The position numbers and the translations under genes were made by a program. Positions 1 through 64,000 of a stretch of 64,000 bases of DNA are shown in pieces (position 1 is the first letter of the stretch; each line of letters begins with the position of its first letter). Under the pieces are notes generated by a model that saw only the letters and a program-made list of their open reading frames with translations, was not told the DNA's origin and did not search any database. The DNA lies in assembly GCA_017395635.1 (NCBI GenBank), contig JAFQOE010000037.1:1-64000 (forward strand), in the 5' to 3' direction. This DNA comes from Lachnospiraceae bacterium (GTDB lineage: Bacteria > Bacillota > Clostridia > Lachnospirales > Lachnospiraceae).

Positions 1-312
1 ATCACTCCTTGTATCCATTATAACACACAAGCACAAACAAGTACATACTAAAACGTAAAAATTTGACAAAAAAATAAGCCATAAATGGCTTAAATAAAGG
101 ATTCTTTATAATGTTACTAAAATACAAGTGTCAAAGACCCGGCTTGCATGAAATAGCCCTCCTTAATGTGAGTATAATTATACATTCTCAAAACGAAAAG
201 TCAAACTGTCATAGGTAAATTACTCCTTTGCTATTTGAGGATAATATGATAAAATATGGTATTAAAGTGGGCTAATTGTGTAGAAATTTTGTGGTCCTCG
301 TAGGAGAAAGTA
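1..312. other. Intergenic region upstream of the first glycosyltransferase
   Basis: No gene is seen here. On the minus strand a TATAAT hexamer (22 to 17) is followed by an AAGGAG-like ribosome site (10 to 5), so a divergent gene may begin just left of the window. A 7-bp stem with a 2-nt loop lies at 76-91 (AAGCCAT/ATGGCTT). A TATAAT at 173-178 has no good -35 partner. The ribosome site for the first gene, GGAGAAAG, sits at 303-310. Confidence 0.3.
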
Positions 313-2415
313 ATGGTTAAAGTATCTGTAATAATTCCTATATATAATGTTGAAAAATATATTGAAGATTGTATTTGTTCCGTATTGAAACAGACTTTGA
401 GAGAGATAGAAATTATCTGTGTGAATGATGGAACGAAAGATAATTCTATGTCTATTGTTGACAAATACAAAGAGCAGGATGACAGAATTATAATTGTGAA
501 TAAGGAAAATGGTGGTTTGTCTTCGGCTCGAAATGCAGGATTAGATTGCGCAACAGGCGAGTATGTATATTTTCTGGATAGCGATGATATGATTGCAGAT
601 AATATGTTGGAATTATTATATAATCTGGCTTCGAAGGATGATTTGGATAATATATATTTTGATGCGGAAGCGATTTATGAAAGTTCGGAAGTGGAGAAGC
701 AGTATCCACAGTACAAGACATATTATTGCAGACCGGGGATATTTACAGAGGTTCAAAGCGGACCGGAATTATTTGCCCGTATGGAGAATTTTAAGTATTA
801 CAGACCATCTGCCTGCTTGCAGATGCCCAAACGTTCCTTACTAATTGAGAATGATATTCGATTTAAGGAAGGAATTATACATGAAGATCAGTTGTTTTCC
901 GTACAAGCGATTTTGTTGTCGAAAAGAGCGAAGCATGTAGCGATTCCGTATTATATGAGAAGAGTTCGTAGCGAGTCGATTATGACATCGGAGCAAGAGT
1001 TTCGCAGCTCCTATGGATATTATATCTGCTTGAAGGAGTATCAGGAATTTCTGAAACGGTTTGATTTTCAAAATCCGGATGTTATTAAGGCCGTCAGAAG
1101 ACGTCTTCAGATTTTGCAGAATCTGGCAGTATCAGAGATTCACAAATTGACCTGTCAGGAACTGAAGAAGGAGATACAGGAATATCCGTTGGATATTCAA
1201 TTTGGATATGAATTGTATGTGATTCGCGTATTACAGGAACGCCAGTCGCAACAGGAGAAGCAGAAGAAGTTAAAGAAAGAGATAAAGGCTGTTAAGAAAT
1301 CTACAACCTTTCGCATTGGAAGACTTCTTTTGTTAGCACCTAGGAAATGTGTAGCTTTGATGCGAAATGTGTCAGAGAAGGGGATTTCCTGTACATGGTA
1401 TGCAATTAAGAGAAGGTTGACAAAAGAACGTCGTGAGCTGTCACCCAACAAGGTATGTGTTAGCATAATTATACCAATATATAATGCAGAGAAGTATCTG
1501 CGAGGTTGTTTGAACCAGTTGAGAGTTCAGACGTTAGAGTCCATAGAGATTATTTGTGTCAATGATGGGTCGACGGATGGAACAAAAGCGATTTTAGATG
1601 AATACGCAGTGAAGGATAGCCGTATTAAGGTGGTACATCAGGAGAATCAAGGAGCCGGAATTACGAGAAATAAAGGTTTGGAGAGTGCGCAGGGAGAATA
1701 TCTTTTGTTCTTAGATGCAGATGATATTTTTGATAAGAAACTGTGTGAAGATGTATATTATAAAGCTAAGTATGATATGGCGGATGTGGTATTGTTTGGT
1801 GCCAATCGTTTGAATATGCAAAATGCCGAACAGGAACCGATGGGATGGGTGCTGAAGGAGCAGATGTTGCCACAGAAGATGCCGTTTTCAATTAAGGATT
1901 ACGGAGACAAGATATATCAGGTTACAACAGCCTGCCCGTGGTCTAAGATGTTTCGTGCAGAATTTGTGAGACAGCAACAATTACAGTTTCAGAATACCAA
2001 GAATGCCAATGATGTATTCTTTGTGCGTACTGCATTGGCTACGGCTAAGAGAATAACGGTGCTACGCAAGAAGAAATACATTACGTATCGATACAATGAT
2101 GGCACCAATATACAGTCCGGTAAGAATAAGGCGCCGATTGAGTTTTATAAGGCGTTTAAGGCTTTGAAGGAAGAATTGTTGAGAAGAGGCATCTACAAGA
2201 AGGTAGAGCAAAGTTATGTCAACATGGTTTTGAAGGAAAGCTTGTTTAACCTGAGAACAGTTAGTGACGATGCAGCAAAGCAGGTTATTCAGGAAACGTT
2301 ATGGAATGAAGGTTTTTCTTTCTTTGAATTATCAAAATATGACAAGTCTTATTTTTATGACAAGAAAGAATATGAGGAGTATCAAGAACTTTTACAACAA
2401 AGGAATGATACCTAA
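313..2415 (+). CDS. Tandem family-2 glycosyltransferase (two GT2 domains)
   Basis: This 700-residue cytoplasmic protein carries two complete GT-A (GT2) domains. The first opens at residue 4 (VSVIIPIYN), has a VNDG donor-binding motif near 37-40 and the metal-binding DSDD at 89-92. The second opens near residue 381 (VSIIIPIYN) and has DADD at 468-471. Between them lies a Lys/Glu-rich, probably helical linker (about 300-370). Each domain probably transfers one sugar from a nucleotide donor onto a lipid-linked or growing surface glycan; the sugars cannot be told from sequence. A good ribosome site precedes the ATG. It is the first gene of a long plus-strand glycan cluster, with the next gene 31 bp downstream. 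Nothing is truncated. Confidence 0.9.
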   Translation: MVKVSVIIPIYNVEKYIEDCICSVLKQTLREIEIICVNDGTKDNSMSIVDKYKEQDDRIIIVNKENGGLSSARNAGLDCATGEYVYFLDSDDMIADNMLELLYNLASKDDLDNIYFDAEAIYESSEVEKQYPQYKTYYCRPGIFTEVQSGPELFARMENFKYYRPSACLQMPKRSLLIENDIRFKEGIIHEDQLFSVQAILLSKRAKHVAIPYYMRRVRSESIMTSEQEFRSSYGYYICLKEYQEFLKRFDFQNPDVIKAVRRRLQILQNLAVSEIHKLTCQELKKEIQEYPLDIQFGYELYVIRVLQERQSQQEKQKKLKKEIKAVKKSTTFRIGRLLLLAPRKCVALMRNVSEKGISCTWYAIKRRLTKERRELSPNKVCVSIIIPIYNAEKYLRGCLNQLRVQTLESIEIICVNDGSTDGTKAILDEYAVKDSRIKVVHQENQGAGITRNKGLESAQGEYLLFLDADDIFDKKLCEDVYYKAKYDMADVVLFGANRLNMQNAEQEPMGWVLKEQMLPQKMPFSIKDYGDKIYQVTTACPWSKMFRAEFVRQQQLQFQNTKNANDVFFVRTALATAKRITVLRKKKYITYRYNDGTNIQSGKNKAPIEFYKAFKALKEELLRRGIYKKVEQSYVNMVLKESLFNLRTVSDDAAKQVIQETLWNEGFSFFELSKYDKSYFYDKKEYEEYQELLQQRNDT

Positions 2416-2446
2416 GGAATATAGAATAGCAGAAGGGTAGATCGTT

Positions 2447-4363
2447 ATGTTAAATGCAGCAATAGTAGGAATTACATTATTGATTATAATGGGGCTGTCG
2501 CTCTTGTTTTATGTGGTTGTAAAGGTGACACCGGAGGAGAGCTTTGCTTCTGCGATTATGACAATTTTGGTTTTAATCTATATTGCAGGATTGGCTGGGA
2601 ATACACAGATTGCAGTATGGATTGTATATGCGTTGTCAATAGCAGGAACGGTGGTGTCTGTTGTTAAATGGGGGAAGAAAGATGCTTGTTCCTTTAAGAC
2701 CTTCTGGTCGCCTGGAATTATCATGGTGTGTGGTTTGGTAGTCTTTGCGGTAGTTGTGTTTAAAGGAATGCATGTGTATAACTGGGATGAACTGTATCAG
2801 TGGGGAAAAGCCGCCAATTACATGGTGGAATATGACAAACTACCAAGCGGAGATGCTTTTGCAGGTCAGTCGGTGTTATTGTCCAGTACAACATTTTTTC
2901 ATTATTTCATAGCTGATTTGAGTGCAGAGATAACGGGTGTTATTACAGAAAGTAATTATTATGTATCTAACCTTTTGTTGTGGTTTGCGGCGTTGATATT
3001 GCCGTTTTCAGGTGCGGATTGGAAACAGTGGAAACGGGTTTTTGCATTTGGGGTGTTTCATTTTCTTTTGACTTCGATTATTTTTGTGCAACCATATTAT
3101 AATATCTATACCGACCAGGCTACATCTTATTGGGCGGGCGGAATGATTGCATGGCTTGTGGCAGGTAAATGTCATAAGAAAAATGTATATCTTATTCCAC
3201 TGGTTTTGATTAATGTAGGCTTGATGAAGAGTATGGTGGGACCGTTATTTGCAGTTATTGTTGTATTGTCAATTATTGTATTGTACATTGCATCCTGCAA
3301 TGAAGAAGGTAAGCCGGTTATTCCGGGTGGTTGGAATAAAGTATTGTTTTCAAAAAAAGGTTTGTTTGGAATGTTGGCTGTTCTGTCACCGTTTATATTG
3401 ATGGGGGTATGGTCTGTTGCAACGAAGGAGAATGGAATATTCCGCTTTAACGGTGGTGTTGTTCAACCGGGAGAAGAGAATCGTGCTGCGCTTACATTGA
3501 AATCGATGATTGGATGGATTTTTGAGTCTGTTACGTTGAAAGAAGACAGTCTATATCTTTCGTATGGTGTGTTTTTTATCCTTACTGTGGCAGTCGTGTA
3601 TATCTTATATCCGCTTGTGTTAGATACTAAAGAGCGACATCGCTATCAAAGCTTGATGAGAATATATCTTGTTGGTTTTGCTTTATATTTTGTTATTATG
3701 TACATCGCATATATGATGGTATTTGGATATGTGGATAGTATTAAAGCGATGTCCTTGAATCGATATTTTTCGGATTATATGATGTTGGGAGTTGTACCGT
3801 TGACGGTACCATTGTTCAAGTGGACCAACAAAGAAAACAATATGTATATTAATGCAATCAAGAAAGCATTGGTGGTAGTGTTTACACTATGTATTTTGTA
3901 TGGAAGTAGTGATTATCTCTTGCAGAATATGGTTCATGTTTATGCTATGGATATTCCGAATTATGCTGCCCGTGAGAAAATGATTGGTTATTGTGAAGAA
4001 ATCAAAGAACTTACGGACGAAACCGGAAAGATATATTTTATCAATCAGAGAAAATCAGGTTTGTTTACACTTGTTGCGGATTATGAGATGGATGAACAAG
4101 TGACTAGAGACGGTATGTGCTTCAAATTCCGTAAGGATACAAGTGAACCGATATTAGGATTGACGGAATACCCGATAGAGACATTCCCGCAGATATTAAG
4201 AGACCAAGGATATTCATATGTTTGGGTATATTCCAACGATAATTATTTCAAAAACAATATGAAAGAATTATTTGGTCTGAAGAAAATAGAGAATGGCAAT
4301 TTCTATAAGGTTGTTGTATATGAAGATAGGGTAGAATTGCAGTACCTTGATAGGATTAAATGA
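2447..4363 (+). CDS. Polytopic membrane protein, GT-C glycosyltransferase-like
   Basis: This 638-residue protein has about 11-13 hydrophobic segments, starting with a TM helix at the extreme N-terminus, then an extracytoplasmic-looking loop with NWDELYQWGKAA near residue 110. An acidic pair in the first large loop is typical of GT-C polyprenyl-phosphate-dependent transferases, and the last 130 residues form a soluble tail. I infer transfer of a lipid-phosphate-linked sugar outside the membrane, in line with the DPM1-like GT2 and DUF2304 genes downstream that could supply the donor. A Wzy-type polymerase is a weaker alternative. The gene sits between two GT2 genes, 22-31 bp apart, consistent with one operon. 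I do not recognise the exact family. Confidence 0.6.
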   Translation: MLNAAIVGITLLIIMGLSLLFYVVVKVTPEESFASAIMTILVLIYIAGLAGNTQIAVWIVYALSIAGTVVSVVKWGKKDACSFKTFWSPGIIMVCGLVVFAVVVFKGMHVYNWDELYQWGKAANYMVEYDKLPSGDAFAGQSVLLSSTTFFHYFIADLSAEITGVITESNYYVSNLLLWFAALILPFSGADWKQWKRVFAFGVFHFLLTSIIFVQPYYNIYTDQATSYWAGGMIAWLVAGKCHKKNVYLIPLVLINVGLMKSMVGPLFAVIVVLSIIVLYIASCNEEGKPVIPGGWNKVLFSKKGLFGMLAVLSPFILMGVWSVATKENGIFRFNGGVVQPGEENRAALTLKSMIGWIFESVTLKEDSLYLSYGVFFILTVAVVYILYPLVLDTKERHRYQSLMRIYLVGFALYFVIMYIAYMMVFGYVDSIKAMSLNRYFSDYMMLGVVPLTVPLFKWTNKENNMYINAIKKALVVVFTLCILYGSSDYLLQNMVHVYAMDIPNYAAREKMIGYCEEIKELTDETGKIYFINQRKSGLFTLVADYEMDEQVTRDGMCFKFRKDTSEPILGLTEYPIETFPQILRDQGYSYVWVYSNDNYFKNNMKELFGLKKIENGNFYKVVVYEDRVELQYLDRIK

Positions 4364-4384
4364 TAATGAATTTCGACGGAGAGA

Positions 4385-5173
4385 ATGATGAAACATACAT
4401 TTGTAATATGTGCATATAAGGAAAGTCCATATTTGGAGGAGTGTATTAAGTCTTTGAAGGAACAGACAGTTCAGTCAAAGATTATTATGATGACATCAAC
4501 CCCTAATGCTTATATCGAACAGATGGCGAAGAAGCATAATATTCCTTTATATATCAGAGATGGAGCATCCGATATTGTGCTAGACTGGAATTATGGTTAT
4601 AATAAAGTTACAACACCATATCTTACAATCGCTCATCAGGATGATATATACTTGCCGGATTATACAAAATCTGTATTAGATGCATTTTGTAAATCAAGGA
4701 AGCCGTTAATTTATTTTAGCGACTATGGGGAAATTCGCAACGATGAGATTGTTACAAAGAACAGATTGTTACAGGTGAAGCGAATTATGTTGATTCCGCT
4801 AAGGTGTCGATTGTTATATTCCAGTGTGTTTGTGAGAAGAAGAATATTATCTTTTGGTTCTCCGATATGCTGTCCGTCTGTTGCCTATGTGAAAGATAAT
4901 CTTCCGAAGGAAGTATTTCGACAAGGCTTTCGCAGCAATGAGGATTGGGAAGCCTGGGAGAAATTGTCTAATTTAAAAGGTGATTTTATATATGACAAGA
5001 GAATTATGATGTATCACAGAATACATGAAGATTCTGAAACGTCAGCAATTATTCAGGATAATAAACGATCCGATGAAGATATGGAAATGTATAGTAAGTT
5101 CTGGCCGAAACCGATAGCGAAACTATTAGTTAAGGCATATGCCAGTGGTCAGAAGTCAAATGATTTGAAATGA
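4385..5173 (+). CDS. Family-2 glycosyltransferase
   Basis: This 262-residue GT2-like protein starts with FVICAYKESPYLEECIKSL. The usual DxD position reads HQDD (AHQDDIYLPDYTKS) near residue 84, followed by a Y/F-SDYGE segment. The DDG motif is poorly kept, so the donor site differs from its neighbours. The C-terminal half contains NEDWEAWEKLS, similar to the acceptor-side ED motif of GT2 enzymes. Two adjacent ATGs (4385 and 4388) share one GGAGAG site; either start is possible. It lies in a plus-strand glycan operon and the next gene begins 13 bp later. Donor and acceptor are unknown. Confidence 0.8.
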   Translation: MMKHTFVICAYKESPYLEECIKSLKEQTVQSKIIMMTSTPNAYIEQMAKKHNIPLYIRDGASDIVLDWNYGYNKVTTPYLTIAHQDDIYLPDYTKSVLDAFCKSRKPLIYFSDYGEIRNDEIVTKNRLLQVKRIMLIPLRCRLLYSSVFVRRRILSFGSPICCPSVAYVKDNLPKEVFRQGFRSNEDWEAWEKLSNLKGDFIYDKRIMMYHRIHEDSETSAIIQDNKRSDEDMEMYSKFWPKPIAKLLVKAYASGQKSNDLK

Positions 5174-5186
5174 TGGTGATACAGTT

Positions 5187-5873
5187 ATGAAAATGTTAGC
5201 GATTATACCGGCTCATAATGAAAGAGAGAGTATTATATTTACCGTAGAGGACATTAAGAAAAATGCACCGGATTTTGACTATGTGATTATTAATGATTGT
5301 TCGACAGATAATACGATGGATATTTGTCGTTATCAGGGGTATAATGTACTGAATTTGCCAATCAACTTGGGGATTGGTGGTGCGGTTCAAACTGGATATC
5401 TTTATGCATATCGTAATGGGTATGATATTGCAGTACAGTTTGATGGTGACGGACAACACAAAGCAGAGTATTTGAATGATATGGCTAAGTGTTTGATAGA
5501 TAATCAGTTAGACATGGTGATTGGTTCGCGTTTTATTGATAATGCTGGATTTCAGTCCACATGGATTCGAAGACTTGGAATTCGATATTTTACAGCTATG
5601 ATTAAAATATTGAGTGGTAAAACAATTACAGATCCAACATCCGGTATGAGAATGTGCAATCGGAAGACGATAGAGATGTTTGCTAATGAATATCCAAGAG
5701 ATTATCCGGAACCGGAAAGTACAATGCGATTGATTCGCCACAAGCGTAAGATTGCAGAGGTTCCGGTTGAGATGCGAGATCGTCAGGGTGGTGTTTCCTT
5801 TATTTCGCCACTAGTATCTGTATATTATATGATAAAAGTAACTCTTGCTATTCTAATTGAAAGGATGCGATAG
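5187..5873 (+). CDS. DPM1-like family-2 glycosyltransferase (polyprenyl-phosphate sugar synthase type)
   Basis: This 228-residue GT2 protein has IIPAHNERESI at the N-terminus, INDCSTDNT near 35 and QFDGDGQH near 88, the pattern of dolichyl/undecaprenyl-phosphate sugar synthases. The extended membrane domain of GtrB is absent; only one hydrophobic segment appears near the C-terminus (about 205-225). Such enzymes load a sugar onto a polyprenyl phosphate for use by GT-C transferases outside the membrane. The following gene is DUF2304, a common partner of this GT2 type in Gram-positive polysaccharide loci, and the GT-C-like protein two genes upstream would be a natural user. Spacing to DUF2304 is 3 bp, so translation is probably coupled. 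Confidence 0.85.
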   Translation: MKMLAIIPAHNERESIIFTVEDIKKNAPDFDYVIINDCSTDNTMDICRYQGYNVLNLPINLGIGGAVQTGYLYAYRNGYDIAVQFDGDGQHKAEYLNDMAKCLIDNQLDMVIGSRFIDNAGFQSTWIRRLGIRYFTAMIKILSGKTITDPTSGMRMCNRKTIEMFANEYPRDYPEPESTMRLIRHKRKIAEVPVEMRDRQGGVSFISPLVSVYYMIKVTLAILIERMR

Positions 5874-5876
5874 ATT

Positions 5877-6287
5877 ATGATGACTACAAGATTTCAGATC
5901 ATTCTGATTGTCGGAATTGTTCTGATGTTATTATTAATACTTAACATGATTCGTAAAAGAAAATTGGAATTAAAATATTCGTTAGAATGGCTTATTGTTC
6001 TGGTTTTGTTACTAATTATAGCATGTGTACCGGAAACACTTACCAAGGTGGCAAGTACATTGGGAATATATTCTCCTGTTAATATGATATTTTTCCTTGG
6101 ATTTGTGTTTGCACTTATTATTATATTTGTGTTGACTGTAACGGTTTCAAGATTATCTGCAAGAATACGACGTTTGGCTCAGATTGTGGCCATGCTTAAT
6201 AGTTACATGGGAGAACCGATCGAAGATGATTTGAAGGAAAAGATTGAAAAAGAAGTAAAGGAAATTGTATCTGATAAGCTTAAGTGA
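5877..6287 (+). CDS. DUF2304 family membrane protein
   Basis: This 136-residue protein has three hydrophobic helices (about 5-25, 35-55, 65-90) followed by a charged, probably coiled-coil tail. The size and layout match DUF2304, whose members sit next to DPM1-like glycosyltransferases. A role in anchoring the enzyme or flipping the sugar carrier is commonly proposed but not proven. It begins 3 bp after the GT2 gene, and the ribosome site of the next gene overlaps its stop codon, so all three are probably translated together. The family call rests on topology and neighbourhood. Confidence 0.7.
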   Translation: MMTTRFQIILIVGIVLMLLLILNMIRKRKLELKYSLEWLIVLVLLLIIACVPETLTKVASTLGIYSPVNMIFFLGFVFALIIIFVLTVTVSRLSARIRRLAQIVAMLNSYMGEPIEDDLKEKIEKEVKEIVSDKLK

Positions 6288-6304
6288 AGGTGAGGAAGAA
6301 TACA

Positions 6305-7294
6305 ATGGAGACAGCAGGAAAAGTATCGATTGTTATTCCGGTATATAATAATGAGAAATATGTAGAAAAATGTATAGAATCCGTATGTACACAGAGTTAT
6401 CAGGATTTGGAAATTATTCTTGTGGATGACGGAAGTACCGATTCGTCCGGTGCAATATGTGATCGATATGCTGAGCAAGATAGTCGCATCATAGTGTTAC
6501 ATCAAGAAAATGGTGGAGTATCAAATGCAAGAAATAATGGTATAGATATGGCAACAGGTGAGTATCTTACCTTTGTGGATGGCGATGATTATATTGGGAC
6601 AGATTATATTGGTGATTTGGTGAAGTGTGCGCAAGATAATCAGGCAGATATGGTTATATGCGGATTGAGAATGGTGGATGTTGATGGAAAGGAAACACAA
6701 GTAATTATTCCGGGTGAATACATTCGCTATGAACATGAAGAGTGGACTTTTAGAATATCCGGTGTTTGGGCACATTTGTATAGAAAAGAGTTATGGGATA
6801 AATATCAAGTGAGATTTTATGTTGGAGAAAGAGGCGAAGATATTCCTATTGCGCTTTTCTTTTCTGGTGTTTGTGAGAAGATTATTACATTATCTAAAGC
6901 AGACTATTACTATGTTCAACATGCCGGTTCGGCAATGGCAAATTTTAAAGGACTTAAAAAGAATGGATTACCGTATAATGGATTGGAAACAACGATTCAG
7001 AAATTACAAAGGATTAGTGTGTATAACAGTTTGGAATTTCAAGAATTGTTTGTGTTGCGAGTGTTAGCGACATTTATTCAGTTGGCAAGAGGTGCGGACA
7101 AGCAGGAAATAGATCGATTAGCAAGATATATCGACCGGATTTTGGATTCTTATTATCCAAATTATTATAAGAATTCGAAAGCAAGAATATTTTCAAAGTT
7201 AGATATTCCGTTATTTCAGAAGATAGCAGTAAAGGTTTTGATTTTAGTGAAACGCATTCGTTGCGTATCACTTTTTTTGAAAGCAGTATGCTAA
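6305..7294 (+). CDS. Family-2 glycosyltransferase
   Basis: This is a GT2 enzyme of about 329 residues, with VSIVIPVYNNEKYVEKCI at the start, VDDGSTDSSG near 40-50 and DGDD (TFVDGDDYI) near 90. A GTG at 6284 in the same frame overlaps the upstream stop, but the ATG at 6305 has the strong ribosome site GAAGGTGAGG (6286-6295), so I chose it. The C-terminal 100 residues are basic and partly amphipathic, suggesting membrane association. The domain resembles EpsJ/CpsI-type transferases of Firmicutes capsule loci. The sugar specificity cannot be read from sequence. Confidence 0.9.
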   Translation: METAGKVSIVIPVYNNEKYVEKCIESVCTQSYQDLEIILVDDGSTDSSGAICDRYAEQDSRIIVLHQENGGVSNARNNGIDMATGEYLTFVDGDDYIGTDYIGDLVKCAQDNQADMVICGLRMVDVDGKETQVIIPGEYIRYEHEEWTFRISGVWAHLYRKELWDKYQVRFYVGERGEDIPIALFFSGVCEKIITLSKADYYYVQHAGSAMANFKGLKKNGLPYNGLETTIQKLQRISVYNSLEFQELFVLRVLATFIQLARGADKQEIDRLARYIDRILDSYYPNYYKNSKARIFSKLDIPLFQKIAVKVLILVKRIRCVSLFLKAVC

Positions 7295-7323
7295 ACATGG
7301 TGTATTGAGATTTGAGGTAGTAT

Positions 7324-10023
7324 ATGAATACAATCGTTTTTTTGATTTTGCATTATGGTGATATTGCTGTAACAAAATCATGCACAGATTCTATATTACA
7401 ATTGAATACAGAAGATAATATCCGGATTGTTATTGTTGACAATGATTACAAAAAAAGTGAAGCAGAAAGAAAACAATTAGATAATCAATATGCAGATAGT
7501 TCGATTGTGAAGATTATTAAAATGACTGAAAATGTAGGATTTTCAAGAGCCAATAATGAAGGTTATTTATATGCCAAGAAGCATTATCAGCCGGATTATA
7601 TTATTGTCACAAACAATGATATTGTTTTTGAACAGAAGGATTTTATTGAAAAGATAAAGTTTGATTATGAGCAGTATGAGTATGCAGTGTTAGGACCGGA
7701 TATATTAGGTTATGACGATGGGAAACATCAAAGTCCTATTGATGTACAAGGTCGCACGTTAAAACAAGTCGACTACACAATTTGGATGAATAAAGTTTGT
7801 TTGGCAATGTTTTCCTTGGTTTATCCGTTACTAAAATGGAATTTTGGACGTCAAAAGGAAGCACAGAGTAATACAAATGTAGGATATTGTGAAGGTATTG
7901 TGCCGAGTGGTGCTTGTATTGTATTATCTTCGTTATTTATTGATAAAGAAAGTAAGGTGTTTGCACCAGAAACCATGTTCTATTATGAAGAATATATTCT
8001 TCATGAAAGATGTAGACAAAAAGGGCACAAAATAGTTTTCGAACCGAATGTGTATGTTGTTCATGGTGATTCTGTTGCAACAAAGCACAAGACAGGAAAT
8101 CAAAGAGAACGAATTCGCTTTGTGATGAAGAATACTTTGGAGTCTGCGCGAGTATATAGAGATATGTTGAGTGGAAAGAAAAAAGTGAAAAAAGAAAAGA
8201 GTGTTAGCTGGAAGGGAAACTTGAGAAAAATAACGGTAATTCGTTTGATGTTAAATGCCCCTCTTTATCTGAAAACAAACGGATGGAAAAAAACGATACA
8301 GTATACTCAGGATGTAATTTGGAATTTCTTTGGAAAGAATAGAAATAAAGTGCCACGCATTCAATATAATGTTAAGGAGCTTGAGGAACAAGGGAAAAAG
8401 GACTTCAAGAAAAATATCAAATTTAGTATTGTTGTACCTCTCTACAACACACCAATTTCTTATTTGCGAGAAATGATAGAGTCTGTTCAAAATCAAACAT
8501 ACACAAATTGGGAGTTGTGTCTTGCAGATGGAAGTGATGAGGGGCATGAAGATGTTGGGGATGTTTGCCATGAGTATCAGCAAAGTGATGCAAGGATTAA
8601 ATATAAAAAATTATCTGAGAATAAAGGTATATCAGAGAATACCAATGTAGCACTAGAAATGAGTGAGGGTGAATATGTCGGATTGTTAGATCATGATGAT
8701 TGTTTGCATTTGAGTGCGCTGTTTGAATGTATGTGTGTAATTGAGCAAAATAAAGTGGATTACATATATACAGATGAAATGACTTTTGTAGGTGATATCA
8801 AGCATGTTGTTAATGTACATTTTAAGCCAGATTTTTCGCCAGATACATTGAGAAGCTATAATTATATCGGTTGTTTTTCTGTGTTTAATAAACAATTGTT
8901 AAATGAGGTGGGGAACTTCGATCCTCGGTTTGAGGGCAGTCAAAATTACGATGTGATTTTTAGATTGACGGAAAAGGCTCAAAATATTGTTCATATACAA
9001 AAGGTTTTATATTTTAAACGTCTTTGTGAGAACTCTGTCATACAAAACCATCATATAAAATCTTCTGAGGTTGATGTGACCAAGGATATTATTTTGGAAC
9101 ACTTGAATCGAGTTGGATTAGTTGGTAAGGTTGAGGTTGGTAAAATTCCTACAATATATAGAATTGAATATGAAATAAAACAAGATCCATTAATATCTAT
9201 ACTCATACCTAATAAGGATCATGTGATTGAATTAAGACAATGTATTGAGTCAATAGAGAGTAAGTCGACATATAAGAATATTGAAATTATTGTTGTAGAA
9301 AACAACAGTGAGCAAGAAGAGACGTTTGCGTATTATGAGAGCTTGATGAAGAATTGTCGAAATGTCAAAGTTGTGAATTGGAAAGGTGATTTCAATTATT
9401 CTGCGATTAATAATTATGGTGTTACTTTTTGCAAAGGAGAATATATTGTACTACTCAATAATGACATTGAAGTTATTACACCGAATTGGTTAGAAGAAAT
9501 GTTGATGTTTGCACAGCGTCCAGATGTGGGGGCAGTAGGTGCTATGTTGTATTATCCTGATGATACAATTCAACATGCAGGAGTTATTGTTGGGATTGGT
9601 GGTGTTGCAGGACACTCACATAAATTTCTTGGACGAGATAACTATGGGTATGCTAATCGGTTGTTAATAGCACAGAATTTATCTGCAGTGACAGCAGCCT
9701 GTATGATGATGCGAAAAAGTATATACGAAGAAGTGGATGGATTGGATGAACAATTTAAAGTAGCATATAATGATGTGGATATATGTATGAGAATTCATGA
9801 AAAAGGTTACTTAAATGTGTTTACGCCATTTGCAGAGTTATATCATTATGAATCGAAGAGTAGGGGCAGTGAAAATACCAAGGAGAAAATAATTCGTCTA
9901 AAAAAAGAAAAAGAATATTTTGTAATGAAATGGTCTGATTATTTGAAAGTAGGCGATCCTTATTATAATATTAATTTGACACAAGATAAAGAAGATTTTT
10001 CTTACAAGAATAGAAGAAAGTAA
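7324..10023 (+). CDS. Triple-domain family-2 glycosyltransferase, rhamnosyltransferase-like
   Basis: This 899-residue protein contains three GT2-like domains. The N-terminal one (about 1-290) has NVGFSRANNEG and VTNNDIVFE, typical of WbbL/rhamnosyltransferase-type GT2. The second begins near residue 368 (FSIVVPLYNTP) with LLDHDD. The third begins near residue 620 (PLISILIPNKDH) with LLNNDIEV and a late YNDVDICMRIHEKG motif. The pairing of the last two domains is common in long polysaccharide glycosyltransferases of rhamnan and teichoic-type loci. Three active sites in one chain imply ordered addition of several residues. The dTDP-rhamnose genes at 24509-28420 make rhamnose a plausible donor, which is inference. 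Confidence 0.88.
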   Translation: MNTIVFLILHYGDIAVTKSCTDSILQLNTEDNIRIVIVDNDYKKSEAERKQLDNQYADSSIVKIIKMTENVGFSRANNEGYLYAKKHYQPDYIIVTNNDIVFEQKDFIEKIKFDYEQYEYAVLGPDILGYDDGKHQSPIDVQGRTLKQVDYTIWMNKVCLAMFSLVYPLLKWNFGRQKEAQSNTNVGYCEGIVPSGACIVLSSLFIDKESKVFAPETMFYYEEYILHERCRQKGHKIVFEPNVYVVHGDSVATKHKTGNQRERIRFVMKNTLESARVYRDMLSGKKKVKKEKSVSWKGNLRKITVIRLMLNAPLYLKTNGWKKTIQYTQDVIWNFFGKNRNKVPRIQYNVKELEEQGKKDFKKNIKFSIVVPLYNTPISYLREMIESVQNQTYTNWELCLADGSDEGHEDVGDVCHEYQQSDARIKYKKLSENKGISENTNVALEMSEGEYVGLLDHDDCLHLSALFECMCVIEQNKVDYIYTDEMTFVGDIKHVVNVHFKPDFSPDTLRSYNYIGCFSVFNKQLLNEVGNFDPRFEGSQNYDVIFRLTEKAQNIVHIQKVLYFKRLCENSVIQNHHIKSSEVDVTKDIILEHLNRVGLVGKVEVGKIPTIYRIEYEIKQDPLISILIPNKDHVIELRQCIESIESKSTYKNIEIIVVENNSEQEETFAYYESLMKNCRNVKVVNWKGDFNYSAINNYGVTFCKGEYIVLLNNDIEVITPNWLEEMLMFAQRPDVGAVGAMLYYPDDTIQHAGVIVGIGGVAGHSHKFLGRDNYGYANRLLIAQNLSAVTAACMMMRKSIYEEVDGLDEQFKVAYNDVDICMRIHEKGYLNVFTPFAELYHYESKSRGSENTKEKIIRLKKEKEYFVMKWSDYLKVGDPYYNINLTQDKEDFSYKNRRK

Positions 10024-10240
10024 AGTGAATGTATTGTTTGTTAATGAGTTATCCATTGAAATAATACTTGAGGCGGAAGATATTGTAATTACAATGAGAT
10101 TGTATTATAATGATATGATACTTTTAGGCTGATTGCTGTTTGTTTGGTAAATGGAATTGACAAATTATATAACAAATGTCAGAGTTGACCATAGAATTAT
10201 ATATGTTTTGAAAAACACATATAGACAGAAAGGAAGAAAT

Positions 10241-13200
10241 ATGGACGTTAGTGTAATTTTTGCCACACATAATCGACAAGATGTACTGAACGATGTCTTT
10301 GACGCATGGAGAGAAGTAGACAAAGTTACTAAATATGAATATGAAATTATTTGTTCAGATGATGAATCTACTGATAATACAGTTAAGATTATAGAAAATA
10401 TTGAAGATTTACCAGTTAAATTAATACGAAACAAAAAGGGTGGTGCTAGTAAAGCACGTAATGCTGCTTTGAAAATAGCTACGGGAAAAATTGTGATTTT
10501 TACTGGTGATGATATTTTTCCAATGCCAGAATATATTAATAAGCATTTCGAAAATTATTTGAAATATGGCGAAAATATTGCTACACTTGGAAGGATTGAT
10601 TGGCACCCTGATATAAAAATCAATCATCTTATGAGGCATATTACAGAAATTGGTTGTGAACAATTCGGATTTATAGCTTTGCCAGTATATCAAACTATAG
10701 ATTTTAGACATTTTTATACTTCTAATATTAGCGTTTCGATGAAATTGTTAAAAGAAATAGATTATTTTTTTGACACGCGCTTTGATAAATATGGATTTGA
10801 AGATATAGAATTAGGATATCGATTGCAAAAAGTTGGAATGAAGATATATTATGATCCAGATTTGCTAGCATATCATCATCATATTTATGATAGTGTTGAG
10901 AAATTTTGTAACAGACAAATAAGTGCGGGTGAAGAGTTGGTTGTATTTAATCAACTTCAAGAGGATTTATATGATAAATGCAATTGTGATGTTAATAATA
11001 GTATAGATTGTTTTCGAATATATAATAAACAACACAAAATGAAACATTCCCTTAAGGGTGGTTTGACACTTTTTGCTATGAATTTTTCGAAGACAATAAG
11101 CAGGCTTTTGGAAAAGGTGATTGATAAAACGGGAAGTGTGTTTTTTTCACAAATTTGTTCACTTCTTTATGTTTCAATTTTTCAAAATTATTTTTTTTAT
11201 GGTGTAGCTTCGCGAATTGTCAAAGAGGAAAATGTGGATTGTAGTCGATCCAATCTTATGAATTTTACTGCCATGTATATGACGAAACCTATTTCTGAGA
11301 TCTATTGGAATGTTGGAAATGGATTTAATGAAAATGATGCTAGAAAATGGAGGATTTGGAATTCGGATGAGATAAGTTTACAGCATCAATTACCACATGG
11401 TGTTTCGGAGGTGCGAGTGGCGCCGTTAAAGGATTATTGTAAGGCCGAAGTTAATAGGATGTACTTCGTATTAAAAGATAAGAGTGAAGTAGAGGCAAAA
11501 GTTGAATGGCATAATGCCTGTAGTTTGGTAGATGATACTTATGATTTTTCTCATACGAATGATTCTTGTATTCTTATCAAAAATGTACCTGAAAATTATG
11601 ATTATTTTGTAGTAAATATGAAAGTAAAAGCGATGAAGAAACATAACAATTTATATAAAATATGTAACACATTTATAAGAATGTTGGGAATAATTAAAAA
11701 TAAAGTCTCGTATAAAATTAATAATGCAACTAACTGGAAAATAAAATATTCCTATGGGCAACGTCGACGAATACAAATCGGTATAGGTGGCGATTTATCG
11801 GCGGAAAAAAGGGCGGAGATTATTGACTTATATGCTCAACAATTATCAGTGTTAGGTGAAGACGTTAAAGTTACAGATGTTGCTAGAATGGAACGGGGGT
11901 ATATTAATTATATTTATAATCCCATGATAGAAGCTTTGGATGAAACCCAAATATTGCAAGTTGCTTATACGCTGTTAAATTCAGCTGTTGATTACATTGT
12001 TGTTTCAAGGTCATTTGTTGAGTTTCCGCAGATTGCTTGTAAGAGTTTTTTTGATGTGTTGATATATAATGATAAATTAACGGTTACAACTGATCATAAT
12101 AATTTAGAAAATGCTACGGGACGATATATGCGTTTACCTGCTTATGAAAGGGAAGAACAAAGTGTTGATATCAAAGATTACATTAATAATGTTTCTTTGA
12201 ATGAAGAATACTATTTAGGTGGTTCTGGCGTACCATTTCGTGTTAGCCAACGAGGATTTGGTATGAGAAAAGGAGATAAGCCGTTAATATTCGTGGTTCC
12301 TGTTTTTTTGGCTGTAGGTGGGGTTGAAAGAAATACGATAGAGGTAATGAAAAGACTTCACGAGCATTATGATTTTGTATTAATTACGTTTGAAAGACAT
12401 ACAAAACAACAAGGATCATTGCATTATCAGTTGAAGGGATTGTGTAATTATATATTTGATTTGCGTGAAATAACAGAACACACTAATTTCTTGGAAGTAT
12501 TTTATGAGCTGAATGAAATGTTTAAACCGGAATTGTTGTGGTTGTGTAATAGTTCACCATGGTTTGAAAATCATATATCGCATATACGTGAAATATTTAA
12601 AGAAATACCAATGATTTCACAAGATGTGTATGATTCAAAAATGGGATGGATTGAGTATTATAAAAACAAAGAAAAGAAATGTTTTGATAGGTATATTGCA
12701 ATAACAGAATTAATCAAAAATACATTTGTCAATGAATATCATATAAGTTCTGAAAAAATTGATGTTATATATTCTGCTGTTGATGATATCAAAATTAAAA
12801 AAACAAAAGAGGAGTTACCATCTCGCGAAGAATTGTGTAAGAAATATAATTTAGATATTGAAAAAGAGCATTATTCCTATGTCGCACGTTTGACAGAGCA
12901 AAAGAATCCAATTCGATATTTGGAATTAGTGAAACAAATACACAACATGGGAACTGAATCAATACAGTTTATTATGGTTGGAGATGGCGTGTATAGAGAC
13001 AAGGTGGAGCAGTATATACAAGACAATCATTTAGAGGATGTCATTGTTAGAATGCCTTATATAGCAAATACACCAGAGTTTATAAGTGTCTTAGATGGAT
13101 TGGTTATCACATCGGATTACGAGGGATTGCCTATTGTATGTATTGAAGCTATGAGTATGGGAACACCAATTATTTCGACCAATACAGGCGACACCAAGAG

Positions 13201-13393
13201 ATTTATTGAACAGAACAGATGTGGAATGATTATTGATGAAAATATAGATGATGTAAGTAATTTTGAAATGTTTAGAAGTAATTTGTCGGAGTTTAAAAAG
13301 AATGCTGTGGCATGTGCAGATGAAATGTTAGATTTCTTTTCTGTAACAAATGTTGCACAACAGTATTTGCAAATGTTTCAAGATTGTAAATAA
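10241..13393 (+). CDS. Bifunctional GT2-GT4 glycosyltransferase
   Basis: This large cytoplasmic protein (about 1050 residues from the chosen start) fuses an N-terminal GT2 domain (DVSVIFATHNRQDVL at residue 2, SDDESTDNT near 36, TGDDIF near 90) to a C-terminal GT4 (GT-B) domain. The latter has VGGVERNTIEVM and, near the end, SDYEGLPIVCIEAMSMGTP, the retaining GT4 donor-site signature. The middle 350 residues are unassigned and could be a scaffold or acceptor-binding module. An in-frame start at 10151 has no ribosome site, whereas the ATG at 10241 follows AAAGGAAG, so I chose 10241. The preceding 217 bp show no clear promoter or terminator. The gene is noticeably AT-rich. Confidence 0.88.
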   Translation: MDVSVIFATHNRQDVLNDVFDAWREVDKVTKYEYEIICSDDESTDNTVKIIENIEDLPVKLIRNKKGGASKARNAALKIATGKIVIFTGDDIFPMPEYINKHFENYLKYGENIATLGRIDWHPDIKINHLMRHITEIGCEQFGFIALPVYQTIDFRHFYTSNISVSMKLLKEIDYFFDTRFDKYGFEDIELGYRLQKVGMKIYYDPDLLAYHHHIYDSVEKFCNRQISAGEELVVFNQLQEDLYDKCNCDVNNSIDCFRIYNKQHKMKHSLKGGLTLFAMNFSKTISRLLEKVIDKTGSVFFSQICSLLYVSIFQNYFFYGVASRIVKEENVDCSRSNLMNFTAMYMTKPISEIYWNVGNGFNENDARKWRIWNSDEISLQHQLPHGVSEVRVAPLKDYCKAEVNRMYFVLKDKSEVEAKVEWHNACSLVDDTYDFSHTNDSCILIKNVPENYDYFVVNMKVKAMKKHNNLYKICNTFIRMLGIIKNKVSYKINNATNWKIKYSYGQRRRIQIGIGGDLSAEKRAEIIDLYAQQLSVLGEDVKVTDVARMERGYINYIYNPMIEALDETQILQVAYTLLNSAVDYIVVSRSFVEFPQIACKSFFDVLIYNDKLTVTTDHNNLENATGRYMRLPAYEREEQSVDIKDYINNVSLNEEYYLGGSGVPFRVSQRGFGMRKGDKPLIFVVPVFLAVGGVERNTIEVMKRLHEHYDFVLITFERHTKQQGSLHYQLKGLCNYIFDLREITEHTNFLEVFYELNEMFKPELLWLCNSSPWFENHISHIREIFKEIPMISQDVYDSKMGWIEYYKNKEKKCFDRYIAITELIKNTFVNEYHISSEKIDVIYSAVDDIKIKKTKEELPSREELCKKYNLDIEKEHYSYVARLTEQKNPIRYLELVKQIHNMGTESIQFIMVGDGVYRDKVEQYIQDNHLEDVIVRMPYIANTPEFISVLDGLVITSDYEGLPIVCIEAMSMGTPIISTNTGDTKRFIEQNRCGMIIDENIDDVSNFEMFRSNLSEFKKNAVACADEMLDFFSVTNVAQQYLQMFQDCK

Positions 13394-13414
13394 TGATGGA
13401 GAATGTGATAATAC

Positions 13415-14326
13415 ATGAAAAATAAGTATATTATTTTAGGTGGCAATGGATTTATTGGGAAAAACTTATGTGAGTATATTGTAAGACGCGGACATAGCGT
13501 TACCAGTATGGACAGAATCTTTCCAGAACAGAAAAATCCTAGTATAGAGTATGTTCAAGGAGATTTTTTTGATGATAATTTTTTGCGGAAAATTATTCAA
13601 GATAAGGATGTAATTATCCATGCAATTAGTACAATTAATCCAGGAAATTCCAATGATAAGTTTATGGATGGTTATAGGAATGATTTTGTACAAACAATTA
13701 ATATGTGTTCATGGATTAAGGATATGGATAAGAAAGTTGTGTTTTTATCTTCTGGTGGAACGGTATATGGCGACCATAGTAATCAGCCGCTACGAGAGGA
13801 TGTTTTGCCACAGCCGATTAATCATTATGGAAATATAAAATTATCAATTGAAAATGCATTAAGAATATTTCATATTCAGAACCGATTGAATATAAGTATT
13901 GCTCGAATTTCAAATCCTTATGGAAAAGGACAAGATTTTAGTAAGGGAGTAGGTTTCGTCGATGCGGTAATGAAACGTTCATTAGATGGTAAACCTGTGG
14001 AAATATGGGGCGATGGTGGTAATGTCAGAGATTATATTTATATTTCTGATTTGTGTGAATGCTTATACCAGTTATCACTTTATAAAGGTGAGGAATCTGT
14101 TTTTAATGTTAGTTCAGGTATTGGTATTTCTCAAAATGAAATTATTGATGTGATTCGTGGATTGGGTTTGAATGTGGAAGTAACATATCAGGAGAAAAGA
14201 AGTGTTGATGTTAGACAGATTATTTTGGACAATACAAAAATTAAATCATTATTTAATTTAAAATTAACAACATTTGATGAGGGCGTACAAGAATACCTAG
14301 AATATTTAAGACAGATAAATCATTAA
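13415..14326 (+). CDS. NAD-dependent sugar epimerase/dehydratase
   Basis: This 303-residue extended-SDR enzyme has a Rossmann GGNGFIGKNL motif at residues 8-17, an SSGGTVYG stretch, and the YxxxK pair in HYGNIKLS near 144-148. The layout resembles UDP-glucose 4-epimerase and related nucleotide-sugar epimerases. It probably supplies a modified UDP- or dTDP-sugar for the transferases around it. It is slightly shorter than GalE (about 330 residues), and its substrate cannot be decided. It sits between the GT2-GT4 fusion and the ABC exporter, 16-21 bp from each. Confidence 0.85.
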   Translation: MKNKYIILGGNGFIGKNLCEYIVRRGHSVTSMDRIFPEQKNPSIEYVQGDFFDDNFLRKIIQDKDVIIHAISTINPGNSNDKFMDGYRNDFVQTINMCSWIKDMDKKVVFLSSGGTVYGDHSNQPLREDVLPQPINHYGNIKLSIENALRIFHIQNRLNISIARISNPYGKGQDFSKGVGFVDAVMKRSLDGKPVEIWGDGGNVRDYIYISDLCECLYQLSLYKGEESVFNVSSGIGISQNEIIDVIRGLGLNVEVTYQEKRSVDVRQIILDNTKIKSLFNLKLTTFDEGVQEYLEYLRQINH

Positions 14327-14342
14327 TAGAAAGGTGTAAAAA

Positions 14343-15719
14343 ATGAAATTTAAAAGAACTATAGTTGTATGGTTGATTGGAAGTATTATAATTTTTCTTG
14401 GAATGATGTGGTGTACTTTTGGAAATTTTTATTTTAACAATTTGACTAAGGATGCTGTATCGTCATATTCAACAACAGAATTAAAGAATTGTATAGTAGT
14501 TAATAATGGATTGGAATTTGGAAAATCAGAATGTACAGCAGTTATTGAAGACGCATATTTTGTTATAAAATTACCTCGAAAAACCAAACTTGAATCAATT
14601 AACATTATTTTTAATAATATTCCTGACACAAAGTATGGTCAGATTTATTATGGAATGTCAGAAGAGATGCAAGCTGATAGCTATTGGGAAATTCAAAATA
14701 TTTCATATAATAATACCATCAAATCAGATCATAACGAAAGAGTTCAGTATTTAAGGTTTGATGTGACTAGTAAACAAGGGGATACATTTTACATTGATAA
14801 AGTAGAACTCTATCATTCAAATGAAAGTAGGATTTGCTTTTATGTTTTCTTGCCAATAATATTGTTTGTATTTTGGTTGGTTTCTTTTGTTTATCTTAAT
14901 AAGGATTATTTGCTTGTTAAGATTAAAAACAACCATAGTATTGCTGGGAAATATGAAATGATAGATCAAATTTTTGCGTTAGCAATTAGTGATTTTAAAG
15001 GAAGATTTTCAGGTTCTTATTTAGGAGTTTTTTGGGGAGTAATACAACCGTTGTCAAACATATTATTATTTTGGTTTGTTTTTCAAGTTGGATTTCGTTC
15101 CAATCCAATAGATAATGTTCCTTTTATTTTATGGTTAGCGGCTGGAATGATTCCTTGGAATTATTTTTATGATTCATGGTTTGATGGAACAAACACTTTT
15201 GTATCATATTCATATATTGTGAAAAAGGTAGTATTTAATATTGAAGTATTACCATTGGTAAAAGTGTTGTCTTCAAGTATATTGAATTTGATTTTTAACG
15301 GGATTTTAATTATTATTTACTGTATCTATAATCGTTTTATGGGATTTCATATTTTTGATATGATATATTATAGTTTTTGTTTGTTTATGTTAACACTAGG
15401 TTTATCGTATATTACAGCAACGTTAAATGTATTTATTAAGGATATAGGACAGTTTATGGGTATTATCTTACAGATATTAATGTGGCTTACACCGATGATG
15501 TGGTCCTATGAAATGATACCAACAAATTTACAGTGGATATATAAATTTAACCCTTTACATTATGTGATTAATGGATATCGAGAAAGTTTAATTAATGGAT
15601 ATTGGTTCTTTCACCAAAAAGAGCAAATGGTATGGTTTTGGATAGTTACTATAATTATTTTCTTAACCGGAAAATCATTAATGAATAAATTAAAAGATCA
15701 TTTTGCGGATGTTTTATAG
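14343..15719 (+). CDS. Polysaccharide ABC exporter permease (Wzm/TagG-like) with N-terminal extracytoplasmic domain
   Basis: This 458-residue membrane protein's C-terminal part (about 200-458) is an ABC-2 permease with six helices, opening with FALAISDFKGRFSGSYLGVFWG, the conserved start of Wzm/TagG/RgpC proteins. Typical members are about 260-280 residues. Here there is an extra N-terminal module: a TM helix (8-28), about 130 residues of probable extracytoplasmic beta-rich sequence, and a second TM helix (about 165-185). The extension might contact the exported glycan or cell wall; that is inference. The ATPase follows after 17 bp. Together they should move a lipid-linked glycan to the outer face of the membrane. 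Confidence 0.88.
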   Translation: MKFKRTIVVWLIGSIIIFLGMMWCTFGNFYFNNLTKDAVSSYSTTELKNCIVVNNGLEFGKSECTAVIEDAYFVIKLPRKTKLESINIIFNNIPDTKYGQIYYGMSEEMQADSYWEIQNISYNNTIKSDHNERVQYLRFDVTSKQGDTFYIDKVELYHSNESRICFYVFLPIILFVFWLVSFVYLNKDYLLVKIKNNHSIAGKYEMIDQIFALAISDFKGRFSGSYLGVFWGVIQPLSNILLFWFVFQVGFRSNPIDNVPFILWLAAGMIPWNYFYDSWFDGTNTFVSYSYIVKKVVFNIEVLPLVKVLSSSILNLIFNGILIIIYCIYNRFMGFHIFDMIYYSFCLFMLTLGLSYITATLNVFIKDIGQFMGIILQILMWLTPMMWSYEMIPTNLQWIYKFNPLHYVINGYRESLINGYWFFHQKEQMVWFWIVTIIIFLTGKSLMNKLKDHFADVL

Positions 15720-15736
15720 TAATAGAGGGAAAAAAT

Positions 15737-16999
15737 ATGAATGAAATAACGATAAATGTTAAAAATTTAATAAAAGAATATAAGTTGTACGAAAAGCCGA
15801 GTGATCGAATTAAAGAAGCACTGAAAAAGAATTCTTCATATCATAAAGATTTTAGGGCTGTTGATGATATTTCGTTTCAGGTAAAAAAGGGTGAAACTGT
15901 TGGTATTATTGGGAAAAATGGTGCTGGTAAGTCTACCTTGTTGAAGATGATTACAGGAGTTTTGAAACCTACGTCTGGTAGTATTCAATTAAGCGGTAAT
16001 GTTTCTGCATTGTTAGAATTAGGTGCTGGGTTTGATGCTGAAAAAAATGGAATTGATAATATATATTTGAATGGAAGAATTAATGGTTTGTCAAAGCAAG
16101 AAATAGATGATAGCTTACAATCCGTTTTGGACTTTGCGGACATTGGTGATTTTGTGTATCAACCAATCAAAACATATTCGAGTGGTATGTTGGTTCGATT
16201 AGCGTTTGCAGCAGCAGTTAATGTCAAACCGGAAATTTTAATTGTTGATGAAGCACTGAGTGTTGGTGATGTTCGTTTTCAACAGAAATGTTATCGAAAA
16301 ATAAGAGAGTTTAAAAAGAATGGAACAGTATTATTTGTAAGTCATGATACAGGAGCAATAGCAAGTTTTTGTGATTGGGTGATATGGCTAGATGATGGAA
16401 AAATATATAAGATTGGTGAACCGGGTGAAATTATAGAAGAGTATCTTTCGTTTATGCGATATGATATTAAGAATGATGAAAAGATGTTGGTAGATACTTC
16501 TGGTTTAGATGACGAGGTTGCAGAAAATGAAGATAATACTTGTGTGTTATCCTTTGGTAATCAATCAGCGCAGTTTGTAAAAATATCGTTAAGGAATAGT
16601 GAGGGAAAACTCATTACACAGGTCTCTTCTAAACAAGTCATATGTATTGATATGGAATTAATGACTCGCGATGCAATTGAATTTCCAATATTAGGTTTTA
16701 ATTTGAAAGATGTGTTAGGGAATGAACTTGTTGTAACTAATAATATTTTTGAAAAGATAAAGATTCCTGCTATGAATGCAAATCAAACATATCATTATCA
16801 ATGGAAATTTGAATTTCCACAACTACATGCGGGAGATTATCTTTTGGATGTGGCATTAGCAGAAGGAACATATCAAAATCATGAGCAAATACATTTTGTG
16901 ACAGATGCATTAGTAATTAAATGTGTAGATGATAGAATGTATCAAGAAGGAAGAGGAAAGATTGTTCCTAAAGATATCAGATTAATTAATATGAAATAA
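15737..16999 (+). CDS. Polysaccharide ABC exporter ATPase with carbohydrate-binding C-terminus (Wzt-like)
   Basis: This 420-residue ABC ATPase has Walker A GKNGAGKST near residue 60, signature SSGMLVRLAFA near 150, Walker B ILIVDEALSVGD near 172 and a switch His in FVSHDTG near 205. After the roughly 245-residue nucleotide-binding domain comes a 170-residue beta-rich tail similar in position to the Wzt C-terminal domain, which in O-antigen exporters recognises the finished chain end. Its partner is the permease just upstream. A tail of this kind often goes with a terminating modification; the methyltransferase two genes downstream is a candidate for that cap, which is inference. Confidence 0.9.
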   Translation: MNEITINVKNLIKEYKLYEKPSDRIKEALKKNSSYHKDFRAVDDISFQVKKGETVGIIGKNGAGKSTLLKMITGVLKPTSGSIQLSGNVSALLELGAGFDAEKNGIDNIYLNGRINGLSKQEIDDSLQSVLDFADIGDFVYQPIKTYSSGMLVRLAFAAAVNVKPEILIVDEALSVGDVRFQQKCYRKIREFKKNGTVLFVSHDTGAIASFCDWVIWLDDGKIYKIGEPGEIIEEYLSFMRYDIKNDEKMLVDTSGLDDEVAENEDNTCVLSFGNQSAQFVKISLRNSEGKLITQVSSKQVICIDMELMTRDAIEFPILGFNLKDVLGNELVVTNNIFEKIKIPAMNANQTYHYQWKFEFPQLHAGDYLLDVALAEGTYQNHEQIHFVTDALVIKCVDDRMYQEGRGKIVPKDIRLINMK

Positions 17000-17042
17000 T
17001 ATTAAAGAAAGGAATGGCATTTGAGCTATCAAGGGAAAAAAC

Positions 17043-18038
17043 ATGTTTAATATGATTAGGAAAGTAAAAGAAAAAAATAGTAATAAGGTTTCTGGACCAT
17101 TGTTGTCTGTTGTCATTCCTTTATACAATCATGAAAAATTTATAGCAGAAGCAATTGAAAGTGTTTTGAATCAAACATATATAAGTTTGGAATTGATTAT
17201 CATTGATGATGGTTCGAAGGATAAATCCGTGCAGATTGCAAAAAAATATTTGAACGATGAGCGTGTTCAATTGATTGAACAAGAAAATGCTGGTGCACAC
17301 ATGGCAATCAATAGAGGTCTAGAGATGGCTAAAGGCGATTATCTAGCAATATTAAATTCTGATGATGTATATGAAGATAATCGATTTGAGAAAATGATCA
17401 CATATATGGAAGCACATAAAGAAGTTGGTTTTTTGTGTTCGTATATTACAGTTATTGATGATAAGGGCAAAGAATTAGGAGTAAAAGAAGGCTGGAGAAA
17501 TATGGAGCCTTGGCAAATACCACATCCAGAGTTATCATTTAAAGCAACAGATGATTTTAAAAAGAATCTTCTCATGACTAATTTTACATCTACAACAAGT
17601 AATTTTTTGTTTACGAGAGAATTATATCAAAAAATAGGAGGAATGAGAAATCTTAGATTTGCTCATGACTGGGATTTTGCTTTGCGTGCTGCGGAGGTGA
17701 CTCAATGTAAAATAATTGAAGAGCCTTTAATGAAGTATAGAATTCATTCATCGAATACAATTTCAAGTAATCGTAAATGGATGATGTTTGAAATAGTATG
17801 GATGTGGGCGAGTAATCTTAGAAGGTTCTATGGTAAAGAACTTTTTTCAGGCGAGAATCTAGGAGAAGAAATGGTACAAGTTGTTGAATCACTTAATTTA
17901 CAAGGAAATGATAAAGTATTTTGGATGATTATGATGTATATGGATGTACGTTTTGCAAAAGAAATTTCAAATCCTGAAGAAGAGTTATTGGAGAATGAAA
18001 GTCTTCGTGAATATTTTATTAATTATATTGTTGAATAA
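17043..18038 (+). CDS. Family-2 glycosyltransferase
   Basis: This is a 331-residue GT2 enzyme with LSVVIPLYNHEKFI near residue 21, IDDGSKDKS near 58 and LNSDD (LAILNSDDVYEDN) near 105. The C-terminal half has AHDWDFALRAAE, the acceptor-side motif common in capsule transferases. An in-frame ATG at 17043 follows an AAGGGA site. The 43-bp gap before it has no terminator, so it probably belongs to the exporter operon. It could add a terminal or branching sugar, since it is encoded after the ABC exporter. Donor unknown. Confidence 0.88.
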   Translation: MFNMIRKVKEKNSNKVSGPLLSVVIPLYNHEKFIAEAIESVLNQTYISLELIIIDDGSKDKSVQIAKKYLNDERVQLIEQENAGAHMAINRGLEMAKGDYLAILNSDDVYEDNRFEKMITYMEAHKEVGFLCSYITVIDDKGKELGVKEGWRNMEPWQIPHPELSFKATDDFKKNLLMTNFTSTTSNFLFTRELYQKIGGMRNLRFAHDWDFALRAAEVTQCKIIEEPLMKYRIHSSNTISSNRKWMMFEIVWMWASNLRRFYGKELFSGENLGEEMVQVVESLNLQGNDKVFWMIMMYMDVRFAKEISNPEEELLENESLREYFINYIVE

Positions 18039-18072
18039 ATAGGATGAAGTGTATTAATAATGGAGGATAATT

Positions 18073-19452
18073 ATGAAATATGACTTGGAATTAGTGTTGG
18101 ATGAGGATAATTCACTTAGCAAAATTATTAAACAAATTAAAAAATGCTCTATTGTTTTAGAATTTGGTCCGGCTAATGGTAGAATGACAAAGTATTTAAA
18201 AGAAAATCTACAATGTGACGTGTATATTGTTGAAATAGAAGAAGAGGCAGCCAAATCTGCATTGAAGTATGCGAAGGATGGTATTGTTGATAATATTGAA
18301 AATTATGCGTGGGTAGAGAGATGGTCTGATATAAGATTTGATTACATTGTATTTGCTGATGTTTTAGAACATTTATATAATCCGCAAGAAGTATTGAAAC
18401 TTACCAAAACATTATTAAAGGATGATGGGCAAACTATTATTTCTGTACCTAACGTAAGTCATAATTCGGTTTTGATTAATCAGTATAATAATATTTTTAA
18501 CTATACGCCGTTGGGACTTTTGGATAATACACACATTCATTTGTTTGCGTATAACACATTGAAGGAGTTTTGCTATTATGCAGGCTACGTTCCTGTTATT
18601 GAAGATGCAACATATTCTAATGTGGGCGATAATGAGGTTGGATCTCATTACAATCAACTTGATTCTGTAATTCAAAAACATTTTCGTGAACGCAAATATG
18701 CCAATGTTTATCAATTTTTATTTACTTTGCAAAAAAAAGCATATGTAGATACTAATAACGTTCAAATAGAAAGGAAAATTATTGATTATTTTCCTAATTA
18801 TGAGTTAAAAGTATATTGGGATTATGGTAGTGGATGGACAGAAGATTTGGTGGATATCAGAAGCTTACACAAACCAGTATCTGGAGAATATTCTTTTGAT
18901 GTGAAAAATTCAGAGTTATTAAAAGGTGTTAGAATTGATCCGTTAGATGTAAAAGTTATTGCTCGGATTAATCTAGCTTTCGAAGATACTAAAGGTGAAC
19001 AAATAAATGTTTCGCTAGATGAAGCGTGGACAAATGGTGATAAATACGGTGATGTTTTTGTAGGGCTCAATGATGATTTGCAGGTTGTATTAAATAGAAG
19101 CAATTTTGTTGATTTGAAAAGAATTATTATTAACGTTGAGTATTTAGATTATGCTTATGGTGATAATTCTATTGAGGTATATAAAAGATATTATGGACTT
19201 ACTGAGGAGAATAAGTCTTTCAAAATACAAATGGAACAAAAGAATCGCGAGATAAACGAAAGGTATGATAACTTACAAAAAGAATATCAGGAAATAAACG
19301 AAAGATATGACAACTTACAAAAACAACATCAGGAAATAATCAAAAGATATGATAATTTAGAAAAGAAATATGTTGAAGATAAAATGAACTTAGATAAGTA
19401 TGAGAACATGAATTTGCTTCAGTTTGTAAAATATAACCTAAAGCAAGATTGA
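18073..19452 (+). CDS. SAM-dependent methyltransferase with coiled-coil tail
   Basis: This 459-residue protein opens with a class I methyltransferase domain: VLEFGPANGRMTKYL near 31-45 (motif I), then FDYIVFADVLEHLYNP near 96-111. A second, beta-rich domain follows (about 230-380). The tail has three near-copies of a 14-residue unit (ERYDNLQKEYQEIN type, about 395-440) predicted to form a coiled coil. Such proteins can cap a polysaccharide by methylation, with the coiled coil acting as a ruler or docking arm, as in WbdD of E. coli O9a; the analogy is inference and no kinase domain is present. The ATG has a strong GGAGG site. It is the last plus-strand gene of the cluster. Confidence 0.8.
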   Translation: MKYDLELVLDEDNSLSKIIKQIKKCSIVLEFGPANGRMTKYLKENLQCDVYIVEIEEEAAKSALKYAKDGIVDNIENYAWVERWSDIRFDYIVFADVLEHLYNPQEVLKLTKTLLKDDGQTIISVPNVSHNSVLINQYNNIFNYTPLGLLDNTHIHLFAYNTLKEFCYYAGYVPVIEDATYSNVGDNEVGSHYNQLDSVIQKHFRERKYANVYQFLFTLQKKAYVDTNNVQIERKIIDYFPNYELKVYWDYGSGWTEDLVDIRSLHKPVSGEYSFDVKNSELLKGVRIDPLDVKVIARINLAFEDTKGEQINVSLDEAWTNGDKYGDVFVGLNDDLQVVLNRSNFVDLKRIIINVEYLDYAYGDNSIEVYKRYYGLTEENKSFKIQMEQKNREINERYDNLQKEYQEINERYDNLQKQHQEIIKRYDNLEKKYVEDKMNLDKYENMNLLQFVKYNLKQD

Positions 19453-19920
19453 TGTATGATGTGTTTCTGGAAAATTTAGTGTTTATTAGTTAGACAGTTT
19501 TGTGAATGAAAGTATTAGTATGGGATATTTCCATTTTAATGTATATGATATCTAGAAAAAGATTGACTGTTATATAGAAAGTTAAAAGGTATTAATATGA
19601 GAAGTTTTTTTGCATCTAGAATAAGGAGTTTCATTTGTTTTTACTGGAAAATTAATCTATCAATTCGGAACCATACCAAATAAAAAGGATTTGCAGTTAT
19701 GTCGTGCTCTAATTATAGAAAGGATAATCATAATCCGGAACAATACATATTATGATGATATTAGCAGAATTCTTTTATATTAAGTTAGCATTGTTGGATT
19801 TATTGATTAGTTGTTTGCATAACAGATCTATTTGTTATAGTACAAAAAGGAGTATCGCTCTATAACTATTTTAGTTAAGAATGATACTCTGTAAGTTTTA
19901 GATAATAAATTAGTAATTAT
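19453..19920. other. Gene-poor AT-rich spacer with a 28-codon ORF remnant
   Basis: No full gene is seen. A short ORF at 19597-19683 (plus) has an AAAAGG ribosome site and encodes a basic, aromatic 28-residue peptide beginning MRSFFASRIRSF. That resembles the first helix of hexapeptide acetyltransferases in polysaccharide loci, but the frame closes at once. I read it as possible debris of a lost acetyltransferase. The rest is low-complexity AT-rich sequence. Confidence 0.3.
19849..19890 (-). terminator. Intrinsic terminator of the acyltransferase gene
   Basis: On the minus strand a GAGTATC/GATACTC stem with an inner AACT/AGTT pairing is followed by CTTTTTG. It lies about 30 bp after the acyltransferase stop codon. 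The plus-strand side has only a weak T run, so it mainly serves the minus-strand gene. Confidence 0.6.
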
Positions 19921-21006
19921 TTAAATATTTGGAGGTGTTTTAGTTTTCGTTTGCGTAGTCGTTGAAGGGCAATTATGGTGTGAGTTGTCTTTTTTACAAA
20001 AAAAGGATATTGTTTTTTCGTGTAAATTATATAAAAGGGTTGCAACAAAAAATATCATTATAAAGGACATCACTAATATTACATATGTCTCATGTTTGCC
20101 ATACATCCTGCCATCAAATCTTGTACAAATTTGATCAATAACAATATGATGACATAAGAAAATAGCATATGATAATTTGCTAACATATCGGAAAAAGAAA
20201 TTACCGTTCTTATCCAGTTTTTGACCTATAAACATAAGGATGATATATAAGCTTATGCCCATGATTGTAGTTTTGCACATTTGAGGGATGTTAATATACA
20301 CACAACTCCATAATGTTACTACACTACCACTTATTAAAACGCTAACAGTGTTTACTTTGTTACCACGTTCTATTAAAAACATTCCAAAGATAAATTCCAA
20401 CAATCTAGTAAATACAAAGTATTCTATGCTAAAATCTAAGTTGTAATTTGCAACAATTAATAAATAAATAGCGGCGTATCCGAATAAAATAAACCATGGA
20501 TTAACCTTTTTAAATAAAAATCTAATTAATGGAAAGAATACATACATAATAAGAATACAGCCAAGAAACCATTCGCCTAATAGATAATAATTGGGAATTA
20601 AAGAACAAAGATATCCATCTAACCCCAAAATGGTGAGTGTTATAGTCCAAGGTTCTCTATCAACACAGAATGGATTTAATGAAAAAAATCTAAACATATA
20701 AAATAAAGTTGCAGAAATCCATGCGAGATAGAACATTGGGAAAATGGCTAGCCATCGTTTTGTGTAATACTTCTTTAAGGATAATTTGTCTCCATAATTA
20801 TACATGAGACTAGCTCCTGATAATATGAAAAATAAAGAAACTCCGATTTGGCCCAAGTTACCATTTTTGTAATTATAAAGAATAATTGCGTTATCTCCTC
20901 CGTAAACCATGTGTGGAGCAAGGCTACAATTAAAATGAAAAATAATAATACTTATTGTCGAGAGAGCTCTTATAAAATCAAAGTAGCATATTCTTTCTTT
21001 TTGCAT
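19921..21006 (-). CDS. Membrane acyltransferase, acyltransferase-3 family (OafA-like)
   Basis: This is an integral membrane protein of about 361 residues with roughly ten TM helices. It opens with YFDFIRALSTISIIIFHFN, the hallmark of the acyltransferase-3 family in which the Arg and His of the first helix take part in catalysis. It probably O-acetylates a surface glycan using cytoplasmic acetyl-CoA. An in-frame GTG lies at 21015, but the ATG at 21006 has an AGGTGA ribosome site. It is on the opposite strand to the surrounding glycan genes and has its own terminator, so it is an independent unit. The C-terminus is hydrophilic and Thr/Lys-rich. Confidence 0.88.
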   Translation of the reverse strand: MQKERICYFDFIRALSTISIIIFHFNCSLAPHMVYGGDNAIILYNYKNGNLGQIGVSLFFILSGASLMYNYGDKLSLKKYYTKRWLAIFPMFYLAWISATLFYMFRFFSLNPFCVDREPWTITLTILGLDGYLCSLIPNYYLLGEWFLGCILIMYVFFPLIRFLFKKVNPWFILFGYAAIYLLIVANYNLDFSIEYFVFTRLLEFIFGMFLIERGNKVNTVSVLISGSVVTLWSCVYINIPQMCKTTIMGISLYIILMFIGQKLDKNGNFFFRYVSKLSYAIFLCHHIVIDQICTRFDGRMYGKHETYVILVMSFIMIFFVATLLYNLHEKTISFFCKKDNSHHNCPSTTTQTKTKTPPNI

Positions 21007-21449
21007 TATTTTCACCTGTTCTAAAATGATTATTACAAAGAAATCATTTTTTCCCTTCTGCTGATTTTACTTTTTGTTAAAAACATAGATTAAATTAATA
21101 AATATTTTTATGCAAATTTTTAGTATGTTTTTACAAAACTATGAACAGTTTAGCATTCTTCTCTAAAATTGTAAAGCAAATGAATCGACATTTGTTTTAT
21201 AATTTGAAGAAAAAAGTATCGTCTAAAATAGAAGGTGTTTTTGGAAATGAGATGGATTTAGCTTTCGTTATAATAGTCGGATAAAGCTGCTTTTGTTACG
21301 TGAGAATGGAGTTTGCCACTATGTGAATTGGATTAATAGAAATGCCAACGGCTTATAGGATTTTGCTAGCGTTAATTATTGTTTGATTTGCAAGCATAAA
21401 TTTAGCTATTATAGATTGCATTGGTTCTAGGGTTTTTATTATAATTATT
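21007..21449. other. Non-coding spacer between acyltransferase and pseudogene
   Basis: No open gene is supported. The right part (about 21330-21449) translates into broken hydrophobic stretches in several frames and may be the decayed N-terminal membrane segment of the neighbouring sulfatase pseudogene. A TATAAT at 21269-21274 lacks a -35 at proper spacing. The left end must hold the acyltransferase promoter on the minus strand, but no strong match was found. Confidence 0.3.
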
Positions 21450-23160
21450 TTGATTATATTTGGTGTATTAACATATCAATGTACTAGTAATCACGAACAG
21501 ATGGTGTTGAATGTATATTTTGGTGAGAGTCATGCAGGCAAGAATAACATTACACAACTGTTTTACTCAGAGAATAGCAAGAAGTTCAAAGGTAATAAAG
21601 TAATAACACAAACATTTGAGGATGATTTTGTTTCTATTCCGATTGGTGATATTGATTTCAAAGAGAATTATCTGCGACTAGATTCCTTTAATCAAAAAGA
21701 AGATTTTTCGATTGTTAAATTAGAAGTTGCTTGTGGTGAGGAAGTGCTGCTTGCTATACATGGAAAAGATATGAAATCATATATCAATAATACAAAAAAG
21801 ATTTCCTGTGAATGGAAAGAGGATGAACTTGTATGTCAATCCAAAAGCACAGACCCTATGATTATTATGAAAAAGTCATTTTCAGAAATAATTCAAAAGC
21901 ATAATTTCATAAAAAACGAAATTTCGCGTATAGTAATGATTTTTGTGTATTGTGTTTTGGACAAGTCCCGTTTGGACAGTTATTATATCATTTACATACT
22001 CCGTTGGATGGCACGGATATATCTTCGTATATAGACGTTATTGTATTTGGGATTATTTTAACGTTAATTTGTGTAGTCATCTATAATCTAATTAACATGT
22101 TGTTAAAGAAGAAACAGGCCAATAGAGGATATCTCTTATGGGGTGGATTTCTTGGTATGATGTTAGTTGTATTTGCAGGCATACAAGCAATCATGCATTA
22201 TGATATTGTAGAGTATTATCAATATGTGAATGCAGATACTACATTATACGAAGATTATTATGTGGATGGAAGAGATGTAAAGTTGACATTTCCGGAAACT
22301 AAGAGAAATTTGATTTATATTTTTTTGGAATCCATGGAAACTACATATGCGGATACTTCATTCGGGGGAGCAATGCGACAAAATTATATGATGGAGTTGA
22401 CAAGTCTTGCATTGGAAAATAAGGGTATATTCAGGAATTATTGATAGTTTCCGTTGGGGATTTTGCTGGACGGTCATCTTATTTTAGGGGACATGGTAAT
22501 TATGCAATAGAGGATTATGATGCGGCGATAGAAAAAGGTAGAATTCCATCAGATTATAAAGTATGGTGGGGATACGAAGATAAGAAACTGTTTGATTTTG
22601 CAAAAGAAGATATTACAAAACTGGCAGAACAAGATGAACCATTTAATTTTACTATGTTAACAGTAGATACGCATTTTACAGATGGATATGAATGTGATTT
22701 GTGTGAGGATGAATATGGAACGCAATATAGCAATGTGATTGCATGCTCCAGTAAGCAGGTTGCTGAATTTGTGAATTGGATAAAAAAACAGGATTTTTAT
22801 GAGAATACCACAATTGTGATTGCAGGTGACCACCTGACTATGGATTCGGCATATATTAATAATGAAGGTGTTGCAGGATTTGATCGAAAGATGTACTTTA
22901 ATATTGTGAATCCGGCAGATGGGAAAGTGAATAAGAATGGAAAGCGAATATATACTTCTCTCGATTTGTACCCAACTACTTTGTCGAGCTTAGGAGTAGA
23001 GATTGAAGGGAATCGGCTTGGATTGGGAGTAGATTTATATTCGGATACATCAACGATTGTTGAGGAGAAAGGTCTGGATTACCTGAATACGGAATTGATG
23101 AAGAATTCGGAGTATTATACGAAGGAACTGTTGTATAAGCAAAGAACTGAAGCTAATTAA
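21450..23160 (+). pseudogene. Broken LTA-synthase-like sulfatase (phosphoglycerol transferase family)
   Basis: Three reading frames together cover parts of one LTA-synthase/MdoB-like membrane protein. Frame A (21450-22034) gives an extracytoplasmic beta-rich segment. Near 21940 the frame shifts to frame B (to 22444), which has TM helices and the nucleophile region NLIYIFLESMETTYAD. At about 22440 a stop and an apparent deletion remove roughly 120-150 residues that should include the central catalytic portion. Frame C (22441-23160) then resumes with YFRGHGNYAIEDYD and later TVDTHFTDG and AGDHLTMDS metal-site regions. With two separate lesions this cannot make an active enzyme. An intact version would transfer phosphoglycerol-type groups to an envelope polymer. 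Confidence 0.8.
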
Positions 23161-23202
23161 CCAAGGGTGATTAGGTTTCTAGATGATAGAGGGGTTATTT
23201 TC

Positions 23203-24402
23203 ATGAATGGATATTACACATCTGGACAATTTGCAAAGATGGCACACATCTCTGTGCGAACGGTTCGGTACTACGACAAACAGAATATTTTAAAGCCATC
23301 ATTTGTGAAGGATTCCGGAGCAAGGTATTACACCGATGAGGATTTTGTTCGTTTACAGCAGATTCTTCTTCTGAAGTATCTTGGTTTTTCCTTAGAAGAA
23401 ATTCGCAATATGACAGTGGGAGAGTTGGATAAACAGATGCTTCGTAATTCGTTGCGCATTCAACAGAAACTTGTGAAGGACCAGATTGAGCAAATGCAGA
23501 TGGTGGTACAGGCAATTGAGGATACAACAATGGCTTTGGATGAGAATCAGGTGATTGACTGGTCACAGATGATGAATCTGATACATCTGACAGGTATGGA
23601 GAATTCATTAAAGACACAGTATCAGAATGCCAGTAATATTGATGCCAGAATCCGTTTGCACCAGGATTATTCGACGAATTTGCAAGGGTGGTTTCCTTGG
23701 GTGTTTGAACAGTGTGATTTCCCGGATGGAAGTAAAATTTTGGAAGTTGGTTGTGGCAATGGTGCTATGTGGTTGGAAAACTATAGTAGAATCCCAGAGA
23801 ATACTCGGATTGTTCTTAGTGATATTTCGGATGGAATGTTACGAGATACCCGTAGAGAGTTGGAGAAATTGGAAGGAGAGTCTGCATTACATGATTCGAA
23901 GTTCCAATATCAGGCTTTTGATTGTCAGGAAATTCCGTATGAGGATGCATGTTTTGATTATGTGGTAGCCAATCATGTCTTGTTTTATTGTGAAGATTTG
24001 GAGAAAACAATTACTGAGATTAGTCGTGTGTTAAAACCAAATGGAATATTGATATGTAGTGGGTATGGTTCAAACCACATGAAAGAAATAACGGATTTGG
24101 TACAAGGATTCAATTCTTCAATATCATTGTCTGCTGATAAGTTATATGAACATTTTGGATTAGATAATGGAAAAGACTTGTTAGTGGAATATTTTGATTC
24201 CGTAGTATGCAGAATGTATGAAGACTCCTTGATAGTAGACGAACCGGAACCATTAATCGAGTATATCTTATCCTGTCATGGGAATCAGAATCAGTATATT
24301 GTGAATCGTTATAAGGATTTTCGAAGCTTTGTTGAGAAGAAGATAAAGAAGGGATTTCATATAACGAAAGAAGCGGGAGTATTTATTTGCAAAAAAAAAT
24401 AA
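23203..24402 (+). CDS. MerR-type regulator fused to a SAM methyltransferase
   Basis: This is a protein of about 399 residues. The N-terminus is a MerR winged helix-turn-helix (YTSGQFAKMAHISVRTVRYY at residues 4-23, LKYLGFSLEEIR near 63) with a dimerisation helix to about 115. The C-terminal half (about 165-399) is a class I methyltransferase with ILEVGCGNGAMW motif I. No effector-binding domain is present; the methyltransferase takes its place. The start at 23203 has AGAGGGG eight bases upstream; an earlier in-frame start at 23167 does not. The fusion is widespread in Clostridia but its target is unknown. It follows the sulfatase pseudogene by 42 bp and ends in its own terminator. Confidence 0.88.
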   Translation: MNGYYTSGQFAKMAHISVRTVRYYDKQNILKPSFVKDSGARYYTDEDFVRLQQILLLKYLGFSLEEIRNMTVGELDKQMLRNSLRIQQKLVKDQIEQMQMVVQAIEDTTMALDENQVIDWSQMMNLIHLTGMENSLKTQYQNASNIDARIRLHQDYSTNLQGWFPWVFEQCDFPDGSKILEVGCGNGAMWLENYSRIPENTRIVLSDISDGMLRDTRRELEKLEGESALHDSKFQYQAFDCQEIPYEDACFDYVVANHVLFYCEDLEKTITEISRVLKPNGILICSGYGSNHMKEITDLVQGFNSSISLSADKLYEHFGLDNGKDLLVEYFDSVVCRMYEDSLIVDEPEPLIEYILSCHGNQNQYIVNRYKDFRSFVEKKIKKGFHITKEAGVFICKKK

Positions 24403-24413
24403 AAAAGTACTTG

Positions 24414-24438
24414 AAGGTGACGTAACGTCACCTTTTAT
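24414..24438 (+). terminator. Intrinsic terminator after the MerR-methyltransferase gene
   Basis: A perfect 10-bp stem (AAGGTGACGT/ACGTCACCTT) around a single A is followed by TTTATAA. It is preceded by an A-rich stretch, so it may act on both strands. Confidence 0.75.
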
Positions 24439-24461
24439 AATGCATATAAATAGCAGAAAAA

Positions 24462-24491
24462 TAGACATACTAGTTTTACAGTAGATACAAT
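24462..24491 (+). promoter_or_regulatory. Candidate sigma-A promoter of rmlA
   Basis: A TAGACA -35 (24462-24467) and TACAAT -10 (24486-24491) are separated by 18 bp and lie downstream of a terminator. The ribosome site AGGAGG (24495-24500) overlaps the expected start of transcription, so the leader would be very short. Confidence 0.45.
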
Positions 24492-24508
24492 TTTAGGAGG
24501 ATATTTGG

Positions 24509-25405
24509 ATGAAAGGTATTATTTTAGCAGGTGGTTCGGGCACACGTCTGTATCCACTCACAAGAGTAACTTCGAAGCAGTTGTTGCCAATCTATGACAA
24601 GCCGATGATTTATTATCCGTTGTCAGTGTTGATGAATGCAGGAATTCGTGAGATTTTAATTATCTCTACTCCGCAGGATACACCAAGATTTCAGGAGTTG
24701 TTAGGGGATGGACAGCAGTTTGGTGTGCAACTTTCCTATGCAGTACAGCCAAGTCCGGATGGATTAGCGCAGGCGTTCATTATTGGTGAGGGATTCATTG
24801 GAGATGACACGGTAGCCATGGTATTAGGAGATAACATTTTTGCCGGACATGGCTTGAAGAAACGCTTGAAAGCAGCGGTTGAAAATGCAGAGACGGGGAA
24901 GGGAGCTACTGTATTTGGATATTATGTAGATGATCCGGAGCGTTTCGGTATCGTAGAGTTCAACCAAGAAGGTAAGGCGATTTCCATTGAAGAAAAGCCG
25001 GAAAACCCAAAGAGCAACTATTGTGTAACAGGACTTTATTTCTATGACAATAAGGTTGTAGAGTATGCAAAGAACTTGAAACCAAGTGCACGTGGTGAGT
25101 TGGAAATTACCGATTTGAACCGCATTTACTTGGAGAGTAACGAATTGAATGTAGAATTGCTTGGACAGGGTTTTACCTGGTTAGATACAGGAACCCATGA
25201 AAGCTTAGTAGAAGCAACTAATTTTGTTAAGACCATTGAAGATCATCAACATCGTAAGATTGCCTGTTTGGAAGAAATTGCATACCTGAATGGATGGATT
25301 ACCAAGGATGACGTAATGGAAGTTTACGAACTATTGAAGAAGAACCAATATGGACAGTACTTAAAAGACGTTTTAGATGGAAAATATCTAGATGTCCTAC
25401 ACTAA
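24509..25405 (+). CDS. rmlA: Glucose-1-phosphate thymidylyltransferase
   Basis: RmlA (298 residues) makes dTDP-glucose from dTTP and glucose-1-phosphate, the first step of dTDP-L-rhamnose synthesis. The N-terminus [18 protein letters not shown] is the nucleotide-binding loop, LGDNIF near 112 holds the metal-binding Asp, and [20 protein letters not shown] near 160-180 has the conserved sugar-binding Lys. Length is normal (about 290-300). It has a strong AGGAGG site. The other rml genes follow at 25666-28420, but a 260-bp gap with a structured repeat separates rmlA from rmlB. Confidence 0.97.
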
Positions 25406-25429
25406 ATGTAACGACGAACGTAAAATTAA

Positions 25430-25642
25430 GATAATTTTCTTTGTTTGCGGAAATTTAGCAGGTAAATTAAGTTGGATATATTTAACAAGGACCATAAGCA
25501 GGTGCTACTAAGGCCGTCGGTACTTAGCGAGACAAGGTCGAGCTTAGTACCGCTACGAGCCGCGGGCAGCGAAAGCGTGCCTGCGATGGTTTGTTAAATA
25601 TATTCAACGTATATATATACTAGGGCAAACAAGAAAATTATC
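25430..25642 (+). repeat. Structured inverted-repeat element, copy A
   Basis: A 213-bp element is bounded by imperfect terminal inverted repeats (GATAATTTTCTTTGTTTGC at 25430-25448 and its near complement at 25625-25642). Inside, a stem of about 17 bp ending in TTTAACAA/TTGTTAAA (about 25471-25604) encloses a core of about 118 bp. The core has nested pairings: ACCAT/ATGGT, GCAGG/CCTGC, GGTACTTAG/CTTAGTACC, and a small GC-GAAA-GC hairpin. The same core occurs in reverse orientation at 51341-51475. It fills the gap between rmlA and rmlB and contains no ORF. It may be a miniature mobile element or a structured RNA; transcription through it would form a long hairpin between the two genes. Confidence 0.75.
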
Positions 25643-25665
25643 AATTCAAGAGAGGAGATTATATT

Positions 25666-26685
25666 ATGACAATTATTGTAACTGGTGGAGCAGGATTTAT
25701 TGGAAGTAACTTTGTATTTCATATGTTGGATAAGTATCCGGACTATCGTATCGTATGTTTGGATTGCTTAACTTATGCAGGTAATTTATCAACACTTGCA
25801 CCTGTAATGGATAACCCTAATTTCCGTTTTGTAAAGGAGAGCATTACAGATAGAGAAGCAGTTTATAAGCTGTTTGAGGAAGAGAAGCCTAACATGGTAG
25901 TAAACTTTGCGGCAGAGAGCCATGTTGACCGTTCAATTGAAAATCCGGAAGTATTCTTGGATACCAATATTAAGGGAACAGCAGTATTGATGGATGCATG
26001 TCGTAAGTACGGTATTGATCGTTATCATCAGGTATCTACGGATGAGGTATATGGTGATTTGCCACTTGACAGACCAGATTTGTTCTTTACAGAGGAGACA
26101 CCAATCCATACAAGTAGTCCTTATAGCTCTTCAAAGGCTGGCGCAGACTTGTTAGTATTGGCATATCATAGAACGTATGGACTTCCTGTGACAATCAGTC
26201 GTTGTTCGAACAACTATGGCCCATATCATTTCCCAGAGAAGTTAATTCCATTGATGATTGCCAACGCATTGAATGACAAGCCACTTCCTGTATATGGTAA
26301 GGGTGAGAATGTACGTGACTGGTTATATGTAGAGGATCACTGCAAGGCGATTGACTTGATTATTCATAAGGGTCGTGTTGGTGAAGTATATAACATCGGT
26401 GGACATAATGAGATGACGAATATTGATATTGTTAAGATTATTTGTAAAGAATTAGGTAAGTCAGAAGACTTAATCACATATGTAACAGATCGTAAAGGTC
26501 ATGATATGCGTTATGCAATTGATCCAACTAAGATTCACAATGAGTTGGGTTGGTTACCTGAGACAATGTTTGCAGATGGTATCAAGAAGACAATTCAGTG
26601 GTATTTGGATAACAAAGAGTGGTGGGAAACTATCATTTCAGGAGAATATCAGAATTACTATGAAAAGATGTATGGTGACCGCTAA
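25666..26685 (+). CDS. rmlB: dTDP-glucose 4,6-dehydratase
   Basis: RmlB (339 residues) is the NAD-dependent second enzyme of dTDP-rhamnose synthesis. The Rossmann motif GGAGFIGSNF is at residues 6-15, STDEVYGD near 125 carries the catalytic Thr-Asp-Glu set, and YSSSKAGAD near 160 holds the YxxxK pair. Length and motifs are canonical. It has an AGAGGAG ribosome site. It lies downstream of rmlA but across a structured repeat, and is followed by a stem-loop before rmlD, so its transcript level may differ from that of its partners. Confidence 0.97.
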   Translation: MTIIVTGGAGFIGSNFVFHMLDKYPDYRIVCLDCLTYAGNLSTLAPVMDNPNFRFVKESITDREAVYKLFEEEKPNMVVNFAAESHVDRSIENPEVFLDTNIKGTAVLMDACRKYGIDRYHQVSTDEVYGDLPLDRPDLFFTEETPIHTSSPYSSSKAGADLLVLAYHRTYGLPVTISRCSNNYGPYHFPEKLIPLMIANALNDKPLPVYGKGENVRDWLYVEDHCKAIDLIIHKGRVGEVYNIGGHNEMTNIDIVKIICKELGKSEDLITYVTDRKGHDMRYAIDPTKIHNELGWLPETMFADGIKKTIQWYLDNKEWWETIISGEYQNYYEKMYGDR

Positions 26686-26720
26686 TCATTATACAATGAT
26701 GAATAATGTGAATTAGATAG

Positions 26721-26759
26721 ACAAAGTCAGCAAATTATTAACAATGCTGACTTTGTTAA
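26721..26759 (+). terminator. Stem-loop between rmlB and rmlD (terminator or attenuator)
   Basis: A perfect 12-bp stem (ACAAAGTCAGCA/TGCTGACTTTGT, 26721-26732 and 26745-26756) with a 12-nt loop is followed by only TAAAA. The missing T run suggests partial termination or protection of the mRNA end. Confidence 0.5.
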
Positions 26760-26776
26760 AATGAGAAAGGTGATTC

Positions 26777-27724
26777 GTGGTTATGAAAGTATTAGTGACA
26801 GGTGTAGCAGGACAGTTGGGTCATGATGTGATGAATGAGCTTGCAAAGCGTGGCATGGAAGGAATTGGTAGTGATATTGCGGATTCTTATGCAGGTGCAC
26901 AGGATGGGACAGCAGTTACTACAATGAAATATGTGCCGATGGATTTGACAGACGGAGAATCAGTAGAGGCGAGAATTATATTTGAACAGCCGGATGCAGT
27001 GATTCATTGTGCGGCATGGACGGCAGTAGATGCGGCAGAAGATGAGGAAAATCAGGCGAAGGTGAAGGCGATTAATTTTGGTGGAACACGAAATGTTGCC
27101 AGAGTTTGTGCGACGTTAGATATTCCGATGATGTATATTTCCACTGATTATGTATTTGACGGACAGGGTGAAGAACCATGGAAACCGGATTGTACAGATT
27201 ATAAGCCACTTAGTGTGTATGGCAGTACAAAGCTTCAGGGTGAGAAAGCTGTTGTTGCAAATCTTGAGAAGTTTTTTATCGTGCGTATTGCATGGGTATT
27301 TGGTGTGAATGGTAATAATTTCATTAAGACAATGTTGAATGTTGGAAAGAAATTTGATCAGTTAAAGGTTGTTAACGACCAGATTGGTACACCAACATAC
27401 ACTTATGACTTGGCAAGACTTCTGGTGGATATGATTCAGACAGATAAGTATGGTTACTACCACGCAACCAACGAAGGTGGTTATATCAGCTGGTATGATT
27501 TTACGAAGGAAATCTTCCGTCAAGCAGTAGAATTAGGTCATGCAGAATATGGTGAAGACAAGGTGACAGTGAATCCAGTAACAACAGAAGAGTATGGTGT
27601 TTCAAAGGCGACGAGACCATTTAACAGCCGTTTGGACAAGAGTAAGCTTGTGGAGAGTGGATTTGAACCTTTGCCGACTTGGCAGGATGCACTTTCAAGA
27701 TATTTAAAAGAGATAGAATTATAG
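26777..27724 (+). CDS. rmlD: dTDP-4-dehydrorhamnose reductase
   Basis: RmlD (315 residues from the GTG start) reduces dTDP-4-keto-L-rhamnose with NAD(P)H to dTDP-L-rhamnose. The Rossmann motif GVAGQLGHDV is near residues 8-17, STDYVFDGQ near 125, and YGSTKLQGE near 150 has the YxxxK pair. The start is either GTG 26777 or ATG 26783; both share the GAAAGG site at 26765-26770, with spacings of 6 and 12 bases, so GTG is slightly favoured. It is somewhat longer than the usual 285-300 residues because of insertions in the first 50. In this locus rmlD precedes rmlC. Confidence 0.95.
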   Translation: MVMKVLVTGVAGQLGHDVMNELAKRGMEGIGSDIADSYAGAQDGTAVTTMKYVPMDLTDGESVEARIIFEQPDAVIHCAAWTAVDAAEDEENQAKVKAINFGGTRNVARVCATLDIPMMYISTDYVFDGQGEEPWKPDCTDYKPLSVYGSTKLQGEKAVVANLEKFFIVRIAWVFGVNGNNFIKTMLNVGKKFDQLKVVNDQIGTPTYTYDLARLLVDMIQTDKYGYYHATNEGGYISWYDFTKEIFRQAVELGHAEYGEDKVTVNPVTTEEYGVSKATRPFNSRLDKSKLVESGFEPLPTWQDALSRYLKEIEL

Positions 27725-27811
27725 GATGTGTTGAAAAAACAGTAAGCTAACAGGCGTTAAGATGCAGGTTTTAGTTAAAGTAAAGTTGTTGTATAGAAAG
27801 TGAGTGGCAAT

Positions 27812-28420
27812 ATGGGACAGATAAAAGTTGAGAAGAATGCCGGTGGCATTGAAGGTTTATGCGTAATTGAACCTACTGTGCATGGTGATGCAAGAGGATA
27901 TTTTATGGAGACATATAATCAGAAAGATATGGAGGATGTAGGTCTTACCATGAAGTTTGTTCAGGATAATCAGTCTTGTTCAGTGAAGGGTGTACTTCGT
28001 GGACTTCATTTTCAGAAAGAATTCCCACAGGGCAAATTGGTCCGTGTGGTGAAAGGTTCTGTGTTTGATGTGGCAGTAGATTTGAGAAAGAATTCAGATA
28101 CTTACGGAAAGTGGTTCGGTGTGGAATTGACAGAAGAGAACAAGAAGCAGTTCTATATTCCTGAAGGTTTTGCACATGGTTTTTTAGTACTTTCGGATAT
28201 TGCAGAATTTTGTTATAAGTGTACCGATTTCTATCATCCGGGTGATGAGGGTGGTCTTGCATGGAATGACCCGGAAATTGGTATTGAATGGCCAATGCTT
28301 ACTGGTGAATATCAGGGAAATGCATCGGCAGCAGGTTATCAGCTAGAAGATGGTACTGCGTTGAATTTGAGTGATAAGGATCAGTTATGGTTAGGAATTA
28401 AGGATACATTTGCATTTTAA
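27812..28420 (+). CDS. rmlC: dTDP-4-dehydrorhamnose 3,5-epimerase
   Basis: RmlC (about 202 residues) is the cupin epimerase of dTDP-rhamnose synthesis. DNQSCSVKGVLRGLHFQ near 50-66 has the catalytic His, and YIPEGFAHGFLVLSD near 117 is the second conserved strand. A GTG at 27800 in frame would add four residues; the ATG at 27812 has GAAAGTGAG seven bases upstream and is preferred. The last 25 residues are an extra tail beyond the cupin fold. A 75-bp gap separates it from rmlD with no hairpin; a hairpin follows it. Confidence 0.95.
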   Translation: MGQIKVEKNAGGIEGLCVIEPTVHGDARGYFMETYNQKDMEDVGLTMKFVQDNQSCSVKGVLRGLHFQKEFPQGKLVRVVKGSVFDVAVDLRKNSDTYGKWFGVELTEENKKQFYIPEGFAHGFLVLSDIAEFCYKCTDFYHPGDEGGLAWNDPEIGIEWPMLTGEYQGNASAAGYQLEDGTALNLSDKDQLWLGIKDTFAF

Positions 28421-28430
28421 GATGATAAGA

Positions 28431-28461
28431 CAATAACTCGCATCAATAATGCGGGTTATTG
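28431..28461 (+). terminator. Stem-loop between rmlC and the GtrA-like gene
   Basis: A 13-bp stem with one G-U pair (CAATAACTCGCAT/ATGCGGGTTATTG) and a 5-nt loop is followed by a GTTTGTT tract. It probably lowers read-through from rmlC to the next gene, whose ribosome site AAGGAG lies just beyond. Confidence 0.6.
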
Positions 28462-28482
28462 GTTTGTTAAAAGGAGAAAAGA

Positions 28483-28950
28483 ATGGATCAGTTGAAATAC
28501 TGGATACAACAATATAGAGAAATAATATCATATCTGTTCTGGGGTGTGATGACCACGGTGGTTAGTTGGGCATCTTATAGTGTATTTGCGTTGGTTTTCA
28601 AAGGACAGGTAAGCATGGTTCGATTGTTAGGGATGGAAATGTCCATGGTTGTTCTCATGGCGAATATATTATCCTGGATATTCGCCATTGTTTTTGCATT
28701 TGTAGTTAATAAACTTTGGGTATTTCAGAGTAAGAGTTGGAAAAAATCTGTGTGGATTCCTGAATTGTGGAAGTTTCTTTCGGCCAGAGTTGTTACCGGA
28801 ATATTGGAGATTGTAGTGGTTCCGTTATTAGTAGGTATGGGACTGAATCAGACGATTTTCGGTGTGGAGGGCATGGTTGCTAAGGTGTTGGTAAGTGTAG
28901 GCGTAGTATTATTGAATTATGTATTTAGCAAGCTGTTTATCTTTAGATAA
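28483..28950 (+). CDS. GtrA-like membrane protein
   Basis: This 155-residue protein has four TM helices. The opening RYREIISYLFWGVMTTVVSW and the internal VNKLWVFQSK match the GtrA/DPMS family. These proteins are thought to help move a polyprenyl-phosphate-linked sugar across the membrane or anchor its synthase. Its closest probable partner is the GtrB-like transferase at 31278. The last codons and the stop lie inside the stem of a terminator (28929-28958), so the coding end doubles as an RNA hairpin. Confidence 0.85.
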   Translation: MDQLKYWIQQYREIISYLFWGVMTTVVSWASYSVFALVFKGQVSMVRLLGMEMSMVVLMANILSWIFAIVFAFVVNKLWVFQSKSWKKSVWIPELWKFLSARVVTGILEIVVVPLLVGMGLNQTIFGVEGMVAKVLVSVGVVLLNYVFSKLFIFR

Positions 28951-28963
28951 ACAGCTTGTTTTT
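28929..28963 (+). terminator. Intrinsic terminator overlapping the end of the GtrA-like gene
   Basis: A 13-bp stem (CAAGCTGTTTATC/GATAAACAGCTTG) with a TTTA loop is followed by TTTTT. The stop codon TAA (28948-28950) is inside the stem. Confidence 0.85.
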
Positions 28964-29057
28964 CGTTGATAATATATGTCGTGGTTCTATCAGTTCTGTA
29001 GGTGGGAAAGATGAGTTGTTAAAGTGAATTTTTTATGCATGATACTATTTTAATTGC

Positions 29058-30935
29058 TTACTGTACTGAATATGGTGTATATTTTTTTTCGAAATCGTCT
29101 GTTAATGCATCATCCCAAAATCCAACCCATTCATTTTTGTCAAGTTGATATATATATGTTGCGTTATATTTTTCTAAATCTTTTACTCGATTAGACAATA
29201 AAACTGCATCCTTATTATTCTGTATTTTGTCAAAAGCATAAATGATATCTTCTTGATCATACGAAGAAACTAAAACTGCTTTTTTGTACAATCCACTTCC
29301 ACTACAGTACAAGTCTTTTTCGTTTAATGATTCTTCATTCTTTAATAATTCATAAGTAGAATTTGACATCATGTACCTACGTGACGAAGATGGCTCGTTT
29401 TGTGTCTTCTCTACTCTCCATAACAGAGCAGTTGAGAAAATCATTGCAATAACACATAAAGAAAATAATTGTTTTTTTCTATATAACATCAACATTATTA
29501 ATGTATACACCACTAACAAAAATAGTGCAATAGCAAACACGTTTTTAGAAAATTTTACCTGTGATGAATATCTTGCAAATGCCATAAAGAAATAATAGGA
29601 AGTAATTTCTCTCATAGTAGTTCCATTCAGAATAGGATATGCAAAAAATACATATACTCCCCCTACGATGGCAGTAAGAACTCCCGACCATAAGACCATC
29701 CACTTATACTTGAATTTGGAATAGTTCTTTAAAATAATAAGTCCCAACATAATAAACGGTCCAATAAAAGGCATAAAATATCTGGTATATGCAATAAAGC
29801 GGATTTTCCCGTTTGATGCACCGGTTAAAGCAATGGCGGCTACCATGCTCCATAGTGCAATAGAAGAAAATATCATTATAATAAATAACAACTTGTTTTC
29901 TTTTCCTTTTCTATAGTTTCCCCAATTTTTAACAAAGTAATAAATTACTGCAACTGTAACAATCGTAAGCAAACCACCAGTTTCAATAGTCAATGCACCT
30001 GCATGAGAAAAAAATCTTAAAATTATGTCCCAAATGCCTTCTAGCGTAGTAAGTGATTTGTATCGCCATGTTCCCGTCATTACATGTTCAACTGAATTGC
30101 CCATTACTATATCTGATCCTTTTAAGTATAAATTTCGTTGAACATAATCTAATAATATTTTTTCTAAAGAAAAACAAACTGTAAATGCGAATGCAAAAGA
30201 TATAGGTTGTATCAACCATTTTCTATAAACAAGAAGGTAGAAAAATACTAGCACAACTAATGCTCCATATATAATAATACATCTACTATGAATGATGTAT
30301 CCATATGCGGCTAGGCCACCTAAAAGTGTAGATAAAACGATTCTTCGCTTTCCTGTGGTTTCTGTCAATTCAAGCAATAGCCAAAGAATCATCCATACAA
30401 CAAGCGCCAAGGGCATTTCGTTATATATAAATCCCTTAAAAAAGAGTATAATTGCATTACATGTACTTACAAAAGCAATTCCTATACTTAAAGATTTTGG
30501 ACATTTAAATTTTGAACTTAAGACATGATAGGCAATTACAACAGTAATAGCATGTATAATAACGTTGCAAAATAACATTGCACGATATATAGTTATAGGA
30601 TCGCTAAATAATTTATAGATTGGAGTTAATAACATTGTATAACCGAAATTGTAGAATTTTTTTAAATGCATATAAGAACTCCAATTATAACCGGCAAAAA
30701 AGGATGCGCCTGACATAGAGTAAACTTCATCAGCAGCAATTGGTAATTTTCTTAAAAAAACCATCCACCCCTCAGATAACACAACAAATATAAATAAAGA
30801 CAGCCGAATTTTCCAATCCTGGAAAGAATTCAATTTATCAGTTATTGTTTTCCATATTGTTCGATTTTTTTCAAATATTCCCCATATAATGCCAAACAAA
30901 ACCATCATAATAAATAATAACTTTAGTAATTCCAT
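29058..30935 (-). CDS. Polytopic membrane protein, GT39/PMT-like (GT-C)
   Basis: This 625-residue protein has about 12 TM helices and a soluble C-terminal domain of about 110 residues. After the first helices the loop contains PIAADEVYSMSGASFF near residue 68, where an acidic pair in the first extracytoplasmic loop matches GT-C transferases such as PMT/ArnT. It probably uses a polyprenyl-phosphate sugar to decorate a glycan or protein outside the cell. It is transcribed against the rml genes and away from the next GT2 cluster. Its ribosome site is AGAGAGG. The substrate is unknown. Confidence 0.65.
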   Translation of the reverse strand: MELLKLLFIMMVLFGIIWGIFEKNRTIWKTITDKLNSFQDWKIRLSLFIFVVLSEGWMVFLRKLPIAADEVYSMSGASFFAGYNWSSYMHLKKFYNFGYTMLLTPIYKLFSDPITIYRAMLFCNVIIHAITVVIAYHVLSSKFKCPKSLSIGIAFVSTCNAIILFFKGFIYNEMPLALVVWMILWLLLELTETTGKRRIVLSTLLGGLAAYGYIIHSRCIIIYGALVVLVFFYLLVYRKWLIQPISFAFAFTVCFSLEKILLDYVQRNLYLKGSDIVMGNSVEHVMTGTWRYKSLTTLEGIWDIILRFFSHAGALTIETGGLLTIVTVAVIYYFVKNWGNYRKGKENKLLFIIMIFSSIALWSMVAAIALTGASNGKIRFIAYTRYFMPFIGPFIMLGLIILKNYSKFKYKWMVLWSGVLTAIVGGVYVFFAYPILNGTTMREITSYYFFMAFARYSSQVKFSKNVFAIALFLLVVYTLIMLMLYRKKQLFSLCVIAMIFSTALLWRVEKTQNEPSSSRRYMMSNSTYELLKNEESLNEKDLYCSGSGLYKKAVLVSSYDQEDIIYAFDKIQNNKDAVLLSNRVKDLEKYNATYIYQLDKNEWVGFWDDALTDDFEKKYTPYSVQ

Positions 30936-30990
30936 TGCTTTTTCCTCTCTAAGTAACTATATAGTTAAATAAATATATTTTTTAGAGACA

Positions 30991-31019
30991 ATTATACTAT
31001 ATTGAAATTTTTTTGGAAA
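30991..31019 (-). promoter_or_regulatory. Candidate promoter of the minus-strand GT-C gene
   Basis: On the minus strand TTTCCA (31019-31014) and TATAAT (30996-30991) are 17 bp apart, about 55 bp before the start codon. The -10 is good and the -35 matches consensus at 4 of 6 bases. Confidence 0.5.
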
Positions 31020-31153
31020 TGTTTTTTTGTAATTTTAATAATTCTTTCTAAGTTTCTTCTTAAAACATATTCTAGGATAGAGACATTCTAAGTCTATTCT
31101 TGGTAGTTAAGATTCTGGAAGATATTAACCGACCATTAATAATTCGGGATAAG

Positions 31154-31254
31154 TATAGTATCCTTTGATTGACATTAATTAAAAATGGGATATAATAACC
31201 ATTAGATTTCAATTAAGGGATACTATTTTTGAATGAAAATAAGAGATACTATAT
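31154..31254 (+). promoter_or_regulatory. Strong sigma-A promoter flanked by three RGATACTATA boxes
   Basis: TTGACA (31169-31174) and TATAAT (31191-31196) are 16 bp apart, a near-consensus promoter for the GT2 operon starting at 31278. Three copies of a 10-bp box surround it: 31154-31163 (inverted, just before the -35), 31218-31227 and 31244-31253 (both direct, in the leader). The first can pair with either later copy. They look like operator sites for one regulator, or alternative RNA pairings. Confidence 0.7.
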
Positions 31255-31277
31255 GAATAGGATAAAGGAGACTAAGA

Positions 31278-32252
31278 ATGAAGTTAATTATTCAGATACC
31301 ATGTCTTAACGAAGCAGAAACTTTAGAAATTGCATTGAATGATTTACCACGTCAGATAGATGGAATAGATGAGATTGAATATTTAATTATCAATGATGGC
31401 AGTACAGATGATACAGTAGAAGTTGCACGTAACTGGGGTGTTCATCATGTTGTAACATTTAAGAAGAATAAGGGTCTTGCAAGAGGATTCATGGCAGGTT
31501 TGGATGCGTGTCTTCGTGCTGGTGCAGATATTATTGTGAATACAGATGCAGACAACCAGTATAATGGTAATGATATTGAGAAATTGGTTCGACCTATTAT
31601 AGAAGGAAAAGCGGATATTGTGATTGGTGAACGTCCGATTGATGACACCGAGCATTTTTCACCACTTAAGAAAAAGTTGCAACATCTTGGTAGTTGGACT
31701 GTTCGTGTTGCGTCTAAGTCAGATATTCCGGATGCTCCAAGTGGTTTTCGTGCATATAGCAGAGAAGCAGCTATGCGTTTGAATGTGGTGAATGAATACA
31801 CTTATACATTAGAGACGATTGTACAGGCAGGGCATGAAAAGATGGCTATGACTTCAGTGCCGATTCGTACGAATGCAGAACTTCGTGCATCCAGATTGTT
31901 TAGCAGTATGTTTGGATATGTAAAGAAGTCTATGGTAACAATTGTACGTTCTTTTATTATGTATAAGCCATTGCGTTTCTTTGGAGGTATCGGTGCTGTT
32001 ATTTTCCTATTAGGTTTGATTCTAGGCATTCGTTATCTGATTTTCATGTTTACAGGCGATTCGAGTGGACACGTTCAGTCCTTGATTTTGGCATCTACTT
32101 TATTAATGATGGGGACCATGACTGGCATTATTGGTTTTCAGGCAGATATTATTGCTGCTAATCGCAAGATTTTGGAAGATGTTCAGTATCATGTGAGAAA
32201 GATAGATTATGATTTGGCAGTGAAAGAGGATAAGAAGAAAGAAGAGAAATAA
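31278..32252 (+). CDS. GtrB-like family-2 glycosyltransferase with C-terminal membrane helices
   Basis: This 324-residue protein has a DPM1-type GT2 domain (IIQIPCLNEAETL at residue 4, INDGSTDDT near 39, NTDADNQY near 88) followed by two TM helices (about 238-260 and 270-292). This is the GtrB/ArnC layout: it makes a polyprenyl-phosphate sugar on the inner face of the membrane. The GtrA-like protein at 28483 and the GT-C protein at 29058 would complete a three-part decorating system. It has an AAAGGAG site and is first in an operon driven by the near-consensus promoter at 31169. The next gene starts 3 bp after its stop. Confidence 0.9.
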   Translation: MKLIIQIPCLNEAETLEIALNDLPRQIDGIDEIEYLIINDGSTDDTVEVARNWGVHHVVTFKKNKGLARGFMAGLDACLRAGADIIVNTDADNQYNGNDIEKLVRPIIEGKADIVIGERPIDDTEHFSPLKKKLQHLGSWTVRVASKSDIPDAPSGFRAYSREAAMRLNVVNEYTYTLETIVQAGHEKMAMTSVPIRTNAELRASRLFSSMFGYVKKSMVTIVRSFIMYKPLRFFGGIGAVIFLLGLILGIRYLIFMFTGDSSGHVQSLILASTLLMMGTMTGIIGFQADIIAANRKILEDVQYHVRKIDYDLAVKEDKKKEEK

Positions 32253-32255
32253 GAT

Positions 32256-33218
32256 ATGAGTAAATGTCAGATTTCAGTAGTTGTACCACATTACAACTCG
32301 CCGGACTTGTTAATTAAATTATTGGAAAGTATACCGGATACGGACAATATAGAGGTTATTGCTGTAGATGACAATAGCACAGTTGATTTGACTTCTATTC
32401 ATGATTATGTGGAACAACGTAGTAATGTTCAGTTTTATGTTAATAATTCCGGTGTGAAGAATGCTGGTGCTAGTCGTAATGTTGCATTGAAACATGTGAC
32501 TGGTGTATGGACGTTATTTGCAGATTCAGATGATTTTTTTGTGGATGGCTGGATGGAAGCTCTTACGCCTTTTTTGGATTCGGATTATGATATGGTATAT
32601 TTTCCGCCAACCAGTATGGATTTGAAGACGGGGGAAGTTTCATCACGTCATGTAATGTATATGGAGATGATTCTGAAAGCTTATGAGAATCCAACTCTTA
32701 AGAACATTACAGAGATGAAGTTTGCATTCTGTTCACCTTGGTCAAAGTTGATTCGTACAGCGATTATGAAAGATAACAATATTACTTTTGACGAGGTTGC
32801 AGTATCGAATGATATTATGTGTTTGACTAAGTGTGCATACTATAGCAAGAATGTTGGTTTGTCTGATAAGACCATTTACTGTGTGACTCGTGGTGGCAAT
32901 TCATTGACTACCAATAAGGATGAAAAACGTTTTGATACAAGAGTAGAGGTGTTTGTGAATCGTTACATCTATGCACGTGAACATCTTTCAAAGAAAGAAT
33001 TTCGCTATACCCATCTTGACAGACAAGCATTAGGGAAACTTGTGGATGTGTTTATTGAGAAATGGGGACCAAAGAAGTTTTTCTGGATTTCTAAGTTATA
33101 TATTAAGAATCGTATTTATATATTCGACTGGGGATTGTTGAATCCGGTTACTTTGTTCCATAAGGCAAAAGTTGAGTTGCAATGGTGGATGGATATCAAA
33201 AAGCACCGCAAGGCATAG
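32256..33218 (+). CDS. Family-2 glycosyltransferase
   Basis: This 320-residue GT2 enzyme has ISVVVPHYNSPDLL near residue 5, AVDDNSTVD near 36 and FADSDDFF near 87. The middle contains CSPWSKLIRTAIM, common in CpsI/EpsJ-like transferases, and the C-terminus is basic and amphipathic. The start is 3 bp after the previous stop, with the ribosome site inside that gene, so translation is coupled. The next gene is 113 bp away with no clear hairpin between. Substrate unknown. Confidence 0.9.
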   Translation: MSKCQISVVVPHYNSPDLLIKLLESIPDTDNIEVIAVDDNSTVDLTSIHDYVEQRSNVQFYVNNSGVKNAGASRNVALKHVTGVWTLFADSDDFFVDGWMEALTPFLDSDYDMVYFPPTSMDLKTGEVSSRHVMYMEMILKAYENPTLKNITEMKFAFCSPWSKLIRTAIMKDNNITFDEVAVSNDIMCLTKCAYYSKNVGLSDKTIYCVTRGGNSLTTNKDEKRFDTRVEVFVNRYIYAREHLSKKEFRYTHLDRQALGKLVDVFIEKWGPKKFFWISKLYIKNRIYIFDWGLLNPVTLFHKAKVELQWWMDIKKHRKA

Positions 33219-33331
33219 CGTATCTTGCGATTAATAGTGGATGCTGAATCGTTATGTTTTTTGTAATGTATATGGATCATTTTTTTCATTATGCTCTTGC
33301 TTATATAAAGAGTTGAATTATGAGGTGTGAA

Positions 33332-34078
33332 ATGAAAGACGTGCTTGTGTCGGTGGTAATGCCGGCATACAACTGTGAAAAGTATATCGGTCAGGCGATT
33401 CGTTCGGTTTTAGAACAGACAGTTTCGCTAGAACTGATTATAGTAGAAGATAAGTCGGGAGATGGAACCGAGGCGGTTATTTGTGAATTTTTGGATGACG
33501 AACGTGTGATATATATTTCGAATGATGTAAATTCCGGTGTCGCAGCAAGCAGAAACAAGGGTATAGATCTTGCCAGAGGCAAGTATATTGCCTTTTTGGA
33601 TTCGGATGATTATTGGACCTCAGACAAATTAGAACGACAGGTTACATTTATGGAGAAGGGTAATAAAGTATTGTCTTCCACGGGTAGAGAGCTTATTGAT
33701 GAGAATGGAGTATCCACAGGCAGGGTGATTGGCATTCCGGATGTCATTTGTTATAAGGATTTATTAAAGGGTAATGTGTTAAATACGTCCGGTGTTATGG
33801 TGCTTGCTTCGGTTGCAAAGAAGTATAAGATGGTGCAGGATCATCTGCATGAGGATTATATTATGTGGTTGTCCATTTTGAAAGAGTATAAGGTTGCATA
33901 TGGCATCAATGAGCCAATGTTAAAATATCGTGTGATGAAGGGAACAAAGTCTGGTAATAAGTTAAAATCTGCAAAGATGACCTTTGGCGTATATCGTTAT
34001 ATAGGATTAAATTTGCCGGTGGCAATATATTATTTTTGTCATTATGCCATTAATGGAGTGAGAAAGTACAAAGGGTAG
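33332..34078 (+). CDS. Family-2 glycosyltransferase
   Basis: This is a GT2 enzyme of about 248 residues with VSVVMPAYNCEKYIGQAI near residue 5, VEDKSGDGT near 38 and LDSDDYW near 88. It resembles TuaG-type teichuronic acid transferases of Bacillus, which are of similar length. An in-frame ATG at 33320 has no ribosome site; the ATG at 33332 follows GAGGTG (33322-33327) and is preferred. The C-terminus has a weak hydrophobic segment. It sits in the second glycan cluster ahead of three unassigned proteins and a flippase. Confidence 0.9.
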   Translation: MKDVLVSVVMPAYNCEKYIGQAIRSVLEQTVSLELIIVEDKSGDGTEAVICEFLDDERVIYISNDVNSGVAASRNKGIDLARGKYIAFLDSDDYWTSDKLERQVTFMEKGNKVLSSTGRELIDENGVSTGRVIGIPDVICYKDLLKGNVLNTSGVMVLASVAKKYKMVQDHLHEDYIMWLSILKEYKVAYGINEPMLKYRVMKGTKSGNKLKSAKMTFGVYRYIGLNLPVAIYYFCHYAINGVRKYKG

Positions 34079-34125
34079 TCCGTTAGGTGGCGTAAAGAAA
34101 GTTATGGTATGTTCATAGGAGATAG

Positions 34126-34152
34126 TTGTAACTAAGATAAGAACAATATAAT
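34126..34152 (+). promoter_or_regulatory. Weak candidate promoter before the NTase-like gene
   Basis: TTGTAA (34126-34131) and a perfect TATAAT (34147-34152) are separated by only 15 bp, which is shorter than optimal. It would start transcription about 15 bp before the gene at 34173. Confidence 0.35.
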
Positions 34153-34172
34153 GATAGGAAAAGAGGATTCGT

Positions 34173-34829
34173 ATGTTTGAAAAATTATCGGATGTTTTTA
34201 CAGCAATTGAAGATGAAGAATATGTAATTTTAAGAAATTATGAAGAATTTGATAATCTAGGTTTCTTAACTTGTCACCCGGATATTGATATATTATGTAG
34301 AAATCGAGAAGTCTTAGTAGAAAAACTGTCTTTGGAATCACGTAGGAAGAAGGAAGATGGTATCCATTATAAGCTTTCGGTTGCAGGTGCAAAGGTGGCA
34401 GTTGATTTGCGTTGTGTAGGTGACGGTTATTTGGATACTACATGGGAAGACAACATATTGAATAATCGTGTGAAAAGACAGAATTATTATGTGATGGATG
34501 AAGAGAATTATTTTTATTCCTTGCTCTATCATGTAATTATACAAAAGGATACGGTAGCGGAGGATTATGTAAAACGCCTGCAGTCTATGAGTGAAGAGGC
34601 TTCTATTTCTTATTCTTTTGAGAATAAGGAGGATGTGTTAAACAGTTATATGGCTGATAAGGGTTATATTTACTGCTATCCGGAATTTTTGGGGACAATC
34701 TTTCATATGGAACGAGTAGACCAGAGGCTGGTAGAAAAAAATGTTGTTAAAGAGTGGAAAAGAAAAGTGTATGCATTATATCGCAGTATGGGAAAACGTG
34801 TGAAAACAGGAGTTGTGAAGAATGGGTGA
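34173..34829 (+). CDS. Unassigned protein, possible nucleotidyltransferase fold
   Basis: This 218-residue soluble protein has no recognised family. Residues 20-34 read VILRNYEEFDNLGFL and are followed by CHPDIDILCRN near 36-46. A DxD pattern after a beta strand is what pol-beta-type nucleotidyltransferases show, and AVDLRCVGDGYLD near 75 could supply the third acidic residue. That resemblance is weak. Its last 8 bp overlap the next gene, so both are translated together, and a ParB-like gene and a flippase follow. The trio may act in one step of glycan or lipid-carrier modification; that is inference from position. Confidence 0.5.
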   Translation: MFEKLSDVFTAIEDEEYVILRNYEEFDNLGFLTCHPDIDILCRNREVLVEKLSLESRRKKEDGIHYKLSVAGAKVAVDLRCVGDGYLDTTWEDNILNNRVKRQNYYVMDEENYFYSLLYHVIIQKDTVAEDYVKRLQSMSEEASISYSFENKEDVLNSYMADKGYIYCYPEFLGTIFHMERVDQRLVEKNVVKEWKRKVYALYRSMGKRVKTGVVKNG

Positions 34830-35679
34830 GAAAATAAGAGATGTCCGTCCGATTAACTTAATCGGAGCGGATTTGATGGTAGAACTGAATGAAGGATATA
34901 CAAAAAATCAGGGAAGAGTCATTCATGTTCAGAATAACAAATTTCGTTATCTCTTGACTGAAGGTGATTTCTATAAGGTCGCATCAGATATTATGAGAGC
35001 TTCCGTGGAATTAAATTATATTAAGACACATCTTCCAACTTCCTATGCAGATATGATACCAAAGGAAAGCAAGGAACCATCCAAGGTGACAGAATTTGTA
35101 TTCTTAGAGGACATCAAGAAGGAAGAGGTGGAATATCGCATTTTAGAGGTGAGAAATCATATAATTACTGTTTTGATTAAACCGGATTGTTATAAGCAGT
35201 TTAAAAAGCTTGCGAAAAAATGTAACATGAAGCGATTAGAGCATCCGTTTGGGAAGCGTCATGGATATAAATTCCTATATCAAATGAAAGAGTTTGTAAT
35301 CTATGAAAAGGATGGCTGGTATTACGAAGTGATGTGCCAGTTACCATGTAAGAGTCTGACCCCGAAGATGTGGATGCCACTTGATTTGTGTGTACAGACA
35401 GCTTTATGGGAAACAAAAAGGGAACAGGATGGTTACCACTATGTTGCCGATGAAGAAATGTGGATATACCGTATGACCCGGTCAATGTTTACTAGCATTG
35501 AAATCACAAAAAAGGATAAGGAATTTTTAGAGAAGTATAAGTCTGTATTGACCAATGATACTTTAAGACACAAGCTTTCCTTGATTGTATTTGGTTTTGC
35601 AGACCGCTTGATTGAGCTTTGTAAGCAAGGTGAATATGACAAAGTGATTACAGAATACTACACATATAAGGAATATTAA
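34822..35679 (+). CDS. Unassigned soluble protein of the glycan cluster
   Basis: I do not recognise this 285-residue protein. It is rich in Lys, Glu and aromatic residues, with no signal peptide or TM helix. It begins 8 bp inside the preceding gene, so expression is coupled to it. The pattern of alternating strands and helices in the middle (about 95-190) would fit an NTase or kinase fold, but no catalytic motif is certain. It is followed after 11 bp by the ParB-like gene. Confidence 0.45.
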   Translation: MGEKIRDVRPINLIGADLMVELNEGYTKNQGRVIHVQNNKFRYLLTEGDFYKVASDIMRASVELNYIKTHLPTSYADMIPKESKEPSKVTEFVFLEDIKKEEVEYRILEVRNHIITVLIKPDCYKQFKKLAKKCNMKRLEHPFGKRHGYKFLYQMKEFVIYEKDGWYYEVMCQLPCKSLTPKMWMPLDLCVQTALWETKREQDGYHYVADEEMWIYRMTRSMFTSIEITKKDKEFLEKYKSVLTNDTLRHKLSLIVFGFADRLIELCKQGEYDKVITEYYTYKEY

Positions 35680-35690
35680 GGAGGAAGAGG

Positions 35691-36503
35691 ATGAGTAATC
35701 CGGCAGTTACAAAATTAGTACGGGATGATATTGGTAATTTGCGCTTTTGGATGGATGACAACATTGGAGAGTCTATACATATCCATCTGGCGGATTTTCG
35801 ATTGGATTTGACTGTAGAGGAAATAGAGCAGCTTGCAGGTGAATTGGCGGATTCCATGAATCTGCTATTAGATATCGAAGGGTTTGATTGCAAGAAGATG
35901 GATCCTGTGTTCTTATCCCTTCTTTTGGCAAAGCGCTTGAAGTATCTAAAATCTGTGAAATTGGATACGGTACGATTGTCTGAGTTAATTGTGAATTATA
36001 GAAATAAATTTGGTTTTTTGAAATATAATAAGCTGACGGAGTCACGTGCAGTAAAAGCACTTCGTGGAGATTCGTCAGAGAATGATGGAGCGCGTAAATC
36101 ACATCATGTAGGCCAGACAAGTAAGCAACGTTTGGATACTATGAAGCAGAGTATAGAAGCTCATGGTTATCCGTATAATGGACAATATATTATTCTCTAT
36201 GAGGACCAGATGTTGATTCGGGATGGACAACATCGGGCATCTTGTCTATATGTAGAGAATGGAGACATGGAAATTCCGGTATTACGTCTCTATTTTTCAG
36301 ATTCAAAAGTGTCAGAGTATGAAAGAAATTATGTGAAACAGTTATTTGCGGGTATTGGTAAGCTTACGTTGAAACATACACTGAAGGAAATGAAAAAGCT
36401 TGTCAAGTGTGTTTACTTTGGTTTGATTGCATGGAAAGGTAAGGTGCATCTTGTTATGCACAAGAAAGAGCTTCAAAAAATGGAACAAATCTACTTTCAA
36501 TAG
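35691..36503 (+). CDS. ParB/Srx-like domain protein
   Basis: In this 270-residue protein, residues about 145-205 resemble the ParB/sulfiredoxin fold: RLDTMKQSIEAHGYPYNGQY followed by DQMLIRDGQHRASCLY, where DGQHR is the typical phosphate-binding box (ParB GERR/DGxHR type). The N-terminal 120 residues are unassigned and there is no helix-turn-helix DNA-binding domain, so a chromosome-partition role is unlikely. ParB-fold proteins can act as CTPases or small-molecule kinases, and similar genes occur in surface-polysaccharide loci. Strong AGGAGG site. The flippase follows after 11 bp. Confidence 0.6.
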   Translation: MSNPAVTKLVRDDIGNLRFWMDDNIGESIHIHLADFRLDLTVEEIEQLAGELADSMNLLLDIEGFDCKKMDPVFLSLLLAKRLKYLKSVKLDTVRLSELIVNYRNKFGFLKYNKLTESRAVKALRGDSSENDGARKSHHVGQTSKQRLDTMKQSIEAHGYPYNGQYIILYEDQMLIRDGQHRASCLYVENGDMEIPVLRLYFSDSKVSEYERNYVKQLFAGIGKLTLKHTLKEMKKLVKCVYFGLIAWKGKVHLVMHKKELQKMEQIYFQ

Positions 36504-36514
36504 GCGGAAGGATT

Positions 36515-37981
36515 ATGATTAAAAAGATATTAGATAAATATAATAATTTTTCAACGACGGTTAAGGCGTCGTTTTGGTTTTTGATTTGTGGATTTATACA
36601 GCGTGGTATTTCAGTAATTACAATTCCTGTTTTTTCCAGATTGTTGTCTACCGGTGAGTATGGTGACTTTAATGTGTATCAGACATGGTATAACATTGTT
36701 ATCATTTTTGCCTCACTAAACCTTGCATCGGGAGTATATATGCGGGGATTGGTAAAATATGAAGAAGATAAGGATCGGTTTACCGGTTCCTTGCAATGTC
36801 TTTATATACTAACAACCACTATTTGTTTTGGGATTTATTTGTTATTCCAACCACAATGGAATGCTTTCTTGGGGTTGGATTCTTCTTTTGTATATGTGAT
36901 GTTTGTCGATATTCTTATGGCAACTGCGTATCATTTTTGGTCAACGGAGCAAAGAGTGGATTACAAATATCGCAAGCTGGTGCTTGTGACAGTGCTGAAT
37001 GCGGTGTTAAGACCAGCATTAGGTGTTTTTGCAATATATTTGTTCCCTGAGCATCGATTAGAAGCCAGAGTGTTTTCCATGGTACTTGTGGATGTGCTTA
37101 CCTTTGGTGTATTCTTTTTTGGAATTTTCAGAAAAGGGGCACGAGTGTTTACTACCCAATACTGGAAGTATGCCCTTGCATTCAATTTGCCATTGGTTCC
37201 GCATTATCTCTCGCAGATTGTATTGAATCAATCCGACCGTGTTATGATTAAGTCATTACAGGGTTCAGATGCAGCAGGTATTTACAGTTTAGCATATTCG
37301 GTTGCTTCTTTGATGACAATTTTGAATACATCCGTTATTAATACATTTACTCCATGGATGTATAAGAAAATGAAGGTGAAAGAGTATAAGCAGATTGGTA
37401 CGAATTCTGTACCAATCCTAATTTTGATGGCATTTGCAAACTTTGTATTGGTTGCATTAGCACCGGAAATTGTTTCCATTATGGCTCCGGAATCCTATTA
37501 TGATGCAATCTGGGTGATTCCACCGGTGGCGGCTAGTACCTATTTTATATTTATGTACAGCTTGTTTTCCAGATTTGAGTTCTACTTTGAACGTACCAAG
37601 TTTATGATGGTTGCATCTGTATTAGGTGCATGTGCTAATATTGTGTTAAACTATATATTCATTCCTAAGTATGGATATTATGCTGCGGGTTATACAACGC
37701 TATTCTGCTATATTCTATATTGTGTAGGACATTATCTGCTTATGCGTCGTATTAATAAGAAACAGATGGATAATGTGAAGGTATTTGATATGAGATGGAT
37801 TCTTGGTATTACCTTTACATTTATTATCTTATGTGCTATTACTATGATATTTTATAAGCATATGATTATTCGTTTTGTGTTGTTTGGTATTATCGGTATC
37901 ATCTTTTTTTTGAAACGAAATAAGTTTATTAATCTGTTGAAAATGATAAAGGCAGAAAAGAAAAAGAAGAAAGAAGAATAA
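36515..37981 (+). CDS. Wzx-type polysaccharide flippase
   Basis: This 488-residue membrane protein has 12-14 TM helices of the MOP superfamily. It opens with ASFWFLICGFIQRGISVITI and has IPVFSRLLSTGEYGDFNVYQ near residue 33, the conserved N-terminal pattern of Wzx/RfbX. It should flip undecaprenyl-diphosphate-linked repeat units to the outer face. This gives the locus a second export route beside the ABC exporter at 14343-16999. No Wzy polymerase is evident nearby. The C-terminus is strongly basic (KKKKKE). It is the last gene of the second glycan cluster. Confidence 0.9.
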   Translation: MIKKILDKYNNFSTTVKASFWFLICGFIQRGISVITIPVFSRLLSTGEYGDFNVYQTWYNIVIIFASLNLASGVYMRGLVKYEEDKDRFTGSLQCLYILTTTICFGIYLLFQPQWNAFLGLDSSFVYVMFVDILMATAYHFWSTEQRVDYKYRKLVLVTVLNAVLRPALGVFAIYLFPEHRLEARVFSMVLVDVLTFGVFFFGIFRKGARVFTTQYWKYALAFNLPLVPHYLSQIVLNQSDRVMIKSLQGSDAAGIYSLAYSVASLMTILNTSVINTFTPWMYKKMKVKEYKQIGTNSVPILILMAFANFVLVALAPEIVSIMAPESYYDAIWVIPPVAASTYFIFMYSLFSRFEFYFERTKFMMVASVLGACANIVLNYIFIPKYGYYAAGYTTLFCYILYCVGHYLLMRRINKKQMDNVKVFDMRWILGITFTFIILCAITMIFYKHMIIRFVLFGIIGIIFFLKRNKFINLLKMIKAEKKKKKEE

Positions 37982-38026
37982 ATATGGTTGTCTCTTTGTT
38001 ATGGATGCTGGCTTGAAATTCGTTTC

Positions 38027-38055
38027 TTGTAAAATGTGATAAAGAGTGGTATAAT
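38027..38055 (+). promoter_or_regulatory. Promoter of glmS
   Basis: TTGTAA (38027-38032) and TATAAT (38050-38055) are 17 bp apart, with TG just upstream of the -10 (extended -10). The leader is about 100 nt and has a small CTTTGTA/TACAAAG hairpin; the glmS ribozyme core was not found. Confidence 0.7.
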
Positions 38056-38162
38056 TTTAGTGCTTTGTAATTTTCTACAAAGTGTATATGTAATGATAAA
38101 GAAGAATTGTTCATAGAATAATGATATAGTGCATTGCTATAGCATAATCAGGAGGTTAATAT

Positions 38163-39989
38163 ATGTGTGGTATTGTTGGATATATCGGTAAAGAGCAGGC
38201 TGCGCCAATTCTTTTGGATGGCTTAGCTAAGCTGGAATATCGTGGTTATGACTCTGCCGGAATTGCAATTTTTGGTGGCGAGGATATTGATATTGTGAAG
38301 GCAAAAGGAAGACTTCAGACACTGAAGGATATGACAGCAGATGGTCAGAGTGTGAAGGGTACGTTAGGTATTGGGCATACACGTTGGGCAACCCATGGAG
38401 AGCCTTCTGTTTCGAATGCCCATCCGCATTTTAACAAAGAGAAGACCATAGCAGTGGTTCATAATGGAATTATAGAGAACTATCAGGTGTTGAAAGAGAA
38501 GATGATTTCCAGAGGTTATACATTTGTATCCGATACGGACACAGAAGTGGTAGCTCATATGTTGGATTATTATTATAATGGAGATCCGTTACAGGCAGTT
38601 GCTAAAGTAATGCATAGAGTGCAGGGTTCGTATGCATTAGGAATTCTGTTTAAGGAATTTCCGGATAAGATGTATGCAGTTCGTAAAGACTCTCCATTGA
38701 TTGTGGGACAGTCGGCAGATGGTAATTTGATTGCATCTGATGTTCCTGCTATTTTGAAGTATACAAGAGAAGTATATTTCATCGAAAATCGTGAGATTTG
38801 TGAGTTGTCACGTGAAGGAATTAACTTCTTCAGTGAGGATATGGAGCCGATTAATAAGGAAACTAAGACAATCGAATGGGATGTAGAGGCCGCTGAAAAA
38901 GGTGGTTATGAGCATTTCATGTTGAAGGAAATCTATGAACAGCCAAAGGCGGTATTAGATACGATTAGTCCTAGAATTAAGGATGATAAAATCGTAATTG
39001 ATGAGCTGAATATGTCCGAAGATGATATTAAGAATTTGAAGAGAATTTACATAATTGGATGTGGTTCTGCTTATCATGTTGGTGTGACCAGCAAATATGT
39101 GATTGAACAGATTACAAGAATTCCGGTAGAAGTAGATTTGGCTTCCGAATTCCGTTATCGTAATCCGATTTTGGAAAAGGATTCCATGGTGATTATTATC
39201 AGTCAGTCAGGTGAAACAGCAGATTCCTTAGCCGCACTTCGTAAGGCACAGGAAATGGGTGTTAAAGTATTAGGGGTTGTGAATGTAGTTGGTTCTACTA
39301 TCGCAAGAGAAGCAGATAATGTGTTATATACATGGGCTGGTCCGGAAATTTCCGTTGCAACAACCAAGGCATATAGTACACAGTTAGTTGCTTTGTATCT
39401 GTTGGCAATTCTGTTTGGTGAAGTGAGAGGTTCGATTACAAGTGAAGAGTATAAGGAATTGTTGACGGAACTTCAGAGTCTTCCGGATAAGATTCAGGAG
39501 ATTCTTGGTGACAAAGAGAGAATTCAGTGGTTTGCGAGTAAGTATGCTAATGCCAAGGATGTATTTTTCTTGGGAAGAGGCGTGGATTATGCGACATCCT
39601 TAGAGGGTTCATTAAAACTGAAAGAAATTTCTTATATTCACTCTGAGGCATATGCAGCAGGTGAATTAAAGCACGGAACTATTTCATTAATTGAAGATGA
39701 TGTGTTGGTTGTGGCAGTTGTAACACAGCCGGACTTATATGAAAAGATGATTAGTAACATTGTAGAGGTTAAGACAAGAGGTGCTTATATCTTTACATTA
39801 ACCAATAAGGGTAATTGTGTGATGGAAGAGACTGCAGATTTTACAGTTTATGTTCCGAAGACTCATCCTTGTTTTGCACCATCCCTTGCAGTAATTCCGT
39901 TACAGTTGTTTGGATATTATGTATCCGTTGCGAAAGGCTTAGATGTAGATAAGCCAAGAAATCTTGCAAAATCGGTTACAGTTGAGTAA
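38163..39989 (+). CDS. glmS: Glutamine-fructose-6-phosphate aminotransferase (isomerizing)
   Basis: GlmS (608 residues) makes glucosamine-6-phosphate from fructose-6-phosphate and glutamine, the first step toward UDP-GlcNAc. The N-terminal class II glutaminase domain starts MCGIVGYIGK, with Cys2 as nucleophile, and has THGEPSVSNAHPH near 80. Two SIS domains follow, with SQSGETADSLAAL near 345, and the C-terminus ends KSVTVE, the conserved tail that closes the active site. Length is canonical. It has its own promoter and an AGGAGG site, and supplies amino sugar for the wall and the surface glycans encoded around it. Confidence 0.98.
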   Translation: MCGIVGYIGKEQAAPILLDGLAKLEYRGYDSAGIAIFGGEDIDIVKAKGRLQTLKDMTADGQSVKGTLGIGHTRWATHGEPSVSNAHPHFNKEKTIAVVHNGIIENYQVLKEKMISRGYTFVSDTDTEVVAHMLDYYYNGDPLQAVAKVMHRVQGSYALGILFKEFPDKMYAVRKDSPLIVGQSADGNLIASDVPAILKYTREVYFIENREICELSREGINFFSEDMEPINKETKTIEWDVEAAEKGGYEHFMLKEIYEQPKAVLDTISPRIKDDKIVIDELNMSEDDIKNLKRIYIIGCGSAYHVGVTSKYVIEQITRIPVEVDLASEFRYRNPILEKDSMVIIISQSGETADSLAALRKAQEMGVKVLGVVNVVGSTIAREADNVLYTWAGPEISVATTKAYSTQLVALYLLAILFGEVRGSITSEEYKELLTELQSLPDKIQEILGDKERIQWFASKYANAKDVFFLGRGVDYATSLEGSLKLKEISYIHSEAYAAGELKHGTISLIEDDVLVVAVVTQPDLYEKMISNIVEVKTRGAYIFTLTNKGNCVMEETADFTVYVPKTHPCFAPSLAVIPLQLFGYYVSVAKGLDVDKPRNLAKSVTVE

Positions 39990-40034
39990 GAGAGATAGTA
40001 ACAAAGGAAGTAGCATTTAGGAGGAGTAAGTATC

Positions 40035-41165
40035 ATGACTAGGTCGCGTAAGAATAAGAGGAAAAGTGTTAACAAACGATTAGGACTAATTTTGCTATTG
40101 GAAATATTAGTATTTATTGGTTTGTTAATCGGTTACGGAGTGTACTATTTTAACAATGCAATAGATATGATGATGACGGATGAAACATCAAAGGAAGAGA
40201 TTGATGTCAGTGAAGCGGTTACCGAGACGATGGAGGAAACCTATACAACCATTGCTTTGTTTGGTTTGGATACTAGAGAGAAGAATGCTAATTTGACAAG
40301 CTCAGGTGTTGCACATAGTGATGCAGTGATTCTTGTTAGTATTAATAATGAGACAAAAGAAGTTCGCATGGCTTCTGTCTACAGAGATTGTTTTATGGAG
40401 ATTGCCTCCAATACACCAACTACACAGAAGTTTACCCATGCATATTTGTTGGGAGGACCGACATGTTCAGTTGAGACATTGAATCGTAATTTAGATTTGA
40501 ATATTAAGGATTATGTAGCAGTAGATTTTAATGCATTATCTACAGCAATTGATGCATTAGGCGGAGTAACGATTAATGTTAAGAGTAATGAGATTACGAA
40601 CTTGAATAAGAATATTGAAGAACAAGTACAGGTAACCGGAAAGTATTCGGAGGGTGTATGGTCAGCAGGTAAGCAGACGTTGAACGGAACACAGGCAACT
40701 GCCTATGCAAGAATTCGTAAGGTTGGTAATGGTGACTTTGAGAGAACGCAAAGACAGCGTAAGGTTATTGAGGCGATGATTGCGAAAGCAAAGGAATCTG
40801 ATTTGGCAACATTGAATAATCTGGTGAATGAAGTGTTCCCAATGGTAGCAACCAATATTACGAAGACACAGGTTCTTTCATTAGCATCCGGTTTGTTAGA
40901 TTACCAGATGGGTGAGAGTATGGGATTTCCTTCTGCGAGGAGTACTCCTACTATTGGTTCCAAGGGTAGCTTAGTTGTAGCGGCAGATTTGATTCATAAT
41001 GTAGAATATCTGCATGAGTTCTTGTATCCTGCGGATACGGATTATGTGGTATCGGATGAGGTTAAGCGTATTAGTGACGCAATTACAAATGAGACAGGTG
41101 TATATAATGAATTTTCAGAAAAACATAAGACCGAGGAGAAGACCCAGACGAATTCAGATGAATAA
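40035..41165 (+). CDS. LCP (LytR-CpsA-Psr) family glycopolymer-peptidoglycan ligase
   Basis: This 376-residue protein has a basic cytoplasmic tip, a single TM helix (about 17-39) and an extracellular LCP domain. Conserved parts are FGLDTRE near 78, SDAVILVSI near 97 and MASVYRDC near 116. The Arg and Asp residues bind the pyrophosphate of the lipid carrier. LCP enzymes move undecaprenyl-linked glycopolymers onto peptidoglycan, which fits the large polysaccharide locus upstream. It is 45 bp after glmS with no hairpin, so both are probably co-transcribed. A terminator follows it. Confidence 0.93.
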   Translation: MTRSRKNKRKSVNKRLGLILLLEILVFIGLLIGYGVYYFNNAIDMMMTDETSKEEIDVSEAVTETMEETYTTIALFGLDTREKNANLTSSGVAHSDAVILVSINNETKEVRMASVYRDCFMEIASNTPTTQKFTHAYLLGGPTCSVETLNRNLDLNIKDYVAVDFNALSTAIDALGGVTINVKSNEITNLNKNIEEQVQVTGKYSEGVWSAGKQTLNGTQATAYARIRKVGNGDFERTQRQRKVIEAMIAKAKESDLATLNNLVNEVFPMVATNITKTQVLSLASGLLDYQMGESMGFPSARSTPTIGSKGSLVVAADLIHNVEYLHEFLYPADTDYVVSDEVKRISDAITNETGVYNEFSEKHKTEEKTQTNSDE

Positions 41166-41182
41166 GGATGAATTATGACATG

Positions 41183-41222
41183 AAGAGAATGACAGCTATG
41201 AATGTAGCTGCCATTCTCTTTT
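41183..41222 (+). terminator. Intrinsic terminator after the LCP gene
   Basis: A 16-position stem with one A-C mismatch (AAGAGAATG-A-CAGCTA paired with TAGCTG-C-CATTCTCTT) has a 6-nt loop and runs into TTAT. It rules out the in-frame ATG at 41168 as the likely start of the next gene. Confidence 0.75.
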
Positions 41223-41239
41223 ATAAGGGAGATGATTGT

Positions 41240-42604
41240 ATGATAAAGGATTACAAAACAGGTTGTTTGGAATGGAGAAAGTCTATCATTCAGTATGTTG
41301 CGTGTATAATATTTTTTTGTACGGCGTTATTTTTGCAGGGAATAGATTCGTTTGCGGCTACGGCTTTATCAGCCAATGGAGCATTGAAGGTGGAAGGGAC
41401 TAAGCTTGTTAGTCAAAAGACCGGTAAGCAAGTTCAACTACGAGGTGTCAGCACCCATGGGATTAATTGGGATGTTGGATATCCGTATATTTCAAAGGAT
41501 GCATTTAAGACATTAAGAGATAAGTACAGTGTCAATGCAATTCGTCTTGCCATGTACACAACAGAGTATTATGGATATTGTGATAAGGGTGGTGCCGGAG
41601 AGTCTCAATCCACAGTGCAAAGCACGTTGAAGACAAGAATTGATACAGGCGTGCAGGCAGCAACGGATCTTGGGATGTATGTTATTATTGATTGGCATAT
41701 TCTGAATGACCAGACTCCCAAGAAGTATCAATCACAAGCAAAGGACTTCTTTACAGAAATGTCGTTAAAGTACGCAGATTATGATAACGTAATCTATGAG
41801 ATTTGTAACGAGCCAAATGGTGGGACAACCTGGAGTGATATAAAGTCTTATGCCAATACAATTATACCGGTTATTCGTGCCAATGATAGTGACGCGGTGA
41901 TTATTGTAGGAACACCGACCTGGTCGCAGGATGTAGATGTAGCATCCAAGTCGCCATTGAAGTATGATAATGTGATGTATACCTTGCATTTTTATTCTGC
42001 AACACATACTGATTATTATCGAGAGAAATTAAAGATGGCATTGAATAATGGTTTACCGATTATGGTAACAGAGTTTGGGGTATCAGAAGCCAGTGGTAAT
42101 GGTTCCATGAATACATCAGAAGCAAAGAAGTGGTTGGATTTATTAGATAGTAATAAGATTAGCTACTTTGCCTGGAGTTTGAGTAGCAAAGATGAAACAG
42201 CATCTTTGTTGAAGGCGGGAACAACGAAGACGAGTGGATGGACTACATCACAGTTATCTCCCGCGGGCAAATGGATATTGACCCAGTATAATAAGAGAAG
42301 TGACAAGAACACAACTTCTTATAAACCAGCTCAAGTAAATAAGGTTGCGATTAAGAATGTAAAAGGAAAGAAAGCAAAGATAACCATTAAGAAAGTAAGT
42401 AAAGCAACCGGTTATCAAATTATATATAGTACGAATCGCAAATTTAAGAAGGCATCTTCTGTGAAGACAACTAAGAATTCTTACACTATTAAGAATTTGA
42501 AAAAGAAAACGTATTATATAAAGGTAAGGGCATACCGCAAGGTCAATGAAAAGACCTATTATGGTGTTTATAGTAAGGTTGTAAAGATTAATATTAAAAA
42601 GTAA
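41240..42604 (+). CDS. Secreted family-5 glycoside hydrolase (cellulase-like)
   Basis: This is a protein of about 454 residues. An N-terminal signal peptide (helix CIIFFCTALFLQGIDSFAA) leads into a GH5 TIM barrel: LRGVSTHGINWD, VIIDWHIL, YEICNEPNGG (acid/base Glu in NEP) and MVTEFGVSE (nucleophile Glu). It should cut beta-1,4-linked glycans such as cellulose or mannan outside the cell. The C-terminal 90 residues form a Lys-rich FN3-like domain of a kind also seen in the NlpC/P60 gene at 52611. The start was set at 41240 because it has an AAGGGAG site and lies after a terminator. Confidence 0.9.
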   Translation: MIKDYKTGCLEWRKSIIQYVACIIFFCTALFLQGIDSFAATALSANGALKVEGTKLVSQKTGKQVQLRGVSTHGINWDVGYPYISKDAFKTLRDKYSVNAIRLAMYTTEYYGYCDKGGAGESQSTVQSTLKTRIDTGVQAATDLGMYVIIDWHILNDQTPKKYQSQAKDFFTEMSLKYADYDNVIYEICNEPNGGTTWSDIKSYANTIIPVIRANDSDAVIIVGTPTWSQDVDVASKSPLKYDNVMYTLHFYSATHTDYYREKLKMALNNGLPIMVTEFGVSEASGNGSMNTSEAKKWLDLLDSNKISYFAWSLSSKDETASLLKAGTTKTSGWTTSQLSPAGKWILTQYNKRSDKNTTSYKPAQVNKVAIKNVKGKKAKITIKKVSKATGYQIIYSTNRKFKKASSVKTTKNSYTIKNLKKKTYYIKVRAYRKVNEKTYYGVYSKVVKINIKK

Positions 42605-42619
42605 TTAATGGAGATTGAG

Positions 42620-43819
42620 ATGAAAAAAGATTGCAGAGTACGAAAAATGATATTGTTTGTATTAGTGGTAATGGTATGTGTATTTTATTCCAATACTAAT
42701 TCATTGGCTGATGAGATGTCAGATTCGCCTACAGATAACATCAATGTTACTACTTCAGATGAAACTACTAAGACCACAGATTCAACGAACTCAACAAATT
42801 CGATAGAAACTACGGAAACGGTAACAAGTACAGAGACTACGGAGTCAACGGAAACTACAGAAATGGTAATGGAGAATGGTTGGGATAAGAACAAGACATA
42901 TTATTATGTAAACAATAAGGCTGTTACCGGCATTCAGAAAATTAGTGGAAAATTATACTATTTTAGGGATAATGGCAAACTATATAAGAATAAAGGGCTT
43001 AAGAAGATAAGTAATCAGTATTATTACTTTAATAAGGACTATTCCCTGAAGACAGGTGTTGTTAAGGTTGATAAGAAGTACTATTATTTTCAGAAGAAAT
43101 CCGGTCAACGATATGAAAAGACAGGTATTAAGAAAGTAGATGGCAAATATTACTATTTTACTTCCGGTCATTACTTAAAGTCCGGATGGGCCAGAAATAG
43201 TGATAAAGAGAGATACTATTTTGATAAGACAACATATGCAGCCAAGAGAGGATGGAATTATGTTGGCAAATACAAGTATTACTTCAACAAGAAGGGACAG
43301 TTAGTACAGGATGTCCGCAAAAAATTAACTAAAAAACAGAAGCAAAGTTATTACATCAAAGTGAATCGAACAGCTTGTTGTGTAACGGTATATGCAAAAG
43401 ATGGTGATAAGGGATATACCATACCGGTTGTTTCTTTTATATGTTCTACAGGTGGAGCAACACCCGTTGGAAATTTTACAACCAAAGACAAGTTACGTTG
43501 GCATGAATTGATGGGACCGTGTTGGGGGCAGTGGTGTGCGCATATAACAAGTAGCATTTTGTTCCATTCCGTACCGTATAATTCACGAAATGACAATCGA
43601 TCTTTGGATGTGAAAGGATATAACAAGCTGGGTACAATGGCAAGTCATGGGTGCATTCGCTTGACTGCTGGTGATGCCAAGTGGATTTATGACAATTGTA
43701 GTGTAGGAACAAAGGTTACAATTTATAACAATGAAAAAGATCCGGGTCCATTCGATAAACCAGAGGCGCAAAAGTTGAAATCGGGACATACATGGGATCC
43801 AACGGATCCTACTATCTGA
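42620..43819 (+). CDS. Secreted L,D-transpeptidase with cell-wall-binding repeats
   Basis: This is a protein of about 399 residues with a signal helix (ILFVLVVMVCVFYSNTNSLA), a Thr/Ser-rich linker of about 50 residues, then roughly six choline-binding-like repeats (units such as KISGKLYYFRDNGKLYKNKG, about 85-235) and a C-terminal YkuD L,D-transpeptidase domain. The catalytic SHGCIRLT motif (Cys nucleophile) lies near residue 345. It should anchor to wall polymers and form 3-3 crosslinks or attach proteins. The ATG at 42620 has GGAG upstream; the ATG at 42608 has none. It follows the GH5 gene by 15 bp and may share its transcript. Confidence 0.92.
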   Translation: MKKDCRVRKMILFVLVVMVCVFYSNTNSLADEMSDSPTDNINVTTSDETTKTTDSTNSTNSIETTETVTSTETTESTETTEMVMENGWDKNKTYYYVNNKAVTGIQKISGKLYYFRDNGKLYKNKGLKKISNQYYYFNKDYSLKTGVVKVDKKYYYFQKKSGQRYEKTGIKKVDGKYYYFTSGHYLKSGWARNSDKERYYFDKTTYAAKRGWNYVGKYKYYFNKKGQLVQDVRKKLTKKQKQSYYIKVNRTACCVTVYAKDGDKGYTIPVVSFICSTGGATPVGNFTTKDKLRWHELMGPCWGQWCAHITSSILFHSVPYNSRNDNRSLDVKGYNKLGTMASHGCIRLTAGDAKWIYDNCSVGTKVTIYNNEKDPGPFDKPEAQKLKSGHTWDPTDPTI

Positions 43820-43863
43820 TATAGAAAGTAGGACGGACTCAATAGTTTAGAAGGATGATGACA

Positions 43864-44787
43864 ATGAAAACATATATTATAATAGGCATATTAATAATAT
43901 TCTTTATATACATGGTTGTATGGAGCGTGAAATTCTATTTTCACACACAGCGCCAGAAGAAAGTGAAGCGTATTCAAGAGCTTCGTGCTAAGGGAAAAGA
44001 AGAACACAAGCTAATCGATGACACGAAGGATTATTGGTATAATAAGCGAGAGGTTGAGGCTTGCAAAGAAGGAGAAGATGTACAGCGATACTATAACTTT
44101 TTTATCAGTGTAGAAGATGCTATTCATGGATTGTTAATAGAAATGTATGATTGTGGTATTGTTCGTACAGATGAATTAGGGCAGATTTCTTATGGGAAGA
44201 GTTGTTTGCATGAGGTGGATTTGTCTTTTTTGGAAGATTTGGATAACGCGGTGAAAGAAGCTGTTGGTAATGACGAATCTGCAAAGAAATTGAGTGCAGA
44301 TGGTAAGGATGAAGTGACAGATACCTCCAAACCGAAAGAAGAAATCGTTCAGTTGGATGATGTGATTCAGGTAGAGGGAATGACAGATCATTTCTTAAAA
44401 AAGAATAAACAAGATATTGTTACAGCAGCAAAAGAGTTAAAATCGGATGATCCGGGTATTACAGATATTCGTGGAACATTGTCAGAAGGTGTGGAGAATA
44501 TCATTGCAGCAGTCGAGTCGGAAAAACAGGAAGAGGCACAAAAGAATGAACCGATTATTGTTAAGGAAGAGAAGTCGGTAGAGCAGGCTCGTAAGGCAAG
44601 AGAGATGACTGGTAATGCAGAGATTCGTAATAAAGTCTATAGCAAGTGGACAGGATATGTAGAAGAACTTTGGGATTTGGTTGTAATTCATGCTAGTGAT
44701 GACACTAAGCAGAAACTTCGTAAAGCATTAATGGATTACGGATATAATGATGTAGATGTGCTACTTCAAAGTCCGGAATACGAGTGA
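43864..44787 (+). CDS. Membrane-anchored protein of unknown function
   Basis: This protein of about 307 residues has one N-terminal TM helix (about 3-23) and a long, charged cytoplasmic or extracellular part that is mostly helical. A central Glu/Lys/Asp-rich stretch (about 140-240) looks disordered, and the last 60 residues (KVYSKWTGYVEELWDLVVIH) form a compact helical end. No family was recognised. Three ATGs occur (43855, 43858, 43864); the last has the best spacing from AGAAGG (43849-43854). It is followed by a terminator. Confidence 0.6.
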   Translation: MKTYIIIGILIIFFIYMVVWSVKFYFHTQRQKKVKRIQELRAKGKEEHKLIDDTKDYWYNKREVEACKEGEDVQRYYNFFISVEDAIHGLLIEMYDCGIVRTDELGQISYGKSCLHEVDLSFLEDLDNAVKEAVGNDESAKKLSADGKDEVTDTSKPKEEIVQLDDVIQVEGMTDHFLKKNKQDIVTAAKELKSDDPGITDIRGTLSEGVENIIAAVESEKQEEAQKNEPIIVKEEKSVEQARKAREMTGNAEIRNKVYSKWTGYVEELWDLVVIHASDDTKQKLRKALMDYGYNDVDVLLQSPEYE

Positions 44788-44890
44788 TGATTTGAAGCTG
44801 TATGAGATAAATATGTAGCATTGTCGGTAAGGTTCTTAATAGAATGGGAATCTGAATAATTGCTATAATCGAGAGCATAATAACAATGAG

Positions 44891-44919
44891 AAGGGGTGTT
44901 GATGTTACGCCCCTTTTTT
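44891..44919 (+). terminator. Intrinsic terminator
   Basis: A 9-bp stem with a G-U pair (AAGGGGTGT/ACGCCCCTT) and a 7-nt loop is followed by TTTT. It lies just before the ribosome site GGAGG of the DUF2156 gene. Confidence 0.75.
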
Positions 44920-44929
44920 GGAGGTTAAT

Positions 44930-45850
44930 ATGGAATTTTATGTACCAACTATACAAGATATTGGTAAAATACGAGAAGCAATGGCAAACAATCGAAAGCC
45001 GAGTTGTGAAATGTCAGCTGCCAATACTGTGTTATGGGCAAGACATTACAACACAGAGATAGCATTTTGGCAGGAAGAAATTATATATCGTTCTACCTAT
45101 TTTGAAGATGCATATTCGTATTCTTGTAATTTGTTAAGCTCGTCACATCCAAAGGAATTATTTGACCGGATTGTGATGCTTGCAAAGGAAACAGGACAAA
45201 CACTTCGAATGCATTGTATATTAGAAGAAGAATTTCAGATGATTGAACAGTGGTATCCTGGTATGTACCAAATGACGGTGCGTCGTCAGGATAGTGACTA
45301 TATTTATCTGAGGGAGAAATTGGCAACCCTTTCAGGGAAGAAGCTTCATGGAAAGAGAAATCACATCAACCGGTTTATAGATAGTTTTCCGGATTGGAAA
45401 TATGAATCGATTACAGAGGCAAATGAAAACGAGTGTGCCCAAATGGCAATGCGATGGTGTCTTGAAAATTGTGCAGATGAGAACGATAACTGGGAACATG
45501 ATAAAATTGATGAGTCTAAGTTGGTAGTATATGCAATTCGTCATAGAGATGAGCTTGGAATGAAGGGTGGAGCCTTGCGAGCAGGTGGACGAATTGTTGC
45601 GATTACATTGGGTGAACGCTTAACAAATGATACATTTGTAGTACATTTTGAAAAGGCATTTTCAGATGTGCAGGGAGCATATCCGATGATTAATCGAGAA
45701 TTTGTAAGAAATGAATTAAAACAATACACTTATGTGAATCGTGAGGAGGACTTGGGAGAGGAAGGATTGCGAAAAGCAAAACTTTCCTATCGACCAGAAC
45801 GATTGTTGGATAAGGGTATGATTACAATCAAAAAGCAGGAAGAGGCTTAA
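44930..45850 (+). CDS. DUF2156 / phosphatidylglycerol lysyltransferase C-terminal-like protein
   Basis: This is a soluble protein of about 306 residues with two GNAT-like halves, as in the catalytic part of MprF. Recognisable are KLHGKRNHINRFIDSFPDWK near 138-157 and, later, VVHFEKAFSDVQGAYPMINREF, the DUF2156 signature. There is no membrane domain, so it is not a full MprF; family members may use aminoacyl-tRNA or acyl donors, but this one's substrate is unknown. The ATG at 44930 has GGAGG eight bases upstream. The stop codon lies in a perfect 26-bp palindrome shared with the end of the convergent ABC permease. Confidence 0.8.
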   Translation: MEFYVPTIQDIGKIREAMANNRKPSCEMSAANTVLWARHYNTEIAFWQEEIIYRSTYFEDAYSYSCNLLSSSHPKELFDRIVMLAKETGQTLRMHCILEEEFQMIEQWYPGMYQMTVRRQDSDYIYLREKLATLSGKKLHGKRNHINRFIDSFPDWKYESITEANENECAQMAMRWCLENCADENDNWEHDKIDESKLVVYAIRHRDELGMKGGALRAGGRIVAITLGERLTNDTFVVHFEKAFSDVQGAYPMINREFVRNELKQYTYVNREEDLGEEGLRKAKLSYRPERLLDKGMITIKKQEEA

Positions 45851-45861
45851 GCCTCTTCCTG
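45836..45861. terminator. Perfect 26-bp palindrome at overlapping convergent stop codons
   Basis: CAGGAAGAGGCTT and its exact complement meet with no loop at 45848/45849. It holds the stop codons of both converging genes, which overlap by 4 bp, and makes both proteins end in QEEA. On the minus strand it is followed by CTTTTTG, so it should terminate the ABC operon, and with weaker T content the plus-strand gene too. Confidence 0.7.
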
Positions 45862-47514
45862 TTCTTGTATGTTGCGTATTCCTGATTTTCTTGTAAGTAC
45901 TAATACGATAATATTAGCGATTGCAAGAATTAATATGAGGAGTAGCGCTGATAATCCGATGGAAATGGTTGTGTTGCAGAATAAGAAAAATCCTCCAACA
46001 CAGATGATGATGGTAAATGCAATCGAAATTGCCATAGAGAAAAATGTATTATAGTTCTCTCGCAAAACACTCATTTCATCATCCCATATTAGTTTTGGTT
46101 GGATAGAATCAATGTAGATTCCCATGTAAGATACAAAACTAATGGACATAAGGCTTAGTAAAGTAAATAAGAGAATATGTACCAAAGGTACTTGAATTAC
46201 CATACAGGCAGGAATGAAGAATATCAGTACTCCAATAGCAGGGAATAGGATTCCAACGAGTGCTTTTGCATTCCATTGTGTCCAATAGGATATAGGTATG
46301 TATTTCATAAAGGAGAAGTGTTTTCCTTCTCGTGAAATTGCATTCGAACTTAAGCTGTTGATTGCAGATAGAATTACGGAAATTCCAATCACTCCAAGTA
46401 AGAAAAACAATTGGATTCGGATATCCTTTGCAGCATATAACTGCCTCAAACGAGTAATGGAAATTTCGTAGTGCTGAATCTTTAACATGGCATATACGAA
46501 AATGGGCCACAGGAAGTTAATCGCAATACAATTAGTGAAAAACACAGGTGTACGCGTCAGAAGACGAATCTCCTTCATAAAATACGAAAAACCCGGATTG
46601 CGCTGTTTGCAGGTTTTCATGAGTTTGTCTATATCTTTTGCTTTTTTGTTGCTGTTAGACGATGTAAGTCCTATGACACCGCGGAAATACAATGCTTCGG
46701 AAAGCAGGAGCATGATTCCGACAGCGACAGTATTGGCAAGAATATATCCAAGCAATGCAAGAAAATCACCTTCCGTAAATGTTTTAATCAATAGAGGAAC
46801 ATTTGGAAATATTATGTTCATGGTGTTAAAGAATGGGTTATCACCGGAAGCAAGGGTTTCTACATAGTTGTCAATGTCCATATTCTGTAAAAAGCCAATA
46901 GAACCAACCAATACAATTACCAAAATGAAAAGAATGGCAACGGATACTCTCTGAATTAAGTCTTTGTTGCGAATTACTCTTGTAAATGCCATTAATAGCA
47001 TACTCAATATACCACAATAGACTAAAGGTATAATTGGTAAAGTGAGGATGCCGATGATCGAGAGAATCCAGTTGAGTATTCCCATACCGGAAGCAATTCC
47101 GTATCCCACAATACAAGCCCCTACTAATAGAAACTGCATCATATTTTCATTGATGAATGCTGCTGTGAATTTGGAAGCTATAATTTGGTAAGCTTGTAAC
47201 GGCCAAGGTAGCAGATATTCAATATCATTTGAAAAATAGAATTCATTAAATATTACATTGATACCAAATATAAGTGTAAACAGACATATAACATGAAACA
47301 TCAATTGGATTCCCATTGGTTCACATCCCACCGGTTGCAGTGTGATTGTCATAAGATTCACCAACACACCAACTGTAATAGTAACCGGAAGTAATACGCC
47401 GAAAATTCCGAATAAGGAAAGTATGATAATCATTACTTTTCTGCGTTTATCTTGTGGTGCACTCATACTGATGGCCGCAATAAATGTTTTCGTAAGCGTA
47501 AGATATCTATTCAT
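45847..47514 (-). CDS. ABC-2 type transporter permease
   Basis: This 555-residue membrane protein has about 12 TM helices, twice the size of a simple ABC-2 permease, as in YhaP/EcsB-like exporters. A cytoplasmic loop with KDIDKLMKTCKQRNPGFSYF lies near residue 300. The cargo is unknown; similar systems move lipids, peptides or bacteriocin-like molecules. The start codon lies 8 bp inside the ATPase gene, so the two are translationally coupled. The 3' end overlaps the convergent DUF2156 gene by 4 bp within a palindromic terminator. Confidence 0.8.
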   Translation of the reverse strand: MNRYLTLTKTFIAAISMSAPQDKRRKVMIIILSLFGIFGVLLPVTITVGVLVNLMTITLQPVGCEPMGIQLMFHVICLFTLIFGINVIFNEFYFSNDIEYLLPWPLQAYQIIASKFTAAFINENMMQFLLVGACIVGYGIASGMGILNWILSIIGILTLPIIPLVYCGILSMLLMAFTRVIRNKDLIQRVSVAILFILVIVLVGSIGFLQNMDIDNYVETLASGDNPFFNTMNIIFPNVPLLIKTFTEGDFLALLGYILANTVAVGIMLLLSEALYFRGVIGLTSSNSNKKAKDIDKLMKTCKQRNPGFSYFMKEIRLLTRTPVFFTNCIAINFLWPIFVYAMLKIQHYEISITRLRQLYAAKDIRIQLFFLLGVIGISVILSAINSLSSNAISREGKHFSFMKYIPISYWTQWNAKALVGILFPAIGVLIFFIPACMVIQVPLVHILLFTLLSLMSISFVSYMGIYIDSIQPKLIWDDEMSVLRENYNTFFSMAISIAFTIIICVGGFFLFCNTTISIGLSALLLILILAIANIIVLVLTRKSGIRNIQEQEEA

Positions 47515-48229
47515 GGGCAGTCATCTCCAAAAAGATTTTCTCAAGATCCATATCAGGATACTTGGCGGTTAGTTCCTCTAAAGTACCATAGAATAAAGAT
47601 TTACCATGGTTGATAATGATAACCTTGTCACAAAGCTTTTCTGCAACTTCCAGAACATGGGTCGAGAAAAGAACTGAATTACCGGCATCTGCATGTTCGC
47701 GCATCATTTGTTTTAAGGCATAGGCAGATTTGGGATCCAAACCGGTTAGTGGCTCATCCAAAATCCATACTTCCGGATCATGTACCAAAGCGGCAGCTAC
47801 CATGATTTTCTGTCTCATACCATGGGAATAGCTCTGCATCGGTTTATCTAATACGTCAGCAAGATCAAACCTAGTAGCAAAGGTTTTAATACGTTCTTTG
47901 CGTGTTTCGGTAGGAACTTTATAGATGTCAGAAATCAGATTCATGAATTCGATACCCTTCAAACGAAGAAACATGTCCGGACTATCAGCGATATATCCGA
48001 TGACCTGTTTTGCCTTTAAAGGTTCCTTTTGCATGTCATGGTCATTAATAAGAATAGAACCACAATCCGGTTTTAGGATTCCGGTCATCATTTTCAGAGT
48101 GGTTGTTTTGCCGGCACCATTAGGTCCAATAAAACCAACAATCTCACCATTGTTAACGGTGAGATTCAGGTTATCTACGGCACGAACGGTACTATTGTAG
48201 GTTTTGGTTACATTTTCAATTCGTATCAT
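47507..48229 (-). CDS. ABC transporter ATPase
   Basis: This 240-residue ATPase has Walker A GPNGAGKTTT near residue 37, signature SHGMRQKIMVAAALV near 133, Walker B VWILDEPLTGLDP near 152 and a switch His in FSTHVLE near 187. It is of the CcmA/DrrA/YhaQ type. Its partner is the permease downstream, which overlaps it by 8 bp. The ribosome site is GAAAGGACG. A short inverted-repeat element (48259-48348) lies just upstream and could include or displace its promoter. Confidence 0.95.
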   Translation of the reverse strand: MIRIENVTKTYNSTVRAVDNLNLTVNNGEIVGFIGPNGAGKTTTLKMMTGILKPDCGSILINDHDMQKEPLKAKQVIGYIADSPDMFLRLKGIEFMNLISDIYKVPTETRKERIKTFATRFDLADVLDKPMQSYSHGMRQKIMVAAALVHDPEVWILDEPLTGLDPKSAYALKQMMREHADAGNSVLFSTHVLEVAEKLCDKVIIINHGKSLFYGTLEELTAKYPDMDLEKIFLEMTAHE

Positions 48230-48258
48230 ATGTGCGTCCTTTCTTAAAATATGTTACA

Positions 48259-48348
48259 TAGGTGTTTGCGAAACTCGAATTTATGTCGTGAAGTTTGTTA
48301 CATATGCACAACTAAGAACATTGTACTTACGAGTTTCGCACCCCCTAG
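48259..48348 (+). repeat. Short derivative of the structured inverted-repeat element, copy C
   Basis: This 90-bp element has ends TAGGTGTTTGCGAAACTCG and a near-complement at 48330-48348. Its right half (TTTGTTACATATGCACAA onward) aligns with the right end of the element at 51306-51512 in reverse complement, but the roughly 118-bp structured core is gone. It sits between the ABC ATPase start and the lytic transglycosylase end, where the hairpin could act as a terminator for the latter. Confidence 0.6.
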
Positions 48349-48353
48349 ATATA

Positions 48354-49076
48354 CTACAGATTAAGTTTTGCTGGGTTGGTAACGTCACTTGCAGCAACCG
48401 CATAGATAGTCGTAATATCAGGTTGCGAAGTTGAAATGGTTGGATCCGCAGTGGCATTGATTGTGTGAGTATCATTAGTAGTATTGCTGACAGGATAAGT
48501 AATTTCTTCATTTCCCATATAAGCCAGTATTTTTTTGACGTAGTTTTGAGTTTCCTCGAATGGAGGAATTCCGCTATACTTATCTACGTTGCCAGGACCT
48601 GCGTTATAAGCTGCCAATGCAAGCGATACATTGCCGTTATACTTATGAAGCATCTGGGAAAGGTATTTGGCACCACCCATAATATTCTGTTCGGCATCAT
48701 AAGCATCGGTCACACCTAAAGACTGTGCAGTGCTTGGCATAAGTTGCATGACTCCCATTGCACCTACCGAAGAGGTAGCATTGGCATTAAAGTTGGACTC
48801 TGTTTTGGCAACCGCCTTCAGGAGATTCACATCTATGTTGTATTCCTTAGCTGCACGATTGAAAATGTCTTCCATTTCGGCAGGACTGGTAACCGTTTCT
48901 TTAGAGCCTGTATTCTTGCTGGAACTTGCCGATGTATCTGCTGATTCCGGTGTTGCATAGATTACGGATTCGGCTTCTAATACCGAATCAAAGTTGTTAC
49001 CAGATGATTGCTTGGCAGAACCTAAGGTTTGATATGTATTTTCATTCAGATTTCCTACGTTATTAATGTATGTCAT
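48354..49076 (-). CDS. Lytic transglycosylase (SLT domain)
   Basis: This protein of about 240 residues has a Ser/Thr-rich N-terminal 80 residues followed by an SLT domain (about 85-195). LLKAVAKTESNFNANATSSV holds the catalytic Glu, GAMGVMQLMPSTAQSLGV the next motif and ALAAYNAGPGNVDKY the Tyr motif. It cleaves the glycan chain of peptidoglycan. No classical signal peptide is seen; secretion may use another route, as for some flagellar or phage lysozymes. The start was set at 49076 because GAGGAG lies 7 bases upstream; in-frame starts further up (49121, 49094, 49091) lie before that ribosome site. Confidence 0.88.
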   Translation of the reverse strand: MTYINNVGNLNENTYQTLGSAKQSSGNNFDSVLEAESVIYATPESADTSASSSKNTGSKETVTSPAEMEDIFNRAAKEYNIDVNLLKAVAKTESNFNANATSSVGAMGVMQLMPSTAQSLGVTDAYDAEQNIMGGAKYLSQMLHKYNGNVSLALAAYNAGPGNVDKYSGIPPFEETQNYVKKILAYMGNEEITYPVSNTTNDTHTINATADPTISTSQPDITTIYAVAASDVTNPAKLNL

Positions 49077-49103
49077 TGGTATACTCCTCATCATAATCGT
49101 ACT

Positions 49104-49151
49104 GTAACTATTCAGAGCCACATTAGAAACTGCTTGGTTCTGAATAGTTAC
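49104..49151 (-). promoter_or_regulatory. 17-bp stem-loop in the leader of the lytic transglycosylase gene
   Basis: On the minus strand GTAACTATTCAGAACCA pairs with TGGCTCTGAATAGTTAC (one G-U or mismatch) around a 14-nt loop. It ends 28 bases before the start codon. There is no T tract, so it is a 5'-UTR structure and not a terminator. It may stabilise the mRNA or bind a regulator as DNA. Confidence 0.5.
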
Positions 49152-49180
49152 ATTTTACTATAAATAACTACAAATGAAAA
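49152..49180 (-). promoter_or_regulatory. Candidate promoter of the lytic transglycosylase gene
   Basis: On the minus strand TTTTCA (49180-49175) and TAAAAT (49157-49152) are 17 bp apart. Transcription would begin at the edge of the leader stem-loop. Confidence 0.45.
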
Positions 49181-49188
49181 TGATTATT

Positions 49189-49216
49189 TTGACATTATGA
49201 GAAGAGTGATTATAAT
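49189..49216 (+). promoter_or_regulatory. Promoter of the carboxyltransferase gene
   Basis: Consensus TTGACA (49189-49194) and TATAAT (49211-49216) are separated by 16 bp, about 75 bp before the start codon. It is divergent from, and only 9 bp away from, the transglycosylase promoter. Confidence 0.75.
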
Positions 49217-49292
49217 AGGGTAGTGAGTCTTTTGCAAACGAAAAAGAAGAATTAGCAAAATACAATGACAGAGAAAGGTTTGGAGAAAAAAG

Positions 49293-50786
49293 ATGTATTT
49301 AAACAAGGTGAATCCTTATAGTATATCAAAACAACATAGACGGGATAAAATGCATATTCTGGAAAGGGTGCAAGCATTATTTGATAAAGGGAGTTTTACA
49401 GAGTATTATCCGGATGATTTGATAGAGGAAAATATTAACCAAGGTTATGATGGTGTGATAACCGGATATGGTAATATTTTTGGAAGAAGAGTGTATTTTT
49501 ATGGGCAGGATTTTACCTGTATGGGAGGAACATTCGGCTATCAGCATAGTAGACAGATGATTGCCATTATCAAGGAAGCAATTCGTGAAAAGAAACCAAT
49601 TATAGGTATCTATGATGGCGGTGGTGCAAGGATTCAGGAAGGAGCAGCATCAGTAGCAGGCTGTGGAGAATTGTTTCGAATGAATGCATTAGCTTCCGGT
49701 TATATTCCGCAGATAGCGATTATCGCAGGGACTTGTGCGGGTGGTGCAGTATATTCGCCGGGACTTACGGATTTTGTGTTTACCATCGATAAGATTAGCA
49801 ATATGTTTGTAACCGGTTCTAAAGTTATCAATGAAGTACAGGGAACTGATTATTTGATAGAAGAGCTTGGTGGTGCCAACATTCATTCTGAAATTAGTGG
49901 TGTAGCACATTTTCGCATGCAGGATGAGAGAAGTTGTTATGCACAGGTGCGGAAGCTGATTGATATGCTTCCACCATGCTATAGTGAGGAGAGAACGTTC
50001 CGTACGGATTTGTATCGTGCAAAAGATTTGTCGGATATTATGACATTTATTCCGAAAGACATAGAGGAATCATATGATGTGATTCCGGTTATTGAAGAGA
50101 TATTAGATGATGATAGTTTTGTCGAAGTACAAAAGGAATTTGCTAAGAATATTGTGGTTGGTTTTGGTAAGCTTGGTGGATTTACAGTAGGTGTAGTAGC
50201 AAGCCAGACGCTGCACAAGAATGGTTCTATCGATGTAGATGGAGCTGATAAGGCAACCCGTTTTGTACAATATTGTGATTGTTACAATATTCCGATTATT
50301 ACACTTGCAGATTCGACAGGATTTGTGATGGAAGCGGAGCAGGAGTATAAAGGGTTGATTCGTCACGGAGCAAAAATGATTCAGGCCTATGCGAATGCTA
50401 CAACCATTCGCTTAACTGTTATCTTGCGTAAGGCTTATGGTGGTCCTTATATTTTCATGGGTTGTAAGCAGTTAGGAGCGGATAAGCACTATGTATGGCC
50501 GAAAGCACAGGTTGCAGTTATGAAAGCAGAGGGTGCAGTAGCGGTTATCAGTAATAGTCAGCTTAATCAATTAGAAGGCATGGAAAAGGAAGCTTTCCTT
50601 AAGAAACAGTTAGAAGATTATCGTAAGGCATATATGAATAGTGATATGGTTTTACAACGTCAGTTTGTTGATGCGGAGATTAAACCAGAACAAACGAGGG
50701 AAGTGCTGTATCAGGATTTGCTTCGCCTGACAAATGAACCAATTCGTCAGCAGATAAAGAAGAAACATCCGAATCATCCGGTTTGA
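49293..50786 (+). CDS. Biotin-dependent acyl-CoA carboxyltransferase (PCC-beta type)
   Basis: This 497-residue protein has two crotonase-like halves, as in propionyl-CoA carboxylase beta and methylmalonyl-CoA decarboxylase alpha. DGGGARIQEGAASVAGCGEL near 110-129 and AGTCAGGAVYSPGLTDF near 147-163 bind acyl-CoA and hold the oxyanion site of the first half; LRKAYGGPYIFMGCKQLGAD near 378 is the second. It moves carboxyl groups between biotin and an acyl-CoA. No biotin carboxylase or carrier gene is next to it, so its partners are elsewhere. The protein is slightly shorter than PCC-beta (about 515). It has its own promoter and terminator. Confidence 0.9.
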   Translation: MYLNKVNPYSISKQHRRDKMHILERVQALFDKGSFTEYYPDDLIEENINQGYDGVITGYGNIFGRRVYFYGQDFTCMGGTFGYQHSRQMIAIIKEAIREKKPIIGIYDGGGARIQEGAASVAGCGELFRMNALASGYIPQIAIIAGTCAGGAVYSPGLTDFVFTIDKISNMFVTGSKVINEVQGTDYLIEELGGANIHSEISGVAHFRMQDERSCYAQVRKLIDMLPPCYSEERTFRTDLYRAKDLSDIMTFIPKDIEESYDVIPVIEEILDDDSFVEVQKEFAKNIVVGFGKLGGFTVGVVASQTLHKNGSIDVDGADKATRFVQYCDCYNIPIITLADSTGFVMEAEQEYKGLIRHGAKMIQAYANATTIRLTVILRKAYGGPYIFMGCKQLGADKHYVWPKAQVAVMKAEGAVAVISNSQLNQLEGMEKEAFLKKQLEDYRKAYMNSDMVLQRQFVDAEIKPEQTREVLYQDLLRLTNEPIRQQIKKKHPNHPV

Positions 50787-50815
50787 TGATAGGAAATATT
50801 TGCATTGAGAACAAA

Positions 50816-50865
50816 AAAAGGGGTATCGCTCAAACGAGAAATCGTAAGAGCGATACCCCTTTTAC
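50816..50865. terminator. Bidirectional intrinsic terminator
   Basis: A 16-bp stem (AAAAGGGGTATCGCTC/GAGCGATACCCCTTTT) with a loop of about 16 nt lies between the carboxyltransferase gene and the convergent Cys-rich gene. A and T runs on both sides let it work on both strands. Confidence 0.85.
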
Positions 50866-50934
50866 GTATACGGGTAGGTGCAAGCCTACTCGATTCGAAT
50901 AGAGTAGGGATGCTACTCAGATTCTAAAGCTCAA

Positions 50935-51195
50935 TTAGCATCCACAACCACAACCGCAATTGCTTCTGTCGCTTACGCCATTATTACCGCAGCAGCATAA
51001 AAGAAGTAAGATGATAATAATGCATGAGCAGTTTCCACCACCGAAACCACATCCATCATTGCCACCGAATAAGCCGCTTCCACAACCGTGATCGTTGCCA
51101 CCACAGCAAGAAAGAAGAAGTAAGATAATAATAATTGTTGAGCAGTTTCCACCGCCAAAACCACAACCGCAGTTGTTTGCTGATAAGTCACCCAT
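50935..51195 (-). CDS. Duplicated Cys/Gly-rich hydrophobic small protein
   Basis: This 86-residue protein is made of two near-identical modules. Each has a CGFGGGNCS stretch, then IIIILLLL, then a Cys cluster (SCCGG or CCCGN); the tail is CGCGCGC. It has about 17 Cys and 20 Gly. Proteins of this look are annotated in Clostridia as chorion-class high-cysteine proteins, with no known function. It could be a spore-coat or surface protein, a metal-binding peptide, or a modified-peptide precursor; none is proven. It has a strong GGAGGA site and a terminator. No maturation enzyme is adjacent. Confidence 0.8.
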   Translation of the reverse strand: MGDLSANNCGCGFGGGNCSTIIIILLLLSCCGGNDHGCGSGLFGGNDGCGFGGGNCSCIIIILLLLCCCGNNGVSDRSNCGCGCGC

Positions 51196-51225
51196 GAGGA
51201 GTCCTCCAAATTGTTTTTACACTGT

Positions 51226-51252
51226 TATAATATGCCAATAATGAAAAGGTGT
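51226..51252 (-). promoter_or_regulatory. Candidate promoter of the Cys/Gly-rich gene
   Basis: On the minus strand CATATTATA (51234-51226) fits the CATAnnnTA -10 of sigma-K-type promoters, with an AC-containing -35 region about 15 bases upstream. A sigma-A reading (TTGTCA, 19-bp spacer, TATTAT) is also possible. The evidence does not separate the two. Confidence 0.35.
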
Positions 51253-51305
51253 GACAATAAGATTGCTATATTTTTTTATTTTTGTTAGACTAAGGAATAG
51301 TAATA

Positions 51306-51512
51306 TAGGTAATTGCGAAACTCAAGTTTGTAATTTGATGCTTGTGCAAATTTAACAAACCAACGCAGGACGTTTGCACTTGCCACAATGCGTAACGGTA
51401 CTAAGTTCGACTATGTCTCACTAAGTACCGACGGATTGTGAAGCACCTGCTTATGGTACTTGTTAAATTTACACAAGCCAATGACAGTTTTTATGAGTTT
51501 CGTAATTACCTA
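51306..51512 (-). repeat. Structured inverted-repeat element, copy B
   Basis: A 207-bp element is bounded by 19-bp terminal inverted repeats with one mismatch (TAGGTAATTGCGAAACTCA at 51306-51324, complement at 51494-51512). Inside, a second inverted repeat (GCTTGTGCAAATTTAACAA region and its complement, 51340-51478) encloses the same roughly 118-bp core as copy A, in reverse orientation. Core differences keep pairing possible, for example CACAAT/ATTGTG in this copy. No ORF is present. It lies upstream of the S1-domain gene. Confidence 0.75.
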
Positions 51513-51541
51513 AATAGTTATAGAACAGGAGGATGTGTGTT

Positions 51542-52447
51542 ATGGAAACGATGGCAGATTTTGAGAAGGAGTTAAAGAACTCATTTCGCGTGATAAGAGA
51601 GGGAGAACGCATTGAAGGAATGATTGTAGATATCAATGACGAGGTGGTTACCTTGGATTTGAGCTATTATGCACCGGGCGTAATTCCTTTGACAGAGCTT
51701 TCGGATGATCCGGATTTTTCAGCTATGAGGGATTTGAAAATAGGAGATAATATAGAAGTAATTGTGACTCAGACAGATGATGGAAAAGGCAATGTAGAAT
51801 GTTCTTTAAAGGAAGCCAATGAAATTTCTGCTTGGGAACATTTGAAAGAGTTAAAAGAGCAGGAAACAGTGGTTTCTGTTCGCGTGAAAGAAGCGGTAAA
51901 TGCTGGTGTTGTGGGATATCTTGAAGGAATTCGAGCATTTATTCCGGCTTCACAATTAGCATTGACCTTTGTAGAGGATACGGAAAGTTATATTGGAAAG
52001 AACTTGGAAGTGAAAGTGATTACAGTAGAAGAATCTGCTAAAAAGCTAGTGCTTTCTGCAAAATTGGTCTTGAAAGAAAGAGAAGCAGAAAATGATAGAG
52101 CAAAGATGGCGATGATTGTTCCTGGTTCTATATTCGAAGGAACGGTGGAGAGCCTTATGCCGTATGGTGCATTTGTTGCAATGGAGAATGGTTTAACCGG
52201 TTTGGTTCATATTTCGAAGATTTCTATGAAGCGAATTAGCAAACCATCAGAAGTATTGTCTGTGGGACAGAAGGTTAAGGTAAAGGTCATAGAAGTGAAG
52301 GATGGTAAGATTAGTCTTAGCATTTGTGATGTGGAAACCAATACGTCTGAGATTGTTACAGATGTAATTGAAACATTTGATTATGAGTGCGAGGAGATTC
52401 CGAATAATCCGTTCGGTGCATTATTGGCAGGAATTAAACTTGACTAA
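51542..52447 (+). CDS. S1 RNA-binding domain protein (ribosomal protein S1-like)
   Basis: This is a protein of about 301 residues with three S1 OB-fold domains (about 14-85, 100-165, 185-255). VGYLEGIRAFIPASQL near 123 and EGTVESLMPYGAFVAMENGL near 197 are typical of S1 repeats. Firmicutes often carry S1-like proteins shorter than the six-domain E. coli S1; this one may help mRNA binding by the 30S subunit or act as an RNA-binding factor. The AGGAGG site touches the ATG at 51533, so the ATG at 51542 with a 9-base spacer is the better start. A structured repeat lies directly upstream. Confidence 0.88.
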   Translation: METMADFEKELKNSFRVIREGERIEGMIVDINDEVVTLDLSYYAPGVIPLTELSDDPDFSAMRDLKIGDNIEVIVTQTDDGKGNVECSLKEANEISAWEHLKELKEQETVVSVRVKEAVNAGVVGYLEGIRAFIPASQLALTFVEDTESYIGKNLEVKVITVEESAKKLVLSAKLVLKEREAENDRAKMAMIVPGSIFEGTVESLMPYGAFVAMENGLTGLVHISKISMKRISKPSEVLSVGQKVKVKVIEVKDGKISLSICDVETNTSEIVTDVIETFDYECEEIPNNPFGALLAGIKLD

Positions 52448-52457
52448 TGGTGCGAGA

Positions 52458-52522
52458 TTATGTAAAGTTATTATGTAGAGTTGTTATGTGAATATACTAT
52501 GTAAATATATTATGTTGAGTTG
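52458..52522 (+). repeat. Five tandem copies of a 13-bp unit
   Basis: Five exact-length 13-bp units of the type TTATGTARAGTTR follow each other without gaps just after the S1-domain gene. Units 1, 2 and 5 are the most alike. No hairpin forms. A weak promoter (TTGAAG, 19-bp spacer, TATAAT at 52572-52577) lies downstream, so the units could be binding sites or slippage-prone sequence. Confidence 0.7.
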
Positions 52523-52610
52523 GTAGATGCATTACATATTATTTGATTGAAGTTTACATTGGTTTGTTATGTATAATGTATATGTTGTGATTAATAAGAA
52601 GTGGGGTAGC

Positions 52611-53723
52611 ATGAAAATACGAAGGAATATTATAGTAGCAGTCGTAATAATATGGACTATGATGAATTTATGTAATTTTCAAAGTTTTGCAGCAACTACA
52701 ATAAATGAGAACAAAGTCAATGGTATTATGTCAACTATTGTGGATGGCGAAATAGTATTAACTTGGGAGAAGTTGAACCAAGCGGATGGATACCGCATAT
52801 ATGAGGCATCCTCTTTGAAGAAATATCGTCTTATAAGCCAGACAAAGAAAACGAAACTTGTTTTGAAAGGGCGAGAAAAGGGTGACACATACCGTTATTA
52901 TGTGAAAGCATATAAGAACCAAAGTAATGGCAAGAAAACCTATAGCAAGATTAGTAAGAAGGTGTCTGTGCGTATTCCGGATAATGGAATATCCACGATT
53001 AAGAACTTTCTTCAGACAGCAATTGCGCCAATCGGTTCCACAATGTATGTATGGGGTGGTGGTTGGAATGAACCGGATACCGCCGCAGGAAAAGAAGCGA
53101 AAACAACCGGTCTTAGCAAGTCATGGAGAAATTTCGCAAAGAATAAAAGTGCAGATTATAATTACAGAAATTATAGGTATCAGATTCATGATGGATTGGA
53201 TTGTTCCGGATATGTTGGCTGGTGTGTGTATAATGTGATGAATACGCAGAATAATCAATCGGGATATGTACTAAGTGCTTCAAAACAGGCGAATAAGTTT
53301 GCAAAACTCGGGTTTGGAAGTTATCGTTCAGCTAGTAAGGTTAAGAATTACAAAGCAGGGGACATAATGAGTTCTACTTGTTCGTGTTGTGGTCATGTCT
53401 GGATTGTGATTGGACAGTGTGAGGATGGAAGTGTGGTGTTGGTGCATGCATCACCACCGGGTGTGCAGATTAATGGCACAACGACACCTTCCGGGGAGAA
53501 GAATAGTCAGGCATATCGTTTAGCTAAGAAATATATGAAAAAGTATTATCCGGCATGGTATAAGAAGTACTCAGATGTCAGTAAAGGTCCGGCGTATCTT
53601 TCACATTATGGGCAGATGAGATGGAAGACTACCGGTGAGAATGTATATTTATCTGACCCGGAGCATTATCAGAAAAAGTCGGCAGAGAAGATACTAAAAG
53701 ATTTATTTAAGACGGTAAAATGA
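52611..53723 (+). CDS. Secreted NlpC/P60-type peptidoglycan hydrolase
   Basis: This is a protein of about 370 residues with a signal peptide (IIVAVVIIWTMMNLC, cleavage after FAA), an FN3-like domain (about 30-115) and a C-terminal NlpC/P60 domain. The catalytic Cys is in DGLDCSGYVGW and the catalytic His in CGHVWIVIG. It should cut peptide stems of peptidoglycan. An unusual feature is the double-Cys STCSCCGH just before the His. The start at 52611 begins the signal peptide; the in-frame ATG at 52569 would place 14 extra residues ahead of it. It has the same FN3-like module style as the GH5 gene at 41240. Confidence 0.88.
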   Translation: MKIRRNIIVAVVIIWTMMNLCNFQSFAATTINENKVNGIMSTIVDGEIVLTWEKLNQADGYRIYEASSLKKYRLISQTKKTKLVLKGREKGDTYRYYVKAYKNQSNGKKTYSKISKKVSVRIPDNGISTIKNFLQTAIAPIGSTMYVWGGGWNEPDTAAGKEAKTTGLSKSWRNFAKNKSADYNYRNYRYQIHDGLDCSGYVGWCVYNVMNTQNNQSGYVLSASKQANKFAKLGFGSYRSASKVKNYKAGDIMSSTCSCCGHVWIVIGQCEDGSVVLVHASPPGVQINGTTTPSGEKNSQAYRLAKKYMKKYYPAWYKKYSDVSKGPAYLSHYGQMRWKTTGENVYLSDPEHYQKKSAEKILKDLFKTVK

Positions 53724-53790
53724 TAAGTTGCTTGATAGTGAATGAAGAAGTTTGGTAGCTTTGATTGATACGCTAAGGAGAGGTTACGTT

Positions 53791-55326
53791 ATGCAAGAAT
53801 TATTTGATGTGATTAATGAGATTTGTTCTAAGATTCAAGTGGTGTCTGATTTGTTTTGGAATTTTCCTACGAATTTTGAGTGGTACGCCAATATCCCTAT
53901 TTTAGGCAATTTCTCATTGGCAATTATTCTACTCATTGGCTCTGGAATATTTTTTACCTGTAATCTTCGATTTATACAGGTTCGTAAGTTTCGGTATGGT
54001 CTTCAGGTCTTGAAGAACAGTAAGAGTAATGAGACCGGAATATCACCTTTGGCTGCATTTTTCTTGTCTACAGCCATGCGAGTTGGACCGGGAAATATTC
54101 TGGGCGTGACAGGAGCCATTTCGGTAGGCGGTCCCGGAGCGCTTTTCTGGATGTGGATTTCTGCATTTTTTGGAATGGCAACGGCTTATACGGAATCTAC
54201 TATGGCTCAGATTTTCAAGGAAAAGAAGGGTGATGAGTATATTGGTGGTCTTGCATTTTATGGCAAGCGTTTACTTAAAAATGTAGCACCGGTAGGTGTG
54301 TTTTTATCGGTTATGTACATTGTGTATGCATTGTTATGTTTTCCGGCTCAAGGATTTAATACGGTATCTTCCATAGGGCAGATTGCAGAAACCATTACAG
54401 GAAATGTAATTCCCACCAATTCGCTACTTTATTGGGTGAGCTTTGTGGTTCTTCTAATTGTGTTGGTTGTCATTTCCTTTGGCGGAATTAAGAAGGTGAC
54501 TAAGGTTACCGATATCATTGTACCAATTATGGCAGTGGTTTACGTGTTAACTGTATTGGTGTTAGTGATTGTGAATGTAGATCGAATACCATGGTTTTTT
54601 AGTGCGGTGTTTAAAGGTGCATTTAAGCCTGAAGCCGTGTTTGGTGGTGCATTTGGTGTTGCGTTAATTCAGGGTGTGAAACGAGGTCTTATGTCTAATG
54701 AAGCGGGACAGGGAACCATTACTATGCCGGCAGCAGCTTCAGATGCAGAACATCCTTGCAATCAGGGATGTGTTCAGGCTATAGGCGTATTCTTAGATAC
54801 CATAGTAATCTGTACATTGACCAGTTTCGTGGTAATTATGGGGCGAGCATGGTTGACGGACAATGCGGAGGCTTGGTTTGAACTAGGCAAGCTACCAAAG
54901 TTTATCGCATCGGTTGGAGAGCTTGCTCCGGGTATAGTCTTTAACACCATTGTTTCGATACTGGTGTCAGTATGTTTTGGCTTGTTTGCATTTACCTGTT
55001 TACTGGGATTCTTTTCCTTTACGGAAATTTGTGCTAATCGGATTTCGCAAAAGAAATCATTTATTGTATTGACTCGTGTGCTTTGTCTCGTTGTAATATC
55101 TTTTGGTGTGTTAACCAGTATTGCAGGAATGGATTTGGGTTCTTTGTGGGATTTATCTGATTTTGCTAACATATTGATTGCATACTGTAATATTCCGTTA
55201 TTGTATATTGGATTTAAGTATGTGAAGAAAGCAACCGTGCATTTTGAAAAAAATGATGGAACGCCTTTTACATCTGAGGTGATAGGTGTAGAGGTGCCGG
55301 TTTGGGACGAGAGAGCAAAGAAGTAG
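53791..55326 (+). CDS. Alanine/glycine:cation symporter (AGCS family)
   Basis: This is a protein of about 511 residues with 10-11 TM helices. TAMRVGPGNILGVTGAISVG near residue 93 and GALFWMWISAFFGMATAYTE after it are the AGCS signature, and RGLMSNEAGQGT near 295 is a second. It imports alanine, glycine or glutamine with sodium ions. The ATG at 53791 has AAGGAG ten bases upstream; a GTG at 53752 lacks one. The hairpin after it doubles as leader of the following subtilase gene. Confidence 0.95.
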   Translation: MQELFDVINEICSKIQVVSDLFWNFPTNFEWYANIPILGNFSLAIILLIGSGIFFTCNLRFIQVRKFRYGLQVLKNSKSNETGISPLAAFFLSTAMRVGPGNILGVTGAISVGGPGALFWMWISAFFGMATAYTESTMAQIFKEKKGDEYIGGLAFYGKRLLKNVAPVGVFLSVMYIVYALLCFPAQGFNTVSSIGQIAETITGNVIPTNSLLYWVSFVVLLIVLVVISFGGIKKVTKVTDIIVPIMAVVYVLTVLVLVIVNVDRIPWFFSAVFKGAFKPEAVFGGAFGVALIQGVKRGLMSNEAGQGTITMPAAASDAEHPCNQGCVQAIGVFLDTIVICTLTSFVVIMGRAWLTDNAEAWFELGKLPKFIASVGELAPGIVFNTIVSILVSVCFGLFAFTCLLGFFSFTEICANRISQKKSFIVLTRVLCLVVISFGVLTSIAGMDLGSLWDLSDFANILIAYCNIPLLYIGFKYVKKATVHFEKNDGTPFTSEVIGVEVPVWDERAKK

Positions 55327-55357
55327 GAAAAGAATACAGTGACACTCATTAAGAAAG

Positions 55358-55399
55358 TCTCATACTTTATCTATAAGAGATAAGGTATGAGATTTTTTT
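55358..55399 (+). terminator. Intrinsic terminator abutting the subtilase start codon
   Basis: A 15-bp stem with one G-U pair (TCTCATACTTTATCT/AGATAAGGTATGAGA, 55358-55372 and 55378-55392) is followed by seven T, directly touching the ATG at 55400. It ends the symporter transcript and must also limit the subtilase. A near-identical structure precedes the paralogue at 62333. Confidence 0.85.
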
Positions 55400-57202
55400 A
55401 TGACAGAAAGCAAAGTGAGTCCGGAGTTGAATATTGCGATTGGTTTGCCCAAAGAGGAACGTGAGAAGAGTTTGGACTTAAATGTGGGGTATAGTGAAGA
55501 ATTTGAAGAGTGGGAATTGATTATCCGTTATACAGGTAATCTGGAAATAATTCGAAATGAGTTGGGAATATCCATAGAAGAATTGTTGGGTGGTTATGCG
55601 ATTGTTCGGATTCCGCAATATTTAATAGGAAGATTGTCCGATTATCCACAGATTAACTATATTGAAAAGCCAAAGTCTTTGATACTGGACCAAATGGTAG
55701 GAATTACAGCATCCTGTGTGAATCCGGTGCGGTTGCCAGAATATAATCTTAGAGGAAAAGGTGTTTTGGTGGCTTGCTTGGACTCCGGTGTGGATTATAG
55801 GCATCCGGATTTTCGAAATATGGATGGAACAACCAGAATTGTTACAATGTGGGATCAAACTGTTCCCGGAAATCCACCGGATGGATTTGATACCGGAAGT
55901 GAGTACAGTGAAGAGGATATTAATCGGGCATTAGGAGTGGGGAATCGTGATAATGTATTGATACAAGAAAATGAGGGCAACACAGGAGAGGTTAGAAATG
56001 AGCGAACATCCGATATTGTTCCGGAATTCGATTCTTCCGGCCACGGAACAGCAGTACTTGGAATTATGGCAGGGAATGGCAATGCATCAGATGGCGAGAT
56101 TGTTGGTGTGGCACCGGAAGCAGAGATTATTGTGGTAAAGTTAGGCAGTCCTACTCAAACAGGTTTTCCTCGGACAACACAATTGATGACGGCAATTGAT
56201 TATTCGGTTCGATATGCAATCAAGGTAAATAAACCACTTGCGATTAATATTAGCTATGGGAATAACTATGGTGCTCATAATGGAGATTCCATGTTGGAAC
56301 GCTATATTGATACGGTTTCAGGCTTACATAAGATTTCTGTTGTGGCAGGAACAGGAAATGATGGAATTACGGCAAGACATACAGAAGGTGTTTTGAAAAC
56401 AAGAAGACAAGAAGAAATAGAGATATATGTAGGAGATTATGTAAACTCGTTTAATTTGCAAATATGGAAACATTATCTGGATGATTTTGATATTGAGCTG
56501 GAGACACCGACCGGACGGAGAGTTGGACCATTTTCTCCTTATGCCAGTGTACAAAATTATACCTTGCCGGTAGAAGATATCGCTGTGTATTACAGTGAAC
56601 CAACCCCTTACAATCCGGAACAGGAAGTGTATATATCGTGGATTCCAAGAATGGATTATATAACTGCGGGAATTTGGAAGGTTTATTTGCAACCGAGGGG
56701 AATTCTGGCGGGAGATTATGCAATGTGGTTGCCGGTTGCTGGAAGCACTTCTGCAGAAGTATCTTTTGTCAATCCATCTATTTTCAATACGTTGGTAATT
56801 CCATCTACTTCCCGATATGTAATTTCTGTATCGGCATATGATTCGAGAAATGATACGTTTGCCAACTTTTCCGGAAGAGGACCTAATGTGGAACAAGAAA
56901 TACCTCAAAGGATAGCAAAACCCGACTTAGCAGCGCCGGGCGTGAACATCAATACAAGTAGTGTAGGTGGTGATTATGGAGAATATTCGGGAACGTCTTT
57001 TGCAGCACCATTTGTAACGGGGGCGGCGGCGCTTCTTATGGAATATGGAATTGTAAATGATAATGACCCTTATCTGTATGGTGAGAAAATCAGGGCAAGT
57101 TTGATACGGGGAGCCAGAAAGTTACCATTTCAACAGAGACAGCCGTCTCCATTAGTGGGCTGGGGAGCATTATGCGTGGCGAATAGTATACCGAGGGGAT
57201 AG
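55400..57202 (+). CDS. S8 family subtilisin-like protease (Csp-like)
   Basis: This 600-residue protein has a prodomain-like N-terminus (about 1-115), then a subtilase domain with Asp128 (VACLDSGVDY), His215 (SSGHGTAVLG) and Ser533 (GTSFAAPF). A 130-residue jelly-roll-like insertion (about 345-480) sits before the Ser segment, as in the Csp/SpoIVF-type and related Lachnospiraceae subtilases. No signal peptide is seen, in line with the Csp family. Csp proteases process spore germination enzymes in Clostridia, but this role is not shown here. The only ribosome site is AAGG inside the terminator stem. A deleted paralogue lies at 62333. Confidence 0.9.
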   Translation: MTESKVSPELNIAIGLPKEEREKSLDLNVGYSEEFEEWELIIRYTGNLEIIRNELGISIEELLGGYAIVRIPQYLIGRLSDYPQINYIEKPKSLILDQMVGITASCVNPVRLPEYNLRGKGVLVACLDSGVDYRHPDFRNMDGTTRIVTMWDQTVPGNPPDGFDTGSEYSEEDINRALGVGNRDNVLIQENEGNTGEVRNERTSDIVPEFDSSGHGTAVLGIMAGNGNASDGEIVGVAPEAEIIVVKLGSPTQTGFPRTTQLMTAIDYSVRYAIKVNKPLAINISYGNNYGAHNGDSMLERYIDTVSGLHKISVVAGTGNDGITARHTEGVLKTRRQEEIEIYVGDYVNSFNLQIWKHYLDDFDIELETPTGRRVGPFSPYASVQNYTLPVEDIAVYYSEPTPYNPEQEVYISWIPRMDYITAGIWKVYLQPRGILAGDYAMWLPVAGSTSAEVSFVNPSIFNTLVIPSTSRYVISVSAYDSRNDTFANFSGRGPNVEQEIPQRIAKPDLAAPGVNINTSSVGGDYGEYSGTSFAAPFVTGAAALLMEYGIVNDNDPYLYGEKIRASLIRGARKLPFQQRQPSPLVGWGALCVANSIPRG

Positions 57203-57309
57203 TTATTGGCAATAATGATAATGAGGTGAATATTACATTTCATTTTACCCAAAATATTCATATAAATTTTGTTACATTTTACAAAAGTGTTAAATTTTTC
57301 ATATTCGGG

Positions 57310-57338
57310 TTGAGTTTATTGTACAAGTTAGCTATAAT
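57310..57338 (+). promoter_or_regulatory. Promoter of the amylase transcript
   Basis: TTGAGT (57310-57315) and TATAAT (57333-57338) are 17 bp apart. The predicted leader of about 190 nt contains a 45-codon ORF. No catabolite-repression site was recognised. Confidence 0.7.
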
Positions 57339-57371
57339 TTATGCGATGGTAAAAAGCAAAAGGGGGAAACT

Positions 57372-57509
57372 ATGCCCAAAAATAGAGGGATTGAACCTTT
57401 TGTTATGTACTATTTGAATATTTTCTGCATGAAGAAAGGAGGAATAGAAGATAACGTGCAGATAAAACATAGAACTTATTATAAGAAGGTTCTTGTACGT
57501 ATTGAATGA
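57372..57509 (+). CDS. 45-codon leader ORF upstream of the amylase
   Basis: A short ORF with a strong GGGGG site five bases before its ATG encodes a 45-residue basic peptide (MPKNRGIEPFVMYYLNIF at the start, KHRTYYKKVLVRIE at the end). It ends 24 bases before the amylase start, within the same predicted transcript. It has no signal peptide or run of regulatory codons. It may be a small protein or a leader peptide that couples translation. No family recognised. Confidence 0.5.
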   Translation: MPKNRGIEPFVMYYLNIFCMKKGGIEDNVQIKHRTYYKKVLVRIE

Positions 57510-57533
57510 ATTAATTAGGAGGGATAATTAAAA

Positions 57534-60500
57534 ATGAAAATGAAAAACAAAAAGTTCACAAGAATACTTAGTTGGTTACTTGTGTTCGCAATGATTTTAT
57601 CATTACAACCATTTTCTGCAATGCCGGTAAAAGCGGCAGGCGATGAGATGAATGTGACATTACATTTTAATAACTCGTGGGGATGGACTTCACCGGCACT
57701 CCAATACTGGGGAGGCGAGCCAGTGGTATCTGATGCCGGAGAAACAGCAGAAATTCCGGGCTGGGGTGGTGCACAAGGCACGTTATTGACAGCGGAAGAT
57801 ACAGAAGGTTGGTATAAGATTTCCTTGAAAGGTAACATTCAAGGATTTCAGTTTTTAGACTTTGACAATACAAGCAACTGTAAATCAGCTTATGTATCTA
57901 CCATGACTACCTATACAGGAGAAACTCCAACGGATTTATATTTCAATCCTGAAGATTCAAGCTGGTATTTAGATAGTAAGTACACAGAGGCAATGCCTTT
58001 GCCGATTTACAAAGTTACACTTGCAGGAGCTTCAGGATTAGCAGGAAGTAACTGGAGTCCTACTGATGAAAATAATGATTTTAAACAAATCAATGATACC
58101 TCTCAGTACACAATTACTTATGAAGGAATTGCTCCGGGAACATACGAGTATAAGATTTTGGAAAATAACAATTGGGATACTGTATATGGCGGTAAGGGAC
58201 AGGCAAATCTTGTTCTTGAACTTTCTGCACCTGCGAATGTTACCTTTACAGTAGATAAAGAGAATAAAGATGCAGAGGTAGTGCCGGTCATTGATTATAT
58301 CGAGTTCATTGATATTAAAACTGCTCCGGTAAAGAAAGGTGAGTCGTTAACTTTAGAAGCTACATATTATGCTGGTGACGGTGAGACTTCTACAACAGAA
58401 GACATTACTTTTGCTACAAAAGAAGAAGTGGCTGGTGTTACAGTTGAAGGAAGCAAAGTAACTGTTGATAAGACTGTAGCAGGAACAGAACTTGTTATGG
58501 TTGCAACTTGTGGTAAGTTTAGTCAGGACTTCACAATCCAGCTTCTTGATAAGATGTATAATGTTACTTTCTATATGTATTCTCAAGATTTTGATATGGT
58601 AGCAAATGCTTCAGATATATATATTTTCGATAATGGTAAAACTGGTGGTGCTGCTAAAGAAGTTGCATTAACAGAAACATTTGAAGATGAAGAGAATGGT
58701 ATTACATGGTTAAAAGGTTCTGTTCAGTTGCCATATAATGATCTTGGTATTATCGGAAGAGTTGTAGCCGGAAGCTGGGATGGTGGACAGGATGCAGATC
58801 AGTTCTATACAATTGATCCGGATACAGAAGAAATTACATTATGGTATGTATATGGAAAGACTCCTCTAATAGAGAAACCAGTTGTTGACACTTCAGATCC
58901 AAGATATTTGTTCTTTGAATATGAGAATAAAAACACTGATTTATTCACAAATGGTGTACCACAGTTCTATTCTTGGACAGTTGGAAAACCTGGATATAAT
59001 GCAACGTTACTTGACATGGAAGCTCAAGGCGATGGCAAATATTTCATTAAAGTTCCAGTAACTTCAACATGTTCAAGTGTTAGTTACGTTCTTGTTTATG
59101 ATTCTTCTGCAGGTGATTGGATTAAGGATGGTGGTGATCATAAGATTGATTTCCCATTAGACCAGACTGTTCTTTTTGTTAAAATGACAGAAGGTGGAGA
59201 ACCAACATTAGCTGCGCCACTTAATAGTGGTTGTGAAGTGAATCCGGATGAAAGAAAAATCTATTTCTACTATCGTGATGATGTTGCAGTAGTAGATGGT
59301 ACTTTGGCGGACATGAAACCGGTTGTTGTTGTTAATGGTACAGAATGTGCAATGGAATACAACGAAGCGGAAAAGCGTTTTGTTGCTAGTGTTGAGGCAG
59401 TAACAGGAAGAACACATTACTACTTCAAAGTAAATGGCGAGAACATTTTGGATAAATACAATCCAAAGAAAGAAACAGTAGATGGTGTTGAGTGCTCATA
59501 TGTTGAATACTATAAGTTAGATGTTGACATAACTGCAGAAGTTATGAACAAAGAATTCAACTATAATGAGAACAATGTAGTGAAACTTGCTGTTTCTCAG
59601 AAGAAATCTGAGGAAGTACCGGAATTAGAAGTTTCGAAAGCATATATTGACCTTTCGTCTTTAGGTGGTGGAAAGGAAGTTCCAATTGATCCTGAATTGT
59701 TGGCTGTAACAATTTCAGCAAAGAATGATACAGCATTAGGTGACAAGACATTACCAATTGTTGTAATGGATCAGTTCAATAATAAGTACAAATCAACAGT
59801 TGATGTGAAACTTGTTGAAAGAACAAAAGACGCAAAAGATTTTGACTGGGATGAAGCTGTTATTTACTTCATGTTAACAGACCGTTTCTTTGATGGTAAT
59901 ACAACAAACAACACAGCTAGTGGTGCTGATACATACGGAAAGAATGCAGGTTTATACCACGGTGGTGACTTTGCAGGTTTAACAGCAAAATTAGATTATT
60001 TGAAAGACTTAGGAGTTAATACAATCTGGATTACTCCAATTGTAGAAAACATTCCTGGTGTAGAAGTAACTGGTGAGGGTAGTGATGAAGTACCATACAA
60101 TGCAGCTTATCATGGTTATTGGGCGAGCGATTTTACAAAATTAAACCCAACAATGGGAACAGAAGAAGAATTCAAGACATTAATTACAGAAGCGCATAAT
60201 CGTGGAATGAAGATTATGGTTGACGTAGTATTAAATCATGCAGGATATGGAACAGAAGACAAGTTTGGCGATATGATTCGTACAAAGGATCAGACTCTTG
60301 CAGGCGATGATCAGAAAGATTCTTTATCAAATCTTCCAGACTTCGTAACAGAGGATTCGGATGTAAGAGCTCAGCTTGTGAAATGGCAGACAGATTGGAT
60401 GACTAAGTTCGATATCGACTATTATCGTGTTGACACTGTAAAACATGTAGAAAATACGACATGGGCAGCATTTAAGAACTCTCTTACTGCTGCTGATCCA

Positions 60501-62246
60501 ACATTTAAGATGATTGGTGAACATTATGGTTCGGGTTATGCTTCTAATGGTGGAACTTTAGGAACAGGTATGATGGATTCTACATTAGACTTTGATTTCT
60601 ATGGATGGGCATCAAGCTTTGTTAATGGAAGTATTTCTGCAATTGAAGGTAACTTAGTAAAGAGAAATGAAGCAATCAACAATACTTACATGACAGGACA
60701 GTTCCTTGGAAGTCATGATAAAGAGGGATTCAAGCAGAACTTAATAAATAATGGTATGACTGAAGTGGAAGCAACAGCATTATCTTTAGTTGCTGCAACA
60801 TTACAGATTACTGCTAAGGGACAGCCGGTTATTTATTATGGTGAAGAATTAGGTCAGACAGGTAAGGAGAAATATCCATACTGTACTAACCGTTATGACT
60901 ATGATTGGTCGAAAGCAAACAGTAACAATGAAACATATAATCATTACAAGAAACTCTTAAGCATTCGAAATGCATATACAGATATTTTTGCAAGAGGTAG
61001 CAGAACGGTTGTAGATGCGAATGATGCAAAGGGTTATGATATTGTAAAACGTACTTACGCAGACAAATCTGTATGGGTAGGTATGAATATTGCAAATAAA
61101 GTACAGACAGTTACAATCTCTGGATTAGAGAAGAATGCAAGCTATGTTGATTTGTATTCAAATACAGCATATGTAGCAGATGCAAATGGAAATGTAAAAG
61201 TTACATTACCAAAGAGTAGCTTCGGTGGTACTGTTATTCTTGCGAAATCAGAAAAAGCAAAAGATGTTGAAGTGACAGAGGTAACATTAAGTAAGACAGA
61301 AGCAACTGTTGAAAGAGGTAAAGAAATTACTTTAACAGCAACAGTTTCTCCAGAGGGCGCAAAGGACAAGACAGTTGTATTTGCATCAGATAATGAGAAG
61401 GTTGCAACAGTAACTGCTGATGGTGTGGTTAAAGCAGTTGCAGTAGGTACTGCTAACATTACAGCTACAACTGTTAATGGAAAGAGCGCTACATGTAAGG
61501 TAATGGTTATTGTTCCTGCTACAAAGTTGTATTTAAATCAGAATCTTAAAATTAAGAAGGGTGATACTCTTCAGTTAACAGCAACTGTACTTCCGGCAGA
61601 TTCAACTGATAAGCTTACATGGAAATCTTCTAACACCAAGAAAGTTACAGTAAGTGAAACAGGTAAGATTAAAGCAGTTGCAACAGGTTCTGCAACCATT
61701 ACTGTTACATCTGAAAGTGGTAAGAAAGCAACATGTAAAGTAACAGTTGAGAAGAAAGCTGTAAAGGCAACTAAGGTTACAATTAAGAAGACATCTAAGA
61801 CAATGAAGGTTGGAGATGTGAAACAGTTGAAATTAACTGTAAAACCTTCTAGAACAACAGAAAAGATTTCATTTAAGAGTAGCAAGAAATCTGTTGTTTC
61901 TGTTGCTAAGAATGGTGTGATGACAGCTAAGAAACCAGGTAAAGCTACAATTACAGCAACTGTTGGTAAGAAGAAGGCAAGCATCACAATTACAGTAAAA
62001 CAGCCTGCAACAGGAATTGAATTAAACAAGACCTCTGCTACACTTAGCAAGGGTAAGACTTTGAAATTGAAAGCTACAATAACACCGGGAAATTCAACAG
62101 ATAAGGTAACATTCAAGAGTAGCAAGAAGAGTGTTGCAACTGTTGATAGTAAGGGTGTTGTAACAGCTAAGAAGAAAGGAACAGCAACTATTACAGCTAA
62201 GACAACTAGTGGTAAGACTGCAAAATGTAAGATTACAGTAAAATAA
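57534..62246 (+). CDS. Secreted multidomain alpha-amylase (GH13) with starch-binding modules and Big_2 repeats
   Basis: This 1570-residue protein has a signal peptide (to about residue 35, ending KAAG), a CBM26-like module (about 37-145), an X25-like module (about 150-250), a Big-like domain (about 258-342), two CBM41-like modules (about 345-460 and 465-565), an unassigned region (570-765) and a GH13 barrel (about 768-1130). The catalytic residues are Asp967 (YRVDTVKH), Glu996 (IGEHYG) and Asp1062 (GSHDKEGF). Four Big_2 domains follow (about 1243-1570). There is no LPXTG or SLH anchor; the Big_2 repeats may bind the cell surface. It should cleave alpha-1,4 links of starch outside the cell, like the large amylases of Roseburia and E. 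rectale. Confidence 0.93.
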   Translation: MKMKNKKFTRILSWLLVFAMILSLQPFSAMPVKAAGDEMNVTLHFNNSWGWTSPALQYWGGEPVVSDAGETAEIPGWGGAQGTLLTAEDTEGWYKISLKGNIQGFQFLDFDNTSNCKSAYVSTMTTYTGETPTDLYFNPEDSSWYLDSKYTEAMPLPIYKVTLAGASGLAGSNWSPTDENNDFKQINDTSQYTITYEGIAPGTYEYKILENNNWDTVYGGKGQANLVLELSAPANVTFTVDKENKDAEVVPVIDYIEFIDIKTAPVKKGESLTLEATYYAGDGETSTTEDITFATKEEVAGVTVEGSKVTVDKTVAGTELVMVATCGKFSQDFTIQLLDKMYNVTFYMYSQDFDMVANASDIYIFDNGKTGGAAKEVALTETFEDEENGITWLKGSVQLPYNDLGIIGRVVAGSWDGGQDADQFYTIDPDTEEITLWYVYGKTPLIEKPVVDTSDPRYLFFEYENKNTDLFTNGVPQFYSWTVGKPGYNATLLDMEAQGDGKYFIKVPVTSTCSSVSYVLVYDSSAGDWIKDGGDHKIDFPLDQTVLFVKMTEGGEPTLAAPLNSGCEVNPDERKIYFYYRDDVAVVDGTLADMKPVVVVNGTECAMEYNEAEKRFVASVEAVTGRTHYYFKVNGENILDKYNPKKETVDGVECSYVEYYKLDVDITAEVMNKEFNYNENNVVKLAVSQKKSEEVPELEVSKAYIDLSSLGGGKEVPIDPELLAVTISAKNDTALGDKTLPIVVMDQFNNKYKSTVDVKLVERTKDAKDFDWDEAVIYFMLTDRFFDGNTTNNTASGADTYGKNAGLYHGGDFAGLTAKLDYLKDLGVNTIWITPIVENIPGVEVTGEGSDEVPYNAAYHGYWASDFTKLNPTMGTEEEFKTLITEAHNRGMKIMVDVVLNHAGYGTEDKFGDMIRTKDQTLAGDDQKDSLSNLPDFVTEDSDVRAQLVKWQTDWMTKFDIDYYRVDTVKHVENTTWAAFKNSLTAADPTFKMIGEHYGSGYASNGGTLGTGMMDSTLDFDFYGWASSFVNGSISAIEGNLVKRNEAINNTYMTGQFLGSHDKEGFKQNLINNGMTEVEATALSLVAATLQITAKGQPVIYYGEELGQTGKEKYPYCTNRYDYDWSKANSNNETYNHYKKLLSIRNAYTDIFARGSRTVVDANDAKGYDIVKRTYADKSVWVGMNIANKVQTVTISGLEKNASYVDLYSNTAYVADANGNVKVTLPKSSFGGTVILAKSEKAKDVEVTEVTLSKTEATVERGKEITLTATVSPEGAKDKTVVFASDNEKVATVTADGVVKAVAVGTANITATTVNGKSATCKVMVIVPATKLYLNQNLKIKKGDTLQLTATVLPADSTDKLTWKSSNTKKVTVSETGKIKAVATGSATITVTSESGKKATCKVTVEKKAVKATKVTIKKTSKTMKVGDVKQLKLTVKPSRTTEKISFKSSKKSVVSVAKNGVMTAKKPGKATITATVGKKKASITITVKQPATGIELNKTSATLSKGKTLKLKATITPGNSTDKVTFKSSKKSVATVDSKGVVTAKKKGTATITAKTTSGKTAKCKITVK

Positions 62247-62290
62247 TCGAACATAAAGTTCTTTTGAATCAGTGACATAAGATAAGAAGG

Positions 62291-62332
62291 TCTCATACTT
62301 TATCGATAAGAGATAAAGTATGAGATTTTTTT
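62291..62332 (+). terminator. Intrinsic terminator abutting the mini-subtilase start codon
   Basis: A 14-bp stem (TCTCATACTTTATC/GATAAAGTATGAGA, completed at 62325) is followed by seven T ending right at the ATG at 62333. It terminates the amylase transcript and duplicates the structure at 55358-55399. Confidence 0.85.
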
Positions 62333-62875
62333 ATGACAGAAAGCAAGGTTAGCCCGGAATTAAATATAGCCATTGATCTATCGGTGGAAGAGCGTGAGAA
62401 AAGCTTGGATTTGAATGTAGGCTATAGCGAAGAGTTTGAAGAGTGGGAATTGATTATACGGTATACAGGAAGTCTCAGTCAGGTTCGGGATGAATTGGGA
62501 ATATCCATCGAAGAATTGTTGGGTGGTTATGCGATTGTCCGGATTCCTCAATATCTGATTGGAAGATTATCGGATTATCCGCAGATTAACTATATTGAAA
62601 AACCTAAGTCGTTAATACTTGACCAGATGGTGGGAATTACAGCATCCTGTATCAATTCCGTGCGTTTGCCGGATTATAGCCTCAAAGGAAAGGGTGTGTT
62701 AGTGGCTTGTTTGGACTCGGGAATTGTGAATGGAAATGATCCTTATTTGTACGGAGAGAAGGTTAGGGCAAGCTTGATACGAGGTGCCAGAAAGTTGCCC
62801 TTTCAAGAAAGACAGCCCTCTCCTTTGGTGGGCTGGGGAGCGCTGTGTCTTGTGGACAGTATACCAAGGGGGTAG
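62333..62875 (+). CDS. Subtilase paralogue reduced to prodomain and C-terminal tail
   Basis: This is a 180-residue protein. Residues 1-130 match residues 1-130 of the subtilase at 55400 with few changes, and residues 131-180 match its residues 551-600. The 420 codons in between are missing exactly in frame; the junction falls at a shared Gly codon. The Asp of the catalytic triad remains (VACLDSG) but His and Ser are lost, so it cannot be a protease. The frame is intact, and most differences from the parent are synonymous or conservative, hinting at selection. It may be a free prodomain-type inhibitor or chaperone of the full-length enzyme, or a recent deletion pseudogene. Confidence 0.75.
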   Translation: MTESKVSPELNIAIDLSVEEREKSLDLNVGYSEEFEEWELIIRYTGSLSQVRDELGISIEELLGGYAIVRIPQYLIGRLSDYPQINYIEKPKSLILDQMVGITASCINSVRLPDYSLKGKGVLVACLDSGIVNGNDPYLYGEKVRASLIRGARKLPFQERQPSPLVGWGALCLVDSIPRG

Positions 62876-62950
62876 TCTGCCCTTTTTTATGATAACCAAG
62901 GGGAAATTCAGTTCTTTTATAAGATACAATATGTTTTCTACAACTTTTTA

Positions 62951-62996
62951 GTAATGGGTAAGAAGTCTGATAAGATTTCTTACCCATTGCATTTTT
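62951..62996 (+). terminator. Intrinsic terminator after the mini-subtilase
   Basis: A 12-bp perfect stem (AATGGGTAAGAA/TTCTTACCCATT) with a 12-nt loop is followed by GCATTTTT. Confidence 0.85.
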
Positions 62997-63088
62997 AACA
63001 GAATATTTTAGAATAAAAATGGTTAGTCAACCTATAAAGTCAAGAGGTTTTGCTGGTTTGTCCAAAAGAGTAGAAAGGAAGTTTATTT

Positions 63089-63367
63089 ATGAAATATGAA
63101 GAATTAACATTAGAGGATTTAAAAAGAATGCAGGAGGTTGATGTACGAACGGTAAATATTGAAGAATTAACAGATTTGAGAGATATACAAATTGATACAA
63201 AATTACCGGTAGAGGAGAAATTGCGATTATTCGCAGAGCAGACAAATAATTTGTATATTCATAGAATTGGTGATTATGTAGTGAAAGTAAGGTTTCAGGA
63301 GGAAGGTCCAAGTATTGATGATAAGATGGAAGAGTATTTGAGACATCTTGCGGAGATACATATATAA
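63089..63367 (+). CDS. DUF6870-like small protein
   Basis: This 92-residue soluble protein contains the pattern LTLEDLKRMQEVDVRTV near residue 6, then DLRDIQIDTKLPVEEKL near 28 and a C-terminal strand VVKVRFQEEGPSIDDKMEEY. Proteins of this size and wording are annotated as DUF6870 in many Lachnospiraceae, often beside mobile or accessory genes; the family name is from memory. Function unknown. The ribosome site is AAAGGAAG. It is 100 bp ahead of the AAA ATPase gene and may mark the start of an accessory region beyond the window. Confidence 0.65.
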   Translation: MKYEELTLEDLKRMQEVDVRTVNIEELTDLRDIQIDTKLPVEEKLRLFAEQTNNLYIHRIGDYVVKVRFQEEGPSIDDKMEEYLRHLAEIHI

Positions 63368-63396
63368 AATAAAAACGGAAAAGCTGTAAAAAAATA

Positions 63397-63425
63397 TTGA
63401 ATATATTTCGAAGTGTTGGTATAAT
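63397..63425 (+). promoter_or_regulatory. Promoter of the AAA ATPase gene
   Basis: TTGAAT (63397-63402) and TATAAT (63420-63425) are 17 bp apart with TG before the -10. Three copies of an ATAAAAACG-type sequence lie around it (about 63367-63377, 63430-63438, 63452-63460), possibly operator sites. Confidence 0.65.
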
Positions 63426-63469
63426 ATAAAATAAAAACGTATTATTTGTAAATAAAAACGGAGGTCGTT

Positions 63470-64000
63470 ATGAAACTTTTAAAAATAACAGTAAATGGTC
63501 TGCCACATTTTAAGGATGTTTTGGATATTGATTTTGTAGCACAGCAAAGAGTTGATGATGATGACAAAGAGCGGCTGTGCAATGTGTTTTCCAATATATA
63601 TGTAAATAAAGCGATTTCATTTATTGGTATTAATGCATCTGGAAAAACAACAATATTGAAAGCTATCTCATTTGTTATGAAAATGTTGAATAATGAGTCA
63701 ATAAACAATATTCAAGCAAAAACAATTATGGATGACCTTGATGATAAACAGCAAGTTATTATCACATCCTTTTTCTTTGATGGGACATATATAAATAAGT
63801 TAGAGTCTTTCATTGGAAAAGAAGTAAATGTCTTAGATGGTAGTGAAAAGCTGATTATACGAGATGAAAAATTATGGTCAAAAGAAATTGGTAAAATAAA
63901 AACAAAGAAGAATATGTTTGATTTTGCTGACTCTGATTTAAAGGAAAAAAGGGATAGTGATGAGCAATATTTAATGGATGATGTTAGTATTATTGTTGCA
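63470..64000 (+). CDS. AAA family ATPase, N-terminal part (cut by the window end)
   Basis: The first 177 residues of an ATP-binding protein of the AAA_15/OLD-like type. MKLLKITVNGLPHFKDVLDI is the usual first strand pair, and GINASGKTTILKAI near residue 51 is Walker A. The rest, including Walker B and any nuclease (TOPRIM or HNH) domain, lies beyond 64000. Such proteins are often part of anti-phage systems, but that cannot be decided here. The GGAGGTC site is strong and it has its own promoter. Confidence 0.85.
   Translation, partial: MKLLKITVNGLPHFKDVLDIDFVAQQRVDDDDKERLCNVFSNIYVNKAISFIGINASGKTTILKAISFVMKMLNNESINNIQAKTIMDDLDDKQQVIITSFFFDGTYINKLESFIGKEVNVLDGSEKLIIRDEKLWSKEIGKIKTKKNMFDFADSDLKEKRDSDEQYLMDDVSIIVA

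Follow-up and report, generated by a model that had tools for sequence, protein, structure and literature searches.

The window analysed here, a stretch of 64,000 nucleotides from the genome of a Lachnospiraceae bacterium, contains two copies (A and B) of an inverted-repeat-bounded element, and the question it raises is whether such an element is a miniature transposon, a structured RNA or both. The boundaries and strands first proposed for the two copies hold (Table 1), and in both of them the shared core is enclosed, as had been described, by a TTTAACAA/TTGTTAAA stem. The outer inverted repeats of A and B had been found unlike each other, and this difference is genuine: those of copy B are the common transposon ends of the family, and copy A lacks them. 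The original prediction also had the elements in opposite orientation to the neighbouring genes. This is only partly so: copy A points the same way as both flanking genes (rmlA-like at 24509-25405 and rmlB-like at 25666-26685), and copy B sits between divergent genes. RNA folding gave z scores of -9.8 for copy A and -10.9 for copy B, with 0 of 200 shuffles equally stable in each case. The small gene beside copy B (about 50935-51195, minus strand) encodes a Cys/Gly-rich protein with an internal repeat, and the short element at 48259-48347 is one of several coreless remnants in the host genome.

Table 1. Positions of copies A and B, their parts and a coreless relative in the window.
Feature	Position	Strand	Remarks
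Copy A, whole element	25430..25642	+	Between a nucleotidyltransferase gene (24509-25405) and a dehydratase gene (25666-26685), both assigned by Pfam domains; co-directional with both
Copy A, outer left arm	25430..25448	+	Pairs with 25625-25642; differs from the family's common transposon end
Copy A, outer right arm	25625..25642	+	
Copy A, modelled hairpin, P1 to P1'	25472..25607	+	154.3 bits (model R1), 138.3 bits (R2)
Copy A, P2 5' strand, GCAGGTGC	25498..25505	+	Pairs with 25577-25584; adjacent U.G and G.U
Copy A, P3/P4 arm	25512..25561	+	Internal loops, tandem G.A, variable tip
Copy A, P5	25569..25576	+	Two-pair stem with a GNRA loop on top (GAAA in copy A)
Copy B, whole mobile element	51306..51512	-	Flanked by a small Cys/Gly-rich gene (minus strand) and an S1-domain gene (plus strand)
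Copy B, left transposon end	51495..51512	-	TAGGTAATTACGAAACTC on the minus strand
Copy B, right transposon end	51306..51323	+	TAGGTAATTGCGAAACTC on the plus strand
Copy B, target duplication, left side on the plus strand	51296..51305	.	AATAGTAATA
Copy B, target duplication, right side on the plus strand	51513..51522	.	AATAGTTATA; 9/10 matches
Copy B, modelled hairpin	51342..51476	-	153.6 bits (R1), 125 bits (R2)
Short coreless relative with similar ends	48259..48347	+	Right boundary set by eye

The element had been proposed to form a family of two. The family stands and the number does not, since 43 places in the host genome match the core. This count was obtained with a covariance model, built from 15 copies, which returned 73 matches, 30 of them opposite-strand shadows of the same hairpins (34-47 bits), and it includes several places truncated at contig ends. 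A DNA search of the same genome gave 41 matches, copy A's own reverse-strand shadow included. By eye, the cores fall into three subtypes, copy A belonging to one and copy B to the commonest, and an exact core pattern was present in five named stretches of the assemblies RGIG8692 and SIG303, the matches by which the family is identified as Lachnospiraceae. Two very divergent core copies without transposon ends were also noticed on host contigs C197 and C114, one of them upstream of a gene that, at its start, resembles valyl-tRNA synthetase.

The reading of these units as miniature mobile elements is supported by shared ends, target duplications, empty sites in relatives and the presence of an insertion sequence that has these ends too. 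Among 30 inspected copies, taken from the 41 DNA-search matches, 19 had both ends of the TAGGTAATTGCGAAACTC type within 5 mismatches, and the others lacked one or both partly because contigs stop there. Target duplications of about 10 bp were found in 12 of the 18 copies scored. The other 6 fell below the threshold score, which 3.3% of 306 mismatched left/right flank pairs attained. Allowing for 2 mismatches, 105 occurrences of the end motif were counted in the host genome, against 11 for its reversed control. Two of these ends (744-761 and 2496-2513 on contig C20) delimit a 1,770-bp element whose open frame encodes a protein of 491 aa, with DUF772 above the cut-off and DDE_Tnp_1 and IS1182 below it. 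Considering that the protein matches the IS1182 model along part of its sequence, at 70.8 bits, and that the curated cut-off is 270, we refer to this partner only as IS1182-like. It is flanked on both sides by TCATTTTAACC, an 11-bp duplication, and the best hairpin copies show duplications of 10-11 bp. The gap between the rmlA-like and rmlB-like genes was compared across relatives, as the original prediction had suggested: the element was absent from six of the seven compared, one relative (G670) carried it in the opposite orientation and with the usual ends, and another (G673), read separately, had it in the same orientation. At the copy B site it was absent from all three relatives compared. 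The host-genome copies with IS1182-like ends thus behave as mobile elements, and copy B is one of them. Judging from the common ends and the similar duplication length, the IS1182-like transposase probably moves the hairpins in trans. In this they are like bacterial MITEs moved in trans, being short and non-coding, with terminal inverted repeats, duplications of about 10 bp and a same-ended element in the genome, but they differ in carrying a conserved, complex RNA-like core that is found also in copies with other ends. The kinship with IS1182-like insertion sequences (DUF772/DDE_Tnp_1) lies in the partner protein, which matches the IS1182 model in part and below its curated cut-off; the hairpin itself, unlike them, holds no transposase gene. 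The insertion of the core into pre-existing palindromes was considered and rejected, for the coreless relatives in the host look like internal deletions and no such palindrome is visible at the empty orthologous sites that were compared.

The IS1182-like ends are not common to all members, being absent from copy A, from the copies of genome G178 and from 121 of the 136 copies that were classified in other genomes. Five of the six G178 copies read have ends of the GGGGCTGTAAAAAATC type with small changes, and the sixth is degenerate; within one mismatch, this motif occurs 37 times in the G178 genome, versus 0 for the reversed control. The core is thus carried by ends of at least two unrelated types, and older copies would shed their transposon ends yet retain the fold. 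Paired GGGGCTGTAAAAAATC ends about 307-310 bp apart were also seen on the G178 chromosome and may represent another miniature element.

Copies are frequent in related genomes: 142 of 397 Lachnospiraceae genomes matched the covariance model (E up to 0.001, at most 8 candidates scored per genome), the weakest hits being possible hairpin look-alikes because opposite-strand shadows score as high as 47 bits. When the second model (R2) was used at E up to 1e-6, an order-wide sample of 295 genomes yielded 30 that match and a class-wide sample of 291 yielded 7, and every matching genome was a Lachnospiraceae. The kinship order of the genomes suggests that these samples include 48 and 10 Lachnospiraceae, respectively, so that about 247 and 281 genomes would belong to other families, all of them without a match. 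Within the samples searched, the hairpin family is confined to this one bacterial family. Carriage by phages or plasmids was rejected, as the copy A hairpin had no blastn match in phage and plasmid collections. In viral contigs, a strict pattern gave 0 exact matches, and a loose one gave 59, none of which fitted the model at E 0.01. In one genome (G270, locus L125:4211-6392), two very similar open frames of about 175 aa recur along with core copies, of which two are in divergent pairs.

What all these copies share is a fold. The tip of the hairpin is a three-way junction made of P2, a P3/P4 arm and a two-pair P5 capped by a GNRA loop, and the long stem below it is nearly free in sequence. A covariance model and a test for covarying pairs, both proposed at the outset, revealed double changes in 50 of 52 pairs on 98 copies (47 of 52 in an earlier 47-copy alignment). 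The covariation score of those 98 copies, 97 of them distinct, was 0.735 in alignments that, being fitted to the model, are biased towards its own structure, versus 0.194 when shuffled and at most 0.122 when the partners were slid; two P3 helices were paired in only about 75% of cells. The GNRA loop on P5 is present in 95 of the 98 copies and the tandem G.A of P4 in 64. Several core pairs switch only among Watson-Crick types (e.g. U-A 64, C-G 34 and zero wobble), and wobbles are common at fixed places (U.G in 42 and G.U in 41 of 98 at P2, U.G in 54 at the junction). At one P4 position (columns 61/164 of alignment A3) C.A was observed in 26 of 98 copies, along with U-A in 64, C-G in 7 and no U.G. 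Folding was significant for DNA too (z -6.2). Altogether, there is strong evidence that the fold is conserved.

The element had not been recognised as a known family, and Rfam 15 returned no match to it in the searches made: none in the whole window at gathering cut-offs, none for copy A up to E 5, and nothing over the element to E 1 at 8 loci with divergent copies, one of which had two matches beside it. Neither outcome that would have spoken against the original prediction, a lack of further copies in related genomes or a known repeat or RNA family behind the two copies, occurred. No tRNA or tmRNA was detected in the window. An attC-like integron site was considered because the host-genome stems read GTTTAAC/GTTAAAT, which recalls the attC consensus, and was rejected because stems in other genomes do not read so. 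REP/BIME, BOX and similar intergenic palindromes occur as many hairpins per genome in either orientation. The present family is like them in both respects, and differs by its three-way-junction tip, its GNRA loop and its very strong covariation.

Whether the paired changes reflect selection, and on which strand, was examined in the arms. Scored with symmetric penalties, 153 elements had 58 G.U versus 29 A.C in their arms (p 0.0025), an excess that favours selection on the sense RNA. Looser settings gave 100 to 60 and 150 to 110. When the set was split, the counts were 22 to 16 (p 0.42) for the 23 end-bearing copies and 78 to 44 (p 0.003) for the remaining 130, and the excess vanished (239 to 251) once the alignment extended into the flanks. 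That the sense strand may be under selection as RNA is, on these comparisons, moderately supported. Thirteen site pairs were judged orthologous by their flanks, eight of them within genus g207, where the elements were 96-99% identical in seven pairs and 89% in one, with flanks at 83-95%. In the other five, elements (80-86%) were no better kept by identity than flanks (77-85%), yet their changes were paired, and two of these pairs carry different core subtypes. At three orthologous sites (L239/L258, L241/L267 and L001/L170), both arms had been replaced and the pairing retained.

Such sites bear on the possibility that the stem covariation is mainly mutational, template switching recopying one arm from the other so that pairing persists without selection and the tip alone is constrained. 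The mechanism is described in PMC8794818, and arms that are replaced and remain paired are what it would produce. Taken alone, it leaves unexplained both the covariation of the short core helices between conserved loops and the G.U excess; we regard it as a serious explanation with a little less than an even chance of being right. We read the sites as pointing to a tip that is probably kept by selection and arms that are probably kept by template switching.

The surroundings of the copies speak to whether the hairpin works as DNA or as RNA. No orientation preference was found in the 80 top-scoring copies, from 14 genomes: 29 were sense to both neighbours and 24 antisense to both, with 14 and 12 mixed and 1 incomplete. 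For copies without the usual ends, the 5' gap was longer than the 3' one when both neighbours were sense (medians 96/38.5, n=50, p 0.001), when both were antisense (120.5/32, n=36, p 0.0005) and when they were convergent (122/23, n=21, p 0.012), and between divergent neighbours the gaps did not differ in this way (98.5/59, n=14, p 0.50), orthologous sites being included in all these counts. Where a second copy lies nearby, 9 of the 13 pairs are divergent (p 0.001, assuming independent pairs). Together with the longer 5' gap, this hints at something functional 5' of the hairpin. The search for a promoter motif yielded nothing convincing, only a weak TATAAT-like peak at -40 to -30 with no -35 partner, and the other orientation shows a lesser peak of the same kind. 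For copy A, no terminator-like site was found.

The lack of an orientation bias and of a clear promoter would fit a hairpin that works as DNA, that is, a cruciform or single-stranded tip read by a DNA-binding protein in mobility, replication or chromosome organisation, the RNA being incidental. The significant DNA fold and the many purely Watson-Crick core pairs agree with this. The common wobbles at fixed P2 and junction places and the nearly constant GNRA loop argue the other way, and so does the excess of G.U over A.C in the arms (58 versus 29), itself absent in the 23 end-bearing copies and weaker at looser settings. We consider a DNA role unlikely, roughly a one-in-four matter.

That the elements serve sugar and other operons in cis, as leaders or as antitermination signals of, for example, the LoaP type, is improbable. 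Such a role is suggested by copy A and by copies in two genomes of genus g154 (assessed by eye), which lie just upstream of an rmlB-like gene, and by the 11 of 14 g154 copies, orthologous sites counted separately, that are sense to both neighbours. The sense bias is nevertheless absent in the 80-copy set, and the host-genome copies are mostly antisense to both neighbours (15 of 23, versus 4 sense to both). Moreover, LoaP and the RNA do not co-occur: of the 397 genomes, 46 have LoaP above its cut-off, and the RNA was found in 14 of these 46 versus 128 of the other 351 (Fisher p 0.51). Nor was there a dominant gene neighbour: among the 112 flanking proteins scanned, the commonest family accounts for 5. 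The compact fold, the nearly invariant loop bases and the multi-copy, mobile nature of the element might suggest a new RNA, carried by mobile hairpins, that cleaves itself or is catalytic in some other way. This is very improbable, since no Rfam match lies over the element and the stem would presumably still hold both halves after cleavage of the tip.

We believe that the best explanation of the whole, with about an even chance of being correct, is a non-autonomous hairpin family with a junction RNA at its tip, whose sense transcript is bound by a host factor. Each unit would be a long stem of nearly free sequence that displays the conserved three-way junction, with its P2, P3/P4 and GNRA-capped P5. 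Sense transcription of the element would come either from read-through or from something that lies in the 5' flank, and the arms would stay paired partly through template switching. A host protein or ribonucleoprotein would bind the junction tip and either protect the transcript or recruit it; the LoaP, gene-neighbour and orientation tests yielded no such partner. More tentatively, and with the odds against it, the family may represent a class of RNA found throughout the Lachnospiraceae, spreading as the tip of hairpins that are free in sequence. Its core would recruit a host ribonucleoprotein and travel with different transposon ends, its stems would be rewritten by template switching while selection keeps the fold, and a mobile element would thus turn into a resident, vertically kept family of RNA genes.

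No paper describing the element by its title or the start of its abstract was found, and the accessible parts of PMC11109978, PMC8040213, PMC2267715 and PMC8794818 contain no description of it. In PMC8040213, 3,161 candidate structured RNAs have been proposed from human microbiomes, and the element may be among them. PMC11109978 describes MRSC-65-2, a mobile or repeat candidate from diverse phyla with a single long stem and UYCCGG repeats. Both are multi-copy, MRSC-65-2 and the present family alike, have a long covarying stem and may act as DNA or RNA, and the present family differs in having a junction core and in matching one bacterial family only. The evidence points to a structured RNA family new to description.

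If true, this would add a large structured RNA family, with no Rfam 15 match in the searches made, to a major gut lineage, the carrier family being one of mainly gut bacteria. It would also tie the biology of insertion sequences to RNA structure, one core being common to copies with unrelated ends. Moreover, the orthologous sites represent a natural experiment on the rewriting of stems with pairing retained, which makes template switching versus compensatory selection directly testable.
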